A stretch of 64,000 nucleotides of DNA from Thermosipho melanesiensis BI429 (lineage in GTDB: Bacteria; Thermotogota; Thermotogae; Thermotogales; Fervidobacteriaceae). The translations under genes and the position numbers were made by a program. Below, piece by piece: positions 1 through 64,000 of the stretch (positions within the stretch are counted from its first letter, which is position 1; every line of letters starts with the position of its first letter). The DNA lies in contig NC_009616.1 in assembly GCF_000016905.1 (NCBI RefSeq), forward strand, positions 62,001 through 126,000, written 5' to 3'. Below the pieces are notes generated by a model that ran no database searches, had not been told where the DNA came from, and worked only from the letters and a program-made list of their open reading frames with translations.

Positions 1-740
1 GGAAAAAATTTGAAGACTTAGATCCTGAAGAAATCGGAAAGAAAGCATGCAAGGAGGCTTTAAGCTTACTTGGTGCAAAGTCTGTAAAATCTGGAAAATA
101 CAGGGTAATATTAAGAAACACGGCATTTGAAGATATGTTAGGACTATTGAAAAGCATGATTTCCGCGGAAAATGTGCAAAAAAACATGTCACCATTAAAA
201 GGTAAAATCAACGAAAAAATTGGAAGTAATATATTAACAATAAAAGATTTACCATATGTGAAGGGAAGCATAAACAATAGACCTTTTGACGATGAGGGTG
301 TACCTACAAAAGAAACAACTATTTTCGAAAACGGTATATTTAAAAACTATCTTTACGACCTGAAAACTGCCAAAAAAGATAATGTCAAATCAACGGGAAA
401 TAGTATAAATGGTTCGATTTCACCAATAAATCTAGTTATTGAAAAAGGTGATTATTCTTATGAGGAGCTTATTAAAAAACTAAAAAGCGGTATAATAATA
501 GTTGGTGTTGATGGAATGCATTCTGGATCAAATCCAGTATCCGGTGACTTTTCACTAGGTGCCAGGGGGTATAAAGTCGAAAATGGAAATATCGTAGGTG
601 CAGTTGAACAAATAACTATCTCGGGAAATTTTGTAGAACTATTAAGTAAAATAGAAGCAATTGGAAATGATTGGAAACACTTTGGAGATACACTGACACC
701 AAGTGTATTAATAAGTGAATTAGATATTGCAGGAGAATAA
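1..740 (+). CDS. pmbA: TldE/PmbA metallopeptidase-family protein, C-terminal part
   Basis: The reading frame is open from base 3, so this is the 3' part of a gene that begins before the window. About 245 residues are visible. The C-terminal domain has the family glycine-rich signature (GSNPVSGDFSLGARGY) followed by the usual 'EQITISGNF' and 'AIGND' blocks. In characterised bacteria TldD and TldE/PmbA form a heteromeric protease that trims or degrades modified and antitoxin-type peptides; TldE is the non-metal-binding partner. Whether tldD lies just upstream cannot be seen. A strong hairpin terminator follows the stop codon. The family call is secure; the exact substrate is unknown. Confidence 0.85.
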   Translation, partial: KKFEDLDPEEIGKKACKEALSLLGAKSVKSGKYRVILRNTAFEDMLGLLKSMISAENVQKNMSPLKGKINEKIGSNILTIKDLPYVKGSINNRPFDDEGVPTKETTIFENGIFKNYLYDLKTAKKDNVKSTGNSINGSISPINLVIEKGDYSYEELIKKLKSGIIIVGVDGMHSGSNPVSGDFSLGARGYKVENGNIVGAVEQITISGNFVELLSKIEAIGNDWKHFGDTLTPSVLISELDIAGE

Positions 741-757
741 TTAAAAAAAACATTCTT

Positions 758-790
758 GTCCACGACAGTAATGTCGTGGACTTTTTTATT
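758..790 (+). terminator. rho-independent terminator after pmbA
   Basis: A perfect 9-bp inverted repeat, GTCCACGAC and GTCGTGGAC around AGTAAT, is followed directly by a run of T. It lies 17 bases after the pmbA stop. Confidence 0.85.
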
Positions 791-791
791 A

Positions 792-820
792 TTTACAAAA
801 TACAAATTTTAGATTAAAAT
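792..820 (+). promoter_or_regulatory. sigma-A type promoter for the racemase gene
   Basis: TTTACA (792-797), a 17-base spacer and TAAAAT (815-820) sit 29 bases before the GTG start at 849. This fits a primary-sigma promoter with a very short leader. Confidence 0.55.
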
Positions 821-848
821 AAAAATAGCACTTACAAGGGGGGATACT

Positions 849-1910
849 GTGAATTTTCCGAAACTGATAATTAATCTCGAACACATTGCAAAAAATGCAG
901 AAATATTATTGAAAAAATTAGGTAACATTGAACTTGTCGCAGTTACAAAATTAGTTTTAGGTAACCCAAAGATTGCAAAAATATTAAAAGAAGTTGGAAT
1001 TCCAAAAATTGGAGAATCAAGATTATTGAATATTAAAAAAATGATATCACACAATATTCCAGGCCCATTTCAACTTTTAAGAATACCTATGATTTCGGAA
1101 CTAAATGAAGCAGTACCAATTGTTGATGAAATACTTATTTCAGATGAATTCACTGCTTTGAAAATAGATGAAATTGCACAAAAATACGATAAAAACATTG
1201 AATTAATATACATGGTTGATGTTGGAGATTTAAGGGAAGGTGTTTGGTTTGAAAAAGCAAGAAAAACAATAGAAAATGTAGCAAAAAAACTTAAAATGGC
1301 TAAAATAACTGGGATTGGTACAAACGTAGGTTGTTTTGGCGGTGTCCTCCCTTCAAAAGAAAATTTAAATATTTTAGTAGAATTAAAAGAATATCTAGAC
1401 AAAAAGTTAGAAACAAATCTAAAAATTTCCGGTGGAAGTACGGTAACTTTAAAACTTCTAGAAAATGGAGAAATATCTGAAAAAATAAATCAATTTAGAG
1501 TTGGAGAAGGAATACTTCTTGGTACAGACGCAACTGGCCATAGAAATATTCCCTATCTTTCACAAAATACGGTAATCCTTGAAGCTGAAGTTATTGAAGT
1601 AGATTACAAGCCATCAGTTCCCATAGGTGAAATCGGAAGAGATTCGATGGGAAGAATACCGCACTTTGAAGATAAAGGTTGGAGAAAAAGAATAATACTT
1701 GCAATTGGAGAGCAAGATATTGATCCAAGCGGGCTAAAACCATTTGACAAAAATTTAGAAGTTCTTCATGCTTCTAGTGACCATACAATAATAGACTATA
1801 CAAATTCAGAAAACACGTATAAAGTTGGAGATGTACTAAGATTTCATTTATCTTATGGTTCTGCATTAAGAGTTTTTACAAGCCCCTATGTAAAAAAAAT
1901 ATTTGTATAA
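849..1910 (+). CDS. PLP-dependent alanine/ornithine racemase family protein
   Basis: 353 residues with the alanine-racemase N-terminal TIM-barrel fold. The N-terminal 'VAVTKL' carries the expected PLP-lysine near residue 35, and later blocks (VGEGILLGTDATG, around residue 220) match the ornithine racemase-like branch better than the standard Alr branch. It probably interconverts L and D forms of an amino acid such as ornithine or lysine. Thermotogales peptidoglycan is known to contain D-lysine, so a wall role is possible; fermentation of ornithine is the other option, but no ornithine aminomutase genes lie nearby. The start is GTG, chosen for the AAGGGGGG ribosome binding site just before it. 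The gene is monocistronic between two hairpin terminators. Confidence 0.75.
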   Translation: MNFPKLIINLEHIAKNAEILLKKLGNIELVAVTKLVLGNPKIAKILKEVGIPKIGESRLLNIKKMISHNIPGPFQLLRIPMISELNEAVPIVDEILISDEFTALKIDEIAQKYDKNIELIYMVDVGDLREGVWFEKARKTIENVAKKLKMAKITGIGTNVGCFGGVLPSKENLNILVELKEYLDKKLETNLKISGGSTVTLKLLENGEISEKINQFRVGEGILLGTDATGHRNIPYLSQNTVILEAEVIEVDYKPSVPIGEIGRDSMGRIPHFEDKGWRKRIILAIGEQDIDPSGLKPFDKNLEVLHASSDHTIIDYTNSENTYKVGDVLRFHLSYGSALRVFTSPYVKKIFV

Positions 1911-1940
1911 AAAAACCTCTCATTTGAGAGGTTTTTTTAT
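1911..1940. terminator. bidirectional terminator between convergent genes
   Basis: An 8-bp perfect stem (ACCTCTCA and TGAGAGGT) is flanked by A-run on the left and T-run on the right, so it can end both the racemase gene and the convergent recombinase-like gene, whose stop codon lies within the right-hand T-run. Confidence 0.85.
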
Positions 1941-3028
1941 ATTTCATCAATTTCAATAAATGCAACTCTTAATTTTCCAACCAAAAAAATAAAGAAATTT
2001 TCATCTTGTCTTCTTTTAACTTCATATCCTAACTCTTCAATAAATTCATGCCATTTATCAATATTTCTAACTAAAAACAATGTGTTTAGTCTTGAAAACT
2101 TTTCACCCCTTTTAATATAGGCCGTTCTTGAAACAATATAAGCATTTCCCACTTTTCTAACAGGAATAGATAATTTATTAAAAAAGTCCAAAACAGGTGT
2201 TAAATCATCAACTACTTCAACAGAAAGTATTGCTCTTAAATCTCCATTTTCGGAAATATACCTTGCAATATCCTCAATTGTTTTTGTAGAGCTGTATTTA
2301 AATAAATCCATAACATATGGCAACGAAGGTTGCGCAATAACTTGCCTTGCAACTGCAACATTTCTCAAAATTTCAACAGAAAGAGGCTTGTTTAACTTCA
2401 AATCGACCTTTTTTTGTAATCCCCTAAGCATTAATGCAAGATAAGATGGTTTCACAGGCTCGCCCTCAAAAGTAGAAATTAAATATTCATCCTTTCCCTC
2501 ATACTTTTTAAGCCACTTGTCAATTGGTGGAACCATTTCAACAACAAAATTATCATTTTCTATATATATTTCATTTCCTTTTATATTAGTCCCTTTTAAC
2601 CTTACAATTTCTCCTGATTTTAATCCCAACAACCCTGCAAGCCCAACCAACAAAACATATTTTTCATTTCCCTTCTTTGCCATCTCTTCCGCCTCTTTAT
2701 ACAATCTCCAAAAATCCAAATAATTTATCATTTCATATTCTGCTCTTTTGTATGGAACTTTTAAATCTTCAACTACTTCTGAATAAACCAATGGATAAAA
2801 TTTTTGCAAAAAAGATCTTAACGGTACAAAATATTGCCTCCACGCTGTAGGTTTATAACTATCTTTTATCTTTTTTAACCATTTCTTCACATTCTCGGCA
2901 TTTATTTCACCATTGACATAATCTAGAAAAGATCCAACCATGGTTATATAATTTTTTCTTGTGTTTTCAGATATATTTTGAGTTTCTATATATTCTACAA
3001 ATTTTTGAAGTTCAATTTTTACTTTCAC
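1937..3028 (-). CDS. tyrosine-recombinase-like protein with degenerate active site
   Basis: 363 residues from a GTG at 3028, which follows GGAGGTG by six bases; the ATG 21 bases upstream lies on the wrong side of that site. The N-terminal ~100 residues resemble the SAM-like core-binding domain of Xer/phage integrases (FVEYIETQNISENTRKNY). The middle resembles the catalytic domain, but the box I arginine is lysine (GLKSGEIVRLKG), the HxxR block reads 'EILRN', the later histidine is lysine ('LFKYSS') and no tyrosine stands in the nucleophile position. About 90 further C-terminal residues look like an extra domain. It may bind DNA without cutting it. No attachment sites or phage genes are seen nearby, so it is probably a resident chromosomal gene. 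Confidence 0.65.
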   Translation of the reverse strand: MKVKIELQKFVEYIETQNISENTRKNYITMVGSFLDYVNGEINAENVKKWLKKIKDSYKPTAWRQYFVPLRSFLQKFYPLVYSEVVEDLKVPYKRAEYEMINYLDFWRLYKEAEEMAKKGNEKYVLLVGLAGLLGLKSGEIVRLKGTNIKGNEIYIENDNFVVEMVPPIDKWLKKYEGKDEYLISTFEGEPVKPSYLALMLRGLQKKVDLKLNKPLSVEILRNVAVARQVIAQPSLPYVMDLFKYSSTKTIEDIARYISENGDLRAILSVEVVDDLTPVLDFFNKLSIPVRKVGNAYIVSRTAYIKRGEKFSRLNTLFLVRNIDKWHEFIEELGYEVKRRQDENFFIFLVGKLRVAFIEIDEI

Positions 3029-3075
3029 TTGTAGCACCTCCAAAAACATTAGTTAAAAAATTTATTCATAATTTG

Positions 3076-3081
3076 ATTATA
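3076..3081 (-). promoter_or_regulatory. extended -10 promoter of the recombinase-like gene
   Basis: On the minus strand TGT-TATAAT forms an extended -10 element about 50 bases before the GTG start. No convincing -35 hexamer is present. Confidence 0.45.
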
Positions 3082-3162
3082 ACACACTCATGTTTCAAAA
3101 ATATATATTTTATTTTTCAAAAGTTACAATTAGCTTTGCTAACATTTCGCATATGTAACATT

Positions 3163-4167
3163 TTAATAAATAAAACAAGCATTGCCAAATGAAAAAAATC
3201 TATACTTCATTTTTACCGCAATATTGTAAGCCTCCATAATAAATTCTCTTCCAGCAAATGCAGAAACAAGCATTAGTAGCGTAGATTTTGGCAAATGAAA
3301 ATTTGTTATCAAAGCATCTACAAGTTTGAATTCAAATGGTGGATAGATAAAAATATCTGTTTTACCGTGATAGCTCTCCTTTCTTTCCAACCTTACTATT
3401 GTCTCAAGTGTTCTTACACTTGTTGTACCTACAGCAACAATTCTTCCACCGTTTTTTTTGGTTTCAAAAATTTTTTTTACCGTTTCGTTTGGAACATAGT
3501 AACTTTCTGAATGCATTTTATGTTCTGTTATATTTTCTACTTTAACCGGTCTAAAAGTTCCTAATCCAACATGCAGTACTAAATCTGCAAACTCAACGCC
3601 TTTTTCCTCCAATTTTTTCAAAAGGTCTTCTGTAAAATGAAGTCCAGCTGTCGGTGCTGCAACAGAACCTGTTTCCCTTGAGTATATAGTTTGATACCTT
3701 TCAAAAGAAACCTTATTTTTCACATACGGTGGTAATGGAGCCTCTCCTAACTTAAACAATTCTTCCTCGGTTATATTAAATTCCAAAATTCTTGAACCTT
3801 CATCTCCCCAATCAAGACAAACGCAATACGATTCATCGTCAAAATAAATTTTTGTTCCTTTTTTTACTTTACTTCCCGGCTTAACAAGTGCTTCCCAAAC
3901 ATTTTCACTTATCTTTTCAAGTAGTAAAACCTCTATCTTTGCACCAGTTTCTTTTCTTCCATATATTCTTGCAGGAATTACCTTTGTAACATTTCTAACT
4001 AGCAAATCTCCTTCATGCAAATACTCAACGATATTCCTAAAAATCTTATGTTCTATCTTCTTTTCCTTTCTATTTAAAACCATTAATCTAGATGCATCCC
4101 TTGGTTCCACTGGTTTCTGTGCGATTAACTCTTCTGGAAGATAATAATCAAAATCACTTAGTTTCAA
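3163..4167 (-). CDS. queA: S-adenosylmethionine:tRNA ribosyltransferase-isomerase
   Basis: 334 residues, the usual length for QueA. It transfers and rearranges the ribosyl part of SAM onto 7-aminomethyl-7-deazaguanine at the wobble base of tRNA, giving epoxyqueuosine. Diagnostic family blocks are all present: '[15 protein letters not shown]' at the N-terminus, '[10 protein letters not shown]', '[11 protein letters not shown]', 'VGLGTFRPV' and '[18 protein letters not shown]'. The start is TTG: the base triplet at 4167-4165 follows GGAGGG at good spacing and gives the family-typical N-terminus. The ribosome binding site lies in the T-tail of the rpsO terminator, so the gene may depend on read-through. 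Confidence 0.95.
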
Positions 4168-4182
4168 ATCTATCCCTCCTTA

Positions 4183-4213
4183 AAAAATGGGGAGGTTTTC
4201 AACCTCCCCACTT
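4183..4213 (-). terminator. terminator after rpsO
   Basis: A long GC-rich hairpin (GGGGAGGTT and AACCTCCCC with a short loop) is followed on the minus strand by ATTTTTTAA. It separates rpsO from queA. Confidence 0.85.
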
Positions 4214-4216
4214 TAA

Positions 4217-4471
4217 TTACTTTCTTAATCCCAATTTTTGAATAACTTCCTTGTATGCTTCTGGATTTTTATTTCTCAAGTACTTTAATATCTTTCTTCT
4301 TCTTCCAACAAGTTTCATTAATCCTCTTCTTGAGTGGTAATCTTTAGGGTGTTTTTTCAAATGCTCAGTTAAGTGCTTTATCCTCGCTGTTAACAACGCA
4401 ACTTGAACTTCTGCACTACCAGTATCTCCCTCATGGATTTGAAATTCCTTAATAATCTCTTCTTTGTTCAT
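4217..4471 (-). CDS. rpsO: 30S ribosomal protein S15
   Basis: 85 residues from the ATG at 4471, six bases after GGAGGTG; the open frame extends three codons further only to a GTG that is part of the ribosome binding site. S15 binds the central domain of 16S rRNA early in 30S assembly. The signature '[29 protein letters not shown]' region is intact. It has its own promoter and a short leader with two tandem hairpins (described separately), a layout consistent with the autoregulation known for S15 in other bacteria. Confidence 0.97.
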
Positions 4472-4495
4472 AGAACACACCTCCAGAAATTTATT

Positions 4496-4537
4496 CCCAC
4501 TACCAAGTAGGGGATTACTCCCACAACCGAGTAGGGG
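4496..4537 (-). promoter_or_regulatory. tandem hairpin leader upstream of rpsO
   Basis: Two 18-base units repeat with a 24-base period on the minus strand: CCCCTACTCGGTTGTGGG (4537-4520) and CCCCTACTTGGTAGTGGG (4513-4496). The second can fold into a seven-pair stem with one bulged U and a UUG loop; the first folds the same way with one mismatch. They fill most of the predicted ~68-base 5' leader. S15 often represses its own mRNA through leader structures, so this is a candidate operator; that role is inferred. Confidence 0.5.
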
Positions 4538-4546
4538 TCACAATAT

Positions 4547-4575
4547 ATGATAACTCAAAAATTTCAATAAGTCAA
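4547..4575 (-). promoter_or_regulatory. rpsO promoter
   Basis: TTGACT (4575-4570), a 17-base spacer and TATCAT (4552-4547) on the minus strand. Transcription would begin a few bases before the tandem hairpins. Confidence 0.65.
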
Positions 4576-4611
4576 TATATTATTACAAAAGTATTTTTAT
4601 TAAAAATTTTG

Positions 4612-4640
4612 TTGACAAAAAAATACACACATGATAAAAC
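4612..4640 (+). promoter_or_regulatory. orphan promoter before the permease pseudogene
   Basis: TTGACA (4612-4617), a 17-base spacer and TAAAAC (4635-4640) point into the FTR1 pseudogene. Little or nothing of the original N-terminal coding sequence remains between it and the first recognisable codons. Confidence 0.5.
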
Positions 4641-4652
4641 ATCATCGAGATT

Positions 4653-5219
4653 GAATCTCAATTGCGAAAAGAAGGAATTGTTGCACTTTTTGGAGCACTA
4701 TTGATTATCACATTAATTCTTTTGATTCACAAAAAGAAATTAACGATGAATTGACAAAAACTTTAAACTCAAAAAAATTTCATTAATTTTGATGTTTGTG
4801 CCATGGTAAACATACTATTTGAAAATGCTGAAACCGTTATTTTCGGCAATCTATGGTAAAAATAGTTACGATTTAATTCTCGGATTTGTAGGAATATTAT
4901 TCGCCATATTTGTTGGATATTTATTCTATAAAAAACTTTAAAAATAAGTATTTCATCATTTTTTAAAGTCACCAATATTCTTTTAACTTTATTTGCCGCT
5001 GGATTAGTTTCCTATGGAATTCACGAAGTTCAAGAATCTCATGTATTCCCTGTAATCATCAAACATATCTACGATATCAATTGGCTATTAAATGAGGAAG
5101 GTACTTTTGGTAGTATATTAACTTTTTGATTATAACGGAAATCCATCTTCATTAGAAGCAATTGCTTATTGGCTTTACTTTATACCCACAGTGCGTTTGG
5201 TTCCGAAGGATAAAAATTA
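4653..5219 (+). pseudogene. broken FTR1-family iron permease gene
   Basis: Conceptual translation across all three frames gives consecutive pieces of an FTR1/EfeU-type high-affinity iron permease. Clear pieces are 'FVGILFAIFVGYLFYKK', 'LFAAGLVSYGIHEVQE', 'HIYDINWLLNEEGTFGSIL' and 'YNGNPSSLEAIAYWLYF', in the order seen in the family's C-terminal half. At least five frameshifts are needed to join them, near 4732, 4783, 4848, 4938 and 5128. All fall in or beside short A or T runs. The N-terminal part, with the first REGxE motif, is missing. Neighbouring genes contain many equally long homopolymers and are intact, so real decay is more likely than sequencing error. Confidence 0.8.
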
Positions 5220-5222
5220 AAG

Positions 5223-5251
5223 AATTCCCCATCTACTTTAGATGGGGAATT
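5223..5251. terminator. terminator after proS
   Basis: A perfect 13-bp stem (AATTCCCCATCTA and TAGATGGGGAATT) with a 3-base loop lies just past the proS stop. A/T-rich flanks on both sides would let it act in both directions. Confidence 0.85.
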
Positions 5252-5256
5252 TTATA

Positions 5257-6951
5257 TTATCTTTTTAATATATGTTGAACATTCTTCAAAATCACTTCTT
5301 CATCTGCCTCTATGATAGTTACATTTCCAACTCTTTCTTTTAACTCAACTTTTCCATCTTTATATGACTTTCCAATAGTTATCCTCAAAGGAAAACCTAT
5401 TAAATCTGCATCCTTGAATTTAACACCAGGAGAAACATCTCTATCATCTATTAAAACATCTACTCCTTTATCTAACAAATATCTATACAGCTTTTCTGCA
5501 AAACTCTTTTCATTTTCCTTACCCACAACGGTAATAACCACTTCGTAAGGAGCAACAGACACAGGCCAAATAATTCCATTATCATCGTGTAATTGCTCAA
5601 CAATAGCACCTAACGTTCTCGAAATTCCCCAGCCATAGCAACCCATAATAAATGGTTTCATTTTTCCATCCTTGTTCATATACTTTACATCCATGGTTTC
5701 TGAATATTTTGTCCCCAACTTGAATATATGGCCTAACTCAATTCCTCTTTCTGATTTTAACGGTTTACCACAAACTGGACAAGGTTCACCAGGATTTACT
5801 ACAACTAAATCAGCCCATTCTTCCACTTGAAAATCTCTTTCTAAATTCACATTTATATAGTGATAATTTTTTTTCATGCCACCAACAACAAAATTCTTCA
5901 TATACTTTATTCCTTTATCGGCTACAATCTTTACATTAGAAATTCCAACAGGACCTAAAAAACCAATGGGAACTCCAAAATCTTCGAGTATATTTTCCGG
6001 CAATGCCATTTGTAGCGACTGATCTCCCAAATAAGCTTTTAGTTTTTCAAAATTAAGTTCCCTATTCCCTGGAACCAAAACCATTACATATCCATCTCTT
6101 CCTTTAAAAATCAATGATTTTACTATTCTTTTTATTTCTACACCTAAATATTGTGCAACTTCTTCAACGGTTCTAACATTTGGTGTATGCACAAGTTCCC
6201 TTTCTTTTTCATCTTCATCAAAAACTTCGTATTCTCCCATATAAGGAACCTTTTCATCACTTCCTGCATATCCACAATCACAATATAAAATATTACTTTC
6301 ACCATATTCTGCAAATGCAACAAATTCATGTGATTCCTTTCCACCAATTGCACCTGAAGAAGCTTCTATTACTGTATATCTAAGCCCTATTCTTTCTAAA
6401 ATCCGCGAATACGCTTCCTTAAATTTCTTGTATACTTCATCTAAAGATTCCCAACTATCATGAAAACTATAAGCATCTTTCATGATAAATTCACGAGCTC
6501 TCAACACACCAAATCTTGGCCTTATTTCATCTCTATATTTGTTTGCTATTTGATATAGCGTTACTGGAAGCTGCTTATAAGAATTTAATTCATTTTTTAC
6601 AAGTTCTGTTACAAGCTCCTCGTGTGTAGGCCCAAGGGTAAAATCTCTATTATGTCTATCCTTTAATTTCATCATCTCAGGCCCATAGTCATCCCATCTG
6701 CCACTCTTTATCCAAAGTTCTGCAGGTTGAATTATAGGCATCAAAATTTCTTGCGCACCTATTCTATCCATTTCCTCTCTTACTATATTCTCTATCTTTA
6801 AAAGTGTCCTACGTGCAAGTGGTAAATAAGTATATACCCCAGCAGCTATTTTTCTTATAAACCCTGCTCTTTGCAGAAGAGCTTGACTTGGAATTTCTGC
6901 ATCAGCGGGATTTTCCCTTAATGTTGGTGCATAAAGTTGAGAAAATCTCAT
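5257..6951 (-). CDS. proS: prolyl-tRNA synthetase
   Basis: 564 residues, the length of the bacterial ProRS form with an editing insertion between motifs 2 and 3. It charges tRNA-Pro. Class II motifs are visible: '[12 protein letters not shown]', '[17 protein letters not shown]' and the motif 3 region '[17 protein letters not shown]'. The C-terminal anticodon-binding domain follows. The ATG overlaps the cysS stop as ATGA, with GGAGGTG just before, so it is translationally coupled as the last gene of a three-synthetase operon (gltX-cysS-proS). A tRNA-Pro(TGG) gene is in the same window but not linked. Confidence 0.97.
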
Positions 6952-8357
6952 TCATCCACCTCCGTATTCATCTCCCATTTTGTACCTTCTGAAGTATCCA
7001 GAATTTTAACTCCTGCTCTCAACAATGCGTCCCTTATTTTATCAGCTACATTGTAATCTTTTTCTTTTCTTAATTCTTGTCTTACACTCAAAATTTCTTC
7101 AATAATCTTTTGGTTGTTTGTTTCAACAACCTTCAAACCTCTTTCAAAAATCCCCAAAACACTTCCAAACACTCTTGTAATTAAATGATATCTTTTTAAT
7201 GCTTCTTCTTCTTTTCCTTCATCCATTGCCTTATTCAAATCCTTTGATAACTCAAAAATTAAAGCAATTACTCTAGGAGTATTAAAATCATCTTCCAATG
7301 CCTCAACAAATCTAGCTTCCATATCATTCATAAATGTATCTCTCTTTGGAACTAGTGGATATGGATATTTTTCTTCAAATCTATTTAATGTATTTAAAAT
7401 TCTAAGTGCGGCCTTTTTTGTATTAAACATTATTTCATGAGAAAATTCTATAGGCGTCCTGTAATGCTTTGAAAGTAAAAATAACTTTACTGCATCTTTT
7501 CCATATCTTTTAACCGCTTCACGAACTAAAAATACATTGCCAATAGATTTACTCATTTTATCCCCACGCGTAATTATCATTCCATTATGCATCCAATACT
7601 TTGCAAATGGTTTACCTGTTAATGCCTCACTTTGAGCTTTCTCATCTTCATGGTGTGGAAAAATTAAATCCTCACCACCTGCATGGATGTCAAATGAATC
7701 TCCAAGTAATCTCTGAGACATCACAGAACACTCTATATGCCATCCAGGTCTTCCATTTCCCCATGGACTATCCCAACTTGGTTCACCAGGTTTCACAGCC
7801 TTCCAAAGAGCAAAATCCAAAGGATTTTTCTTTAATTCACTTACTTCTACCCTTGCACCTGCTACCAAATCTTCTAACTTTTTTCCAGAAAGTTTACCAT
7901 AATCTTTAAATTCTTTCACACTAAAATATACGTCACCATTATCTGCAACATAGGCATAATTTTTTGCTATTAATTTTTCAACTGCTTCTACTATTTCTTT
8001 AACATAATCAGTTGTTCTGGGATGGAAATTTGCAGCTCTAATCCCTAAATTTTCCGCATCTTTCCAATATTCAGCAATAAATGTATCAGCAACATCCTTA
8101 AAATTTACTCCCCATGCATTTGCTTCATTTATTATCTTATCATCAATATCCGTAAAATTTTGTACCATAACAACTTTGTAACCCCTATACTCCAAAAACC
8201 TTCTAAAAGCATCAAAAACTACTGCTGGTCTTGCATTTCCAATGTGAATATAGTTGTAGACGGTTGGACCACATACGTACATCTTTACAACACCAGGTGT
8301 ATTTGGAACTAATTTTTCTTTTTTTCCGCTTTCCGTATTTGTTATGTAAATTGCCAT
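6948..8357 (-). CDS. cysS: cysteinyl-tRNA synthetase
   Basis: 469 residues, standard for CysRS. It charges tRNA-Cys. The zinc-binding Cys29 and the class I HIGH-type motif (YIHIGNARP, residues 36-44) are at the N-terminus; further zinc ligands lie in 'HIECSVMS' and '[10 protein letters not shown]', and the KMSKS motif is exact. The start codon is four bases past the gltX stop and the stop overlaps proS. Nothing unusual was seen. Confidence 0.97.
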
Positions 8358-8361
8358 ATTA

Positions 8362-9783
8362 TCACCCCAAATGCTTCTTTAATCTCTTTATTATATTTTC
8401 TTTTCCAAGTAGATAAACTACATCTATAAGCTCAGGCCCTTCTTCTCTACCTGTTAAAACTATCCGCAATTTCATGTAAAATTCTTTCCCCTTTACTTTA
8501 CTACCTTTCATCGCAGCCTTAAAAGAATTTAATATATTTTTCTCATTCCATTCTTCGACCTCTTCAAATTCTTCAATTAATCTCAAATAAACCTCTTTTA
8601 CTTCATCACTCAAATCCACAGTCACATCAGGTTCTAAAAAGAAAAATTCTACCAAATTAGGTATTTCACTTAATTCTTCAATCCTATCTTTTATTGATTT
8701 CAATAGCCTAATAAACCAATCTTTTCTGCTATCTATTTCATCTTCAGTAACAAACTTTAAGAGATATTTTCTTGAAACATCTAGCATCTTATCTTCACTT
8801 AGATTTCTAAAGTGTTCTGCATTCATCCACCTTAATTTTTTTGGATCAAATATTGCAGGATTTTTCCCCAGTCTATCCAACGAAAATGCATCAATTAGTT
8901 CATTTAAATTCATAATTTCTTTTCCTTCCGGATGTGACCATCCAAGTAATGCTAAAAAGTTTACTACAGCTTGTGGTAAATATCCCCTATCTCTAAACTC
9001 TTCAACTGACGTTGCACCATGTCTTTTGCTTAATTTTTTTGCATCTGGCCCCAATATCATAGATACATGTCCAAATTCGGGAGTTTCCCAATTGAATGCT
9101 TCATATAAAGCAATTTGCTTTACTGTATTTGAAAGGTGATCGTCCCCTCTTAAAACATGCGTTATATTCATCAGATGGTCATCTATTACACATGCAAAAT
9201 TGTAAATAGGCACACCATTACTCCTAATTATCGCAAAATCACCAACTGTCCCTTTTTTAAAAATAACCCTTCCCTTTACAATGTCGTTCAATACGTACTC
9301 CTTCCTTGGCATTTCAAAGTAAATAGCAGGTTTCAAACCTTTTTTCTCATATTCTTTTATTCTCTCGGGTGTAGTAAATTGCTGAAGCATTTCTCTAGTA
9401 TAATGTGGTGCTTTTCCTTGAGCTAGAAGTTTTTCTCTAAGTTTTTCTATTTCTTCTGGATATGCATAAACTTCATATGCCTTTCCTTCTTCAATAAGTT
9501 TTCTTGCATATTTCCAATATATTTCTAATCTTTCACTCTGCCTATATGGTCCAAAATCCCCGCCTACATCTGGTCCTTCATCCCATTCTAAACCTAACCA
9601 CTTTAAGGCATTAATCAAACCTTCTTCATATTCTTTTTGGGAACGCTCTAAATCTGTATCCTCAATCCTTAAAATAAAACTTCCTTTCATTTTCCTTGCA
9701 TATAAAAAATTAAACAAAGCTGTTCTTGCACCACCAACATGTAAATACCCAGTTGGACTTGGAGCAAAACGTAGTCTAACCAT
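8362..9783 (-). CDS. gltX: glutamyl-tRNA synthetase
   Basis: 473 residues from the ATG at 9783, five bases after GGAGGTG; a TTG one codon upstream is too close to that site. It charges tRNA-Glu. The HIGH-type motif reads '[19 protein letters not shown]' and the second motif 'KKLSKRHG'. Thermotogales commonly carry two GluRS paralogs, one acting on tRNA-Gln; which one this is cannot be told from sequence alone. First gene of the gltX-cysS-proS operon. The leader is only about 25 bases, so there is no room for a T-box. Confidence 0.93.
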
Positions 9784-9811
9784 CAAGACACCTCCTAATT
9801 TACTTTGTTTA

Positions 9812-9817
9812 ATTATA
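9812..9817 (-). promoter_or_regulatory. extended -10 promoter of gltX-cysS-proS
   Basis: TGG-TATAAT on the minus strand ends 28 bases before the gltX ATG. The -35 region is A-rich with no clear hexamer. Confidence 0.5.
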
Positions 9818-9941
9818 CCATACTTATTTTATTCTATTTTGTCTGAAAATTTAAATTATTTTCATATTTATTGTAACGAACCAAAAAGAAACTTGATTCA
9901 AATCTAAAACAATTTTCAAAATAACATCTAATATCTCCAAG

Positions 9942-9970
9942 TTGACAAAAAAATTTTTTTATGGTATAAA
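9942..9970 (+). promoter_or_regulatory. uraA promoter
   Basis: TTGACA (9942-9947), 17 bases, TATAAA (9965-9970). Transcription should start near 9977, about 47 bases before the uraA ATG. Confidence 0.75.
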
Positions 9971-9983
9971 TTCACGGAACGTA

Positions 9984-10017
9984 CCTTTAAATTGGTCCAG
10001 TGAGGCCAGAAAGGAGG
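9984..10017 (+). promoter_or_regulatory. PyrR-binding hairpin covering the uraA ribosome binding site
   Basis: GGTCCAGTGAGGCC (9994-10007) matches the conserved PyrR RNA-binding loop ARUCCNGNGAGGYU. It is closed by TGG/CCA and, below an internal loop, by CCTTT (9984-9988) pairing with AAAGG (10010-10014). That AAAGG is the first half of the AAAGGAGG ribosome binding site of uraA. No terminator lies between this hairpin and the ATG at 10024, so PyrR with UMP would be expected to block translation initiation rather than cause transcription attenuation. Confidence 0.75.
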
Positions 10018-10023
10018 ATAAAC

Positions 10024-11235
10024 ATGGTAGAATTTGAAAACACATTTGATGTTTATCAAAGTATTGGTGGTTGGAAAAAGATAGTTTTAGCTCTACAACA
10101 TTTTCTTGCAATGTTTGGAGCAACGGTACTTGTTCCCCTTTTAACTGGTTTAGATCCTCTTGTAGCCCTCTTTACCGCAGGATTAGGTACCTTGGTCTTT
10201 CACCTCATCACCAAAAGAATAGTTCCTGTTTTTCTAGGTTCAAGCTTTGCTTATATAACACCAATCTTATTAGTAAAGGAAAAAACAGGAGACTTAAGTT
10301 ATGCAACTGGCGGAATCGTGTTTGCTGGTGGAGTTTACCTTTTTTTTGCATTGCTTATTAAATTAATCGGTGTAAAAAAAATTAAAAAACTCTTCCCACC
10401 AGTTGTAACAGGTCCTATGATAATGGTAATAGGTCTCAGTTTAAGTCCCGTTGCAATTAATATGGCATCAGAAAATTGGCTAATTTCAACAGTTGTAATA
10501 ATTACAATTATACTTTCCACAACGGTTTTTAAAGGTTTTTTTAACCTAATACCTATTTTGGTAGGCGTAACTGTAGGATATTCATTCTCAACATTTACAG
10601 GAAATGTTGATTTTTCACCTATTTCAAATTCCTCTTTCATTTCCATACCAAAATTCATACTTCCAAAATTTGAACTATCTTCCATTCTATTAATAGCACC
10701 TGTTGCCATTGCAACATTTATGGAACACATTGGTGATATTACCACAAATGGTGCTGTTGTAGAAAAAAACTTCCTAGAAAACCCGGGACTCCATAGAACA
10801 TTAATTGGTGATGGGATAGCAACAATGATTGCTGGTTTTTTAGGTGGTCCTGCAAATACAACGTACAGTGAAAACACTGGTGTACTTGCCTTAACTAAAG
10901 TATATGATCCTTCAGTTTTAAGAGTTGCTGCTATATTTGCCATTTTTATGTCCTTTTTCTCAAAATTTGGTAGTATCTTACAAACTATTCCAACTCCGGT
11001 AATTGGAGGAGTAAGCTTAATACTATTTGGTATGATAGCATCCATTGGAGTAAGAACAATAGTAAATGAAAAAGTAGATTTCTCCAAGCCAAAAAATCTA
11101 ATTGTCTCTTCTCTAATACTTACAATAGGCATTGGTGGAGCAAGTGTTAAAATTGGTTCTATTGAACTAAAAGGATTAGCACTTGCCGCAATTATAGGTG
11201 TAATTGCAAATTTAATAATTCCTGAGAAAAAATAA
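10024..11235 (+). CDS. uraA: uracil permease (NCS2 family)
   Basis: 403 residues with about 12-14 hydrophobic segments. NCS2 transporters of this branch take up uracil with protons across the inner membrane. Family blocks include 'QHFLAMFGATVLVPLLTG' at the start, 'GSSFAYITPIL' and the conserved 'MEHIGDITTNGAVV' and 'GGPANTTYSENTGVLALT' region with the substrate-binding glutamate. The ATG at 10024 follows AAAGGAGG by six bases; an in-frame ATG at 10000 lies inside the PyrR hairpin and is not used. The PyrR site supports uracil over xanthine as substrate. The gene stands alone. Confidence 0.93.
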   Translation: MVEFENTFDVYQSIGGWKKIVLALQHFLAMFGATVLVPLLTGLDPLVALFTAGLGTLVFHLITKRIVPVFLGSSFAYITPILLVKEKTGDLSYATGGIVFAGGVYLFFALLIKLIGVKKIKKLFPPVVTGPMIMVIGLSLSPVAINMASENWLISTVVIITIILSTTVFKGFFNLIPILVGVTVGYSFSTFTGNVDFSPISNSSFISIPKFILPKFELSSILLIAPVAIATFMEHIGDITTNGAVVEKNFLENPGLHRTLIGDGIATMIAGFLGGPANTTYSENTGVLALTKVYDPSVLRVAAIFAIFMSFFSKFGSILQTIPTPVIGGVSLILFGMIASIGVRTIVNEKVDFSKPKNLIVSSLILTIGIGGASVKIGSIELKGLALAAIIGVIANLIIPEKK

Positions 11236-11289
11236 CCTCTTCCAATTTGCACTGAATCCAATAAGTGAACTATCACACTTTACGTTTTG

Positions 11290-11565
11290 CTAAGAAAACA
11301 TAGGTTCTTATTTTCTCCTGCAATGGATCGCAGAATTTTTACAAGTTTCGCCACCAGTGCACAGTCCATATAACTAATTTTAGGCGGTTCCTCCCGCCCT
11401 ATTTATTGTTTACCGCTATACATATTGAGCATTATTCATAGTGTTGTTAACATCTCTATCACGAACAGCCCCGCATTTAGAAAACATCCATTTCATTATA
11501 CTTAGCTTTTTTGTCTCTTTATTTACATTTCCACATCCCAGAACATGTTTGACATGATGCAAAAA
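11290..11565 (-). mobile_element. relic of an IS200/IS605-type element, TnpB C-terminal end
   Basis: On the minus strand a broken frame gives 'SCQTCSG', then after a frameshift 'CGNVNKETKKLSIMKW', 'KCGAVRDRDVN' and a stop at 11416. This is the zinc-finger and RuvC-III end of a TnpB (OrfB) protein. Past the stop come remnants of the frequently seen C-terminal tail (KNSAIHCRRK, EPMFS) and a GC-rich hairpin (GGCGG and CCGCC, 11382-11400) of the kind found at IS605 right ends. The N-terminal three quarters are absent. Confidence 0.65.
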
Positions 11566-11570
11566 CTTTC

Positions 11571-11794
11571 AATTTTGATTAATTCAATATTTATTCGTTT
11601 TGCTTTATATTCATAATTCATAATAATAAATAATTACCACTAAATATACTTTGCTAGGTATTTGTTTTTTAACATACCTTTTATGTTTAAATTTTTACCT
11701 CAATCTTATTAACTTGATTTTCGTTGACAATATTGCAAGTTATTTGTGGGCAATAATTTTGAAATTTATATTTGAAATGGAATCTATCACAAGC
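11571..11794. other. AT-rich non-coding stretch
   Basis: No gene, hairpin or repeat that I can support lies here. Open frames present on the plus strand have no ribosome binding site and read as low-complexity hydrophobic sequence. Confidence 0.4.
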
Positions 11795-12214
11795 TTACAA
11801 AGTCTCATCATTAAAAGCATAAATTGCCACCCATCCAAGTAGTGCCACAACATATACAGTCACAATTCCTCCAAAAATTAATATTTTCTTCAGATGCAGA
11901 TTTTAAAATTAGTTCATATTTTCCTGAAATAACCACTATTGTTCCACCACTAATTCCATAGTATTAACTACAAATTTTATTGAATTATCATTATCGATTT
12001 TATCAACAATTTTATTGAAAGCAGAAATAGAATTTTTGTTATCTCCAAAAAAAGCACATTTATCAGAAATTATATTATCTTTTATTAAATTTATATTTTG
12101 GAATATTAGATTTTTATCTCTATCTTGTATAAATGGATATATAACTTTAAAAATTGAAATAATTCCAATAAACATAATAAATATAATCAACAATTTTCGA
12201 TTAATAAATTTCAT
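11795..12214 (-). pseudogene. decayed small membrane-protein gene
   Basis: The first 92 codons from the ATG at 12214 form an N-terminal membrane anchor (KLLIIFIMFIGIISIFKV) and a soluble stretch, then stop. A shifted frame continues sensibly as 'GISGGTIVVISGKYELILKSA' and, after a second shift in a T5 run, as 'GIVTVYVVALLGWVAIYAF' ending at 11795, which would be a second membrane segment. The family was not recognised. An alternative is two small intact genes: the last piece, 22 residues from a GTG after GGAGG, could be a hydrophobic peptide in its own right. Confidence 0.4.
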
Positions 12215-12288
12215 AAATTCTTCCGTCTTTATTTGTTTCTATTCTAATTCTATTTAATTCAAGCAAACTAACACATCATACACTATGC

Positions 12289-12518
12289 TTAGAAAACTTG
12301 ACTCTCTACTTCATCCTACGATGGCTCATAGCCCTCTTGTAAGCCCCACAAGTCCACAGACCTAATAGTTTCAAATGCTTCCCACCATACTTTCCTATTT
12401 TCTCCACACATATTGTGAAACATCTTTTGCTGTGTTAATTTCTCTACCATAAACTGCCCTGCATTTGGGATTTTTCCTTTGTTTTAGGATAAATTTTGAA
12501 TCTGTAAGTTTGAAGCAT
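12289..12518 (-). mobile_element. internally deleted TnpB relic (IS200/IS605 family)
   Basis: An ATG with a good GGAGAG site begins 'MLQTYRFKIYPKTKEK', a typical TnpB N-terminus, and about 17 codons later the sequence jumps to the C-terminal end: 'KCRAVYGREINTAKDV' in another frame, stop, then tail-like 'SVDLWGLQEGYEPS' and 'DEVESQVF'. Roughly 300 or more codons are missing between the two. Such deletion derivatives, with ends kept and the coding part lost, are typical of non-autonomous IS605 copies. Confidence 0.6.
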
Positions 12519-12656
12519 ATTTTCTCTCCTTTCTGATCCTTGATGATATTGCTTTACATGCATTAATGAACTTGCTTTGTTTGGTCTTGGATTAAGCAGG
12601 AAACAAAATATAACATTGTTCTGTTAAAATTAAACTTATCTTCTAACTTATAGAAA

Positions 12657-13658
12657 TCAAGACCTTCTTTTGTATTTTTTAATAAAAGTCATATTCCCTC
12701 TTATTAAATGAAATTGCCCAGCTAAGGTATAAATTAACCATTTAGGAAAAATCTTTAAAACTAAATACATAATAAATATAGAAACAAGATAATAAATATA
12801 CCAAAACCTACTTACAAAAGCTATAGGATCGCTAACTAAAGGGGTAAGAAGTCCAGGTATTAATATATGATACCCCAAAACAAATATTGTAAACCTTCCA
12901 AATAACACAAAAAAATTTTCAAATCGCGTAGAAACCAAAATATTCGATAATGAGACAATTAAAATTATAGACAAAAATTCCGTAAAATACGAAAGCAAAG
13001 AAAACTTTCCATAACTTGCCGAACGCCAATCATTAAATCCATTTATATTAGAAAAAATCCAAAGAAGAAGAAAAGAAAAACTAAACAAAAGATATTTGCG
13101 TTTTATCCTAAAACCAAATCTATTTTTCTTAAAAATAAAACCCAAATAAAACCAAACTAATCCATGAAAAACTACTTCTAATTTAAAAAATTTACTTTGC
13201 TCTTTTATAAAAAGCGTTGAAAAAAATGATAAAACAGGAATCAAATGGACCAATTTTAATTTGTAAAGAACTAAAAAACATAATTCTGCAACAAAAAACA
13301 TATAAAGATACCAAAGTGGCAAAACATTAACAGGCATATCTATGGGAGAATACCCAAAAAATAAAAAGTCAAAAATACTTGAAAACACACTATCACTTAT
13401 ACTTACAAACCTGTTTATAAAATAATAAACAAAATACCCCACTGTGGACATAAAATAAAAAGGAATTAGGATATTAAGGAATAATTTTTTTAATTTAACT
13501 AAAACCATCTCATCTTTATACAAATACCCAGAAATAAGCATAAAAACGGCTAATATACTAGATATTTTAGCAACATAATTTTCAGGTGCACAAGAATGAG
13601 CAAACATAACCATTATTATTAAAATCCCTTTTGCAATATCCAACTCTTTTATACGAAT
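12657..13658 (-). CDS. acyltransferase 3 family membrane protein
   Basis: About 334 residues with roughly ten membrane segments. The N-terminus 'RIKELDIAKGILIIMVMFAHS' carries the family's early histidine; this family O-acetylates sugars of surface polysaccharides or peptidoglycan at the membrane. The frame can be extended upstream to a TTG at 13694, but that has no ribosome binding site. AGGGGTGG at 13670-13663 is instead spaced to an ATT codon at 13658, which would give the usual family N-terminus, so a rare ATT start is proposed. It lies alone beside the transposon relics; substrate unknown. Confidence 0.7.
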   Translation of the reverse strand: MRIKELDIAKGILIIMVMFAHSCAPENYVAKISSILAVFMLISGYLYKDEMVLVKLKKLFLNILIPFYFMSTVGYFVYYFINRFVSISDSVFSSIFDFLFFGYSPIDMPVNVLPLWYLYMFFVAELCFLVLYKLKLVHLIPVLSFFSTLFIKEQSKFFKLEVVFHGLVWFYLGFIFKKNRFGFRIKRKYLLFSFSFLLLWIFSNINGFNDWRSASYGKFSLLSYFTEFLSIILIVSLSNILVSTRFENFFVLFGRFTIFVLGYHILIPGLLTPLVSDPIAFVSRFWYIYYLVSIFIMYLVLKIFPKWLIYTLAGQFHLIRGNMTFIKKYKRRS

Positions 13659-13768
13659 AATACCACCCCTATAAGATTTTATCACATTTAACAATCTTGT
13701 TAAAAATTATTGGTGGAAAAAAAATCTACAAATGATAGAATTATTTTACTAAAAGAGGGAGGGATAAT

Positions 13769-15061
13769 ATGAAGAAAATTCACATAAAAACTTATGGCTG
13801 TCAAATGAACGAAAATGACAGCGAAGTTGCAAAGTTCTACCTTGAAGAAGAAGGATACGAAATCACTAACAACGAAAATGACGCAGATATTGTAATACTA
13901 AACACATGTGTGGTTAGAAAAAAATCCGAAGATAAATTTTACAGTCACATTGGTGAATTAAAAAAACAAAATAAAATAATTGGCATAATGGGTTGTGGAG
14001 CTGAAAAAGAAAAAGAAAAACTATTTAAAAGAGGTGTAAAATTTGTTATTGGAACAAGGGCTATCCCATTAATCCCACAAGCAGTTGAAAGAGCTATCAA
14101 CGGAAAAAAAAGTGCAATATTTGAAGACAAAATGGACGAGATTGATTACAAAAAAATCCTAAAAAGAAACTCCAAACACCATGCTTGGATTACTATTATT
14201 TATGGATGTAATAGATTCTGTACATACTGTATTGTTCCATACACAAGAGGACGTGAAAAATCAAGAAAAATGGATGATATAATAAATGAAGTTGAAAATC
14301 TTGCAAAAAGTGGAATAAAAGAAGTAACCTACCTTGGTCAAAATGTTGATGCATATGGAAAAGACTTAAATGATGGAAGTTCTCTTGCAAAGTTACTAAA
14401 TCTAACGAAAGATATTGAAGAAATAGAAAGAATATGGTTTTTAACTTCTTATCCAACGGACTTTTCGTTAGATATTGCACATGAAGTCGCAAATAGTTCA
14501 AAAATAACGAAAAACATACATCTTCCCGTACAACATGGAAGTAATAAAATATTAAAAAAAATGAACAGACGTTATACTATCGAAGAATATATTGAATTAA
14601 TAAATGATATTAGAAAAATAGTACCAGATGCTTCCATTTCTAGTGATATAATTGTGGGGTTTCCTGATGAAACAGAAGAAGATTTTGAAAAAACGGTTGA
14701 ACTAGTTAAAAATATTAAATTTGAAAGGTTAAACCTTGCTATTTATTCTCCAAGAGAAGGAACTATTGCGTGGAAATATTTTGAAGATAACGTTCCAAGG
14801 ATAATTAAAACAAAACGAATGGCATACATTTTAAACCTTCAAAAAGAAATAAACAAACAACTAAATGAAAATTATTTAAACAAAACTGTAGAAATAATAG
14901 TTGAAACAAAGGCAAAATCAGGTCTTTATTATGGTAGAGATATTAGAAATAAAATTATAGCATTTGAAGGTGATAAATCACTAATAGGAAAGAAAGTATT
15001 AGTAAAAGTGAAAAAAACAACTGCTGGACCTTTGTATGGGGATATAATAAAAATATTATAA
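13769..15061 (+). CDS. miaB: tRNA 2-methylthio-N6-isopentenyladenosine synthase
   Basis: 430 residues. MiaB is a radical SAM enzyme that adds a methylthio group to i6A37 of tRNAs. The N-terminal UPF0004 domain has the auxiliary-cluster cysteines Cys11, Cys47 and Cys76; the radical SAM motif is 'GCNRFCTYC' (Cys147, Cys151, Cys154) followed by 'IVPYTRG'; a TRAM domain ends the protein ([16 protein letters not shown]). The MiaB-type sequence after the third cysteine favours MiaB over MtaB or RimO. A strong GAGGGAGGG site precedes the ATG. It opens a five-gene plus-strand run. Confidence 0.93.
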
Positions 15062-15079
15062 ATAAAGGGAGGTAGAAAA

Positions 15080-15943
15080 ATGGCTAAAAACATGCCTTTA
15101 AAAGAGATAATACAAGAATATATCCTTTCAACAATAGGGGTAATTTTAACTGCTTTAGGACTTGTAATATTTCTAATACCAAATAATATTGCTGCAGGTG
15201 GTGCATCTGGACTTGCCATAGTTTTACACTCAGTTATACCAATTCCCGTAGGAATATGGATGTATATTTTAAACGCCATTTTGTTTTTTATAGCATTTTT
15301 AATTATTGGCTTCGACTTTAGTTACAAAACAATTTATTGTACATTTTTACTAAACTTTTTTATTGATTTTTTCGATAGGGTAGTTAAAATTCCAACTTAC
15401 AATGGAAATGATTTAATACTTGCTGTATTCTTCGGTGATATTTTAACTGCAATTGGTATGGCAATTACTTTTTCCCAAAACTCATCCACAGGTGGAACTG
15501 ATATTTTGGCAAAAATATTTAATAAATTTTTTGCAACACCAATGGGCACAACACTACTTGTAATAGACTTTTTCATCGGATTTTTAGCAGGAGTTGCTTT
15601 TGATCCAAAGATAGGAATGTACTCAATTCTTGCTATAATAATCAATGGTATCACAATTGATTTTGTACTAAAAGGTTTAGAACTCGCAATTACAGTAACT
15701 ATTATCACGGAGAACAACAAACCCATTGAAGAATTTATAATTAAAAATATGGGAAGAGGTCTTACTTACCTAAAGGGAAAGGGAGGATACACAAAAAAAG
15801 ACAGGGATATCATCTTTGTTTCAATTAGAAGGCGTGAACTTAGTGAGCTTATTCATTTCATCAAAAAAGTGGATCCAAACGCCTTTGTAATAGTAAATGA
15901 ATCAAGATATGTGCTTGGTGAAGGGTTTAAAAGAAACTTGTGA
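15080..15943 (+). CDS. YitT family membrane protein
   Basis: 287 residues. The first ~200 form five or six membrane segments with the small-residue-rich 'NNIAAGGASGLAIVL' and 'SQNSSTGGTDILAKI' of the DUF161/YitT family, and the last ~80 form the soluble DUF2179 domain (GRGLTYLKGKGGYTKKDRDI). The molecular function of this widespread family is not established. It lies 18 bases after miaB with an AAGGGAGG site and ten before the nicotinamidase gene. Confidence 0.85.
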   Translation: MAKNMPLKEIIQEYILSTIGVILTALGLVIFLIPNNIAAGGASGLAIVLHSVIPIPVGIWMYILNAILFFIAFLIIGFDFSYKTIYCTFLLNFFIDFFDRVVKIPTYNGNDLILAVFFGDILTAIGMAITFSQNSSTGGTDILAKIFNKFFATPMGTTLLVIDFFIGFLAGVAFDPKIGMYSILAIIINGITIDFVLKGLELAITVTIITENNKPIEEFIIKNMGRGLTYLKGKGGYTKKDRDIIFVSIRRRELSELIHFIKKVDPNAFVIVNESRYVLGEGFKRNL

Positions 15944-15952
15944 GGTGTTAAA

Positions 15953-16483
15953 ATGAAGGCATTAATAATAATCGATATGCAAAATGACTTTGCCAAAAAT
16001 GGTGGAACATTATATTTTGATGGAGCAGAAAAAATAATTCCACCGATACTTTCATTAATAAAAAATGCAAAATCAAAAAAACTTCCAATTATCCTCACAC
16101 AAGATTGGCATGAGGAAGATGATATAGAATTTAATATCTGGCCAAAACACTGTGTAAAAAACACAGATGGTGCTCAAATTATTTCTGAAATATTTGATGT
16201 ATTAAAAGATTATAATAAAGTTTATTACATAAAAAAAACAAGATACTCTGCCTTTTTTAACACAAACTTAGATGAAATATTAAAAAAGCTAAATATAAAA
16301 GAAGTTGATTTGTGCGGATTAGTCTCAAACATCTGCGTGCTCTTTACAGCGGAAGAATTAAGAAACAGAGACATTACAGTGAATCTGTATACGAATGCTA
16401 CAAACTCATATGATGAAAAAATGCATAACTTTTCTTTGAAACTGATGAAAGAAGTATTAAATATTTCAATGAAAGAGGTATAG
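15953..16483 (+). CDS. pncA: nicotinamidase (isochorismatase-like hydrolase)
   Basis: 176 residues. Nicotinamidase hydrolyses nicotinamide to nicotinate and ammonia in NAD salvage. The catalytic triad appears as Asp8 (IIDMQNDF), a lysine at 94 or 95 and Cys128 (GLVSNICV). The metal site 'DWH' (Asp51, His53) and 'WPKHC' (His66) is the nicotinamidase pattern, which separates it from general isochorismatases. It fits with nadE at 29.5 kb and niaP-niaR at 33-35 kb in this window. It is two bases from the next gene. Confidence 0.85.
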   Translation: MKALIIIDMQNDFAKNGGTLYFDGAEKIIPPILSLIKNAKSKKLPIILTQDWHEEDDIEFNIWPKHCVKNTDGAQIISEIFDVLKDYNKVYYIKKTRYSAFFNTNLDEILKKLNIKEVDLCGLVSNICVLFTAEELRNRDITVNLYTNATNSYDEKMHNFSLKLMKEVLNISMKEV

Positions 16484-16484
16484 T

Positions 16485-17426
16485 ATGGAAAAGACATTAA
16501 AAAAAGTCACAACCTTTGCAGTAGTTACAAATACATTCCTTGCTGTTATAAAGATAATCACTGGTATATTGTTTAACAGTATGGCTGTACTTGCAGATGG
16601 TATAGATAGCTCTACTGATATAATAACTTCAATCATTGTTTTTCTTGCAACGAGATATTCTTCAAAACCGCCTGACAAATTACACCCATACGGCCATACA
16701 AAAGCTGAAAACATTGGAGCAAAAATTATATCTTTTATCGTTTTTTATGCAGGTATATCACTACTAATCGAAAGCTTTCTGAAACTAGTCAAAAAAGAAT
16801 ACATACTAATTCCAGGTTTTTTACCTTTATTTGTAACCCTAATATCTGTTCTTTTTAAAACAATACTCTTTATAGTCGAATACAGAATTGGAAAAAAATA
16901 TAATAGATCCTCTTTAGTTGCAGAAGCCCTCAATATGAGAAATGATATAATGTTGTCAACTATAGTGTTCTTAGGTGTTTTTTTAAACAAAACCGGGCTA
17001 GCATGGATGGACCCTTTGGTTGGAATATTAATGTCTGTTATAATTATAAAGGTAGCATTTGAAATATTTAGTGAAAATGCACATTTACTTTTAGATGGTA
17101 TACATCCTGAAGATGAATGGATATACGATGCAATATTAAAGGTATGTAAAGATTGTGGAAAAATTAAAAATCCTCACAAAATAAGAGTTAGAAAGATTGG
17201 AATCAACTATGATATTGATATGGATATCGAAGTAGAGCCCAATATGACAGTAAAAGAATCACATGAGCTAACAAAGTGTATAAAGGAAAAGTTAATAAAT
17301 ATAACTAATAACAAAATATACGATGTTGTTATTCATGTTGAACCGTTAGAAAACATTGAAATAGAACCTTATGGAATTAGGGGGGATTATGAAAAAACTA
17401 ATCATACTAATAATAACAATAGTTAG
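16485..17426 (+). CDS. cation diffusion facilitator family transporter
   Basis: 313 residues. CDF proteins export Zn2+, Fe2+, Mn2+ or similar ions by proton antiport. The six-segment membrane domain has the paired metal-site motifs 'ADGIDSSTDI' near residue 41 and 'NDIMLS' near residue 151 (HxxxD-type position reads N-D). A cytoplasmic domain of ~90 residues follows (residues 200-290). The terminal 'NNTNNNNS'-like tail is low complexity and overlaps the next gene by 38 bases. The metal cannot be assigned. Confidence 0.88.
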   Translation: MEKTLKKVTTFAVVTNTFLAVIKIITGILFNSMAVLADGIDSSTDIITSIIVFLATRYSSKPPDKLHPYGHTKAENIGAKIISFIVFYAGISLLIESFLKLVKKEYILIPGFLPLFVTLISVLFKTILFIVEYRIGKKYNRSSLVAEALNMRNDIMLSTIVFLGVFLNKTGLAWMDPLVGILMSVIIIKVAFEIFSENAHLLLDGIHPEDEWIYDAILKVCKDCGKIKNPHKIRVRKIGINYDIDMDIEVEPNMTVKESHELTKCIKEKLINITNNKIYDVVIHVEPLENIEIEPYGIRGDYEKTNHTNNNNS

Positions 17427-18480
17427 TTTATTTGTCTTTTCCATCTCAAAAAATGAAATAATAAATATTTCAAAAGAAAATCCAGAATTAGCTTGGGAAA
17501 AGTTTCTTGAATATGTGCTTGAAAATCCAACTGATACATCTATCGAATCCCTTGGTAAAAAAATAAAATTAAAGATAGAACTAAAAAATAAAAACGAATT
17601 ATCATTCTTCATTAGAGAAGACATTAATGGTTTAAGAAACTATGTAAAAGAAACAAACCCAAGCACTTACGTTTTAAACCTTATTGATATCTTCTTTCCT
17701 CAAATATATAAAATGCTAAAAAATACTATAGAACATCCAGCATACGAAACATTCTTAGAAGACATAATATTTCTAAAAATAATAACCCCACGAATCGATG
17801 TAAAAAAGGCAGCAATTTCTTTAACCAATTTCTTTTTAAAATACCCTACTATGTTAACATTTAATGTAATTACACTTTTCAAAGAAAAACCTTTTTCAAA
17901 AGAATTAGGTTTTAATATCTTAAATTATATTGTCCAAAACATAAATGAATTTTCCGAAAAACAATATCCCATATTAAAACGTATTGTTGATTTTTCAAAA
18001 AAAATAGGTGGCACTTACACATCAAAATACATTCAAGACCTAGAAAAATACGTACAAATATTAAACAATTTGGAGAATAGCAATGTGGAAAATATAAATC
18101 TGTTAAAATCTGAGATAAACAACCTCACAATTAAAAAAAATAGATTAATATCACTTGCAGAAAAATATTCACCCAAAGCTACCACTCCCCTGCTAACTCC
18201 ACAAAAAGATAAAGAAAATCAAGTAAAACATTCAAATAATATCTTAATTATTCTGTTATTTATTTTATTAATTTTGATTTTTTCATTTAGAATTATAAGA
18301 TTCTACATATTCTACTCCTTTGGTTTAAAAACTCTGGCAGCAAAAACATACAAAAAAATCGTAGAAAAAGACCCTATGAATGAAGAAAAACACTTAAAAC
18401 TTGCTCAATTATACGAGGAAGCTGGTATGTACTATGAAGCGCTTGAAGAATATAATTTGATAAAAAGGCTAAAAATATAA
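17389..18480 (+). CDS. TPR-containing membrane protein, function unknown
   Basis: 363 residues from the ATG at 17389, which follows AGGGGGGAT; six more codons upstream are open but lack a site. The first 22 residues look like a signal peptide or anchor (KKLIILIITIVSLFVFSIS). Residues 20-260 are lysine- and glutamate-rich and mostly helical. A second membrane segment (IILLFILLILIFSF) lies near residue 290, and the last ~45 residues form a TPR-like helical pair (KTYKKIVEKDPMNEEKHLKLA). The bulk is therefore probably outside the membrane with a short cytoplasmic TPR. I do not recognise the family. It overlaps the CDF gene by 38 bases. Confidence 0.7.
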   Translation: MKKLIILIITIVSLFVFSISKNEIINISKENPELAWEKFLEYVLENPTDTSIESLGKKIKLKIELKNKNELSFFIREDINGLRNYVKETNPSTYVLNLIDIFFPQIYKMLKNTIEHPAYETFLEDIIFLKIITPRIDVKKAAISLTNFFLKYPTMLTFNVITLFKEKPFSKELGFNILNYIVQNINEFSEKQYPILKRIVDFSKKIGGTYTSKYIQDLEKYVQILNNLENSNVENINLLKSEINNLTIKKNRLISLAEKYSPKATTPLLTPQKDKENQVKHSNNILIILLFILLILIFSFRIIRFYIFYSFGLKTLAAKTYKKIVEKDPMNEEKHLKLAQLYEEAGMYYEALEEYNLIKRLKI

Positions 18481-18500
18481 ATCCTCCCGTATGGGAGGAT
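18481..18500. terminator. bidirectional terminator between convergent genes
   Basis: ATCCTCCC and GGGAGGAT form an 8-bp stem with a GTAT loop, flanked by A/T-rich tails. It ends both the TPR protein gene and galT. Confidence 0.8.
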
Positions 18501-19499
18501 TTATATTTCAACAGTTTTCAAATATTTAGCTGCATCTTCTGGTGGAACAGGATTTATGTAAAATCCAGATCCCCATTCAAAGCCCGCAACCCTTGTTAAT
18601 CTTGGCATAATTTCGACATGCCAGTGATAATAAATTTTTCCTTCTTCGTAAGTTGGAGAAGTATGAATAACAAAATTATACGGTGGATTGTCTAAAACCT
18701 TGTAAATTCTATAAAGACTATTCCTCAAAATCTTGGCAAATGTTTCAACTTGTTCCTCAGAAATCAATCCAAAATTATGCGAGTGTTCTTTTGGAATTAT
18801 CCAAGTCTCAAATTGAAATCTAGAAGCATATGGTGCAAAAGCAATAAAGTGTTCATTTTCTTCAATAATTCTTCTGTTTTCAATCTTTTCTTGTGAAATC
18901 ATGTCACAAAAAACACATCTTTCTTTGTAATCATAATAATCTTTTGCTCCATTCATTTCCTCTAAAACTCTCTTTGGAATACTTGGTATGGCTATAATCT
19001 GACTATGAGGATGCGGAAGTGATGCCCCACCTAAGGCACCGTGATTCCTGAATATCAAAACATACTTTATTCTCTCATCCTTTTCTATCTCTTTGTACCT
19101 TTTCACATAAGCCCAAACAACCTCTTTTGCCTGTTTATCATCATACAGTGCAAAGGTACTGTTGTGATCAGGTGTTTCCACAATAACTTCATGGTACCCA
19201 AAACCCGCCATTGCATCGTACATACCATGACCATACTTTTGGATTTCTATATTTGGATCAACAGCAGGAAATTTATTTGGAACAACTCTTACCCACCAAC
19301 CAGGGGAATTAGGTTCAGTATCTTCCGGTCTAAAAGCCAAAACTTCAGGAGGTGTTGTATGTTCATTACCATAATCAAATGGGCAAAATCCCCCTTGCTT
19401 TTCTTCCTTTGGAACTGAAAAATCATGTGGTCTTTTTGCACGTTCTGTTGCAATTATAACCCATCTTCTTACCACAGGATCCTTCCTGTATTCAGGCAT
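18501..19499 (-). CDS. galT: galactose-1-phosphate uridylyltransferase
   Basis: 332 residues. GalT swaps UMP between UDP-glucose and galactose-1-phosphate in the Leloir pathway. The catalytic 'HPHSQ' is at residues 163-167, with His165 as the nucleophile position; 'CPFDYG' (Cys39) and 'CVFC' are probable zinc ligands, and 'HWHVEIMPR' lies near the C-terminus. It is the last gene of the long minus-strand run that begins at hrcA and follows glgA by 13 bases, with AAAGGAGG before its ATG. Confidence 0.93.
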   Translation of the reverse strand: MPEYRKDPVVRRWVIIATERAKRPHDFSVPKEEKQGGFCPFDYGNEHTTPPEVLAFRPEDTEPNSPGWWVRVVPNKFPAVDPNIEIQKYGHGMYDAMAGFGYHEVIVETPDHNSTFALYDDKQAKEVVWAYVKRYKEIEKDERIKYVLIFRNHGALGGASLPHPHSQIIAIPSIPKRVLEEMNGAKDYYDYKERCVFCDMISQEKIENRRIIEENEHFIAFAPYASRFQFETWIIPKEHSHNFGLISEEQVETFAKILRNSLYRIYKVLDNPPYNFVIHTSPTYEEGKIYYHWHVEIMPRLTRVAGFEWGSGFYINPVPPEDAAKYLKTVEI

Positions 19500-19512
19500 A
19501 AAAATTCCTCCT

Positions 19513-20958
19513 TTAAATTCTTTTACTCATTGCTTTGTTATATAATTTAACATATTCTTTTGCAGATCTTTCCCATGAAAGATCGGTTTTCATTGCATTA
19601 TCAATAAGTTTTTTCCAATGAACTTTTTTATTTTTGTAAAAATCCAAAGCCCTTGCTACAGCTTTGAGTAATTTTGATGAATCATACTCAACAAACCCAA
19701 AGCCATTTCCCGTCATCTTATTTTCATCGTATTCCAAAACAGTATCCGCAAGTCCACCTGTATACCTTACAATAGGTATCGTTCCATACCTTAAGCTGTA
19801 CATTTGTCCTAACCCACAAGGTTCATATCTTGAAGGCATCAAGAACATATCACTTGCCGCATAAATCTTTTGTGCAAGATTTATATCAAATTTCACATTA
19901 GCAGAAACATTCTTTGGAAATTCCTGTTGAGCTTTTTTAAACATCTCTTCGTACTTTTCATCACCTGTGCCTAAAATTACAAATTGAATATCATAATTCA
20001 CTATATATCTAAGAACTTCAGATAAAATATCCAATCCCTTTTGATCAACAAGTCTTGTTATCATACCAATCATAGGTATACGTCTATCTTCAGGTAATCC
20101 TAACTCTTTTTGTAACCTCACCTTATTCTCATACTTTTTATCTATGTTATCCAAAGAATAGTTTACAAAAATCCTCTTATCAGTTTCTGGATTGTATTCA
20201 TCATAGTCTATTCCATTCAAAACACCGTATAAATCTGCACTTCTAAGTCTTAATACACCATCAAGCTTTTCTCCATATTCCTTAGTTTGAATCTCATTTG
20301 CATAAGTTGGACTTACTGTATTTATAATATCCGAGTAAAGAATACCACCTTTCAAAAAATTAATTTTCCCATAAAATTCTATTCCATCTATATTGTACAA
20401 ATAATTCGGCAAGCCCGAAAATTCCATATATTTGCTGTCAAAAATACCTTGATAACCCAAGTTGTGAATCGTCAAAAGTGTAACCGTTTTTGCATAAAAC
20501 TCATCTTCCTTGTAAAGCGTTTTTAAATAAACTGGTATTAAACTTGTTTGCCAATCATTAACATGTAAAACATCCATTTGCAAATCTAACACTTTTAAAG
20601 TTTCAAGTACTGCAGCAGAAAAATATATAGCCTGTTCAGCTAGATCTGGTCCTTCATATACATTTTCTGCCGAAAAATAATATTCATTTGCTACAAAATA
20701 TATAGGAACATTTGTTTTAGGCACAATGGTTTTGTAAATATCAAAGGTCTCATCGGTCTTTAGGTATGGAATACTAATCTTTTCCATTACTTTATCTAAA
20801 TTTCTCGCATTTTTTTCTACAACTTTATGTTTAGGCATTATTACAATTGGTTTTACAGAAGCTTTTTCTAAATACTTAGGAAGTGCTCCAACCACATCGG
20901 CAAGTCCCCCCACTTTTGCAAAAGGGTACACTTCATAAGAAATAAGAGCAACTTTCAT
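19513..20958 (-). CDS. glgA: glycogen synthase (ADP-glucose type)
   Basis: 481 residues from the ATG at 20958, six bases after GGAGGTG; an upstream in-frame ATG precedes that site and is not used. GlgA elongates alpha-1,4-glucan from a nucleotide sugar. The GT5 signature 'KVGGLADVVGALPKYL' begins at Lys15, 'HNLGYQG' is present, and the C-terminal GT-B half has 'LMPSRYEPCGLGQMYSLRYG'. It is the penultimate gene of the hrcA run; no branching enzyme or glgC is visible. Confidence 0.95.
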   Translation of the reverse strand: MKVALISYEVYPFAKVGGLADVVGALPKYLEKASVKPIVIMPKHKVVEKNARNLDKVMEKISIPYLKTDETFDIYKTIVPKTNVPIYFVANEYYFSAENVYEGPDLAEQAIYFSAAVLETLKVLDLQMDVLHVNDWQTSLIPVYLKTLYKEDEFYAKTVTLLTIHNLGYQGIFDSKYMEFSGLPNYLYNIDGIEFYGKINFLKGGILYSDIINTVSPTYANEIQTKEYGEKLDGVLRLRSADLYGVLNGIDYDEYNPETDKRIFVNYSLDNIDKKYENKVRLQKELGLPEDRRIPMIGMITRLVDQKGLDILSEVLRYIVNYDIQFVILGTGDEKYEEMFKKAQQEFPKNVSANVKFDINLAQKIYAASDMFLMPSRYEPCGLGQMYSLRYGTIPIVRYTGGLADTVLEYDENKMTGNGFGFVEYDSSKLLKAVARALDFYKNKKVHWKKLIDNAMKTDLSWERSAKEYVKLYNKAMSKRI

Positions 20959-20963
20959 AATTT

Positions 20964-21593
20964 TCACCTCCATTTATCCAAAGAAATACCACTATCGTGA
21001 GTAAAAACTAAATAATCGGTTTTAGAAACAAATTTCCTAACAAATCTCGCACATTCATCATCTCTCAACATTCTCATTATATCATAAAACTCCACTCTAG
21101 TCATAACAATATCACCTGGAAAAAACACTCTTCCAAAATTTTCCGTTTCAACAACAAATGAACAATGTTCTTTTGCATGCCATGGTGTGTGGTATACATT
21201 TATTTTATCAAATAAAATATCCCCGTCTTTAAACGTTTGGAAACTATTCCACGAATCTAAAATCATCTTATACTGTTTTCCCACAATCATTCCAAATTTT
21301 TCGTAGTTTTTCTTTAAAAAATTTTCGTGCAAATGTACCGTTGCATTTTTAAAGAAAATAGAATTGTAAGCATGATCAAGATGAAAATGTGTCAATACAA
21401 TGTCTGTAATATCGTCTGTTGTAAGATTTCTCTCTTTCAATTTTTCCTCTAAAATGGAATGTGTAACATAATCTCCCGGTTCAATCAATATTTTCCTATC
21501 TTTTTCCTCAAGCAAAGCAACTGAACAAAAGGTCGCCTTTGCCCTATTTGGAATACTTATCAATCCACCTTCAATTAAAAGATCAAGCTTCAT
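20964..21593 (-). CDS. MBL-fold metallo-hydrolase
   Basis: 209 residues with the metallo-beta-lactamase fold. Metal ligands are 'THFHLDH' (HxHxDH motif), a histidine in 'YHTPWHAKEH', an aspartate in 'FFPGDIV' and a late histidine in 'VFTHDSG'. The arrangement resembles lactonase-like members, but the substrate is not predictable. The start overlaps the end of the regulator gene by 11 bases and the stop lies five bases before glgA, so it is co-transcribed with both. Confidence 0.8.
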   Translation of the reverse strand: MKLDLLIEGGLISIPNRAKATFCSVALLEEKDRKILIEPGDYVTHSILEEKLKERNLTTDDITDIVLTHFHLDHAYNSIFFKNATVHLHENFLKKNYEKFGMIVGKQYKMILDSWNSFQTFKDGDILFDKINVYHTPWHAKEHCSFVVETENFGRVFFPGDIVMTRVEFYDIMRMLRDDECARFVRKFVSKTDYLVFTHDSGISLDKWR

Positions 21594-23277
21594 ATCTCTC
21601 CCCCTTTTTCAACAATCCATATCTTTCCATTTTGTAATACAATGTCCTCAAACTAATCTTCAATTTTTTTGCAGTTAATGTTCTGTCTCCATTATTTTCT
21701 TTCAAAGAAGATTCAATCATCTTCCTTTCAAAATCTTCTACCATTGACCTTAAAGATCCCTCTTTTTTCAAAATAGAATTATTCTCCAAAAATAAAAGAG
21801 GAATATGTCTTTTATCAAGTATCGTCTCACCAATATCCATATTAATTATTGCCCTTCCAATGATATTTTCTAATTCTCTTATATTCCCAGGCCAATCATA
21901 TTTTTTCAAATATTCAACTGCATTATCCGTAATATCTACAACATTTCTTCCGTATTGTCTTCCAATCTTTTTTGCAAGAAATTTTGCAAGTTCCTCTATA
22001 TCTTCTTTTCTTTCCCTCAAAGGCGGAATATATATGGGAAATACATTTAATCTATAATAAAGATCTATCAGAAATTGTTCTTTTCTAATAAGTTCTTCTA
22101 TATTCATATTTGTAGAAGCAATTATTCTAACATTAACTTTTTTTACTCTATTAGAACCTATAGGCAAAAACTCTCTATTTTCAATAAACCGTAATATCTT
22201 TGCTTGAACCGAGATAGGCATCTTACCAATTTCATCTAAAAATAAAGTGCCACCTTCTGCCTCTTCAATCAAACCTTTCTGTCCAAATGTATCTTTTGTA
22301 TATCCAAATAACTCTATTTCTAACATATTTTCAGGAATGGCAGCACAATTAACTGTAACGAAAGGATTATTTTTTCTATTACTTTCATTATGGATTGCAT
22401 GTGCAAAAAGCTCCTTTCCAGTTCCACTTTCCCCTCTAAGAAAAACAGTTGCAGGCGTTTTAGCTACCTTTTTTGCTTGCTCTTTTGCTATTAAAAGCTT
22501 TTCACTTTTTCCAATAATATCATCAAAGGTATATTGTGCTTTTAGTTGCCTAATATATCTTTTTACTTCATTTAACTCCCTGGTTAATTCAAGTATCTCT
22601 GAAACATCATGAACAACCGCAACACTTCCACTAAATTTTCCTCTTACGATTAAAGGCATAGCATTAACTATTACTTCCCTTTTTAATGGCCCTACTTTTA
22701 ACCTAGCGTTAAAAATAGGCTTTTTAGTCCTTGCGACTTTCATATGTATACTTTCTCCTTCAGCTATATCAACAGTTGCAGGTTTTCCAATTACCTCTTC
22801 TGGCTTAAGTCCTGTTATCTTTGTATATGCCTTATTCACCAAAACAATATATCCATTTTCATCGGCAACAGAAATAGCATCATATGTTGAATCAATAATT
22901 GCCTTTAATCTTGCTTCTATCTGGTGTAGATTGGTAATCTCTTCTGCAAGTTTTCTCATACTTGTTATATCCCTAAATACGGCAACAGCTCCTAAAATAT
23001 TTCCACATTCATCTGTAAGCGGCATCCTAGAGGTTATTATTATATTTTCTCCAACATTTTGTACCTCATCAACTTCTGGTACTCCTGTTTGTACTACAAT
23101 GTGCAATCTAGTATTAGGAATTACATCTGCTACATGCTTCCCAATAAATCCTTCTTTTAATTTCAATATATGCATCGCTCTTTTGTTTATATATAAAATT
23201 TTCGCATCTTTATCAACTATTATTACTCCTTCAATAATTGATTCAAGGACCGTTCTGTAAAATTTCATTAACTCCAT
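21583..23277 (-). CDS. PAS-AAA+-Fis transcriptional regulator lacking the GAFTGA motif
   Basis: 564 residues from the ATG at 23277. Two PAS domains (about 5-110 and 120-220) come first, then an AAA+ domain with Walker A 'GESGTGKE' and Walker B 'GGTLFLDEIGKM', and a Fis-type helix-turn-helix at the end (LTAKKLKISLRTLYYKM). The architecture is that of sigma-54 enhancer-binding proteins. However, where GAFTGA should follow 'ELFGYTK' the sequence reads 'DTFGQK', so the loop that contacts sigma-54 is gone. It therefore probably works with the primary sigma factor or as a repressor. The signal sensed by the PAS domains is unknown. Confidence 0.85.
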   Translation of the reverse strand: MELMKFYRTVLESIIEGVIIVDKDAKILYINKRAMHILKLKEGFIGKHVADVIPNTRLHIVVQTGVPEVDEVQNVGENIIITSRMPLTDECGNILGAVAVFRDITSMRKLAEEITNLHQIEARLKAIIDSTYDAISVADENGYIVLVNKAYTKITGLKPEEVIGKPATVDIAEGESIHMKVARTKKPIFNARLKVGPLKREVIVNAMPLIVRGKFSGSVAVVHDVSEILELTRELNEVKRYIRQLKAQYTFDDIIGKSEKLLIAKEQAKKVAKTPATVFLRGESGTGKELFAHAIHNESNRKNNPFVTVNCAAIPENMLEIELFGYTKDTFGQKGLIEEAEGGTLFLDEIGKMPISVQAKILRFIENREFLPIGSNRVKKVNVRIIASTNMNIEELIRKEQFLIDLYYRLNVFPIYIPPLRERKEDIEELAKFLAKKIGRQYGRNVVDITDNAVEYLKKYDWPGNIRELENIIGRAIINMDIGETILDKRHIPLLFLENNSILKKEGSLRSMVEDFERKMIESSLKENNGDRTLTAKKLKISLRTLYYKMERYGLLKKGERYEA

Positions 23278-23278
23278 A

Positions 23279-23689
23279 TTATTCACCAATTACTTTAACG
23301 ACTACTCTTTTTCTTCTCTGACCGTCATACTCTGCATAAAATATTTGCTCCCAAGGTCCTAGATCCAAACGGCCGTTTGTTACAGGTAACACCACCTGAT
23401 GATGCGTTAAAATTCTTTTTAAGTGTGCATCCCCATTATCTTCTCCAGTCCAATGGTGATTGTATTCTGCAACTGGTGCAAGTTTTTCTAACCATTCCCA
23501 TATATCCTTGTGTAGACCAGATTCATCATCATTGACAATTATCCCTGCAGTAATATGCATAGCTGACACAAGACAAAACCCCTCTTTTATTCCACTCTTT
23601 TTCACAATATTTTCAATTGTATCCGTTATCCTTACAAGTTCTTTTCTTTTCTTAGTGTTAAACCATAAGTATTCTGTATAACTCTTCAT
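23279..23689 (-). CDS. YjbQ family protein (secondary thiamine-phosphate synthase-like)
   Basis: 136 residues from the ATG at 23689, which overlaps the upstream stop as ATGA; a GTG four codons earlier is part of the ribosome binding site. The UPF0047/YjbQ family is marked by '[11 protein letters not shown]', '[19 protein letters not shown]' and '[16 protein letters not shown]'. The E. coli member has a weak thiamine-phosphate synthase activity; its true role is not settled. It sits between an ATP-grasp ligase and the PAS regulator. Confidence 0.85.
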
Positions 23690-24618
23690 AACAAACCCCA
23701 CCTTTCCATAGAAATTTCCAAAATCTTTAAAACCAATTTATCATAATCACAACCAGCCGCTTTCGCCATTTTTGTAATATCAGAATAAACAGGAACAAGT
23801 TGTGGCATAGAATTAACTTCTAAAAAGTATATTTCACCGCCTTTTATTCTTAAATCCATTCTAGCATAATCTCTTAAATTCAGCACCCTAAAAAGTTTTT
23901 GTGCATAATATTTTATTTTTTTCTCAAGATCAACATCTAAATTAGCCGGACAAATATACCTTGTTTGTTCTCCATAATAGTGTTTTACTCTATATGAATA
24001 AAATCGTTCAAGTTCTTTTGGTAACGACGAAAAATCTATTTCAAGTATAGGTAATACTTCAGGCTTTTTATTTCCTATTACCCCTACACTAAACTCCCGA
24101 CCATCTATGAATTTTTCAACAAGTGCCGGCTGAGAAAATTCATCATGTATTTTTTTCACCTGTTTTTTTAAATCTTCTAAATTATCCACTATTGAATCTT
24201 TTGTAATACCCTTTGCACTTCCCTCACGTGGTGGTTTTACTATGTACTTACCATCTATATAATTTGGTATTTCACCTACGTCAACCACATAAAAATCCGG
24301 TGTTGGAATATTATATTGCTTCATTATTATTTTCGTTGTGATTTTATCAAGACAAATGGCATGTGTAAATGTATTTGAAGAAGTATATGGAATACCTAGA
24401 AAATCTAACACGGATGGAACATGGACTTGTTTTACTTCCTTTCCCCCTTTGTTAGAAAGATTAAAAACAAAATCATATTTATTTATTTTTCTCAAAAAAT
24501 CCTCATCAAATCTAACAATTTCACATTTGTATTTTTTGGAAATTGCATCTTTTATAGCATTTATCATTTTTTTCTCTTCATTGTTTATATTTTTATCGCA
24601 AACTACGGCTATTTTCAT
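23686..24618 (-). CDS. ATP-grasp ligase, D-alanine-D-alanine ligase-like
   Basis: 310 residues with the ATP-grasp fold of the Ddl family: '[14 protein letters not shown]' (ATP-binding lysine), '[13 protein letters not shown]' and '[13 protein letters not shown]' (Mg-binding Glu-Asn). The N-terminal 'FNLSNKGG' is unlike the usual 'FxxLHGxxGEDG' of true Ddl, and no mur genes are near. It may instead ligate another amino or hydroxy acid. It is coupled by ATGA overlaps to the B12-type gene upstream and yjbQ downstream, which suggests a metabolic role within that group. Confidence 0.75.
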
Positions 24619-26240
24619 AACATCTCCTCCCTTCTAAGCAAATTTATCCTTTTTTCCTCAGGGAGTATTTTACCGTTATCATCTATGGCATAGCATGCTC
24701 CATCAATTACTTTTGTCTCAAACCTTCCTTTAGCTACTGACATACCCTTCAATCCCGGTGCATCTAAAATCCCAAGTCTAACGGCATTATATATTACCTC
24801 TGGTTCAATCAACGGGTCTTTATATCCTTTCCCCAATTCCTTTATTGCCTCAATAATTACCATAGCTTCTTTTATTAGTTCTTCAACACGTTTTTCATCA
24901 GAGATTATTGGTAATCCATCCAAAGTCGTGTTTACCGCTTTTTTTACCATTTTTACACTTTCAATAATCTCTTTGCTCGTTGCTCTTCTAATAGCCTCTG
25001 AATAGGAAACAACGTGGACTATATCTGGTTCAAGGTACATGCCATAAAACATGGTCCCCACCAACTGACCCATAGCCGAATACTCATCGGCAGGAAATGA
25101 TAAAAGACCAGTCCTGATCATTGTATACGCTCTAAAATTTTCATCTTCAAGTTCCTTTATTAGGCGTCTTTTTGCTAACTGTTTTGCAAGGTCATACCTT
25201 GGAGAAAGTCCCGGCGGAGTAGAAAGCATATACTGTGCAACATAATGCTTAACCCCCAGTTTCTTTGCATTATACGCTGCAAGATAAAAAGTGGCTACTT
25301 CCACAGCATCATGCGCATATCTTAAAGACCATTGATGAGCCTCATTTATTTCAACAGGGACGTTATTTTCCGCATTCCATTTTATCGCTTCCTGATTCTC
25401 CCTTATTGCCTCTAGTAAGTTTCTATCAGACCTTCTATCAAGTTCTGAATACCATGTAAGTGGAATTGCAGCCCATGCATTGTTAATTGTTTCTTTCAAA
25501 ATCTTTGAAAAGGCAACAAGCTCTCTTGTTCCACTATAGCTTCTTACCAACGGGTAATTCCCCCTTCTTGTGGCATTATACAACCTTTTAAAATCTCCTA
25601 TGCTCCTTATTGGAACACCACCTGCACCATCTTGTTTTTCATCCATTTTTTCTGGTTCAAAAAAATATTGTTGGCAATTTTGATCTGGCGCAAGAGAAAT
25701 TATATCCAAAAGTCCAGATTCCGCAAGTATTTTTACGTGTTTCTCTGTTTCTTCTAAGGTTGCAAGCCCTATATGATGTCTAAATAGTGGGTATGGTTTT
25801 TTGTAGGCAATTCTGTCAGGTAAAAATTGAGGTGGAACATTCTCGTTTTCTCTCCTTAAATTTTCATTTCTAAGCCACATAACAATTTCATCTATTTCTT
25901 GGGTTCCATCAAATATCTTTTTAAAAAGTGGTATTTTTCTTGCAACAGCTCCTGTTTCTACAGTACCGCCAAATACATATATCTTTTTATCTAATTTATT
26001 TCTTTTAACCTTTTCAAATAAATCATCTAATAAATTTTTCAATGCCTTTGGATCTAATCTATAACTAATAGCTACAATATCGGGATCGGTCTCAATTATT
26101 GCACCAATTAATTTATCAATTGAAACTGCTCCACCTAAGTAAATTGTTTTGTACCCTTCTCTTTCACCTAATTTCAAAAAATTCAAAAGTCCAGCTATAT
26201 GTACACAACTTCCAATGGATGCACCTAGTATCTTTCTCAT
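24615..26240 (-). CDS. B12-binding-domain protein with TIM-barrel-like C-terminus
   Basis: 541 residues. The first ~130 look like a Rossmann-type cobalamin-binding domain: 'GSCVHIAGLLNFLKLGEREGYKTIYLGGAV' with the lower-ligand histidine in place, although the usual aspartate of DxHxxG reads cysteine, followed by 'DIVAISYRL'. The remaining ~400 residues resemble the barrel subunit of B12-dependent mutases (PLVRSYSGTRELVAF, EINEAHQWSLRYAHDAVEV). This could be a fused mutase, but the substrate is not known to me. It is translationally coupled to the opine-type dehydrogenase before it and the ATP-grasp ligase after it. Confidence 0.65.
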   Translation of the reverse strand: MRKILGASIGSCVHIAGLLNFLKLGEREGYKTIYLGGAVSIDKLIGAIIETDPDIVAISYRLDPKALKNLLDDLFEKVKRNKLDKKIYVFGGTVETGAVARKIPLFKKIFDGTQEIDEIVMWLRNENLRRENENVPPQFLPDRIAYKKPYPLFRHHIGLATLEETEKHVKILAESGLLDIISLAPDQNCQQYFFEPEKMDEKQDGAGGVPIRSIGDFKRLYNATRRGNYPLVRSYSGTRELVAFSKILKETINNAWAAIPLTWYSELDRRSDRNLLEAIRENQEAIKWNAENNVPVEINEAHQWSLRYAHDAVEVATFYLAAYNAKKLGVKHYVAQYMLSTPPGLSPRYDLAKQLAKRRLIKELEDENFRAYTMIRTGLLSFPADEYSAMGQLVGTMFYGMYLEPDIVHVVSYSEAIRRATSKEIIESVKMVKKAVNTTLDGLPIISDEKRVEELIKEAMVIIEAIKELGKGYKDPLIEPEVIYNAVRLGILDAPGLKGMSVAKGRFETKVIDGACYAIDDNGKILPEEKRINLLRREEML

Positions 26241-27316
26241 ATTACACCCCCTTCGTGTATAAATCTAATAAATTCCTGCAAGTCCAAATTTTCTATACCA
26301 AGCCTTTTCAGCGTTCGTCCTTCTCTGTAAAAATCCCTGCCCATCATAATCGAAGAAAGATATATAATCGAATCAATGGCCGGAGTCTTTATACCAAACT
26401 TTCTCGCAATTTCAGACATTGGTACCAAACTCATAGGTACATCTTCGAGTATATACCTATTCTGCAAACTTGGCGGAGCGATTATTCCCTGATAGCCTGA
26501 ATTGTTATGGATAACTTCATACAAATTTCCACCCAAAACATCGTATGCATAATTTAACCAATCTTTTGCGGTAAGTGGTTGTATTCCTAATGTTCTTGCA
26601 ATTGCACATCTCTCATAATCTATTTTTTCCAATACTCTTGCAACTGATGGTGTAATACCTTCAAGATAAAATTCGAATTTTCCAAAAGTACTTTCTACTC
26701 GTCCTGCATTTAAAATCAATGTTGCAGGGTGAAATACCGCACCAATGTTGTTAAAACTTGTATAAAGTATAGAATCTATAACCTGAAATTCAGGGATTAC
26801 ATCCTCTAAAATTTCTCTTAAAATTGGATTGTGTTTCGAAGGAAGCGCGGAAACAGGAACGGCATTTTTTATCCTAAAGATATGCGAAACTCCAGGATTT
26901 GACGTTCTTGAAGCAAACAAAAACGTTTGGGTTTCTGCTATAATTATTTTTTCACTCTTTTCCCTTAACTTTCTGTAAAATTCCAAAGCACCAAAAGTAC
27001 GCCCTGGATTTAATATAAAAATTTGATCATCTTCAACATATGGATAAATTTTTTCTGCTATATCTGCATGTGCAAAAGCGGGAACTACAATCATAACCAA
27101 TTTGGCATCCTCTAATGCTTCTTTTATATCATTAGTTACATTAAAAATCTTCACAGTTGCATTTATCTCGCCTTCTAACCTTATTATTTTTGACTTCATA
27201 AATGATGAAATTCTTTTAATACTCCTATTGTATAAAGTAACTTTAAAACCTCTTAACGTCAAAAAACCAGCTAGGGCAAGACCTCCATTCCCCGCACCTA
27301 TTACAGATATATTCAC
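26237..27316 (-). CDS. octopine/nopaline-type NAD(P) dehydrogenase
   Basis: 359 residues. The N-terminal Rossmann motif 'VIGAGNGGLALAGFL' binds NAD(P); the C-terminal helical domain 'FNNIGAVFHPATLILNAGRVE' with a catalytic-type histidine is that of opine dehydrogenases, which reductively couple an amino acid to a 2-oxoacid or run the reverse. The start is GTG after GAGGGGGGG. It overlaps the B12-type gene as ATGA. Reaction partners are unknown, but the next gene codes for a 2-hydroxyacid dehydrogenase, which would share 2-oxoacid substrates. Confidence 0.8.
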   Translation of the reverse strand: MNISVIGAGNGGLALAGFLTLRGFKVTLYNRSIKRISSFMKSKIIRLEGEINATVKIFNVTNDIKEALEDAKLVMIVVPAFAHADIAEKIYPYVEDDQIFILNPGRTFGALEFYRKLREKSEKIIIAETQTFLFASRTSNPGVSHIFRIKNAVPVSALPSKHNPILREILEDVIPEFQVIDSILYTSFNNIGAVFHPATLILNAGRVESTFGKFEFYLEGITPSVARVLEKIDYERCAIARTLGIQPLTAKDWLNYAYDVLGGNLYEVIHNNSGYQGIIAPPSLQNRYILEDVPMSLVPMSEIARKFGIKTPAIDSIIYLSSIMMGRDFYREGRTLKRLGIENLDLQEFIRFIHEGGVI

Positions 27317-27329
27317 GTTATCCCCCCCT

Positions 27330-28280
27330 CTAATACATTAACTCAGGATCAACCATAGTTAATGGTTTTCCTGTCTCTAAAAAAGACTTAATATTTTTAA
27401 ACAATTCATCTATCCTTCCATTTTGTCCCTCTATTGTATACCCACCGACATGAGGTGACAAAACAACGTTTTTAAATTTATGTATGGGATAGTTGAAAGG
27501 CAAGATGATTTCCCTTTCTTTTGAAGGATAATTATACCAAACATCTGAGGCAAACCCTTTTAAGATTTCCTTTTCAAGAACTTCATATAAAGCACTTTCA
27601 TCTATTAATTCTCCACGTCCTACATTTATTAAAAATTTTCCATCCATATTGAAAAGAAGTTCTCTATTAATAATATACTTTGTTTTATTGGTTAGAGGTA
27701 ATGCCAAATACACAACTTGCGCCTCTTTAACTGCTTCATCCAATTTATTTGTTATTTTATCAAACTCTCCTATCTGTTCTAATTTATTTCTAAACCCTAC
27801 AATATAACAACTAAACCCTTTCAACAACTTCGCTATATTTTTTCCGATAACTCCTGTACCCAATATAGCAACTTTTTTATTTTGCAAAGAAAACCAATAA
27901 TCTTCTTCCTTAAATCCAACTGCAAATCCATGCCAAATTCCCTTTTCAAGATCATTATGATATTCAACCACTCTTCCCATAAGTGCCAAAGATAAAGCCA
28001 CAGCCCTCTCCGCAACCATCTTTCCATTCCCATGTGAATTGGAAACTACAATATTTCTTTCTTTTAAAATTTTCCATGGTAATTTGTCCGCCCCCGTCCA
28101 AGGAACAAAAATTGCCTTTAACTTTTTTGCTTTTTTTACTTGTTCTTCTGTCAAAAAACCACCTACAACTATATCTACCTCATCTAGCAATTCAATATCT
28201 GTATACCAATCAATTTGCTTAAACTCTTCTATTCTCTTTTTAAAATAATCTGTAATCTTAGTTAACACAAGCGCTTTCAT
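27330..28280 (-). CDS. D-isomer-specific 2-hydroxyacid dehydrogenase
   Basis: 316 residues from the ATG at 28280, five bases after GAGGTGA. The family reduces 2-oxoacids to D-2-hydroxyacids with NAD(P)H. The nucleotide site 'ILGTGVIGKNIAKLLKGF' is near residue 140, the catalytic arginine lies in 'NVGRGELID' and the histidine in 'LSPHVGGYT'. With the glycerate kinase gene directly before it, a hydroxypyruvate/glycerate role is plausible, though not proven. Confidence 0.85.
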   Translation of the reverse strand: MKALVLTKITDYFKKRIEEFKQIDWYTDIELLDEVDIVVGGFLTEEQVKKAKKLKAIFVPWTGADKLPWKILKERNIVVSNSHGNGKMVAERAVALSLALMGRVVEYHNDLEKGIWHGFAVGFKEEDYWFSLQNKKVAILGTGVIGKNIAKLLKGFSCYIVGFRNKLEQIGEFDKITNKLDEAVKEAQVVYLALPLTNKTKYIINRELLFNMDGKFLINVGRGELIDESALYEVLEKEILKGFASDVWYNYPSKEREIILPFNYPIHKFKNVVLSPHVGGYTIEGQNGRIDELFKNIKSFLETGKPLTMVDPELMY

Positions 28281-28285
28281 GCTCA

Positions 28286-29497
28286 TCACCTCACTAAAAC
28301 AAATCCTATATCATTTAAATTTGTCCCCGTTGGTCCTGTTATCAATAAACTTTCTGCTTCCTTCAATCCATTATACGTATCGTTATTAATTAAAAACTCC
28401 TCTGGTGAATAACCCCTTTCCCTAAGAATTTTAACTGTATTTCCATCGACAATTCCACCTGCCGCATCTGTTGGACCATCTGTGCCATCTGTCCCTACCG
28501 AAGCAATTACTACATTTTCTATCCCTTCTATTTCTAATGCCGCTGCAAATGATAGTTCTTGATTTCTTCCGCCCATCCCGTTTCCTTTTACTTTAACTAC
28601 CGTTTCACCACCAAATACTACACAATACGGTTTAGGAAATGAATTAATTCCCTTAACAATACTCGCAACAAATTTTCCTGCATCTCTTGCCTCACAATTT
28701 AGCCTCGTAGTCAACAAAAAAGTATTAAATCCATACTTTTCAGCTACCATTTTAAGTTTTTTACAAGCTAAATCAATATTACCAACTATATAGTGTGGTA
28801 CATTTTTTTCAAGTTTTACACTCTTTTTCAAAACATTCCATATATTTTCGCCCAATTTTAATTTGTATTTTTTCACTATCCTTTTCACCTGATTAAACGT
28901 AGTGTAATCAGGATACACTGGTCCGGAAGCTATATATTCCAATTTATCTCCCAACACGTCTGAAAGTACTAAAGCTATTATTTTGGCTTGAATTAATCTG
29001 GTAAGTTTTCCACCTTTTACCTTTGAAAGTCTCTTTCTGAGTATATTTATCTCATCAATGCTTGCACCCTTTTTCAATAACTCACTTGTAATACTTTTCA
29101 AAAACTCAAGGGTTACCCCATCTTCTAAATACTCAAATAACGAAGACCCTCCTCCAGAGATTAATAACAAAAGTATGTCATTCTTCTTTAACTTTGAAAA
29201 ATAGTCCAATGCAATCTTGGTGTATTTAATGGAATTTTCGTCAGGAATAGGATGTCCAGCCTCGAAAATATCAAAATTATCTATTCTTCCAAATGAATGC
29301 CCATACTTTGTTATAACTATTCCATATCTTACATCTAAAACATTTGAAACAGCATATGCCATTCTCCATGCTGCTTTTCCTATCGAAAGAACATAAACTT
29401 CTTTTAAATTAAAATTCTTCAATTTCTCTAAAACTAACCTTTCGGGTCTTAAATGTTTCAAAGTTTCATTTATAATTTTTCTTGCTAATTCTTTCAT
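28286..29497 (-). CDS. gckA: glycerate 2-kinase (MOFRL family)
   Basis: 403 residues from the ATG at 29497; a TTG four codons earlier is an alternative. This class II glycerate kinase makes 2-phosphoglycerate from D-glycerate and ATP. Family blocks are 'VLSIGKAAWRMA', 'GHPIPDENSI', 'LISGGGSSLFE' and the C-terminal MOFRL region 'SVGTDGTDGPTDAAGGIVDG'. T. maritima has a characterised homolog. It sits between nadE and the 2-hydroxyacid dehydrogenase, with which it could channel hydroxypyruvate to glycolysis. Confidence 0.9.
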   Translation of the reverse strand: MKELARKIINETLKHLRPERLVLEKLKNFNLKEVYVLSIGKAAWRMAYAVSNVLDVRYGIVITKYGHSFGRIDNFDIFEAGHPIPDENSIKYTKIALDYFSKLKKNDILLLLISGGGSSLFEYLEDGVTLEFLKSITSELLKKGASIDEINILRKRLSKVKGGKLTRLIQAKIIALVLSDVLGDKLEYIASGPVYPDYTTFNQVKRIVKKYKLKLGENIWNVLKKSVKLEKNVPHYIVGNIDLACKKLKMVAEKYGFNTFLLTTRLNCEARDAGKFVASIVKGINSFPKPYCVVFGGETVVKVKGNGMGGRNQELSFAAALEIEGIENVVIASVGTDGTDGPTDAAGGIVDGNTVKILRERGYSPEEFLINNDTYNGLKEAESLLITGPTGTNLNDIGFVLVR

Positions 29498-29501
29498 AAT
29501 A

Positions 29502-30341
29502 TCACTCAATAGATATATTTCTAATTTGATTTCTTATTTTTCCCAGATTGTACAACTTCCTAACTTTTTCCACAGTATTGGGATCTTCATCATCAATAGG
29601 AATATTTTCTTCTAGTTTTTTCAAAATTCTATCTAATGTTGGGTAATCTAAACCAAAAATATCTTCATCATTTAAGCCAGGGATTAAATCAGGCGAGGCA
29701 GGCTTATTCAAGATTTTTTCTGGGATACTTAATACTTTTGCAAGTTCAAAAACTTGAGTTTTGTAGAGATGTAAAAGTGGTTCAACATCAGTTGAATCAT
29801 CCCCCCACTTCACATAAAGTCCCGTCAAAAACTCCGTTTTGTTAGTTGTACCCACTACCGCAAAGTTTCTCTTTTCCGCTTCTTTGTAAAGATAAACCAT
29901 TCTAACTCTATGTTTTATTCTATAATAACTTATACCTTTTAAAAACTCTTCATCGTCAACTCCTAAAACATCATACTCAAATGAGTTATCTTTATACCTA
30001 TTCCATCTTTTTTTTGCAAAACTTTCTTTTATCTTAAACGGTACAAAAAATGCAGGAGGATAATATCTATACACCCCAAATACCCTAATTATCTTTGTAA
30101 CATTCTTTACTTCATAATCAACATTAAAATGCCTGCAAACCAACTTTGCATCATTAATAGCCTTTTTTGGGGAATCTCGTTCCGGTAAAATAAAACACTT
30201 GATTTTTTCTTTATCCAATACTCTAACTAAAAGCCCCAAAACAACAGCCGAATCAACTCCACCACTTACTCCTAAAACCGCACCAGAAAAATTATATTTC
30301 TTAAAAAACTCATATAAAAAATTTTCAATCTTCTCTAACAT
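29502..30341 (-). CDS. nadE: NAD+ synthase
   Basis: 279 residues. It amidates nicotinate adenine dinucleotide to NAD+. The N-type ATP pyrophosphatase loop '[15 protein letters not shown]' is at residues 24-38, and '[38 protein letters not shown]' region follows (seen as separate blocks at about 165-205). There is no glutaminase domain, so it would use ammonia. The ATG overlaps the end of dnaJ by 17 bases. The insertion between residues 90 and 140 is rich in aromatic and basic residues and longer than in E. coli NadE. Confidence 0.9.
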
Positions 30342-31446
30342 CCTTTCCCCTCAGTTTCGCTATTTCTTTTAATAATTTTTTCTCAGTTCTTGAAACTTTA
30401 GTAGGAATCCCAACATTAATCCTTAAAATCAAATCTCCCCTTCTTCCAGTTCTCATATCAGGTATCCCCTCACCATATACATATATTTCTTGTCCATGTT
30501 GTACACCGGATGGAATCTTTACCTCTTTTATTTTACCATCTGGCATCTTTATTTTAACCTTTGTTCCCAAAATTGCATCAACATAATCTATCTTTAAATC
30601 TTTTATCAAGTTATTGCCTTTTCTTTCAAAACTTGTGTATCCTACTACCCTAACATGTACATACAAATCTCCATATCCTCCACCATAATATCCTGCATGA
30701 CCTCCACCTTGAATTCTCAAAATAGTACCATTCTCCACACCTGCTGGTATATTCACTTCTATTCTATGTCTTTTTCTTATTCTACCAGTACCCCCACATA
30801 CACGACAACTCTCTCCAGGAATTTTACCAGTCCCACCACATTGATTACATGTATATTGGTTTACAATTACACCTAAAAATGTCCTTCTCTCTTCTCTAAC
30901 TGTTCCTGTACCATGACATTTCGGACAAGTTACCCATCCACTTCCAGGTTCTACGCCCTCCCCATGACAATGCTCACAAACTTCGTATCTATCATATTCA
31001 AGTGGAATTTTTACCCCAGTAAATAATTCTTCAAAAGACACATCAACGGAGATATTTATATCCTCTCCTTTTCTGGGAGTTTTTGTTCTTTTTCTTGAAG
31101 AGGTCCTTTGATCACCAAAAAATATATTAAAAATATCGTTGTTAATAAAATCCCCAAAATCTTTAAATATATCTTCAAAACCTCCAAATCCTCTAAATCC
31201 TCCGCCGGCATTTGGTGGAACATCACCTACATACCCAAATTTATCGTACATCGCCCTTTTCTCAGGATCAGATAATACTTCATATGCTTCTTGAATTTCT
31301 TTAAATTTTTCTTCTGCAAGCTTTTTATTTTCATAATTTCTGTCGGGATGCCATTTTTTTATAAGCTTCTTATACGCTTGTCGAATTTCCTCTTGTGTGG
31401 CATTTCTTGAAACACCAAGGATTTCATAATAATCTTTTTTTGCCAC
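30325..31446 (-). CDS. dnaJ: chaperone DnaJ
   Basis: 373 residues. DnaJ delivers unfolded proteins to DnaK and stimulates its ATPase. The J domain has HPD at residues 33-35, followed by a Gly/Phe-rich linker ([18 protein letters not shown]), four zinc-binding CxxCxGxG repeats ([32 protein letters not shown]) and the C-terminal substrate domain. Four bases separate it from grpE. No dnaK is present, as in T. maritima. Confidence 0.97.
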
Positions 31447-31450
31447 AAAA

Positions 31451-32002
31451 TCACCTCCTAGGCTTTACCGAGACCTTAACTTTTGCAGGTTTTAAAATCC
31501 TACCTTTAAACTTATACCCATCCTCTACCACTTCTACTATAGAATATTCCTCTTTTTCTTCATCTTCTATTCTTTCAACTGCCTCATGTTCAAAAGGATC
31601 AAATTTTGCTCCAACTTTTACTTCCTCAAGTCCGAAATTATTAAGTATCTTCACAAAGTTTTTGTACACAATTTCAATAGCTTTGTAAAAATGCATTTCT
31701 TTTTCCTCTTCCGTGGCGTTTCTAAACGATCTTTTGAAATCATCCAAAATTGGTAAAAAACTTTCCAAAATTTTACCTACGGTTGAAACTACAATTTGTT
31801 CTTTTCCTTTTACCACATCTTTTTTATAATTTTCAAATTGAGCCTTTAACATACGAGCATAATTTTCAATCTCTACAAGTTGCTTTTCCAGTTCCACAAT
31901 TCTTTCCTTTTGTTCCTTTATTACATCCCTTTCATCCTTTTTTGTTTCTTCTTTTTTTATTTTTTCAGTATTATTATTGTTGATTTTCCTTTCCTTTTCC
32001 AT
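31451..32002 (-). CDS. grpE: nucleotide exchange factor GrpE
   Basis: 183 residues from the ATG at 32002, six bases after GGAGGTG; the open frame continues three codons into that site. GrpE releases ADP from DnaK. The first ~55 residues are very rich in lysine and glutamate, then a long coiled coil ([19 protein letters not shown]) and the beta-domain ending '[17 protein letters not shown]'. It is the second gene of the hrcA operon. Confidence 0.95.
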
Positions 32003-32017
32003 AACATTCACCTCCGT

Positions 32018-33031
32018 TTATTCAACATTTCTTGCTACAATGGTAAAATACTCTGTCAATCTGTTTACAACATATTCCACACTATCAAACACTCTAGAAT
32101 AATCACTAAATTTATCAAATATTACTGCTATTCTTCCTACTTCTCTTTCAAAAACAAAATATGGCATAATCAAAACAGAATACTGCTCAAAATTTCTTAT
32201 ATTATGCTCTTTTCCAATATAAATTCCCTCACCCAGTGAAAAAATTCTCGGATAAAAATCTGAATTTGTAGATATTTTCACTATCTCTCTCAACTTTTCT
32301 TCATTGAACCTTTTTGCATTTACAAGGTTGAAAACTCCTTCTACAACATATTCTTCATACTTCTCCGATGCTATTTTTTCTGAAAGCTCTATAAATTCTT
32401 TCAACCTTCCTCCAACCCATGAAAACTTTTCTACCACTTCTTTTAATTTCAACTTAAATTCACTCAACAAAATACCATCCAGGCTTTTATTTAAAAATTG
32501 TTCGACATCTTCAAAATTTGAAACTTCAGAATGTTGTATAGGAAGTACAGAAGTAAGACCAAGCTCTGTAATAATATTAACTATTGAAAACGTTTTTGTA
32601 ACGGGAGTTAGAACTATTCTCCTTATTCTCAAATACATGGGATTTGGTTTTTCCACAATAACAAAAGCCTTTAAAGTATTAGAAAGCAGCTTTGCAGCTC
32701 CTTGAATAATCTTATCAAGATCACCTATTGGAAAATCTGTCTTTACATCTATCGATGAACCAACTTTTTTCGTCTCACTTCTCATTTTCAAAATTTCATT
32801 TACGTAAAACCTCAAACCTTTGTCAGTCGGTATTCTTCCAGCTGAAGTATGGGGCTGAAATACATATCCTAAATACCCCAATTTTCTCATATCATTCCTT
32901 ACCGTTGCACCACTCCAATCTAAATTTGTACTTTCCAATATTTTACTCGAACTTACAGGTATTCCTGATTTCACGTATTCCCTCACCAAACAATAGAGAA
33001 TTTTTTTTTGTCTTCCCGTTAAGTTTTTCAT
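32018..33031 (-). CDS. hrcA: heat-inducible transcription repressor HrcA
   Basis: 337 residues. HrcA represses chaperone genes by binding CIRCE operators and is inactivated on heat stress. The N-terminal winged helix has the family pattern 'LVREYVKSGIPVSSSKI' and 'WSGATVRNDMRKLGYLGYVFQPHTSAGRIPTD' region (residues ~13-68), followed by a GAF-like domain and dimerisation insert. It is first in the run and lies behind a strong promoter that overlaps a CIRCE-like repeat, so it should control itself. Confidence 0.95.
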   Translation of the reverse strand: MKNLTGRQKKILYCLVREYVKSGIPVSSSKILESTNLDWSGATVRNDMRKLGYLGYVFQPHTSAGRIPTDKGLRFYVNEILKMRSETKKVGSSIDVKTDFPIGDLDKIIQGAAKLLSNTLKAFVIVEKPNPMYLRIRRIVLTPVTKTFSIVNIITELGLTSVLPIQHSEVSNFEDVEQFLNKSLDGILLSEFKLKLKEVVEKFSWVGGRLKEFIELSEKIASEKYEEYVVEGVFNLVNAKRFNEEKLREIVKISTNSDFYPRIFSLGEGIYIGKEHNIRNFEQYSVLIMPYFVFEREVGRIAVIFDKFSDYSRVFDSVEYVVNRLTEYFTIVARNVE

Positions 33032-33055
33032 ACAATCACCTCTTTATCAGAGGAT

Positions 33056-33082
33056 TTATCACTCTTATGCTATGTCTGATAA
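33056..33082 (-). promoter_or_regulatory. CIRCE-like operator in the hrcA leader
   Basis: On the minus strand TTATCAGAC, nine bases, GAGTGATAA. Against the CIRCE consensus TTAGCACTC-N9-GAGTGCTAA the right half matches 8 of 9 and the left half 6 of 9, with the exact N9 spacing. It lies immediately downstream of the -10 element, the usual position for HrcA repression. Confidence 0.55.
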
Positions 33083-33083
33083 T

Positions 33084-33112
33084 AGTATAGCACAAAAAAA
33101 AGTAAACGTCAA
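33084..33112 (-). promoter_or_regulatory. hrcA operon promoter
   Basis: TTGACG (33112-33107), 17 bases, TATACT (33089-33084) on the minus strand. The -35 directly abuts the T-tail of the niaP terminator. Confidence 0.75.
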
Positions 33113-33136
33113 CAAAAAAGCAGGGAAGCCCCTGCT
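33113..33136 (-). terminator. terminator after niaP
   Basis: AGCAGGG and CCCTGCT (33136-33119 on the minus strand) form a 7-bp stem with a 4-base loop followed by TTTTTTGTT. The stem overlaps the niaP stop codon. Confidence 0.8.
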
Positions 33137-34403
33137 AATCTATTGGCCTATCTTTTGTTTCAACACCCAAAATCAACACTAAAACACCTGTAACAATTGA
33201 AATTATTGCCGTATATGAAAGTACCATAACAACTGATTTATCAATGAAGTAACCAGTAAAATACGGCGCAAGTATACCTGCAACTCTAGCCATTACTCCA
33301 GCAATACCATTTGCGGTACCTCTAAATGAAGTGGGAAATAATTCTGGAGTGTACGCATACACCAATCCCCAGACTCCTAAAGTAAAGAAAGACAAAACCA
33401 ATATTACAAACAAAAATGATATATTACCCATTGTTGCAAATAGTAAAAAGGAGGAAAGCCCCATTCCGACAAAGTATACTGATAAGGTTCTTTTTCTACC
33501 CCATTTTTCAATTAAATATGCAACAGAAAGATAACCGGGAAGTTGCGCCAAATACACGTAAAAAGTATACCATTTTGCTTTAGTTATACTTATTGAAAGG
33601 TTATTTACAAAAATTTTCGGAGCCCAAGAAAATAAAGCGTAATACACAAAACTTACTACAAACCAAGAAATCATAACTAAGATTGTTTGTTTTAAATATT
33701 TCTTTTTAAACATTGCGCTGTATGTCACTTTAACCTTTTCAACGCTTTCAATCTCCTGAGAAATTTTCCCAAATTGTTTTTCCAAAGCTTCTTTTCCATT
33801 TTTTTCGAAAATATACTTTGGTGTTTCACCATTTTTTAGCAGTGATATTAAAATAAAAAGCCCCAAAAGAAAGATATAAAAGTTTGATCTCCATCCAAAT
33901 TTTTCACCCAAAGTTACCGCAAATAAAGCCATTAATATACTCCCAATAGCCCAACTTGTTTCAAGGTACACTAAATATCTACCTCTAAGCTTTATAGAAG
34001 TAAACTCAGAAAGATAAGTGTTGACAGAAGGTAACAATCCACCATATCCAAATCCTGATACAAACCTTAGAAAATACGCTATAGAATAAGATTTTGAAAA
34101 TCCAAAAAATACGGTAAATACTATAGAAATCAACAAATAAAATACCATACCACTTTTTCTTCCAAAGTAATCTAATATCACCCCTGAAAACAACGCACCA
34201 AAAAGCATACCCAAAAACGTTGAACTTACGAGCGAACTCGCAGATATTTTTGACAGCTGCCATTCAGAAATAAGGTCTGGAAGCACAAACGGCATAATCA
34301 TTACTCCAGCAGCTCCAACCATCCAAATAAATGAAGCAAAAATCAAAATACGCCTTTGTTTTTCTTTGGGAATCACAATATCAACAACCTGGTCTATTTT
34401 CAT
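33135..34403 (-). CDS. niaP: MFS transporter, probable niacin transporter
   Basis: 422 residues, 12 membrane segments, in the sugar-transporter-like MFS branch that includes niacin permease NiaP: 'DYFGRKSGMVFYLL' in loop 2-3, a central cytoplasmic loop of ~60 residues, and 'YTPELFPTSFRGTANGIAGVMARVAGI' spanning segments 10-11. The substrate assignment rests mainly on context: it lies one base from niaR, the gene for the niacin-responsive repressor. A nicotinamidase and NAD synthase are encoded in the same window. Other organic acids cannot be excluded. Confidence 0.75.
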   Translation of the reverse strand: MKIDQVVDIVIPKEKQRRILIFASFIWMVGAAGVMIMPFVLPDLISEWQLSKISASSLVSSTFLGMLFGALFSGVILDYFGRKSGMVFYLLISIVFTVFFGFSKSYSIAYFLRFVSGFGYGGLLPSVNTYLSEFTSIKLRGRYLVYLETSWAIGSILMALFAVTLGEKFGWRSNFYIFLLGLFILISLLKNGETPKYIFEKNGKEALEKQFGKISQEIESVEKVKVTYSAMFKKKYLKQTILVMISWFVVSFVYYALFSWAPKIFVNNLSISITKAKWYTFYVYLAQLPGYLSVAYLIEKWGRKRTLSVYFVGMGLSSFLLFATMGNISFLFVILVLSFFTLGVWGLVYAYTPELFPTSFRGTANGIAGVMARVAGILAPYFTGYFIDKSVVMVLSYTAIISIVTGVLVLILGVETKDRPID

Positions 34404-34906
34404 TATTTCACCCCCAATAGATATTTACTAATAGCCTCCAATACTTTTTTCATTGTCTCCTTGTTTGGGGTTTCAATTGTATGAATATGTACTCCCCCTG
34501 ATAACCTTAAAAGTGGAGTCGCATTCGAACTTTGCATCAAAGCCATGAATTTTGCAATATCATCCAAAGTTTCAATATCCAATCTACCAGTAATTTCACC
34601 ATATATAGGATGTTCAACAATAACATCAATAACCTTTCCACCTGCACTTACAATCCTAAAAAGCTCATCGTATATTTCTTCTTCACCATGCTTTACCGCT
34701 ACCATCTTTCTTACCCTATCTTTTCTCCTTTCTAAAACATATCCATCTCTAGTTGAATAAATCTTGTACCCTTTTGTCTTTAAGACCGATATATCTTGGA
34801 CAATTACCTGTCTACTTACTCCCAATAATTCTGATAATTCTTTTCCTTTTACAGGACCTTTTGATTCAGATAAAATACCTAGAATTTTCTTTAGCCTTTC
34901 TTTCAT
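34403..34906 (-). CDS. niaR: niacin-responsive repressor NiaR
   Basis: 167 residues. NiaR (YrxA, TM1602 in T. maritima) represses NAD synthesis and niacin uptake genes when niacin is plentiful. An N-terminal HTH_11 domain (KGKELSELLGVSRQVIVQDISVL, two blocks within residues 20-43) is followed by the 3H domain with its conserved histidines in 'AVKHGEEE', 'VEHPIYGEI' and 'GGVHIHTIE'. It is transcribed with the MFS gene from a strong promoter and probably regulates itself. Confidence 0.9.
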   Translation of the reverse strand: MKERLKKILGILSESKGPVKGKELSELLGVSRQVIVQDISVLKTKGYKIYSTRDGYVLERRKDRVRKMVAVKHGEEEIYDELFRIVSAGGKVIDVIVEHPIYGEITGRLDIETLDDIAKFMALMQSSNATPLLRLSGGVHIHTIETPNKETMKKVLEAISKYLLGVK

Positions 34907-34923
34907 ATTATCACCTCACTAAT

Positions 34924-34952
34924 AGTTTACATAATTTAACAGCAAATGTCAA
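34924..34952 (-). promoter_or_regulatory. niaR-niaP promoter
   Basis: TTGACA (34952-34947), 17 bases, TAAACT (34929-34924) on the minus strand, 18 bases before the ATG. No clear palindromic operator was found near it. Confidence 0.65.
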
Positions 34953-34971
34953 TTTAAATTTACTTTCTGCT

Positions 34972-35107
34972 AAAAAAAAAAAAAAAAAAGCGGGCTTTTC
35001 GCCCGCTTCATTGTTTATATTCTCTATATCTGCAAGATTGCCAAATAGTGAAACACACTCCCTGCAATAACAAATAAATGCCAAATCATATGATGATATT
35101 TTATTTT
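34972..35107 (-). terminator. terminator with an 18-T tail after the hemolysin III gene
   Basis: The stem AGCGGGC/GCCCGCT occupies 34989-35007 (plus-strand view AGCGGGC-TTTTC-GCCCGCT) and is followed on the minus strand by an unbroken run of 18 T (34989-34972). The right boundary is approximate and the core element is 34972-35010. Confidence 0.8.
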
Positions 35108-35653
35108 TCTGTACATATAAAATATACTTCCCAATGTATACAAAACACCACCTATAACTAAAAGAGTAATACCAAAAGAGTTAAAATTCATTATCAATTT
35201 TTTTATAAAAAACACAATCATCCACCCCATAAGAATATAAATTAAAGTTGAAACTACCATAAAATCTCTTACAAAAAATACTTTAAATACCATCCCAAAT
35301 ATTGCAAGTACCCACACTACCGCAAACAATGTCCAACCTAAGCTTCCTTTTATAACCATCAATAAAAATGGAGTATATGTTCCCGCAATTAACAGAAATA
35401 TTGCAGAATGATCCATTATCTCAAAAATATACTTTGCTTTTTGATTACACATACTATGGTATAGTGTTGAGATTAAATATAAAAAAAATAAAGAACAGCC
35501 ATAAATTGTAAAGGAAACTATCTTTAAAGGTGTACCAAACGATGAGTAAATTATCAACCAAATTAAACCAAATAGCGCTGCTAAAGCTCCTACACCGTGA
35601 GTTACGGCATTTGCAATCTCTTCCCCTAAGGTATATTTTTCTAGATTTTTCAC
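35024..35653 (-). CDS. hemolysin III family membrane protein
   Basis: 209 residues, seven membrane segments, PAQR/HlyIII family. Motifs are 'EIANAVTHGVGALAALFGL' near the start, 'YHSMCNQKAKYIFEIMDHSAIFLLIAGTYTP' region with the conserved His, Asp, His set, and a C-terminal 'HHMIWHLFVIAGSVFHY' giving further metal-type histidines. Cellular function in bacteria is unproven; haemolysis was reported for a Bacillus member. GTG start, overlapping the slyD stop as GTGA. Confidence 0.87.
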   Translation of the reverse strand: MKNLEKYTLGEEIANAVTHGVGALAALFGLIWLIIYSSFGTPLKIVSFTIYGCSLFFLYLISTLYHSMCNQKAKYIFEIMDHSAIFLLIAGTYTPFLLMVIKGSLGWTLFAVVWVLAIFGMVFKVFFVRDFMVVSTLIYILMGWMIVFFIKKLIMNFNSFGITLLVIGGVLYTLGSIFYMYRKIKYHHMIWHLFVIAGSVFHYLAILQI

Positions 35654-36069
35654 GATATAGATACTATCTCAACATCAAAAATTAAATTTTTCCCTGCAAG
35701 GGGATGATTAGCATCTAACATTACCTTATCCTCTAGAATCTCGGAAACTTTAACAATAAACGCTCCACCGTCTGGTTGATGTACTTCGAACAATTGACCA
35801 ACTTCTACATTTTCAGGCAATTGTGTTTTGTCCACTGGAAAAATTAAATCTTCCCTGTATTCACCATATGCTTTATCATATGGTACATTAATAGTCTTCT
35901 TCTCTCCAACTTCCATACCCAAGATTTGTTCCTCAAAACCCAAAATTATTTGACCTTCTCCTACTACAAACTCCAAAGGTTCTTTTCCTTCAGAACTGTC
36001 AAAAATTTCACCATTTTCAAACTTTCCTACATAATGCACTAAAACCTTATCGCCTTTTTTTATACCCAT
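35650..36069 (-). CDS. slyD: SlyD-type FKBP peptidyl-prolyl isomerase
   Basis: 139 residues. It catalyses cis-trans isomerisation of prolyl bonds and acts as a folding chaperone. FKBP halves 'KVLVHYVGKFENGEIFDSS' and 'LGFEEQILGMEVGEKK' flank the inserted flap domain (residues ~75-120). The histidine- and cysteine-rich metal-binding tail of E. coli SlyD is absent, as in thermophile homologs. It starts a two-gene unit with the hemolysin III gene. Confidence 0.9.
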   Translation of the reverse strand: MGIKKGDKVLVHYVGKFENGEIFDSSEGKEPLEFVVGEGQIILGFEEQILGMEVGEKKTINVPYDKAYGEYREDLIFPVDKTQLPENVEVGQLFEVHQPDGGAFIVKVSEILEDKVMLDANHPLAGKNLIFDVEIVSIS

Positions 36070-36102
36070 AATACCACCTCACAAAGTAAAAAGTACTATT
36101 TA

Positions 36103-36131
36103 ATTATACACCTAAAAACAAAAATTACAAA
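36103..36131 (-). promoter_or_regulatory. slyD promoter
   Basis: TTTGTA (36131-36126), 17 bases, TATAAT (36108-36103) on the minus strand, 33 bases before the ATG. Confidence 0.6.
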
Positions 36132-36150
36132 TAACTAATTTCAAATAAAA

Positions 36151-36181
36151 TAGTTTCGGCATTAACCGAAACTAGTTTTTT
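36151..36181. terminator. hairpin terminator upstream of slyD
   Basis: TAGTTTCGG and CCGAAACTA pair over 9 bp with a CATTAA loop. T-rich tails on both strands; on the minus strand it would end the transcript of the radical SAM-MFS pair. Confidence 0.7.
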
Positions 36182-36182
36182 A

Positions 36183-36442
36183 TCTAATTAATATCCCTTT
36201 TTAAGGTTTCAAAGAATTTGAATTGATAAAAAAATTACATGAATTATTTCAAAAAAATTTACCAAAATTTATATATTTAGATTTAGAAACATAGCCTTTT
36301 GAATTTAAAATTTCATCAACTTTTATAAATTAATTTTTTTCCTTTTGACTTTTCTTTTAATACTATCAATGAATAGTTTTAATTCATCATATGAAATATC
36401 TCTATTAATAAAAAACATAATTAACTAGCAATTAATATTTCT
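36183..36442. other. AT-rich intergenic stretch with ORF fragments
   Basis: No intact gene. On the minus strand a 31-codon piece begins MFFINRDISYDELKLF and, after a frameshift, a second piece (VDEILNSKGYVSKSKYINFGKF) follows; on the plus strand a 28-residue piece ending 'LPKFIYLDLET' has a protein-like composition. None has a ribosome binding site. They are probably remnants, family not recognised. Because they follow the radical SAM-MFS pair, a short peptide gene cannot be fully excluded. Confidence 0.35.
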
Positions 36443-37663
36443 CTATTTTTTTAAAATGGACACTTTCTCTTTAATTAATAAATCTTTTTCTTTTAACCAA
36501 AAAATTTGTGAAAATACAAATAAAATTAACCCAATAACAAATATTCCCATTCCTATTCCATATTTTTTACTTACCAATCCCATTAAAAATGAAAAAAATG
36601 CCGTTAGCAAAGTGGTAATCTGTGATTCAACAGATAAAACCGACGCAAGTGCCTCAGATTTTTCGCTAATATAAGAAACAACAATGGGTCTTCTAATATT
36701 TTCAATTAAATAAACAAAAACAAATAGAATTATTGAAATATAGTAGAAATTAAAATAGTATGTAATACCTATTAACATAATTACAATAGCTCCAAAAAAT
36801 AACGTTAAATTTAATTTTTTCTTAAATTTCCAAGAATTTCTAGAAGCAATAGAAGTTAAAAGATAAAGTACAAAATAAATAATACCAACTAATATTGCTG
36901 TTCTTTTTTTACTATTTAATCCTAAAAATACAGGAATAGCTAACGCAAATGATTCAATAATCGGTTGCAAATAATCTTTTATACTTTTAAAAACAGAAGA
37001 ATAACTCGTGGCATTTAAAAGTAACTTAAAAGTTTTCCAATTTGAAATTGCACCTAAAAAATCTTTTAATGTATCCTTTTTTGTTTTTTTTATATTACCA
37101 TCTAACTCATCTGGATACGTGGAAAGATTTATAAGATTCAATACATATGGAATTATTGCCATCAAGAAAATAAGTTTATAATTCCCACTAAAAAAAACTA
37201 TCAAAGCTGATAATAAAGAATTTAATGCAGAACCAAGTTGTGATGCAGATCTTGTTGCACCATAGTACTGAACTTTTAAGCTTTCCATGTTATTGAGTTT
37301 TAAATACTGAAAAATCATTGCTTTATGAGTTCCTGTTCTAAATGCCTCTCCAAACGAAAAAAATATCATAGCCAACATAAACAAATAAAAAGAATTACAA
37401 AAGTAAAAAATACTAAAGGATATTATATACGAAATCATAGAAAAAATCATAGATTTTTTTCTTCCATATAAATCAGCAAAAACTCCCGTCGGAATTTCCA
37501 AAATGTTTGTTGCAATACTCTTTATGGAATATAATATTCCAATTTGCAAATAATCTAATCCTGAAGATAAAAACCCTAAGATAAGAAATGGTTCAAAAAA
37601 TCTCAGATTTTTCAAAAAACCATACATTTGAAATTTTCTAAATTGTTTATCCTTTTTTATCAT
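36443..37663 (-). CDS. MFS transporter
   Basis: 406 residues, about 12 membrane segments. 'IPTGVFADLYGRKKSMIFSMI' is the MFS loop 2-3 motif, and 'FFSFGEAFRTGTHKAMIFQYL' follows in segment 4, a pattern of drug- or peptide-exporter-like MFS proteins. Its start lies 17 bases inside the 3' end of the radical SAM gene, so the two are translationally coupled. It may export a product of that enzyme; this is inference from context. Confidence 0.8.
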   Translation of the reverse strand: MIKKDKQFRKFQMYGFLKNLRFFEPFLILGFLSSGLDYLQIGILYSIKSIATNILEIPTGVFADLYGRKKSMIFSMISYIISFSIFYFCNSFYLFMLAMIFFSFGEAFRTGTHKAMIFQYLKLNNMESLKVQYYGATRSASQLGSALNSLLSALIVFFSGNYKLIFLMAIIPYVLNLINLSTYPDELDGNIKKTKKDTLKDFLGAISNWKTFKLLLNATSYSSVFKSIKDYLQPIIESFALAIPVFLGLNSKKRTAILVGIIYFVLYLLTSIASRNSWKFKKKLNLTLFFGAIVIMLIGITYYFNFYYISIILFVFVYLIENIRRPIVVSYISEKSEALASVLSVESQITTLLTAFFSFLMGLVSKKYGIGMGIFVIGLILFVFSQIFWLKEKDLLIKEKVSILKK

Positions 37664-38597
37664 TATCCATCACCCTACAAAATATTGGATCGTGTTTCAA
37701 ATTTAATTTCTTTGCAAATGCTCTACATCCACCAAAACAATTCTCAAAAAATTCACAATTTTTACAACTATTCAATAAAACATCTGGGTTGAAACTTTCC
37801 CATATCTCTTTAAATGATTTTTCATTTAAGTTTCCCATGTAATATTCTTTATCATATCTAAAATGCCCACAAGGAACTACTGTTCCATCTACCAAAACCG
37901 ATGCATGAGTCCTACCCGCTGTACACATACCACTAAAAATATTCTCTTCAACATAAAAATTTACAGTATCTTTGTACTTATCTATCAAACTTCTTACATA
38001 TTCTACTTCCTTTTTTGTAGGAATTAATATATCCTTGTATAATTTTCCTCTTCCTACGGGTACAAACCTATCTACATATAAAGAAACGTTATGTTTTTTG
38101 GCAAACTTTATCATGTCTTCAAAGTAAAGGTAATTTTTTTTGTTAATAACATGTAAAATAGTTACCTCAAAACCTGCTTCTAAAAAATTTAAAAAACCAT
38201 TGTACGTTTTCTCAAATGTTCCTTTACCACGTACAAATTCGTGTATCTCTGGAAAACTTCCATCAAATGAAATTCCAACCTTCAGTTCCGGATAGATCCC
38301 TTTTAACTTATTTACCACATCCTTACTTGCAAGTGATGCGTTGGTATTCAACATAACTCCTAACCCTACATGCACTCCATACTTAATAATATCAAAAATA
38401 TCTTGTCTCAATAAAGGTTCTCCGCCAACCAGATCTACCAATTCTACTTCTCCATTTCTTAGCTCATCAAGCACATGCTTTACTTGCTCTAGGGTAAGTT
38501 CTATTTTCGATTTCTTACCTGCATTACAATAACAATGCTTACAAGAGTAATTACACGCCGTAGTTAATTCAAATTCAACTATCTTAGGTTTTCTCAT
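37647..38597 (-). CDS. radical SAM/SPASM protein
   Basis: 316 residues. The radical SAM cluster motif is Cys15-Cys19-Cys22 in 'TTACNYSCKHCYC', followed by 'VGGEPLLR'. The C-terminal SPASM region has cysteines in 'SGMCTAGRT', 'VVPCGHFRYD', 'CKNCEFFENCFGGC' and 'IFCRVM', enough for auxiliary Fe-S clusters. Such proteins mature peptides or activate enzymes. It is coupled to an MFS gene, which recalls peptide-natural-product loci, but no precursor peptide gene could be found. The ATG follows AAGGGGGAGAG. Confidence 0.88.
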   Translation of the reverse strand: MRKPKIVEFELTTACNYSCKHCYCNAGKKSKIELTLEQVKHVLDELRNGEVELVDLVGGEPLLRQDIFDIIKYGVHVGLGVMLNTNASLASKDVVNKLKGIYPELKVGISFDGSFPEIHEFVRGKGTFEKTYNGFLNFLEAGFEVTILHVINKKNYLYFEDMIKFAKKHNVSLYVDRFVPVGRGKLYKDILIPTKKEVEYVRSLIDKYKDTVNFYVEENIFSGMCTAGRTHASVLVDGTVVPCGHFRYDKEYYMGNLNEKSFKEIWESFNPDVLLNSCKNCEFFENCFGGCRAFAKKLNLKHDPIFCRVMDNDKKG

Positions 38598-38683
38598 ATC
38601 TCTCCCCCTTTCTTTTATAAGTATATACCAAATTCTTTAAAATTGTGATAAAATCATGTTAGAAAAAGCAAAGGAGGGATAAA

Positions 38684-39703
38684 GTGGAAACAAAAGAATT
38701 AATTTTAAGGCTTACTTCAATTGCAGGACCATCCGGGTATGAAACAAACGTGGTAGATGAAATTGAAAAAATAATGAAAAATTTTTCAGATGAAACTTTT
38801 AAAACAAAATTAGGTAGTCTAATCTGCGTAAAGAAAGGAAATGGAAAAGGAAAAGTAGGACTTTTTGCTCATGTAGACCAATTGGGGTTCGTAATCACAA
38901 AGATAGATAAAAAAGGATTCGCCTATGTAGCTGAAATTGGTGGTTGGGATCCAAAAGTGGTAATTGGTCAGCGAGCAAAGATAATTTCAAAAGATAACAA
39001 GGTCTTTGAAGGTATCTTTGGATTTTTAGCCCCCCATTTACAAAAGAAAGAAGAAAAGGGCAAAGTGCCATCTTTCAATTATTTGTTTTTAGATATTAGC
39101 ATCAACAAAGATTGGAAAGAAATTTCAGTGGGAGACTTAGTGGTACTAGACAATATAGAAGCCTTTGAACAAAACAGCTATATCTTTTCACCTGCTCTTG
39201 ACAATAGGGCAAGTTGTGCGGCTTTAATAAAAACAGCGGAACTTCTTCAAAAAATAAAGCATGAAGTTGACGTATACTTTATCTTTTCAACGCAGGAAGA
39301 GGAAGGGGGACCAGGTGCTCCAACCGCCGCTTACCTTTCAGACCTTGATTATGCATTTGTAGTAGATGTTACACATGGAAATGAAAATGTTCCCGGATAT
39401 GAAAAGGTAGAAATAAATAAAGGGCCTGTGGTTGCAATTGGTCCTGTTGTAAATAGGGAATTCAACGAAATTGTTAGAAAAACGGCTAATGAATTTAATA
39501 TTCAAATCCAATTTGAACCTATTCCTAGAAGAAGTGGAACAGATACTGATGAGGTACAATTAGTAAGAAAAGGTATAAAAACACAACTGTTATCAATACC
39601 TTTAAAATATATGCACACACCATATGAAAAAATCTCAATCCAGGATATTGAAAATACATCAAAATTGATAACATTTACCATTTCGGCATTGGAGGTGCAA
39701 TAA
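38684..39703 (+). CDS. M42 family aminopeptidase, first copy
   Basis: 339 residues, GTG start after AAGGAGGG. M42 enzymes form large tetrahedral dodecamers that trim short peptides from the N-terminus with two metal ions. Metal and catalytic residues appear in 'GLFAHVDQLGFVI' (His), 'SPALDNRASCAAL' (Asp), 'FSTQEEEGGPG' (Glu-Glu) and 'YAFVVDVTHG' (Asp); the last histidine is in 'KYMHTPYEKI'. Its stop overlaps the start of the second copy by one base. Confidence 0.9.
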   Translation: METKELILRLTSIAGPSGYETNVVDEIEKIMKNFSDETFKTKLGSLICVKKGNGKGKVGLFAHVDQLGFVITKIDKKGFAYVAEIGGWDPKVVIGQRAKIISKDNKVFEGIFGFLAPHLQKKEEKGKVPSFNYLFLDISINKDWKEISVGDLVVLDNIEAFEQNSYIFSPALDNRASCAALIKTAELLQKIKHEVDVYFIFSTQEEEGGPGAPTAAYLSDLDYAFVVDVTHGNENVPGYEKVEINKGPVVAIGPVVNREFNEIVRKTANEFNIQIQFEPIPRRSGTDTDEVQLVRKGIKTQLLSIPLKYMHTPYEKISIQDIENTSKLITFTISALEVQ

Positions 39704-40707
39704 TGTATTTAAAAGAGCTTTCTGAGATAAATGGTGTTTCTGGCAACGAACAAAAAGTTAGAGACTTTATCTTAGATAAAATCAAGGATAAGGTTGATAA
39801 ATATTGGATAGATAGAATGGGGAATTTAATAGTGTTTAAAAAAGGGAAATCAAAAGCTAAAGTTGTATTAGACGCACACATGGATGAAGTGGGATTTATG
39901 GTAACAAAAATAAATGATGATGGAACATTATCATTTATGCCAGTTGGTGGTGTTGATCCTAGAGTTGTAATAGGTAAAAAAGTTATAATAAACGATGAAA
40001 TTGTAGGAATTATTGGATTTAAAGCAATTCATTTACAAGATAGTCCTTATAAAACTCCAGAATTTTCACAACTAAGCATTGATGCAGGGTTTTCTTCAAA
40101 AAAAGAAGCAGAAAAAAAAGTTAAAATAGGTGATTACGTTGCCTTTACGACAAAATACAAAGAAGTAGGTAATTTTGCCACTGGAAAGGCTTTCGACGAT
40201 AGGGGTGGATGTAGTATACTAATTGATTTAATTGAAAAAAACATAAAAACTGATTACGATCTATATTTTGTATTTAGTGTACAAGAAGAAACTGGTTTAA
40301 GAGGATCAGCAGTAGTCGCCGAACAAATTCAACCAGACTTTGCTATTGCAATTGAAACAACAACTGCGGGTGACAATCCAGAACTTGATAAGGAACTTTG
40401 GGCAACTCATCTTGGTGAAGGCCCGGCAATTACATTTATGCACTCTGGTTATGTAATTGATAAAAATCTTTTTGAATCACTTGTAAAAACTGCAAAAGAT
40501 AATAATATACCATTCCAATACAAAAGAAGGACTGCTGGAGGTACAAATGCAGCAAGATATGCAAGAAGTGCCTATGGTATCCCATCTGCAGTAATATCCA
40601 TACCTTCAAGATATATTCATAGTCCACTTATAGTTATTAATTTGGAAGACTACAAAAACACAGTTTTACTTTTACAAAAATTTCTTGAAGAAGCTCCAAT
40701 AAAATAA
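39703..40707 (+). CDS. M42 family aminopeptidase, second copy
   Basis: 334 residues, roughly one-third identical to its neighbour by eye. Active-site blocks are 'VVLDAHMDEVGFMV', 'GKAFDDRGGCSILI', 'FVFSVQEETGLRGSA', 'AIAIETTTAGD' and 'SRYIHSPLIVI'. Co-transcription with the first copy suggests two subunits with different residue preference, possibly in one hetero-oligomer as known for some archaeal M42 enzymes. A GGAGGTG site lies in the last codons of the first gene. Confidence 0.9.
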   Translation: MYLKELSEINGVSGNEQKVRDFILDKIKDKVDKYWIDRMGNLIVFKKGKSKAKVVLDAHMDEVGFMVTKINDDGTLSFMPVGGVDPRVVIGKKVIINDEIVGIIGFKAIHLQDSPYKTPEFSQLSIDAGFSSKKEAEKKVKIGDYVAFTTKYKEVGNFATGKAFDDRGGCSILIDLIEKNIKTDYDLYFVFSVQEETGLRGSAVVAEQIQPDFAIAIETTTAGDNPELDKELWATHLGEGPAITFMHSGYVIDKNLFESLVKTAKDNNIPFQYKRRTAGGTNAARYARSAYGIPSAVISIPSRYIHSPLIVINLEDYKNTVLLLQKFLEEAPIK

Positions 40708-40733
40708 AGATGGCCCGTTTAGGAGCCATCTTT
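40706..40733. terminator. bidirectional terminator between M42 and rpoZ genes
   Basis: AAAGATGGC and GCCATCTTT form a 9-bp stem at the end of two convergent transcripts. It includes the rpoZ stop region. Confidence 0.8.
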
Positions 40734-40959
40734 ATTTTACATTTGGTATTAATACCTTCAATATTTCTTCGTTTTTGATTCTTATATATCCCTCACTTAA
40801 CTCTTTTAAAGCTATACTTACATAGTTATTATCCCAAGTTTCCACATATGAATGCGCAAATTCTTTTAAATTCTCCGCTCTCTTTGCCACTGCTATGGGA
40901 ATTGCAAATTTATACGGTATCTTTTTTAAAAGCTCGTCATAGTTAATTACGGGATTCAT
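40732..40959 (-). CDS. rpoZ: RNA polymerase omega subunit
   Basis: 75 residues. Omega helps beta-prime fold and bind alpha. The diagnostic '[16 protein letters not shown]' helix is at residues 16-31, followed by '[15 protein letters not shown]'. It directly follows gmk, as in many bacteria. Confidence 0.9.
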
Positions 40960-40960
40960 A

Positions 40961-41575
40961 CTATTTACCTCCTTTAAGTAATTTCTCTTCTAGTTCTTCA
41001 TCAAATATTCTTTTTGTCTTGTATGATTCTGCAATTACAATGGATTTCATTGCAATTATTGACTTTTCAAGATCACTATTAATTATCAAATAGTCAAACT
41101 CCTTAATCTTGGACATTTCCCATTTTGCATTCTCAAACCTTTTTAACATTATTTCTTCACTTTCTGTTCCTCTTTTTAAAAGTCTGTCCCTTAATACTTT
41201 ATAACTTGGAGGAGCAACAAAAACAAAAACTGCATCTGAAAAATTTTTCTTAACTTGCAGAGCACCCTGTACATCTATATCTAATATTATCCTATTACCT
41301 TTCTTTATATTCTCAACCACAAACTTTTTTGGTGTACCATACAAATTACCATGTACCTGAGCCCACTCTAAAAACTCACCATTTTCTCGCATCTTTTTAA
41401 ATTCCTCTTTACTTATAAAAAAATAATCCACTCCATTAATTTCACCAGGTCTCGGTGGGCGAGTTGTACATGAAACTGAAAATACAATCCTATCAAGTTT
41501 GTTTAATAAAGCATTTATTATACTAGTTTTTCCAACACCTGATGGTCCACTTACAACTATTAAAGTGCCTTCCAT
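40961..41575 (-). CDS. gmk: guanylate kinase
   Basis: 204 residues. It phosphorylates GMP to GDP. The P-loop is 'GPSGVGKTS' at residues 10-18; the GMP-binding '[19 protein letters not shown]' and lid '[16 protein letters not shown]' are intact. Part of the yicC-remA-gmk-rpoZ operon. Confidence 0.96.
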
Positions 41576-41576
41576 A

Positions 41577-41861
41577 TTATCCCTTTCTTCTAATTCTCTC
41601 TAATTGTTCTTCAATTTCAAAAAATGATTGCATAAATCTCTGTGCAATTGTTTCTGGCTGAATAGCGCTTAAAATAATATGGTTACTATCTGATATAAGT
41701 ATTGCTCTTGTTTTTCTTCCGTATGTTGCATCTATTAATTTTCCCTCTTCTTTAGCATCTTCCTTTAATCTTTTCAATGGCGCACTCTCTGGATTTACTA
41801 TTGCAACAATTCTATCACCTGCGATAACATTCCCAAAACCAATATTAATAAGTCCAAACAT
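41577..41861 (-). CDS. remA: RemA/DUF370 family DNA-binding protein
   Basis: 94 residues. In B. subtilis RemA is a ring-forming DNA-binding activator of matrix and osmoprotection genes. The conserved core '[22 protein letters not shown]' and '[15 protein letters not shown]' is present, plus a charged C-terminal tail longer than in Bacillus. The position between yicC and gmk is conserved across Firmicutes and Thermotogae. Confidence 0.88.
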
Positions 41862-41879
41862 AAACTTACACCTCCCAAA

Positions 41880-42752
41880 TTATTCAATATTTTGAACTTG
41901 CTCTTTTAATTGAGAATTAATATATTTTCCTTCTAAAGCATAATTCGTAATTTCTAACATTCTACTTTTTGAAAGTATTGTATTAAATTCTCTATGAACC
42001 TCTTGCGTCAAAAAATTCAACAGAGTTCCAACTGGCTCATCAGACCTTATCAATTCTTCCAACCTAGTTAAATGACTTTTTAATCTCGCAATTTCTTCCC
42101 TTATATCCGCTTTATCAGCTATTAGTGCAACTGCAGTTTCAAATTGATTTACGTCTAACTCAACCTTTTCAGGTAATATTTCTTCGACATTTTCTCTAAT
42201 TTTCTTTGCTATTTCACCCTTTAATTTAAATGATAAGCTACTAATACTTTCAACTATCTCTTTCATTTTCTGAATCATGTCATTTAATTCAACAAATAAC
42301 TTTTGTCCTTCCTTTTCACGCTCATCTACTAGTCTTTTCAAAGTATCCAAAATAACACTCTCAGAAAATTCCCAAAGCTCTTCTACAACTTCATCGCTAA
42401 AATCTCCTCTAAAAATTTCCTTAAATATTAAAAGATCACCTACGCTCAATAAATTTTGTATCCCAAGCTGCTCCCTTAAGCTTTCAAGACTTTCAAAATA
42501 CGATTTTGCCATTACATAATCTATATTCAAATCCACAGGTGTTAAAAATTTTACATTTAATCTAAGATAAGCTTTTCCCCTTTTTATCCTGTTTGCAATA
42601 ATTCTGTTTATTTTTATTTCCTTTGAACTTAGATAATACGGCACCCCTACAAAAACATCTAAACCTTTTGAATTTAAGGTCTTTATTTCACAAGATACTT
42701 TAAATTTTTCGGAAACTTTTTCAACTTTCGCATATCCTGTCATACTTTTCAC
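41880..42752 (-). CDS. yicC: YicC family endoribonuclease
   Basis: 290 residues from a GTG at 42752, giving the family N-terminus MKSMTGY; a GTG three codons earlier is inside the AGGAGTG site. YicC-type proteins are reported endoribonucleases that affect small RNA turnover. The C-terminal domain ends with the conserved 'RSDEPVGTLLNFLTQEVHREFNTILSKS' region (two blocks near residues 235-265). First gene of yicC-remA-gmk-rpoZ. Confidence 0.9.
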   Translation of the reverse strand: MKSMTGYAKVEKVSEKFKVSCEIKTLNSKGLDVFVGVPYYLSSKEIKINRIIANRIKRGKAYLRLNVKFLTPVDLNIDYVMAKSYFESLESLREQLGIQNLLSVGDLLIFKEIFRGDFSDEVVEELWEFSESVILDTLKRLVDEREKEGQKLFVELNDMIQKMKEIVESISSLSFKLKGEIAKKIRENVEEILPEKVELDVNQFETAVALIADKADIREEIARLKSHLTRLEELIRSDEPVGTLLNFLTQEVHREFNTILSKSRMLEITNYALEGKYINSQLKEQVQNIE

Positions 42753-42772
42753 ATAAATCACTCCTATAAATA

Positions 42773-42800
42773 ATTATACACAATTTTTTGCAAATTTCAA
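42773..42800 (-). promoter_or_regulatory. yicC operon promoter
   Basis: TTGAAA (42800-42795), 16 bases, TATAAT (42778-42773) on the minus strand, about 20 bases before the GTG start. Confidence 0.65.
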
Positions 42801-42827
42801 AGTTTTTTTCAATTTTTCAACATTATT

Positions 42828-42863
42828 TAAAAAAAAAAAAAAGACAGGACCCAAAAGGGTCCT
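42828..42863 (-). terminator. terminator after the 2-oxoacid oxidoreductase operon
   Basis: AGGACCC and GGGTCCT with a 4-base loop, then GTC and about 13 T on the minus strand. Confidence 0.85.
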
Positions 42864-42888
42864 ATAATGAGGGCTTTATCTCATCCGC

Positions 42889-43425
42889 CTACTGTTTTGC
42901 AATAGCAATTCCTTCTTCAATAGCCTTTTTATTAACCTCAATTAAATTTGCCTTTTTACCCGTTAATTTTTTCTCTAGTGCTTTAAACAAACTTTCCTTC
43001 GAAACAATATTTGTTACACCAATAACAGCACCTAACATGACCATATTAGCAACCTTTAAATTTCCTAACTTATCTGCTATTTCATTACACGGGACCTTCT
43101 TAATGTTGATATCAACTTTTCTATCAGCTTCCCTATCAATAACTGATTCATTTAAGAAAAGATAACCATTTTCAGTAACTACATTTTGGAACTTTAGCAT
43201 CGACGGAATATTCATCGCAACTACAACCTCTGCTTGGTCAACTACCGGAGATGCTACTTCTTTGTCTTCCACAACCACTGTACAATTTGCCGTCCCACCT
43301 CGCATTTCAGGACCATATGATGGCATCCATGTAACATTTTTCCCCTCTATCATTCCCGCATATGCAAGAATTTGCCCCATTAACATTACACCTTGCCCAC
43401 CAAATCCTGCAAAAATAAACCTCAT
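42889..43425 (-). CDS. korC: 2-oxoacid:ferredoxin oxidoreductase, gamma subunit
   Basis: 178 residues with the gamma-domain start '[20 protein letters not shown]' and '[18 protein letters not shown]'. The enzyme oxidatively decarboxylates 2-oxoacids to acyl-CoA and reduced ferredoxin. It is the last gene of the operon and overlaps korB as ATGA. The subunit set (separate delta, alpha, beta, gamma) matches 2-oxoglutarate or 2-oxoisovalerate types; the latter is favoured by the linked butyrate kinases. Confidence 0.9.
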
Positions 43426-44174
43426 TTTTCATCACCAACCTTATCAACAAAAATTCCCAATGGATATTCAGGAATCATATTTTCTTCAAGCCACTTGCCG
43501 GCGGAAACGGGATCTATACCCCAATTTGTTGGACATGTTGATAAGACCTCTACCATTCCAAACCCTAGACCTTTCACTTGAGCCAAAAATGCCTTTTTTA
43601 TTGCTTTTTTTGTTTTTTCAACATCTTGTGGTGTATTTACTTTAGTTCTTGCAAGATATGCAACACCTTTTGCTTCTTTTAAGAATTCACACATATGCAT
43701 TGGATATCCATCATTTTCTGCTGTTCTTCCGTATGGAGTTGTAGTCGATTTCATACCAAGTAATGTAGTTGGTGCCATTTGACCACCTGTCATACCATAA
43801 ATAGCATTATTTACAAATATTGTAGTAATTTTTTCGCCTCTATTTGCCGCATGCATAATTTCGGCCGTACCAATTGCCGCTAAATCACCATCACCTTGAT
43901 ATGTAAACACATACAAATCTGGACGTGCTCTTTTCATACCAGTAGCAACTGCCGGAGCTCTACCATGAGGTGCTATAGTTCCATCCATGTTAAAAAACTG
44001 ATAAGCAAAAACGGAACAACCTATTGGGGAAACAACCAAAGTTTTTTCTCTTATCCCAAGCTCATCAATAACTTCTGCAATCAATCTATGAATAATTCCA
44101 TGATGACAACCTGGGCAATAAGTAAATTCCTTTCCCGTTAACGATTCTGGCATTTTATGCAAAACCTTTCTCAT
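43422..44174 (-). CDS. korB: 2-oxoacid:ferredoxin oxidoreductase, beta subunit (TPP-binding)
   Basis: 250 residues from the ATG at 44174, six bases after GGAGGTG. Thiamine diphosphate binding is shown by '[13 protein letters not shown]', '[20 protein letters not shown]' and '[16 protein letters not shown]'. Only one of the cluster cysteines typical of longer beta subunits is obvious, in line with the short KorB/VorA type. It follows korA with only the ribosome binding site between. Confidence 0.92.
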
Positions 44175-44179
44175 TTCAC

Positions 44180-45238
44180 TCACCTCCTAATTTCCTCTTT
44201 AAGTGCATTTAAAATTTCAGTTGGTGTTGGGACTACTCCACCCATCCTTGAATAGAACTTTACTGGTTTTTTACCTTTTACAGCAAGCTTTACATCTTCG
44301 AGCATTTGTCCCATATTCATTTCAACATCAAAGAACATATCTACCCTATCAACTAATTTTTCTAATTGTTCATATGGGAATGGCCATACGGTAATAGGTC
44401 TAAATAATCCCACTTTTAATCCTTCTTCACGTGCTATGTCAACAACACTTTTTGCAATTCTTCCAATTGTTCCAAAAGCGGTAATCACTATTTCTGCATC
44501 ATCTGTTCTGTATTCTTCCCATCTTACTTCATTTTCTTCTATCTTTCTATATATCTCAACTAATTCTAAATTCATCTTTTCAAGATTGTATGGATCAATG
44601 TCAAAAGAAGTAACAATGTGCGGTTCTCTACCCTTTGCACCTGTTAATGCCCAATCACTGTGATCAGGTAATGTAGATAAATCTCTAAACTCTGGAAATA
44701 CAACCGGCTCCATCATTTGCCCCAATAAACCATCTGCCAATATCAACGCAGGTGTTCTATACTTATCAGAAAGATCAAATGCCAAAACAGTTAAATCAAC
44801 TGCTTCCTGTACTGTAGATGGTGCAAGTACAATTAATCTGTAATCTCCATGACCTCCACCTTTTGTTGCTTGCCAATAATCACCTTGCGCTGGCTGAATA
44901 TCACCAAGTCCGGGACCACCTCGTACTACATTTACAAAAACAGCAGGCAATTTTGCACACGCCATATATGATACACCTTCCATCATTAAACTAAAACCTG
45001 GAGATGATGTAGAAGTCATAACTCTCTTCCCTGTACAAGCTGCTCCATACAACATGTTAACTGTTGCAACTTCACTTTCCGTTTGTAAAAACACTCCGCC
45101 TACTTCTGGAAGTCTCTTTGCCATATATTCCGGGAGTTCACTTTGAGGGGTTATTGGATAACCAAAAAAGTGCCTACAACCTGCTCTAATAGCGGCTTCG
45201 CCTATTGCTTCCGTACCCTTAACCATTACCTTTTCCAT
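44180..45238 (-). CDS. korA: 2-oxoacid:ferredoxin oxidoreductase, alpha subunit
   Basis: 352 residues. It opens '[33 protein letters not shown]' in blocks typical of the VorB/KorA type, then '[14 protein letters not shown]' and '[17 protein letters not shown]'. This subunit carries the pyrimidine-binding half of the TPP site. GGAGGG precedes the ATG by seven bases. The resemblance to 3-methyl-2-oxobutanoate (VorB) members suggests branched-chain oxoacids as substrate. Confidence 0.9.
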
Positions 45239-45250
45239 ATCTTTCCCTCC

Positions 45251-45472
45251 TCACTCTTCCCTGTAAACTGTTATACATACATCAGGACACATTCTATAAC
45301 AAAAACCACATGCAATACATTTTTCCAAATGTTTTGCTTCAGCTGGATGGTAACCTTTACTATTAAATTCTTCTGAAAATTCAATAACCTTCATTGGACA
45401 GGCATTAATACACAATCCACAACCCTTACATCTTTCCTGATCAATTTCAATATATCCTTTTACCTTAGGCAT
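45251..45472 (-). CDS. korD: 2-oxoacid:ferredoxin oxidoreductase, delta (ferredoxin-like) subunit
   Basis: 73 residues from the ATG at 45472 (a GTG two codons earlier is too close to AAGGAGG). Two [4Fe-4S] motifs, 'CKGCGLCINACP' and 'CIACGFCYRMCP', carry electrons from the TPP subunit to free ferredoxin. Confidence 0.92.
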   Translation of the reverse strand: MPKVKGYIEIDQERCKGCGLCINACPMKVIEFSEEFNSKGYHPAEAKHLEKCIACGFCYRMCPDVCITVYREE

Positions 45473-45485
45473 TTTCACACCCTCC

Positions 45486-48101
<2,616 letters not shown>

Positions 48102-48118
<17 letters not shown>

Positions 48119-49172
48119 CTTTCTCACCCCAAGTCTTTGCTTTTTCTTCCCCTCTCAAAACCCTTAATGCACCCATTGCAAGTGCTTCCATTTCAAATTC
48201 TCCAGGAACCGAAAAAACAGGTGCAAATTTAAACACGTATGATTTGATTTTTTCAACAATTTTTGGATTATTTGCGATACCACCTGTAATTACTATCGCA
48301 TCTACTTTTCCTTTCAAAACTGCACACATTCCACCTATTTCTTTTGCAATCTGATACACCATTGCATCAACAAAAAATCTTTCCTCATCACTACCTTCCT
48401 CTAAAATCTTTTTCACATCATTTGTTCCAACGTAAGCAACTAATCCACCTTTTCCAACGAATAGTTTCTTAAGTTCATTTTTTGAATACTTACCTGAAAA
48501 GCAAAGCTTTACAACATCTCCTACGGGAAGTTCTCCTGTTCTTTCTGGACTAAATGGTCCTTCATCATTTGCATTATTTACATCTATCATTCTTCCCTTT
48601 TCATGAGCTGTAACTGAAATACCTCCTCCAAGATGAGCAATAACCATATTAAGCTCTTCGTACTTTTTTCCAAGCTGACTTGCCACTTCCCTCGCCACTG
48701 CTTTTATATTCAACGCATGAGCAAGACTTAATCTTTCAATTTCAGGTATTCCTGATATTCTTGCTTCATCTATCATCTCATCCACAGAAACGGGATCTGT
48801 AATATATACAGGTATTCTTCCGCTAGATAGAGAAAAACCAATTACCGCAGCCAAATTTGAGGCATGCTTAACCTTTGTTTTGTTTTTCAAATAATCAACC
48901 ATATTTTCATCTACGACATATGTTCCACTCTCAAGCGGTGGAAGAATTCCCCCTCTACATGCAATTGCGGAAAAATCTTCAATTTTATACCCTTCTGATT
49001 CAATAAAATCTAAAATTGCCTTTTTCCTAAACTCTTCTTGCTCCATAATATCGTTGAATTTTTCAAGTTCATCCACATCGTGTCTTAAAGTTCTTTGAAC
49101 AAGTTTTTTATTATCGGCAAAAATGGCAACTTTTGTACTTGTAGAACCAGGGTTAATTGTTAAAATTAACAC
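48102..49172 (-). CDS. butyrate kinase family protein, copy 2
   Basis: 356 residues, GTG start that shares one base with the stop of the aminotransferase gene (TAGTG). Blocks match copy 1 ('[13 protein letters not shown]', 'ACRGGILPPLESGTY', 'IAHLGGGISVTAHEKGRMID', 'ITGGIANNPKIV') but the two differ through most of their length, so they are old paralogs. Two kinases around one ptb suggests different acyl phosphates or a hetero-oligomer. Confidence 0.92.
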
Positions 49173-50407
49173 TATATCAACCCCTCGTTCCTACCATATT
49201 CAAGAATAACCTCTTTCAATCTTTTTACCCCTTCTATTATCTTTTCATGTGGAGGCAAACAAAATGACATTCTCATCGATGGAGATTTGCTATCATCTGG
49301 TGTAAATGCTTGTCCTGGTATGTAAAATACCAATTTTTTCTTTGCAATCTCAAACATTTCCAAAGTATCAAAACCTTCTGGTAGAGTTACCCAGGTAAAC
49401 AATCCTCCTGAAGGATATATCCACTTAATTCCCTTTATATCAGAAAAGTATTCTTCAAAGGCCTTTATCATTGTATCTCTCTTAGATTTATACAACTTAA
49501 TCGTTGGAGTAATCTGTTCAATTAAATCGTATCTTTCAAGGTATCTCGCAGCAATTCTTTGTGTAAGTGCGGGACTACACAAATCCGTTCCCTGTTTTGC
49601 AAGTACAAACTTTCTAACTATTTCTTTATCAGCAATAACAGCTCCAATCCTTAATCCTGGAGCAAGAATTTTACTAAATGTATTTAATAATATTACCCTT
49701 TCTTTACCAGCCAATTTAAATAATGATGGTAAGTGCTCACCTTCAAACCTTAGCAAACCATATGGATCATCTTCAATTATTAAAAGATCATATTTTTCTG
49801 CAAGTTCTATTATTCTTTTTCTCTTCTCAAGTGACAATGTAGCACCGGCAGGATTGTGGAAATTTGGAATTACATAAATAAACTTTACTTTTTTTATTTC
49901 TCCTTTTTCATCTAACTCTTTCAACTTTTTCTCAAGAACTTCCACATTCATTCCATCATCTTCCAAAGATACTGAAACAAATTTTGAAAACCTCATTCTA
50001 AAAGCACTTGCTGCACCCAAATAAAATGGATTTTCAACTATTGCAATACTTTCCTCATCCAAGAAAACCTTTCCCGCAAGTTCTAATGCTTGTTGCGAAC
50101 CTGTAGTAAACATTATGTTAGTTTCATCAAGTCCGTTAATTCCATAAATCTTATCTAAAAGATTCAACATCTGTTTCGCAAGTTCCAAGTCACCTTCTGT
50201 TGTGCTGTATTGTAGAACATAACTATACTCATTTTCTATTACTTCTGCTGCGATTTTGGAAAGCTCGTGTCTCGGGAAGGTTTCAGGATCTGGAACACCA
50301 CCACCAAAGGAAATAGCGTTAGGAACAGATGCATATTTTAGTAATTCTCTTATTAAGGAGGATTTCAGATTATTACCCAATTTTGAATATTTTAATTCAT
50401 AATTCAT
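49172..50407 (-). CDS. PLP-dependent aminotransferase (class I, MocR-like/2-aminoadipate type)
   Basis: 411 residues from the ATG at 50407, five bases after GGAGGTG; 22 further open codons upstream lack a site and cross the palindrome. The fold-type I PLP lysine is in 'LLNTFSKILAPGLRIG', preceded by 'NFHNPAGATLSLEKR' and 'IIEDDPYGLLRFEG'. Broad-specificity members act on branched, aromatic or aminoadipate substrates. As first gene of the operon it would supply 2-oxoacids to the downstream oxidoreductase. Confidence 0.87.
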   Translation of the reverse strand: MNYELKYSKLGNNLKSSLIRELLKYASVPNAISFGGGVPDPETFPRHELSKIAAEVIENEYSYVLQYSTTEGDLELAKQMLNLLDKIYGINGLDETNIMFTTGSQQALELAGKVFLDEESIAIVENPFYLGAASAFRMRFSKFVSVSLEDDGMNVEVLEKKLKELDEKGEIKKVKFIYVIPNFHNPAGATLSLEKRKRIIELAEKYDLLIIEDDPYGLLRFEGEHLPSLFKLAGKERVILLNTFSKILAPGLRIGAVIADKEIVRKFVLAKQGTDLCSPALTQRIAARYLERYDLIEQITPTIKLYKSKRDTMIKAFEEYFSDIKGIKWIYPSGGLFTWVTLPEGFDTLEMFEIAKKKLVFYIPGQAFTPDDSKSPSMRMSFCLPPHEKIIEGVKRLKEVILEYGRNEGLI

Positions 50408-50443
50408 GTTTTCACCTCCAAAAATATATTTAATTTTCATTAT

Positions 50444-50473
50444 TTGCAACAATTTGCATGCAATTTTTTGCAA
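50444..50473. promoter_or_regulatory. 30-bp palindromic TTGCA element
   Basis: TTGCAA (50444-50449), TTGCATGCAA (50454-50463) and TTGCAA (50468-50473) are spaced ten bases apart and form a palindrome in which 26 of 30 positions are symmetric. It lies between the divergent aminotransferase and serine operons, just upstream of the latter's -35 and in the leader or promoter of the former. It is probably an operator; the regulator is unknown. Confidence 0.55.
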
Positions 50474-50483
50474 TTTTTAAAAA

Positions 50484-50512
50484 TTGAAATAATTCTATAA
50501 TAAGTGTACAAT
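50484..50512 (+). promoter_or_regulatory. serine operon promoter
   Basis: TTGAAA (50484-50489), 17 bases, TACAAT (50507-50512). It implies a leader of about 155 bases before the ATG at 50674, with AT-rich inverted repeats (for example TTTACA and TGTAAA arms) but no riboswitch I recognise. Confidence 0.6.
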
Positions 50513-50673
50513 ATAAATAGAAATAAGTAAAACTCCAAATAAGCAAGTTTAAGGCAAAAAATTTGAATTTTTTCTTAATTATTAAAAAATACTCTCCATA
50601 AGCTGTATTTACAATTTATACATTTAATTTAAAATTAAGATGTAAAGTATTTTAAAATTTAGGAGGTGGACAT

Positions 50674-51816
50674 ATGATAAAAAAGAACTATCTACTCGCT
50701 CCAGGACCAACACCAGTACCATTTGATATTTTACTTGAAGGTGCACGTGAAACAATTCACCACAGAACCCCGCAATTTGTTAGCATATTGGAAGAAACGT
50801 TAAATGAGTTGAAATATCTCTTCCAAACCGAAAATAAGGTTTATACTTTATTATCTTCCGGTACAGGTGCTCTTGAAGCCGCGATAACCAATCTTTTAAA
50901 TCCCGGAGACAAAGCTATAATTGTAGAAGCTGGTAAATTTGGAGAGAGATGGAGAGAAATTGCAGAAAGATTCAATATCAACGTTGTTTCAATAAAGTTG
51001 GAATGGGGAGAGGCGGTAACTCCAGAACAAATTAAAGAAGCCATCGAAAAACATCCTGATGCAAAGGCTGTTTTCACAACCTATAGCGAAACATCAACAG
51101 GTACAGTAATAGATCTTGAAGGTATCGCAAAAGTAACTAGAAATACTGATGTTGTCTTAGTTACCGATGCTGTAAGTGCTCTACTTGCAGAACCACTAAA
51201 GATGGATGAATGGGGAATAGACGTTGTAGTAAGTGGTTCGCAAAAAGGTGTAATGCTACCACCTGGTCTTGCTTTCATTGCGCTTAACGATAAAGCTTGG
51301 AAGTTGGTAGAAAAATCCAATAACTCAAGTTATTATTTCAATCTTAAAGCCTATGCTAAAAAATACCCCGATAATCCATGGACACCAGGTGTAAATCTAA
51401 TTTACATGTTAAGAAAAGCAATAAAAATTATAAAAGAAGAAGGGATAGAAAATGTTTGGGAAAGGCATAGAATACTCGCAGATGCCACAAGAGCAGCAGT
51501 AAATGCAATGGGATTGGAATTATTCTCAAAAAGACCAGGAAACGTTGCCACCGCAGTCAAAGTACCAGAAGGCATTGACGGAAACAAATTAACTAAAATA
51601 ATGAGAGACAAATACGGTGTAACCATCGCAGGTGGCCAAGAACATCTAAAAGGAAAAATATTCAGAATTTCTACTCTTGGTTACCTAAGTATTTTTGATA
51701 CTATTGTAGGAATATCCGCTTTAGAATTTACACTAAACGAACTTGGATACAAAGTAGAATTTGGCACCGGTATAAAAGCAGCTCAAGAAGTGCTTTTCAA
51801 GGAGGTCAATAAATAA
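50674..51816 (+). CDS. alanine-glyoxylate/serine-pyruvate-type aminotransferase (class V)
   Basis: 380 residues, ATG after AGGAGGTGG. Class V PLP fold: '[14 protein letters not shown]' at the start, '[13 protein letters not shown]', the aspartate in '[14 protein letters not shown]' and PLP lysine in '[16 protein letters not shown]'. The homolog in T. maritima lies next to serA, as here. It probably acts as the phosphoserine or serine-pyruvate/alanine-glyoxylate transaminase of serine metabolism. One base separates it from serA. Confidence 0.88.
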
Positions 51817-52727
51817 TGAGAATTCACGTAAATGACCCTCTTGATAAAGTCGCTATGGAAAGACTCAAAAAATCTGGTCATACAGTTACTGATGTACACC
51901 TTGAAAAAGATGAACTCATAAAAGAAATGTCAGACATTGACGTATTGGTTGTAAGAAGTGCTACGAAGGTTACCGCAGATGTTATTGAAGCTGGTAAAAG
52001 ACTTAAAATCATTGCAAGAGCAGGAACAGGATTAGACAATGTTGATGTAGAAAAAGCAAAAGAAAAAGGTATAAAAGTCTTAAACACACCGGGAGCCAAC
52101 GGAATTTCCGTGGCTGAATTAGCCATTGGATTGATGATTGCCTGTGCAAGACATATAGCAAAAGGAACATTAGATTTAAAATCAGGAGAATGGACAAAAA
52201 AACAATTAAAAGGACACGAACTTTATAAAAGAACAGTTGGTATAATTGGATTTGGAAATATCGGAAAAGAAGTGGCAAAAAGATTGCTTGCATTTGATAT
52301 GAATGTTCTTGCATACGATCCTTTCATAAAAGAAACAGATTTAAACGTTAAACTCGTAGATTTAGACACAATTTTTAAAGAATCAGATTTTATCACTATA
52401 CATGTTCCAAAAACTCCTGAAACCACACACCTTATAAACAAAGAAGCATTTGAATTAATGAAGGATGGAGTAATTATAGTAAACGCAGCACGTGGTGGAG
52501 TTGTAGACGAGGAAGCTTTGTACAACGCTCTTGTTTCTGGCAAAGTTTATGCCGCTGGGTTAGACGTTTTTGAAGTTGAACCGCCTAATGACGAACTAAG
52601 AAAAAAATTACTTGAGCTACCAAACATCGTCGCAACTCCGCATATAGGAGCATCAACAAAAGAAGCTCAACTTAGGGTAGGACAAATAATAGTAGACAAG
52701 ATATTGAATGAAATTGAAAAAATCTAA
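51816..52727 (+). CDS. serA: D-3-phosphoglycerate dehydrogenase, short form
   Basis: 303 residues, so it lacks the ACT and intervening domains of longer SerA enzymes and is probably not serine-inhibited. It oxidises 3-phosphoglycerate to phosphohydroxypyruvate. NAD site 'VGIIGFGNIGKEVAKRL', catalytic Arg in 'NAARGGVVDEEAL', Glu in 'DVFEVEPP' and His in 'ATPHIGAST'. It overlaps the aminotransferase stop by one base. Confidence 0.92.
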   Translation: MRIHVNDPLDKVAMERLKKSGHTVTDVHLEKDELIKEMSDIDVLVVRSATKVTADVIEAGKRLKIIARAGTGLDNVDVEKAKEKGIKVLNTPGANGISVAELAIGLMIACARHIAKGTLDLKSGEWTKKQLKGHELYKRTVGIIGFGNIGKEVAKRLLAFDMNVLAYDPFIKETDLNVKLVDLDTIFKESDFITIHVPKTPETTHLINKEAFELMKDGVIIVNAARGGVVDEEALYNALVSGKVYAAGLDVFEVEPPNDELRKKLLELPNIVATPHIGASTKEAQLRVGQIIVDKILNEIEKI

Positions 52728-52740
52728 AATTCTTGAAAAA

Positions 52741-52768
52741 CAAACCCTTCCAAAGCTGGAAGGGTTTG
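52741..52768. terminator. terminator between serA and cstA
   Basis: A perfect 12-bp stem (CAAACCCTTCCA and TGGAAGGGTTTG) with an AAGC loop. The minus-strand T5 tail suits cstA; it also follows serA directly. Confidence 0.85.
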
Positions 52769-52773
52769 TTGGT

Positions 52774-54468
52774 TTATATTTCCTCTTCAACAGTCTTTAT
52801 TTCTTTTCTTTCATTTCCCGCCTTTATTATTGCAACTATTCCTTCAATAATTATCCAAAGCGCTATAACAAATGTCACAATAGTTACAAATATTAACAAT
52901 CCATTATGGGTCAAAATAAACTTTTTTAAGTTAATCAATGTTGCATACAATGTTATTATCATCATAAATAACATAGGAAGCCCCGTAATCCAAATGGGTT
53001 TGCCTTTTTTAGCCAAATAAACTGTACCAATAAGCAGAGCCAACCCAGCTAACAATTGATTCAACGCTCCAAATACAGGCCACAATATTAACGCACCTCT
53101 ACCACCTTCAGCGGATAATGCCAATGCTAATGCCGCCAAAATTACAATTGCTGTAGAAACATATCTATTTTTTAATGGTTTTACCACAACTTCTTTTTTC
53201 TTATTAGAGAATAATTCTTGTAACGCAAATCTTTGAATTCTCGCTGAAGAATCCATAGTGGTTCCAGCAAATGAAACAATAAATACCGCCATTATTGTTC
53301 TTGCCAAATCAAGAGGTATACCATACGAATGCATTAAATTAGCCGAACCATTTATAACCGCAGATAATTTTGCACTCAAACCACTTGCTGCTGCCCAAGA
53401 AGCATAATGCGATGTAAATGCCTCCACACCTCCACCATTCATTCCCAATCCAGCTGTTACAGCAATAATCACTATTGTTGCAAGAACGCCTTCTAAAATC
53501 ATACCACCATAACCAATAGGAAGTGCATCTGTCTCTTTTTCAAGTTGTTTTACAGTTGTACCAGATGCAGCTAGACTATGAAACCCAGAAATAGCTCCAC
53601 ATGCTATTGTTATAAACAAAATTGGGAAAAGTGGTGGGGCATCAGCAACTGTTTGAAATGCAGGAGCAACAATTTTGGGATGCCCTACTATAATTCCTAT
53701 TACTAATAACGCCATTGCAATTAATAACTCATGTGAGTTTATGTAATCCCTTGGCTGTAACAACTTATGAACCGGTAATGTTGAAGCTAGGAATACATAT
53801 ATCATTAAAATATACATCCAATTAACTACAGATATGCCTTTTATAGGCATTACAACACCTATAGCTATCGTCAAATACATCAAAATAATAGCAATGATTG
53901 AATACAATTTATCACTTTTTCCTTTGTTATAAACCATATAGCTTAACCACATTGCAATAGGTATCTCCATCCATACAGGAAAAACCGATTCAGGATACAT
54001 ATTAAACAATAAAGCAACAATTAATCCAAAAACAGCTAAAACTATCCAAAGTAAAAATTGTATTAAAATTAAAAATATTTTTGCAGTTCTTTCATTAATT
54101 AAATCGCCTGTAAGCTCACCTATTGTTTTTCCCTGATGACGTGCAGATACAATTAACGATGTAAAATCGTGAACTGCACCCATAAATATAGAACCAAAAA
54201 ATACCCATATAAATGCCGGAACCCAACCCCAAATTACACCTATAGCCGGCCCAACAATAGGACCTGTTCCAGCAATAGTAGTAAAATGATGCCCCAACAA
54301 AATATGTTTTTTCGTTGGAACAAAATCGACTCCATCCTCAAATTCTTTTGATGGAACAATGTTTTTGTCGTTAAGCTTAAATATCTTTCTTGATATCCAC
54401 TTACCATATGTGTTATACGCTATCCAATAACCAAAGAAGGCCAAAATTGCTAAAATTAATGAATTCAT
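52774..54468 (-). CDS. cstA: CstA family transporter, probable pyruvate transporter
   Basis: 564 residues with about 16 membrane segments. 'TIAGTGPIVGPAIGVIWGWVPA' and 'ACGAISGFHSLAASGTTVKQLE' are family hallmarks. Characterised E. coli CstA and BtsT members import pyruvate and are controlled by LytS/LytR-type systems; here a LytS-LytR pair lies directly upstream on the same strand, which supports the same role. A LytTR-type direct repeat precedes the ATG. C-terminal ~15 residues are charged and cytoplasmic. Peptide uptake is the older, less likely suggestion. Confidence 0.9.
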   Translation of the reverse strand: MNSLILAILAFFGYWIAYNTYGKWISRKIFKLNDKNIVPSKEFEDGVDFVPTKKHILLGHHFTTIAGTGPIVGPAIGVIWGWVPAFIWVFFGSIFMGAVHDFTSLIVSARHQGKTIGELTGDLINERTAKIFLILIQFLLWIVLAVFGLIVALLFNMYPESVFPVWMEIPIAMWLSYMVYNKGKSDKLYSIIAIILMYLTIAIGVVMPIKGISVVNWMYILMIYVFLASTLPVHKLLQPRDYINSHELLIAMALLVIGIIVGHPKIVAPAFQTVADAPPLFPILFITIACGAISGFHSLAASGTTVKQLEKETDALPIGYGGMILEGVLATIVIIAVTAGLGMNGGGVEAFTSHYASWAAASGLSAKLSAVINGSANLMHSYGIPLDLARTIMAVFIVSFAGTTMDSSARIQRFALQELFSNKKKEVVVKPLKNRYVSTAIVILAALALALSAEGGRGALILWPVFGALNQLLAGLALLIGTVYLAKKGKPIWITGLPMLFMMIITLYATLINLKKFILTHNGLLIFVTIVTFVIALWIIIEGIVAIIKAGNERKEIKTVEEEI

Positions 54469-54506
54469 AAAAACTCCCTCCTTTAAAGTTTGTACACAAA
54501 AAAGTT

Positions 54507-54536
54507 TATCAGTTATTATATTAACTTAACAGTTAA
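54507..54536 (+). promoter_or_regulatory. LytTR-type direct repeat upstream of cstA
   Basis: TATCAGTTAT (54507-54516) and TAACAGTTAA (54527-54536) are direct repeats with a 20-base period, close to the ACAGTTAAG half-sites bound by AgrA/LytTR regulators. They lie 39-68 bases before the cstA ATG. No strong -35 hexamer is present, as expected for an activated promoter. Confidence 0.6.
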
Positions 54537-54545
54537 ACATATTAA

Positions 54546-54577
54546 AAAATGGCCTAAATAGTTCCTTTTTTAGGCTA
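54546..54577 (-). terminator. terminator after lytR
   Basis: GCCTAAA and TTTAGGC arms with a ~10-base loop, followed on the minus strand by CATTTTTTAA. It separates lytSR from cstA. Confidence 0.7.
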
Positions 54578-54609
54578 AAAGAAAAAACATTTTCTTGACA
54601 AATATACAT

Positions 54610-55290
54610 TTAAATTTTTAATACATTTCTTATATCTCTTATATGTGTTTTACCAATTGGAATAATCTTGCCACCTTTTAATTGGAGGGAGTTTAAATTT
54701 TTAATAAATCTTTCAACATAATCGATGTTTACAATGTAAGATTTATGCACTCTTATAAAATTAGATGGAAGCTCTTTTTCTAATTTGCTTAGGTTTTTAA
54801 AATGTTTTAATACAAATTCTCCTTTGTCAGTAATTACCAAAATCCTTTTTTCAAAATATTCAAAAAAATATACATCACTAAAATCCAAAAATACTATCTC
54901 TTTGTTATTTTCCACCGAAATCTTTACTAATTTTTTATCTCTAAAAACTTCTTCTATTCTCCGCATTGTTTCGATAAACCTTACCTCAGAAATAGGCTTA
55001 GTTAAATAATCTAAAGCATTAACTTCAAATGCGTTTACTGCATACTCTGAATAAGCAGTAACAAACACCACTTTATACCGCTCAAGGTATTTTGCTGCTT
55101 TAATACCATTTATTCTTGGCATTTCAATGTCAAGAAAAATAACATCAACCTCATTTTTTATTTTACTTTTTAAAAATTCCTCAACACTTTCAAAGCATCC
55201 TTTTAGTTCAAATGGTGTAATTTGTATAATTAAATCTTTTAACATTTCTCTGGCATAATACTCATCATCAATTATTACTACCCTTATCAT
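54610..55290 (-). CDS. lytR: LytTR-family response regulator
   Basis: 226 residues. Receiver domain with the acidic pair 'IIDDE', phospho-acceptor Asp54 ('IFLDIEMP') and 'TAYSEYAVNAFEVNALDYLTKP', then a LytTR DNA-binding domain ('NFIRVHKSYIVNIDYVERF'). It overlaps lytS by four bases (ATGA). It is expected to bind paired half-sites such as those before cstA. Confidence 0.93.
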   Translation of the reverse strand: MIRVVIIDDEYYAREMLKDLIIQITPFELKGCFESVEEFLKSKIKNEVDVIFLDIEMPRINGIKAAKYLERYKVVFVTAYSEYAVNAFEVNALDYLTKPISEVRFIETMRRIEEVFRDKKLVKISVENNKEIVFLDFSDVYFFEYFEKRILVITDKGEFVLKHFKNLSKLEKELPSNFIRVHKSYIVNIDYVERFIKNLNSLQLKGGKIIPIGKTHIRDIRNVLKI

Positions 55291-56945
55291 ATTAATTCAC
55301 CAACTTTAGAATCAAACTTTATTTCAACAACCACTCCACCAAAAAAATTGTTTTTTATATTAAATACATAATTATCACCAAATAACACCTTCAATCTTTT
55401 CTTAATTAATAAAAGCCCTTTACCAGTTTTTTTCATTTCACTAAATCCTTTCCCATTGTCTTCCACACAGATTTTAATCTTTTTATCAGATTTTGATATT
55501 GAAATTCTTATTAATAACTTTCCTCCCTTCATTCCATGTTTTATAGAATTTTCAACCAGCGGTTGTAATATAAAAGGGGGAATCAAATACTCTTCCAATT
55601 CTTTAGCTACTTTCACTTCATAATTTAACTTATCTTCAAAACGTAATTTCATCAACTCAAGATAGTTTTTTGTAAAATCTACTTCGTTTCTTACCGATAC
55701 CAATTTGGAATTTTCATAAAGTGTATATCTTAGCAAACTTGATAAATTATCTATAAACTTATCAACTCTTTGAGGCTCTCTTCTTGAAATGTATTTTATC
55801 GCATTAAGCGTATTAAACAAAAAATGTGGACTCATGTTGGACATCAATTCTCTCATTTTTTCTTCAGTAGCAAGTTTTAAAGATTCGTTTATTTCTGAAA
55901 TAGATATTATTAAAGACAAAACTTGAGCAAGTTTCTTTCCAAAAATAATATCCTTATTTTGCATACTATGGCTTTTTGAATAATACAATTTTAAAGTTCC
56001 AATTAAGTCACCATTTATATTATTCAGTGGTATTACAATAGCAGAAAAAAGAGGACAATTTTCTTTCTCACAATTTATTCCTTTTTTACCAACTACTTTT
56101 AATCCATACCCACTATTTATTACCTTTTTTGTTGCTTGAGTTTTTATCTTTTCACCACTAATATGATGATCATCTCCAATACCAACATGAGCTAAAATAT
56201 ATTCTTTATCCGTTAAAGCTACTGCATCAAAATCTGTGTTTTCAAGTATAACCTGAGCTATCAAAATTGCACTATTTTCGTTAAAACCTATTTCTATAGT
56301 ATTTAAAATTCTTTCCATAATTACAAATATCGAACTTATAGTATTTTCTTCTACATTTTGAAGTTTTTCTTCTAAATTCCACATCATAAAGTTTAAAAAG
56401 GAAACACCTAAAGTATTGGTAATAACCATAGGAAATAATATTTTAAAAGTTATATCATAAGCCAAATAAAAAGGCTTTACCATTAAAAGCACATACATTA
56501 AATGAATTATTTCTATTAGTATCGTATAATACATAGTTCTAAAAAACGTAAAATGTTTTCTACCATAATACTCTGATAACACTCCACTTATAATTCCAGC
56601 TGTTAAAGTACCCAAAAAACAGGGAACAGCTGTAATACCTCCTAAGAATAATCTAAAACTTGCTGAAATAAACGCTGCAACAATCCCTCCAGACACACCT
56701 GCCAACATACCCGATAAAATAACCCCAATATCTCTATAATTCACAATAGCACCGTTGTATCTTATACCAAAAAGTGTCCCAAGTATTCCAAGAAATCCTC
56801 CAATAAACCCAATTACCATTTTATTCTTGGTAACTAATGACCTTCCAAAAATGTTTTTTATAAAATATGTCTGGAAAATTATATACGTTATTACCAATAT
56901 TAATGATACCCTTTCAAGTAAAATCAAACTAATATTTGTTAACAT
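55287..56945 (-). CDS. lytS: LytS-type sensor histidine kinase
   Basis: 552 residues. The 5TM-5TMR_LYT sensor domain occupies residues ~5-190 ('GGFLGILGTLFGIRYNGAIVNYRDIGVILSGMLAG' region), a GAF domain ~205-350, the kinase core has His374 in 'SPHFLFNTLNAIKYI', and the ATPase has 'NSIKHGMKGG' and 'DNGKGF'. Relatives in E. coli and B. subtilis respond to pyruvate. Its start overlaps the small upstream gene by seven bases. Confidence 0.93.
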   Translation of the reverse strand: MLTNISLILLERVSLILVITYIIFQTYFIKNIFGRSLVTKNKMVIGFIGGFLGILGTLFGIRYNGAIVNYRDIGVILSGMLAGVSGGIVAAFISASFRLFLGGITAVPCFLGTLTAGIISGVLSEYYGRKHFTFFRTMYYTILIEIIHLMYVLLMVKPFYLAYDITFKILFPMVITNTLGVSFLNFMMWNLEEKLQNVEENTISSIFVIMERILNTIEIGFNENSAILIAQVILENTDFDAVALTDKEYILAHVGIGDDHHISGEKIKTQATKKVINSGYGLKVVGKKGINCEKENCPLFSAIVIPLNNINGDLIGTLKLYYSKSHSMQNKDIIFGKKLAQVLSLIISISEINESLKLATEEKMRELMSNMSPHFLFNTLNAIKYISRREPQRVDKFIDNLSSLLRYTLYENSKLVSVRNEVDFTKNYLELMKLRFEDKLNYEVKVAKELEEYLIPPFILQPLVENSIKHGMKGGKLLIRISISKSDKKIKICVEDNGKGFSEMKKTGKGLLLIKKRLKVLFGDNYVFNIKNNFFGGVVVEIKFDSKVGELI

Positions 56946-57217
56946 GGATCCCTCATCATCGCCCTTTCACCAAAATCCCCTAAATCTCTTAATTCTGCAT
57001 TTTCAATTTCTTTGAATTTCTTTCTAGCTTCTTTGTAGAAATTTGATGTTACATTTATTTCAATATAACCTTTTAATTCTTCCAACATCTCTTTGGCTTT
57101 CCCAAACGGTGGTCTTGATATGAACACTAAAACTTTTTTATATTGCTCTCTTACCTTCTTTATACTTCTAACATCAACAACACCTAATCCTATTCCATAT
57201 AAAATCAATACCTTCAT
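56939..57217 (-). CDS. small conserved-looking protein upstream of lytS, function unknown
   Basis: 92 residues, ATG after TTGGAGGGG, overlapping lytS. The sequence starts 'MKVLILYGIGLGVVDVRSIKK' (a beta-strand then glycine-rich turn) and contains 'FISRPPFGKAKEMLEEL'; no membrane segment or metal motif. It looks like a single alpha/beta domain. The family is not recognised. Coupling to lytS suggests a link with the pyruvate-sensing pair. Confidence 0.6.
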   Translation of the reverse strand: MKVLILYGIGLGVVDVRSIKKVREQYKKVLVFISRPPFGKAKEMLEELKGYIEINVTSNFYKEARKKFKEIENAELRDLGDFGERAMMRDPC

Positions 57218-57276
57218 TATACCCCTCCAAAATTAAACTCCATTATAAATTTTACCATTCTTCATAAAAAATAAAA

Positions 57277-57304
57277 AAACTTCCGGATTTTTCTCCGGAA
57301 GTTT
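57277..57304 (-). terminator. terminator after tRNA-Ala
   Basis: AAACTTCCGGA and TCCGGAAGTTT form an 11-bp stem followed on the minus strand by TTTTTTTATTTTTTAT. Confidence 0.85.
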
Positions 57305-57306
57305 TT

Positions 57307-57382
57307 TGGTGGAGCCGATGGGATTTGAACCCACGGCCTCTACCGTGCGAAGGTAGCGCTCTCCCAACTGAGCTACGGCCCC
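57307..57382 (-). tRNA. tRNA-Ala (CGC anticodon)
   Basis: 76 bases with encoded CCA. The acceptor stem has the G3-U70 pair that identifies alanine tRNAs; the anticodon arm CTACC-TTCGCAC-GGTAG gives anticodon CGC. D and T arms are standard. Confidence 0.95.
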
Positions 57383-57393
57383 ATTACATTAAT

Positions 57394-57422
57394 AATTTAG
57401 CATAGAAAATACTTAAAGTCAA
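57394..57422 (-). promoter_or_regulatory. tRNA-Ala promoter
   Basis: TTGACT (57422-57417), 17 bases, TAAATT (57399-57394) on the minus strand, 11 bases before the tRNA. Confidence 0.65.
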
Positions 57423-57760
57423 CTAACCACGACAACAAAATATTATTAAAAAGATTTTTTGTTTTTAACTATCTCTATTTTTCTCAACTAATGTATTAAA
57501 ACAACACCATATTCTATCCTAAATTTAGAAGCTGTAACTTTTATTTTAAAAAAATAAAAAAATCCATCTTCAAAATCATTTGTTAGGTTTATGTTAACCA
57601 AATCAAATTCTAAGCAAAAGAACAGAATATATTTAACATTTCTTATTTTTTTTTAATATCAAAAATCAGCTAAAAAAAAATTAATTTTTTAAAGCTTTTC
57701 GCACGTTTTTATTTAATAGCCATACAATTTATAATTATGAAAACAATTGGAGGTGATTTT
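57423..57760. other. AT-rich intergenic region upstream of the ygeY operon
   Basis: About 340 bases of very AT-rich sequence with no supported gene. It must hold the promoter of the plus-strand operon; TATAAT-like sequence occurs near 57730, but no good -35 is seen. A GGTT-TATGTT-AACC inverted repeat near 57584-57599 is a weak operator candidate. Confidence 0.4.
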
Positions 57761-58966
57761 GTGCACGAAGCTTTAAAACTTGCTTATAAATACAAAGACG
57801 ACATTGTACAATTTATGAGTAAATTAATAAAAACTAAAAGTTATTCTGGAAGTGAAGCTGAAGTAATTAAAGTTATAAATGATGAAATGGAAAAAGTGGG
57901 ATTTAACGAAATAACAGTAGACGGTTTAGGAAATATTATCGGAAAAATAGGAAATGGAAAGACAACGATTGCAATGGATGCACATATTGATACTGTAGAT
58001 ATAGGAAATGAAAACCTCTGGGATTTTGAACCTTTTTCCGGGCATTTTGATGAAAAATATGTATATGGTAGGGGAGCATCAGATCAAAAAGCAGGAATGT
58101 GTTCTATGGTTTATGGAATCAAAATTTTAAAAGAACTAAATTTATTAGACAACTTCACATTATATGTAACAGGCACCGTTATGGAGGAAGATTGTGATGG
58201 ATTATGTTGGCGATATATTATCGAAGAAGACAAAATTAAACCAGATTTCGTTCTAATAACTGAACCAACTTCTTTAAAGATAAACAGAGGACATAGGGGA
58301 AGAATAGAATTTAAAATAAGAACAAATGGTATATCTGCACACGCAAGTGCTCCAGAAAGAGGCGTCAATGCAATATATAAAATGGCAAAGATAATTACAG
58401 AAATAGAAAAATTAAATAATAAGCTTGAGAGTGATTCGGTTTTGGGAAAAGGTACAATAGTAGTTTCTCAAATTTTCTCCAAATCCCCTTCACAAAATGC
58501 TGTTCCCGACCAATGTGAAATTCATATTGACAGGAGAATAAACGAAAAAGAAACTAAAAAAATTGTCTTTGAAGAAATAACTGATATATTTGAAAAGGCG
58601 GGAATAAATGACGCAGAAATAATAGAATTATATTACAAAAAACCTTCATATACTGGAAAAGTTTATCTCACTGAAAAATACTTTCCCGCTTGGATTTTCC
58701 CAGAAGATAGTGAAATTGTAAAAAGTGCTGTAAAAAACTATGAAACCCTATTCGAAACAACTCCTACAATAGACAAATGGATTTTTTCAACCAATGGCAC
58801 TGTAACCGCAGGGGTATACAACATTCCAACAGTGGGTTTCGGCCCAGGTGAAGAAAAATATGCCCACGCACCAAATGAAAGGGTTAAAATTGAGCATTTA
58901 TTAAAAGCTGCAGCATTTTACGCAACATTTCCAAAAACATTAGTAAAAATGTTAAAGGGGGAATAA
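57761..58966 (+). CDS. ygeY: YgeY-type M20 family hydrolase
   Basis: 401 residues from a GTG at 57761, five bases after GGAGGTG; an ATG eight codons upstream is before that site. M20 binuclear-metal hydrolase: 'MDAHIDTVDIG' (His, Asp), 'GRGASDQKAGM' (bridging Asp), 'TVMEEDCDG' (Glu-Glu) and a dimerisation domain (residues ~180-290), with 'YAHAPNER' supplying the last histidine. E. coli ygeY belongs to the anaerobic purine/uric acid gene set. Substrate here is probably a carbamoyl or acyl amino compound; unproven. Confidence 0.87.
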   Translation: MHEALKLAYKYKDDIVQFMSKLIKTKSYSGSEAEVIKVINDEMEKVGFNEITVDGLGNIIGKIGNGKTTIAMDAHIDTVDIGNENLWDFEPFSGHFDEKYVYGRGASDQKAGMCSMVYGIKILKELNLLDNFTLYVTGTVMEEDCDGLCWRYIIEEDKIKPDFVLITEPTSLKINRGHRGRIEFKIRTNGISAHASAPERGVNAIYKMAKIITEIEKLNNKLESDSVLGKGTIVVSQIFSKSPSQNAVPDQCEIHIDRRINEKETKKIVFEEITDIFEKAGINDAEIIELYYKKPSYTGKVYLTEKYFPAWIFPEDSEIVKSAVKNYETLFETTPTIDKWIFSTNGTVTAGVYNIPTVGFGPGEEKYAHAPNERVKIEHLLKAAAFYATFPKTLVKMLKGE

Positions 58967-58968
58967 GT

Positions 58969-59958
58969 ATGTCTACATTTTTTAGAGGAAGACATTTTTT
59001 AACAACACAGGATTTTACAAATGAAGAAATTGAAATAATGTTAGACCTCGCCCGTGAACTAAAGATAAAATTTAGTTATGGTGAACCCACACCATATTTA
59101 CTTTACAAAACACTATTTTTAATATTTTTTGACGAAAGTACACGTACTAGAAATAGCATGCAAGCGGGAATTGCTCAACTTGGTGGTACAGGAATATTTT
59201 TAACACCTGATAAAATGCAAATAGCGCACGGTGAAGTTGCAAAAGATACGGGAATTATCTTATCAAGGTTTGGTAATGGCATTGGAATTAGATACTGCAA
59301 ATTCAAAGAAGGAAATAAATATCTTAGGGAAATTGCCAAACATTCAAAAGCCCCTGTTATGAACCTACAAGATGATGTATATCATCCTTTCCAAGTACTT
59401 GCTGATGTGATGACTATCCAAGAACGATTTGGAAAAAATCTTAAAGGACTAAAAGTAGGAATTAGTTGGGCATACGCAGAAAGTCACTTAAAACCTCTCT
59501 CTGTCCCCCAATCACAAATACTACTATTTACAAGATTTGGAATGGATATTACACTTGCATATCCTGAAGGATTTGACCTAATGCCTGAAATAGCAAAAGA
59601 AGCAAAGAAAAATGCGGAAAAATATGGTGGAAAATTAAATATATCACATAAAATAGAAGATGCATTTAAAAACGTAGATGTTGTAATACCAAAAAATTGG
59701 GGTGGATTCTTCGTCTCAGATAATCCAGATGAAATTAGGGCAGAACAAGCAAAACACAAAAATTGGATTTGTACTGAAAAACTTATGAAATTAACAAAGA
59801 AAAATTCTATTTATATGCACGCACTTCCAGCAGACCGCGGAAAAGAAGTTGAAGACAGTGTAATTGATGGCCCACATTCCGTTGTCTATGATGAAGCTGA
59901 AAATAGGTTACATACAGCCAAAGCAGTAATGACACTACTTATGGGAGGAAGATTTTAA
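58969..59958 (+). CDS. ygeW: YgeW-type knotted carbamoyltransferase
   Basis: 329 residues. The carbamoyl-phosphate loop is 'STRTR' at residues 57-61; 'MHALPADRG' near the C-terminus replaces the HCLP-type motif of ornithine carbamoyltransferase, as in YgeW, and the Asp-Xaa-Xaa-Ser-Met-Gly ornithine loop is missing. The natural substrate of the family is not established. In this operon it could run in the catabolic direction, making carbamoyl phosphate from a ureido compound. Two bases follow ygeY. Confidence 0.87.
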   Translation: MSTFFRGRHFLTTQDFTNEEIEIMLDLARELKIKFSYGEPTPYLLYKTLFLIFFDESTRTRNSMQAGIAQLGGTGIFLTPDKMQIAHGEVAKDTGIILSRFGNGIGIRYCKFKEGNKYLREIAKHSKAPVMNLQDDVYHPFQVLADVMTIQERFGKNLKGLKVGISWAYAESHLKPLSVPQSQILLFTRFGMDITLAYPEGFDLMPEIAKEAKKNAEKYGGKLNISHKIEDAFKNVDVVIPKNWGGFFVSDNPDEIRAEQAKHKNWICTEKLMKLTKKNSIYMHALPADRGKEVEDSVIDGPHSVVYDEAENRLHTAKAVMTLLMGGRF

Positions 59959-61251
59959 GTGTACGATGTTGGAATAATAAATGGAAAAGTATACTTAGGA
60001 GATTTTATATATGCAAATGTATATATAAAATCAGGAAAAATATATGATATAACAACTTCATATAAAGGATGCAAGAAAGAATACAATGCAAACGAAAACT
60101 TAGTGTTACCTGGCTTTATAGATCCACACGTCCATTTTGAATTAAACTTTGGAAAACATACATCGGTAGATGATTTCGAAAGTGGAAGTATTTCCGCTAT
60201 ATACGGTGGTATTACAACAATAATAGATTTTTTAGATCCAATATCACATATAAACGAACTTGATAAAAACTTTGAGAAAAGGCTAAATCTTGCAAAAAAA
60301 TCATACATTGATTTCTCTTTTCACGTTACGCTGGGAAACTTTAAAGATAATATAGATGAGCTCTTGAAAAAAACTAAAAAACTTGGAACAAGCTCCATAA
60401 AAATCTTTACTACATATTCATCAAGTAACAGAAGAACGAATGATAAAATTATGTATAAACTACTACAAAAATCCAACGAATACAAAGTACCAATTCTCAT
60501 TCATGCAGAAAATGATGATATGATATCTGAAAATGTTCTAATAAAGGATCATGAAAATGCAAGACCAGCTATCTCCGAAATAACGGAAATTACAAAAATT
60601 TTAGAAATGGTTAACATGACAAATGGCATTTCATATATAGTTCATACAACTTGTGGAACCTCTATTGAAGAAACTCGAAAAAGATTTCCAGAAATAATAA
60701 ACAAAAATATATACTTTGAAAGCTGTCCACATTATTTTTATTTTTCAAACGATGTTTATAAAGAAAAACATGGTTTTCTCTACACCATGACACCACCTTT
60801 AAGAAGTAACGAGGAAAAGGAAAAATTAAGAAAAAATATCGATTATATCTTCTCAATTGGAACAGACCATTGTTCTTTTAACAAAGAAGATAAAGACAAA
60901 AAAACTACAAAAGATTTACCTATGGGTATAGGAGGAGTTGAACACTCTTTTGTGCTTATGTATTCACTATTTGGTGAAAAAATAATAGATAAATTTACAA
61001 CAAATCCTGCAAAGTTTTTTGGATTATTCCCGCAAAAAGGTTCACTATTACCCGGTGCGACCGCAGATGTTGTAATATTCTCACCAAACCAATATGAAAA
61101 AATTACAAGATCACATTCCAAAGCAAACTATGACATCTACCTAAATATGCAGGTTAAAGGGAAAATTCAAAAGGTTTTCAAAAGTGGTATATTGGTACTG
61201 GATCACACATTAATTAGAAAAACTAAAGGGAAATACTTAAGGAGGCTATGA
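59959..61251 (+). CDS. hyuA: dihydropyrimidinase/hydantoinase family hydrolase
   Basis: 430 residues; GTG start immediately after the ygeW stop. Binuclear amidohydrolase: 'DPHVHFE' (His57, His59), carboxylated Lys148 in 'SSIKIFTTYSS', 'LIHAEN' (His182), 'YIVHTTCG' and 'GTDHCSF' (Asp). It opens cyclic ureides such as dihydrouracil or hydantoins to N-carbamoyl amino acids. Stop overlaps the next start as ATGA. Confidence 0.87.
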   Translation: MYDVGIINGKVYLGDFIYANVYIKSGKIYDITTSYKGCKKEYNANENLVLPGFIDPHVHFELNFGKHTSVDDFESGSISAIYGGITTIIDFLDPISHINELDKNFEKRLNLAKKSYIDFSFHVTLGNFKDNIDELLKKTKKLGTSSIKIFTTYSSSNRRTNDKIMYKLLQKSNEYKVPILIHAENDDMISENVLIKDHENARPAISEITEITKILEMVNMTNGISYIVHTTCGTSIEETRKRFPEIINKNIYFESCPHYFYFSNDVYKEKHGFLYTMTPPLRSNEEKEKLRKNIDYIFSIGTDHCSFNKEDKDKKTTKDLPMGIGGVEHSFVLMYSLFGEKIIDKFTTNPAKFFGLFPQKGSLLPGATADVVIFSPNQYEKITRSHSKANYDIYLNMQVKGKIQKVFKSGILVLDHTLIRKTKGKYLRRL

Positions 61252-62531
61252 TGAAGGCTATCATTAATGCAAACATCTTTGATTATGAAAACTATATAGA
61301 AAATCAATACATTCTATTTGAAAATCAAATAATTGAAGTTGGTGCAATGGAAAATTATCCAGGAGCGCTTTATGAAATTAACGCAAAAAACTCCATTGTA
61401 ATGCCTGGTTTTGTAGTAGGACATACACATATCTACTCCACCTTTGCTCGTGGTATTAACCTTTCTTTTTCACCAAAAAATTTCAAAGATATACTAGAAC
61501 AACTTTGGTGGAAAATCGACGCAAAACTTGGAAAAGACGAAATATTCTATAGTGCTTTGGTTGCTGGTATAGAATTTTTAAAATCGGGAGTTACCACTGT
61601 TTTTGATCATCATGCAAGCGGTGCTTTAATTCGAAATAGCCTAAACACCCTAAAAGAAGCTTTAATTGACAATATAGGTTTAAGGGGGATATTTTGTTTT
61701 GAAACAAGTGATAGATTCCCAGTAAGAAAATGTATAGATGAAAATCTAGAATTTTTGCAAAACAACTCACAAATGTATGCTGGGATTTTTGGGTTACATG
61801 CTTCTTTAAGTTTATCAGATAAGACACTTAAAACCATAGCAGAAGAATACAACGGACCAATTCATATACACGTTGCAGAAAGTATTGACGATGTCGATTA
61901 TTCAGTTTCAAATTACGGACTTACAGTTGTCGAACGTTTAAACAAATTTGGATTATTAAGAAAAAATTCTATATTAGCCCACTGTGTACACGTTAGTGAA
62001 AAAGAACTAGGATTAATATCAAAAAACAACTGTTATGTTGCATTAAATGTCTCATCAAATATGAACAATGCAGTAGGGTTACCAAATTACAAAAAGATGA
62101 AAACATTTAATGTAAAAACAATTGTTGGAAACGATGGGCTTGGTTTTAACTTTGCACGGGAACTCTTAGCACTATTATTTTCCATGAAATTAAATGGCCA
62201 TTCTCCGTTGGCATTTAACCTTAATGATCTTAAAAATGTTATAACCAACACTTACGAAATTGCACAATATTATTTAAACGTAAAACTTGGCAGGATATTA
62301 CCTGGTTATGCTGCTGATTTTGTGATAGTACCATACACACCACCTACACCCATAGACAAGACCAACGCATTTTCTCACTTTGTTTATGGAATTCTAGATA
62401 ATTTTAAACCTTCACATGGAATAGTAAATGGAAAAATTCTAATGGAAAACCACAAAATAAACCTTCAAGTAAATGAAATATACAGTATTGCAAGAAAAAT
62501 TGCACAAAGATTATGGGAATCACTAATATAA
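61251..62531 (+). CDS. ssnA: SsnA-type amidohydrolase
   Basis: 426 residues from the second of two adjacent ATG codons, five bases after AAGGAGG; the first (61248) overlaps the hyuA stop. Metal-binding blocks: 'VGHTHIYSTFARG' (His58, His60), 'IHIHVAES', 'LAHCVHVSE' and 'VGNDGLG'. The branch includes guanine/cytosine deaminase relatives; SsnA belongs to the E. coli uric acid cluster. It would deaminate or hydrolyse a purine-derived ring. Confidence 0.85.
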   Translation: MKAIINANIFDYENYIENQYILFENQIIEVGAMENYPGALYEINAKNSIVMPGFVVGHTHIYSTFARGINLSFSPKNFKDILEQLWWKIDAKLGKDEIFYSALVAGIEFLKSGVTTVFDHHASGALIRNSLNTLKEALIDNIGLRGIFCFETSDRFPVRKCIDENLEFLQNNSQMYAGIFGLHASLSLSDKTLKTIAEEYNGPIHIHVAESIDDVDYSVSNYGLTVVERLNKFGLLRKNSILAHCVHVSEKELGLISKNNCYVALNVSSNMNNAVGLPNYKKMKTFNVKTIVGNDGLGFNFARELLALLFSMKLNGHSPLAFNLNDLKNVITNTYEIAQYYLNVKLGRILPGYAADFVIVPYTPPTPIDKTNAFSHFVYGILDNFKPSHGIVNGKILMENHKINLQVNEIYSIARKIAQRLWESLI

Positions 62532-62543
62532 TGAGGTGATAAA

Positions 62544-63626
62544 ATGGACCTTTCAACGGAAATATCAGGCATTAAAATTGAAAATCCATTAATGCCTGCC
62601 TCAGGACCGTTAGTTGGTGATTACGAAAAAATAAAATTTATCGATTCAACAGGTGTTGGAGCAATTGTTACTAAAACTATTTCAACAAAGGCGGCAAATG
62701 TTCCAAGACCATGTATATACGGTGAAAATAACTTTGTTATGAACGCAGAACTGTGGTCCGAATTACCTCCCGAAACATGGATAAAAGAAATACTACCAAA
62801 ATTGAAAAATGAACTAAAAAAACCTCTAATAGTAAGTGTAGGATATACAATAGAAGATATGGAAATCTTAATTCCACAACTTAATGAATACGCTGATGCA
62901 TTTGAAATTTCTACACATTATGTAGGAAAAGATTACAATACAATAGCAAATATTGTAAAAGCTATTAGAAAAAATACAAATAAACCCATCTTTATGAAAT
63001 TAAGTCCCCATATTCCAGATCCCGTAGAATTTACAAAAACAATTTTGGAAAATGGTGCAAATGGAATAGTAGCCATTAACTCCTGGGGACCAACAATGAA
63101 AATAGATATAAAAAACAGAAAGACATTAATAGGAAATGAAAAGGGACAAGTCTGGTTATCCGGTCCTGTTATTAAACCTATTGCCCTTTCCATAGTAAAA
63201 ACAATTAGGGATGCTTTTCCAGATATTACAATAATAGGCGTTGGAGGAATAAAATCTGCAGAAGATGTAATAGAATTCTTACTTTCCGGGGCCGACGCAG
63301 TTCAATTACTCTCTTCTGCTCTTATCTTCGGAAAAGATATATACGAAAAAATTTTAAATCAACTACCTTCTACTTTAGAAAAATATGAATTTAATTCAAT
63401 TAACGAAGTATTAAATACTGAATTAACTGTAGGAACCGTTAAATACACACCAAACTATCCAAAAGTAAACCATGAAAAATGTACGCTATGCGGAATTTGT
63501 GAAAAGGTATGTCCATACTTTGCAATAAAAATAGATAAAAAAGTTAAAATAAACACCTATAAATGTTTTGGTTGTGGGCTTTGTGAAAGTAGATGTCCAA
63601 CAAAATCAATCAAAATAAAATATTAA
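62544..63626 (+). CDS. PreA-like dihydropyrimidine/dihydroorotate dehydrogenase with ferredoxin domain
   Basis: 360 residues. An FMN-binding TIM barrel of the DHODH family ('NPLMPASGPLVGDYEKI', 'GVGGIKSAEDVIEFLLSGADAVQL') is followed by two [4Fe-4S] motifs, Cys313-316-319-323 and Cys341-344-347-351. This is the layout of PreA, the uracil-reducing subunit of bacterial dihydropyrimidine dehydrogenase, but no preT partner is present, so electrons may go to or from ferredoxin. GAGGTG precedes the ATG. Confidence 0.82.
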   Translation: MDLSTEISGIKIENPLMPASGPLVGDYEKIKFIDSTGVGAIVTKTISTKAANVPRPCIYGENNFVMNAELWSELPPETWIKEILPKLKNELKKPLIVSVGYTIEDMEILIPQLNEYADAFEISTHYVGKDYNTIANIVKAIRKNTNKPIFMKLSPHIPDPVEFTKTILENGANGIVAINSWGPTMKIDIKNRKTLIGNEKGQVWLSGPVIKPIALSIVKTIRDAFPDITIIGVGGIKSAEDVIEFLLSGADAVQLLSSALIFGKDIYEKILNQLPSTLEKYEFNSINEVLNTELTVGTVKYTPNYPKVNHEKCTLCGICEKVCPYFAIKIDKKVKINTYKCFGCGLCESRCPTKSIKIKY

Positions 63627-63661
63627 AACAAAAATCTAAAAATATTTACATTAAGTATGTA

Positions 63662-63690
63662 TTGACATGAAAATGCACATATGCTATAAT
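63662..63690 (+). promoter_or_regulatory. consensus promoter of the tRNA cluster
   Basis: TTGACA (63662-63667), 17 bases, TATAAT (63685-63690); a perfect primary-sigma promoter 20 bases before the first tRNA. Confidence 0.85.
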
Positions 63691-63710
63691 CAATATCGGT
63701 CTCTGACATT

Positions 63711-63787
63711 CGGGGCGTAGCGCAGTTGGCTAGCGCGCCTGTCTTGGGAACAGGAGGTCGCTGGTTCGAGTCCAGTCGCCCCGACCA
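63711..63787 (+). tRNA. tRNA-Pro (TGG anticodon)
   Basis: 77 bases with encoded CCA; anticodon arm CCTGT-CTTGGGA-ACAGG. The C1-G72 end pair is typical of proline tRNAs. Confidence 0.95.
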
Positions 63788-63790
63788 CAT

Positions 63791-63867
<77 letters not shown>

Positions 63868-63883
63868 ACCTACATGGTCTAGT

Positions 63884-63960
63884 GCGCCCGTAGCTCAACA
63901 GGATAGAGCACCGGACTTCTAATCCGGGGGTTGTGGGTTCGACTCCCGCCGGGCGCGCCA
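63884..63960 (+). tRNA. tRNA-Arg (TCT anticodon)
   Basis: 77 bases with encoded CCA; anticodon arm CCGGA-CTTCTAA-TCCGG. Confidence 0.95.
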
Positions 63961-63982
63961 AAATTTAATACCTCTAAAACGT

Positions 63983-64000
63983 GGTGGCTATAGCTCAGCT
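63983..64000 (+). tRNA. tRNA-His, 5' end only
   Basis: The last 18 bases read GGTGGCTATAGCTCAGCT, nearly identical to the start of E. coli tRNA-His including the extra G-1. The anticodon is outside the window. Confidence 0.65.

What the first reader, a model, noticed from the sequence alone, without database searches (positions are those of the whole stretch)
1937..3028. Tyrosine-recombinase fold with catalytic residues lost and an extra C-terminal domain
Both Xer-type domains can be followed, but box I Arg, the box II His residues and the Tyr are changed, and ~90 residues are added. The gene has its own promoter and terminator and no frame disruption, which suggests selection for a non-recombining DNA-binding role.
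Basis: partly seen in the sequence, partly recalled or inferred. Interest (0 to 1): 0.55.

Follow-up and report, generated by a model that had tools for sequence, protein, structure and literature searches.

The report
Dead Xer recombinase kept as regulator
A gene in heat-loving Thermosipho bacteria descends from a DNA-cutting recombinase that lost its cutting residues, gained an extra domain and has been kept by selection, most likely as a DNA-binding regulator that acts at its own promoter.

Summary
Window 1937-3028(-) encodes a tyrosine-recombinase-fold protein. All 10 orthologs found share the active-site losses: box I Arg to Lys, Lys hairpin shortened, box II His to Glu and Asn, the Gly-His His to Tyr, nucleophile Tyr to Ile. 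Box II Arg and the box I acid are kept, and a conserved C-terminal domain of about 100 residues is added. dN/dS is 0.03-0.13, like its neighbours. The gene is syntenic in 9 Thermosipho-lineage genomes and sits at another locus in 1 of 9 genomes of a sister genus. Its closest relatives are catalytically intact XerA-like proteins.

A predicted model matches XerA, XerH and Cre, and also MrpR/YopR and SroF, phage repressors with a dead recombinase fold.

New here: a 45-bp element, the only strong match per genome, lies upstream of the gene in all 9 syntenic genomes, 41-43 bp before an invariant extended -10 box (53 bp in one). In leave-one-genus-out tests it beats a 64-kb background in 7 of 8 genomes. 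The C-terminal domain looks like a tandem repeat, weakly resembling the vicinal-oxygen-chelate fold.

Best reading: a domesticated dead Xer regulating transcription at its own promoter, working like MrpR. DNA binding, target and ligand are inferred.

The parts
1937..3028 (-). coding sequence of the dead Xer-fold protein, GTG start, 363 aa (370 aa if read from the ATG at 3049)
2750..3016 (-). N-terminal core-binding (SAM-like) domain, residues 12-100; residues 65-78 are the most conserved stretch (13 of 14 invariant)
   Evidence: Pfam SAM-like hits in 10 of 10 members; pLDDT 70-95 in blocks of 10
2246..2749 (-). catalytic-like domain, residues 101-268, active site lost
   Evidence: hhalign to residue 258; pLDDT mostly 70-97 in blocks of 10; VIA matches
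2618..2620 (-). codon of K144, in place of box I Arg
2360..2374 (-). codons of E226-N230 (ExLRN), in place of HxLRH; R229 kept
2258..2269 (-). codons of I261 (position of the nucleophilic Tyr) to Y264 (invariant Tyr, three residues on)
1940..2245 (-). added C-terminal domain, residues 269-370, two similar halves, weakly VOC-like
3114..3158 (-). conserved 45-bp element between queA and the gene, candidate binding site
3076..3084 (-). extended -10 box TGTTATAAT, TGnTATAAT in 9 of 9 loci
3035..3041 (-). ribosome-binding site GGAGGTG
1906..1941 (.). hairpin shared by the convergent genes, terminator-like

Best explanation
It is a chromosomal, vertically kept protein that arose from a XerA-like tyrosine recombinase, lost strand cleavage, and now works as a sequence-specific DNA-binding regulator. 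It most likely binds the 45-bp element about 42 bp upstream of the -10 box of its own gene and tunes its own transcription (and perhaps a few other promoters), in the way MrpR uses a dead recombinase fold as a repressor. The C-terminal domain would sense a small molecule or hold the oligomer together. Shown: recombinase descent, uniform loss of the active site, purifying selection, a conserved and promoter-phased DNA element. Inferred: DNA binding, that this protein is what binds the element, the sign of regulation, and the role of the C-terminal domain.
For: Descent and fold. Active-site loss in 10 of 10. Selection. Most conserved stretches are 65-78 and 199-212, not the active site alone. 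Element: leave-one-genus-out scores 24-35 in 7 of 8 held-out intergenic regions against a best of 8.2-12.5 in the 64-kb window on both strands; one strong hit per genome, 27-41 bits, next best in any genome 19.1 (model built from those sites); spacing to the -10 box 41-43 bp in 8 of 9 and 53 bp in the ninth, while the distance from queA varies from 34 to 126, so it belongs to this promoter and not to queA. Precedent: MrpR has a tyrosine-recombinase fold, keeps 3 of 7 catalytic residues, lacks recombination activity and binds a 15-bp operator (PMC10516654, passages); the model aligns to MrpR/YopR and SroF structures at Z 13.1-14.2.
Against: No binding data. The element has no dyad symmetry beyond chance in 7 of 8 sites (G082 16 of 200 shuffles as good, the others 39 to 199). 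It is single-copy, so no regulon is visible. In the one genome where the gene sits elsewhere the match is weak: 22 of 1000 shuffles as good, and negative with a longer matrix. The model used 22 integrases in its alignment, so similarity to integrases is partly built in. An element upstream of a promoter could belong to another regulator.
Confidence: 0.5

Rival explanations
1. Chromosome-architecture factor: a dead Xer that binds one or few chromosomal sites and acts on SMC-ScpAB, as XerD does when it unloads SMC near the terminus of Bacillus subtilis.
For: In G075 the gene is the first of a same-strand run gene-coaBC-324 aa-CBS-ScpA-ScpB with a 35-bp gap to coaBC. XerD unloading SMC is cited in PMC8357415 (passages; original not read). 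A XerD-like/CBS/scpA/scpB order in streptococci is recalled, not tested. The element is single-copy.
Against: Linkage to scpAB in 1 of 10 carriers; in the other 9 the gene is at the queA locus, and coaBC-CBS-ScpA is kept without it in 18 of 18 other genomes looked at. Genomes without the gene keep ScpA.
Confidence: 0.15
2. Dead partner of the single canonical Xer: it sits with the active Xer on dif or a dif-like site and controls its activity, as one half of a XerC/XerD-type pair.
For: Each carrier has a canonical intact Xer; the fold that binds DNA and partners is kept; single-recombinase dif sites can lie next to their gene (PMC5357621, passages).
Against: Relatives without the gene have the same canonical Xer. 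The C-terminal helix region that recombinases swap between partners is followed here by a different domain (role of that helix recalled). No dif was located.
Confidence: 0.15
3. A recombinase with a displaced active site, using Y264 and K144.
For: Y264 and R229 are invariant in 10 of 10.
Against: Box I Lys, missing Lys hairpin, Glu for His and a nucleophile three residues off together leave 2 of 7 core residues (the seven are listed in PMC10516654). R225K was used in solved Tn1549 integrase-DNA complexes (6en2, 6emz); that it inactivates is recalled.
Confidence: 0.03
4. A decaying gene without function.
For: Loss of catalytic residues.
Against: Uniform losses, 139 of 370 positions invariant in 10 genomes, dN/dS 0.029-0.132, conserved promoter and upstream element.
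Confidence: 0.02

Closest known systems
MrpR/YopR, master repressor of Bacillus subtilis prophage SPbeta (and SroF of phi3T)
   Same: Tyrosine-recombinase fold with most catalytic residues lost; regulator rather than recombinase; the model aligns to 8bj6 (Z 13.7, 2.6 A over 156 residues), 8bpz, 8a0a and to SroF 9rgl (Z 14.2, 2.8 A over 158).
   Different: Phage genes; MrpR keeps Lys and Tyr, this protein neither; no added C-terminal domain is described for MrpR in what I read; no sequence match to MrpR at E <= 1; MrpR has many sites, this element has one.
XerA-like second Xer of three genomes of another Thermotogales family (L025-L027)
   Same: Closest relatives in the tree (100/96 support); both Xer domains.
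   Different: Active site intact, no C-terminal domain, other neighbours.
TnsF of Tn6022 (Tn7-like)
   Same: Inactivated tyrosine-recombinase domain reused for target DNA recognition (PMC10293859, passages).
   Different: Zinc fingers, transposon-borne; this gene is chromosomal and has a different extra domain.
Streptococcal XerD-like protein (NCBIfam NF002685, PRK02436)
   Same: Weak hit, E 6.2e-6, 26.2 bits, residues 18-240; recalled as lacking the active site.
   Different: Far under its cut-off of 178 bits; no added domain in the model (245 positions).

Membership tests
Tyrosine recombinase (Xer) as an active enzyme | R-K-H-R-H/W-Y active site | tested here: not met
   Only box II Arg (and the box I acid) kept in 10 of 10
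Tyrosine recombinase (Xer) as an active enzyme | Over the curated cut-off of a family model | tested here: not met
   XerA model 43.2 bits against 220; PF00589 not matched by the window protein
Tyrosine-recombinase superfamily by descent and fold | Homology over core-binding and catalytic domains | tested here: met
   hhalign E 4e-18; Foldseek XerA E 8.7e-10; VIA XerH Z 17.4, 4.8 A over 269
MrpR/SroF-type regulator with dead recombinase fold | Recombinase fold without recombinase active site | tested here: met
MrpR/SroF-type regulator with dead recombinase fold | Sequence kinship to MrpR | tested here: inconclusive
   Not among chains at E <= 1
MrpR/SroF-type regulator with dead recombinase fold | Binds an operator and controls transcription | not testable with these tools
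   Only a candidate element
Vicinal-oxygen-chelate (glyoxalase/bleomycin-resistance) fold for the C-terminal domain | Two beta-alpha-beta-beta-beta modules | tested here: inconclusive
   Halves align in register, 0 of 150 shuffles as good; FosA/FosB match Z 6.5-6.9, 1.4-1.8 A over 47-48 residues of a low-confidence model; 3r6a E 0.078 (its VOC nature is recalled); no Pfam glyoxalase hit
Streptococcal XerD-like | Over the cut-off of NF002685 | tested here: not met
   26.2 bits against 178

The most novel reading that the evidence does not exclude
A chromosomal, vertically inherited one-component regulator assembled from a dead Xer recombinase and a VOC-like sensor domain, with its own promoter-phased operator: recombinase-to-transcription-factor conversion outside phages and transposons.
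Probability: 0.25. Interest if true: 0.7.

Novelty: new variant of a known kind. Interest (0 to 1): 0.5.

Why it matters
Recombinases that became regulators are documented for phages (MrpR) and transposons (TnsF). Here the conversion appears in the chromosomal core of a bacterial lineage, with intact close relatives on one side and a uniform dead clade on the other, so the steps of the conversion can be compared. It also gives a concrete DNA element to test, and warns that a recombinase annotation may hide a regulator.

Tried and rejected
First structure run with 4 orthologs gave mean pLDDT 50, good only for the N-terminal domain; the second run with 22 integrases added fixed the catalytic-like domain but not the C-terminal one.

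Inverted-repeat nature of the element: considered and not supported. A regulon: the weaker hits of the element model that I read (loci L239-L249 and L229, 12 loci) lie in open frames in 11 of 12 and are not orthologous to each other. The strict pattern GTTAGCNNARCTAA occurs 6 times in 20 genomes against 9 for the reversed control, so it is not enriched overall; 1 of the hits is at the window gene and 1 of the 2 hits of G075 is upstream of its ortholog, but the pattern was drawn from those two.

queA terminator as the origin of the element: rejected, because 88-92 extra bases separate it from queA in three genomes while its distance to the -10 box stays. Rfam: only tRNAs in the window. PADLOC: none. 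Relatives in viral contigs: none confirmed. In genome contigs: 3 loci, all Thermosipho (two peptide patterns only). VOC proteins in relatives for comparison: none found with PF12681 in 21 genomes. PHROGs: phrog_3434 of unknown function touches the C-terminal part at E 0.003; not followed.

Papers: not found in print under the searches: a dead Xer of Thermosipho or one with an added domain. Most subscription journals are not held.

Rows dropped: G079 from the tree (near copy of G080), so 9 of 10 family members, each cut to 275 residues; G079 from the element alignment (its element is the same as that of G080), so 8 of 9; G081 from the training sites because of an indel, though it was scanned and missed the true site. 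Of 80 viral-contig loci I used 22 in A5.

Full report
The window lies in a 1.915-Mb closed genome (G000) of the Thermosipho lineage: three of its relatives carry the title Thermosipho sp.. The gene at 1937-3028(-) stands between a convergent racemase-like gene and queA-rpsO, which read in its direction (gene names recalled from the translations). Within its own genome the only PF00589 match is a canonical Xer elsewhere.

What it is. Pfam sees only SAM-like N-terminal domains, just under cut-off. NCBIfam gives XerA at E 3.4e-11, far under its cut-off. A search of 103 genomes of the phylum finds matches in 13: 10 full-length orthologs (4 of 4 genomes of the window's genus g1, 4 of 4 of g4, 1 of 1 of g5, 1 of 9 of g2, 0 of 2 of g3) and 3 shorter proteins in another family. 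The three are catalytically intact second Xer proteins without the added domain. In a tree of 62 rows the orthologs form one clade (100/100) whose sister is these three (100/96), apart from the canonical Xer; the stem of the dead clade is long (3.62 changes per column), so the exact root of the loss is unsure.

The active site. Over 10 orthologs the box I Arg is Lys, the hairpin that carries the catalytic Lys is shortened, HxLRH reads ExLRN, the His of LGH is Tyr, and Ile stands where the nucleophile should be, with an invariant Tyr three residues on; box II Arg and the box I acid remain. By the seven-residue list of the MrpR paper this is 2 of 7, against 3 of 7 for MrpR (PMC10516654, passages).

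Selection. dN/dS is 0.029-0.132 over eight pairs, and similar in both recombinase domains and the C-terminal domain; queA gives 0.062-0.117 and the racemase-like gene 0.082-0.141. dS is above 1 in most pairs, so the values are rough; the close pair G079/G080 (dS 0.24) gives 0.029. The stretches with most invariant residues are 65-78 and 199-212.

Place. The gene has the same neighbours in 9 of 9 genomes of g1, g4 and g5. In G075 (50-51% identity) it heads a same-strand run coaBC-324 aa-CBS-ScpA-ScpB. That run (coaBC, CBS, ScpA in order) exists in 19 of 19 genomes of the family in which ScpA was found and looked at, but only G075 has the gene in front of it; ScpB was picked up in 15 of the 19. 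ScpA and coaBC of G075 are 47-53% and 57-63% identical to those of the carriers, so 51% fits vertical descent with losses as well as an old transfer.

Structure. With 22 integrase sequences added, AlphaFold2 gives mean pLDDT 77, mostly 85-97 up to residue 230 and 67-79 to about residue 270. Foldseek ranks XerA first, E 8.7e-10, then Cre, integron integrase and XerH. VIA-align gives XerA Z 18.9 (but 15.5 A, domains turned), XerH Z 17.4 at 4.8 A over 269 residues, Cre about 16, and the dead-fold repressors SroF (9rgl Z 14.2, 2.8 A over 158) and YopR/MrpR (8bj6 Z 13.7, 2.6 A over 156).

The added domain. In the ortholog-only model its second half, residues 322-370, matches FosA/FosB-type proteins at Z 6.5-6.9 and 1.4-1.8 A over 47-48 residues, below the level the tool calls reliable and on a model of pLDDT about 50-67. 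By sequence the best PDB match is 3r6a, E 0.078, and Pfam has nothing. The two halves align to each other in register with a score above all 150 column-shuffled controls. I read this as a likely tandem module of VOC type, unproven.

The upstream element. Alignment of the nine queA-gene intervals shows one conserved stretch amid unalignable sequence. Trained on two genera and tested on the third, a weight matrix finds it in 7 of 8 held-out intervals with scores 24.0-34.9, while the best of all positions on both strands of the window, with the site masked, is 8.2-12.5; G081, with an indel, is missed. A gap-tolerant model built from 8 sites finds one strong match in each of the nine genomes (27.0-41.4 bits) and nothing above 19.1 bits elsewhere in 20 genomes. 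Its distance to an extended -10 box that is TGnTATAAT in 9 of 9 is 41-43 bp in eight genomes and 53 bp in G085, one helical turn more, whereas its distance from the queA stop is 34 to 126. In three g4 genomes a weaker second copy seems to lie further upstream. In G075, at a different locus, the interval before the gene holds GTTAGCATAACTAA, like GTTAGCAAAGCTAA of the window; 22 of 1000 shuffles do as well with the shorter matrix, and a longer matrix does not find it convincing (score -5.2). No dyad symmetry stands out.

How it most likely works. A dead Xer still clamps its DNA site with two domains. The phased element upstream of its own promoter is the natural candidate. From there it would modulate transcription of its own gene; a C-terminal domain of VOC type would make it respond to a ligand, or dimerise it. 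MrpR shows that a dead recombinase fold can do the first part (PMC10516654). The steps from element to protein, and from protein to output, are inference. The rivals are a role with SMC-ScpAB (linkage in 1 of 10) and a role beside the canonical Xer.

Novelty. Dead recombinases as DNA-binding proteins are known in phages and transposons (PMC10516654, PMC10293859, passages read). What differs here is vertical descent in a chromosome, a deeper active-site loss, an added domain and a private element. I call it a new variant of a known kind.

Noticed in passing
L024:8787-14004: In G075 the dead-Xer ortholog heads a coaBC-324 aa-CBS-ScpA-ScpB run; the rest of the run is kept across the family without it.
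   Followed up: partly
L025:7998-8825, L026:7723-8640, L027:8837-9667: Three genomes of another Thermotogales family carry a second, catalytically intact XerA-like gene beside the canonical Xer; role unknown.
   Followed up: partly
L229:1500-1545: A second intergenic GTTAGCGAAACTAAC palindrome in G075, between a transporter-like gene and a small GGDEF-like gene (names from my reading of the translations); possible second target of the protein.
   Followed up: partly
window 63711-63957 and 57310-57382: Three clustered tRNA genes and one single tRNA gene (Rfam); ordinary.
   Followed up: no
window 1937-3049, residues 257-340 of the protein: Weak match (E 0.003) of the C-terminal part to phrog_3434, a phage protein family of unknown function.
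   Followed up: no
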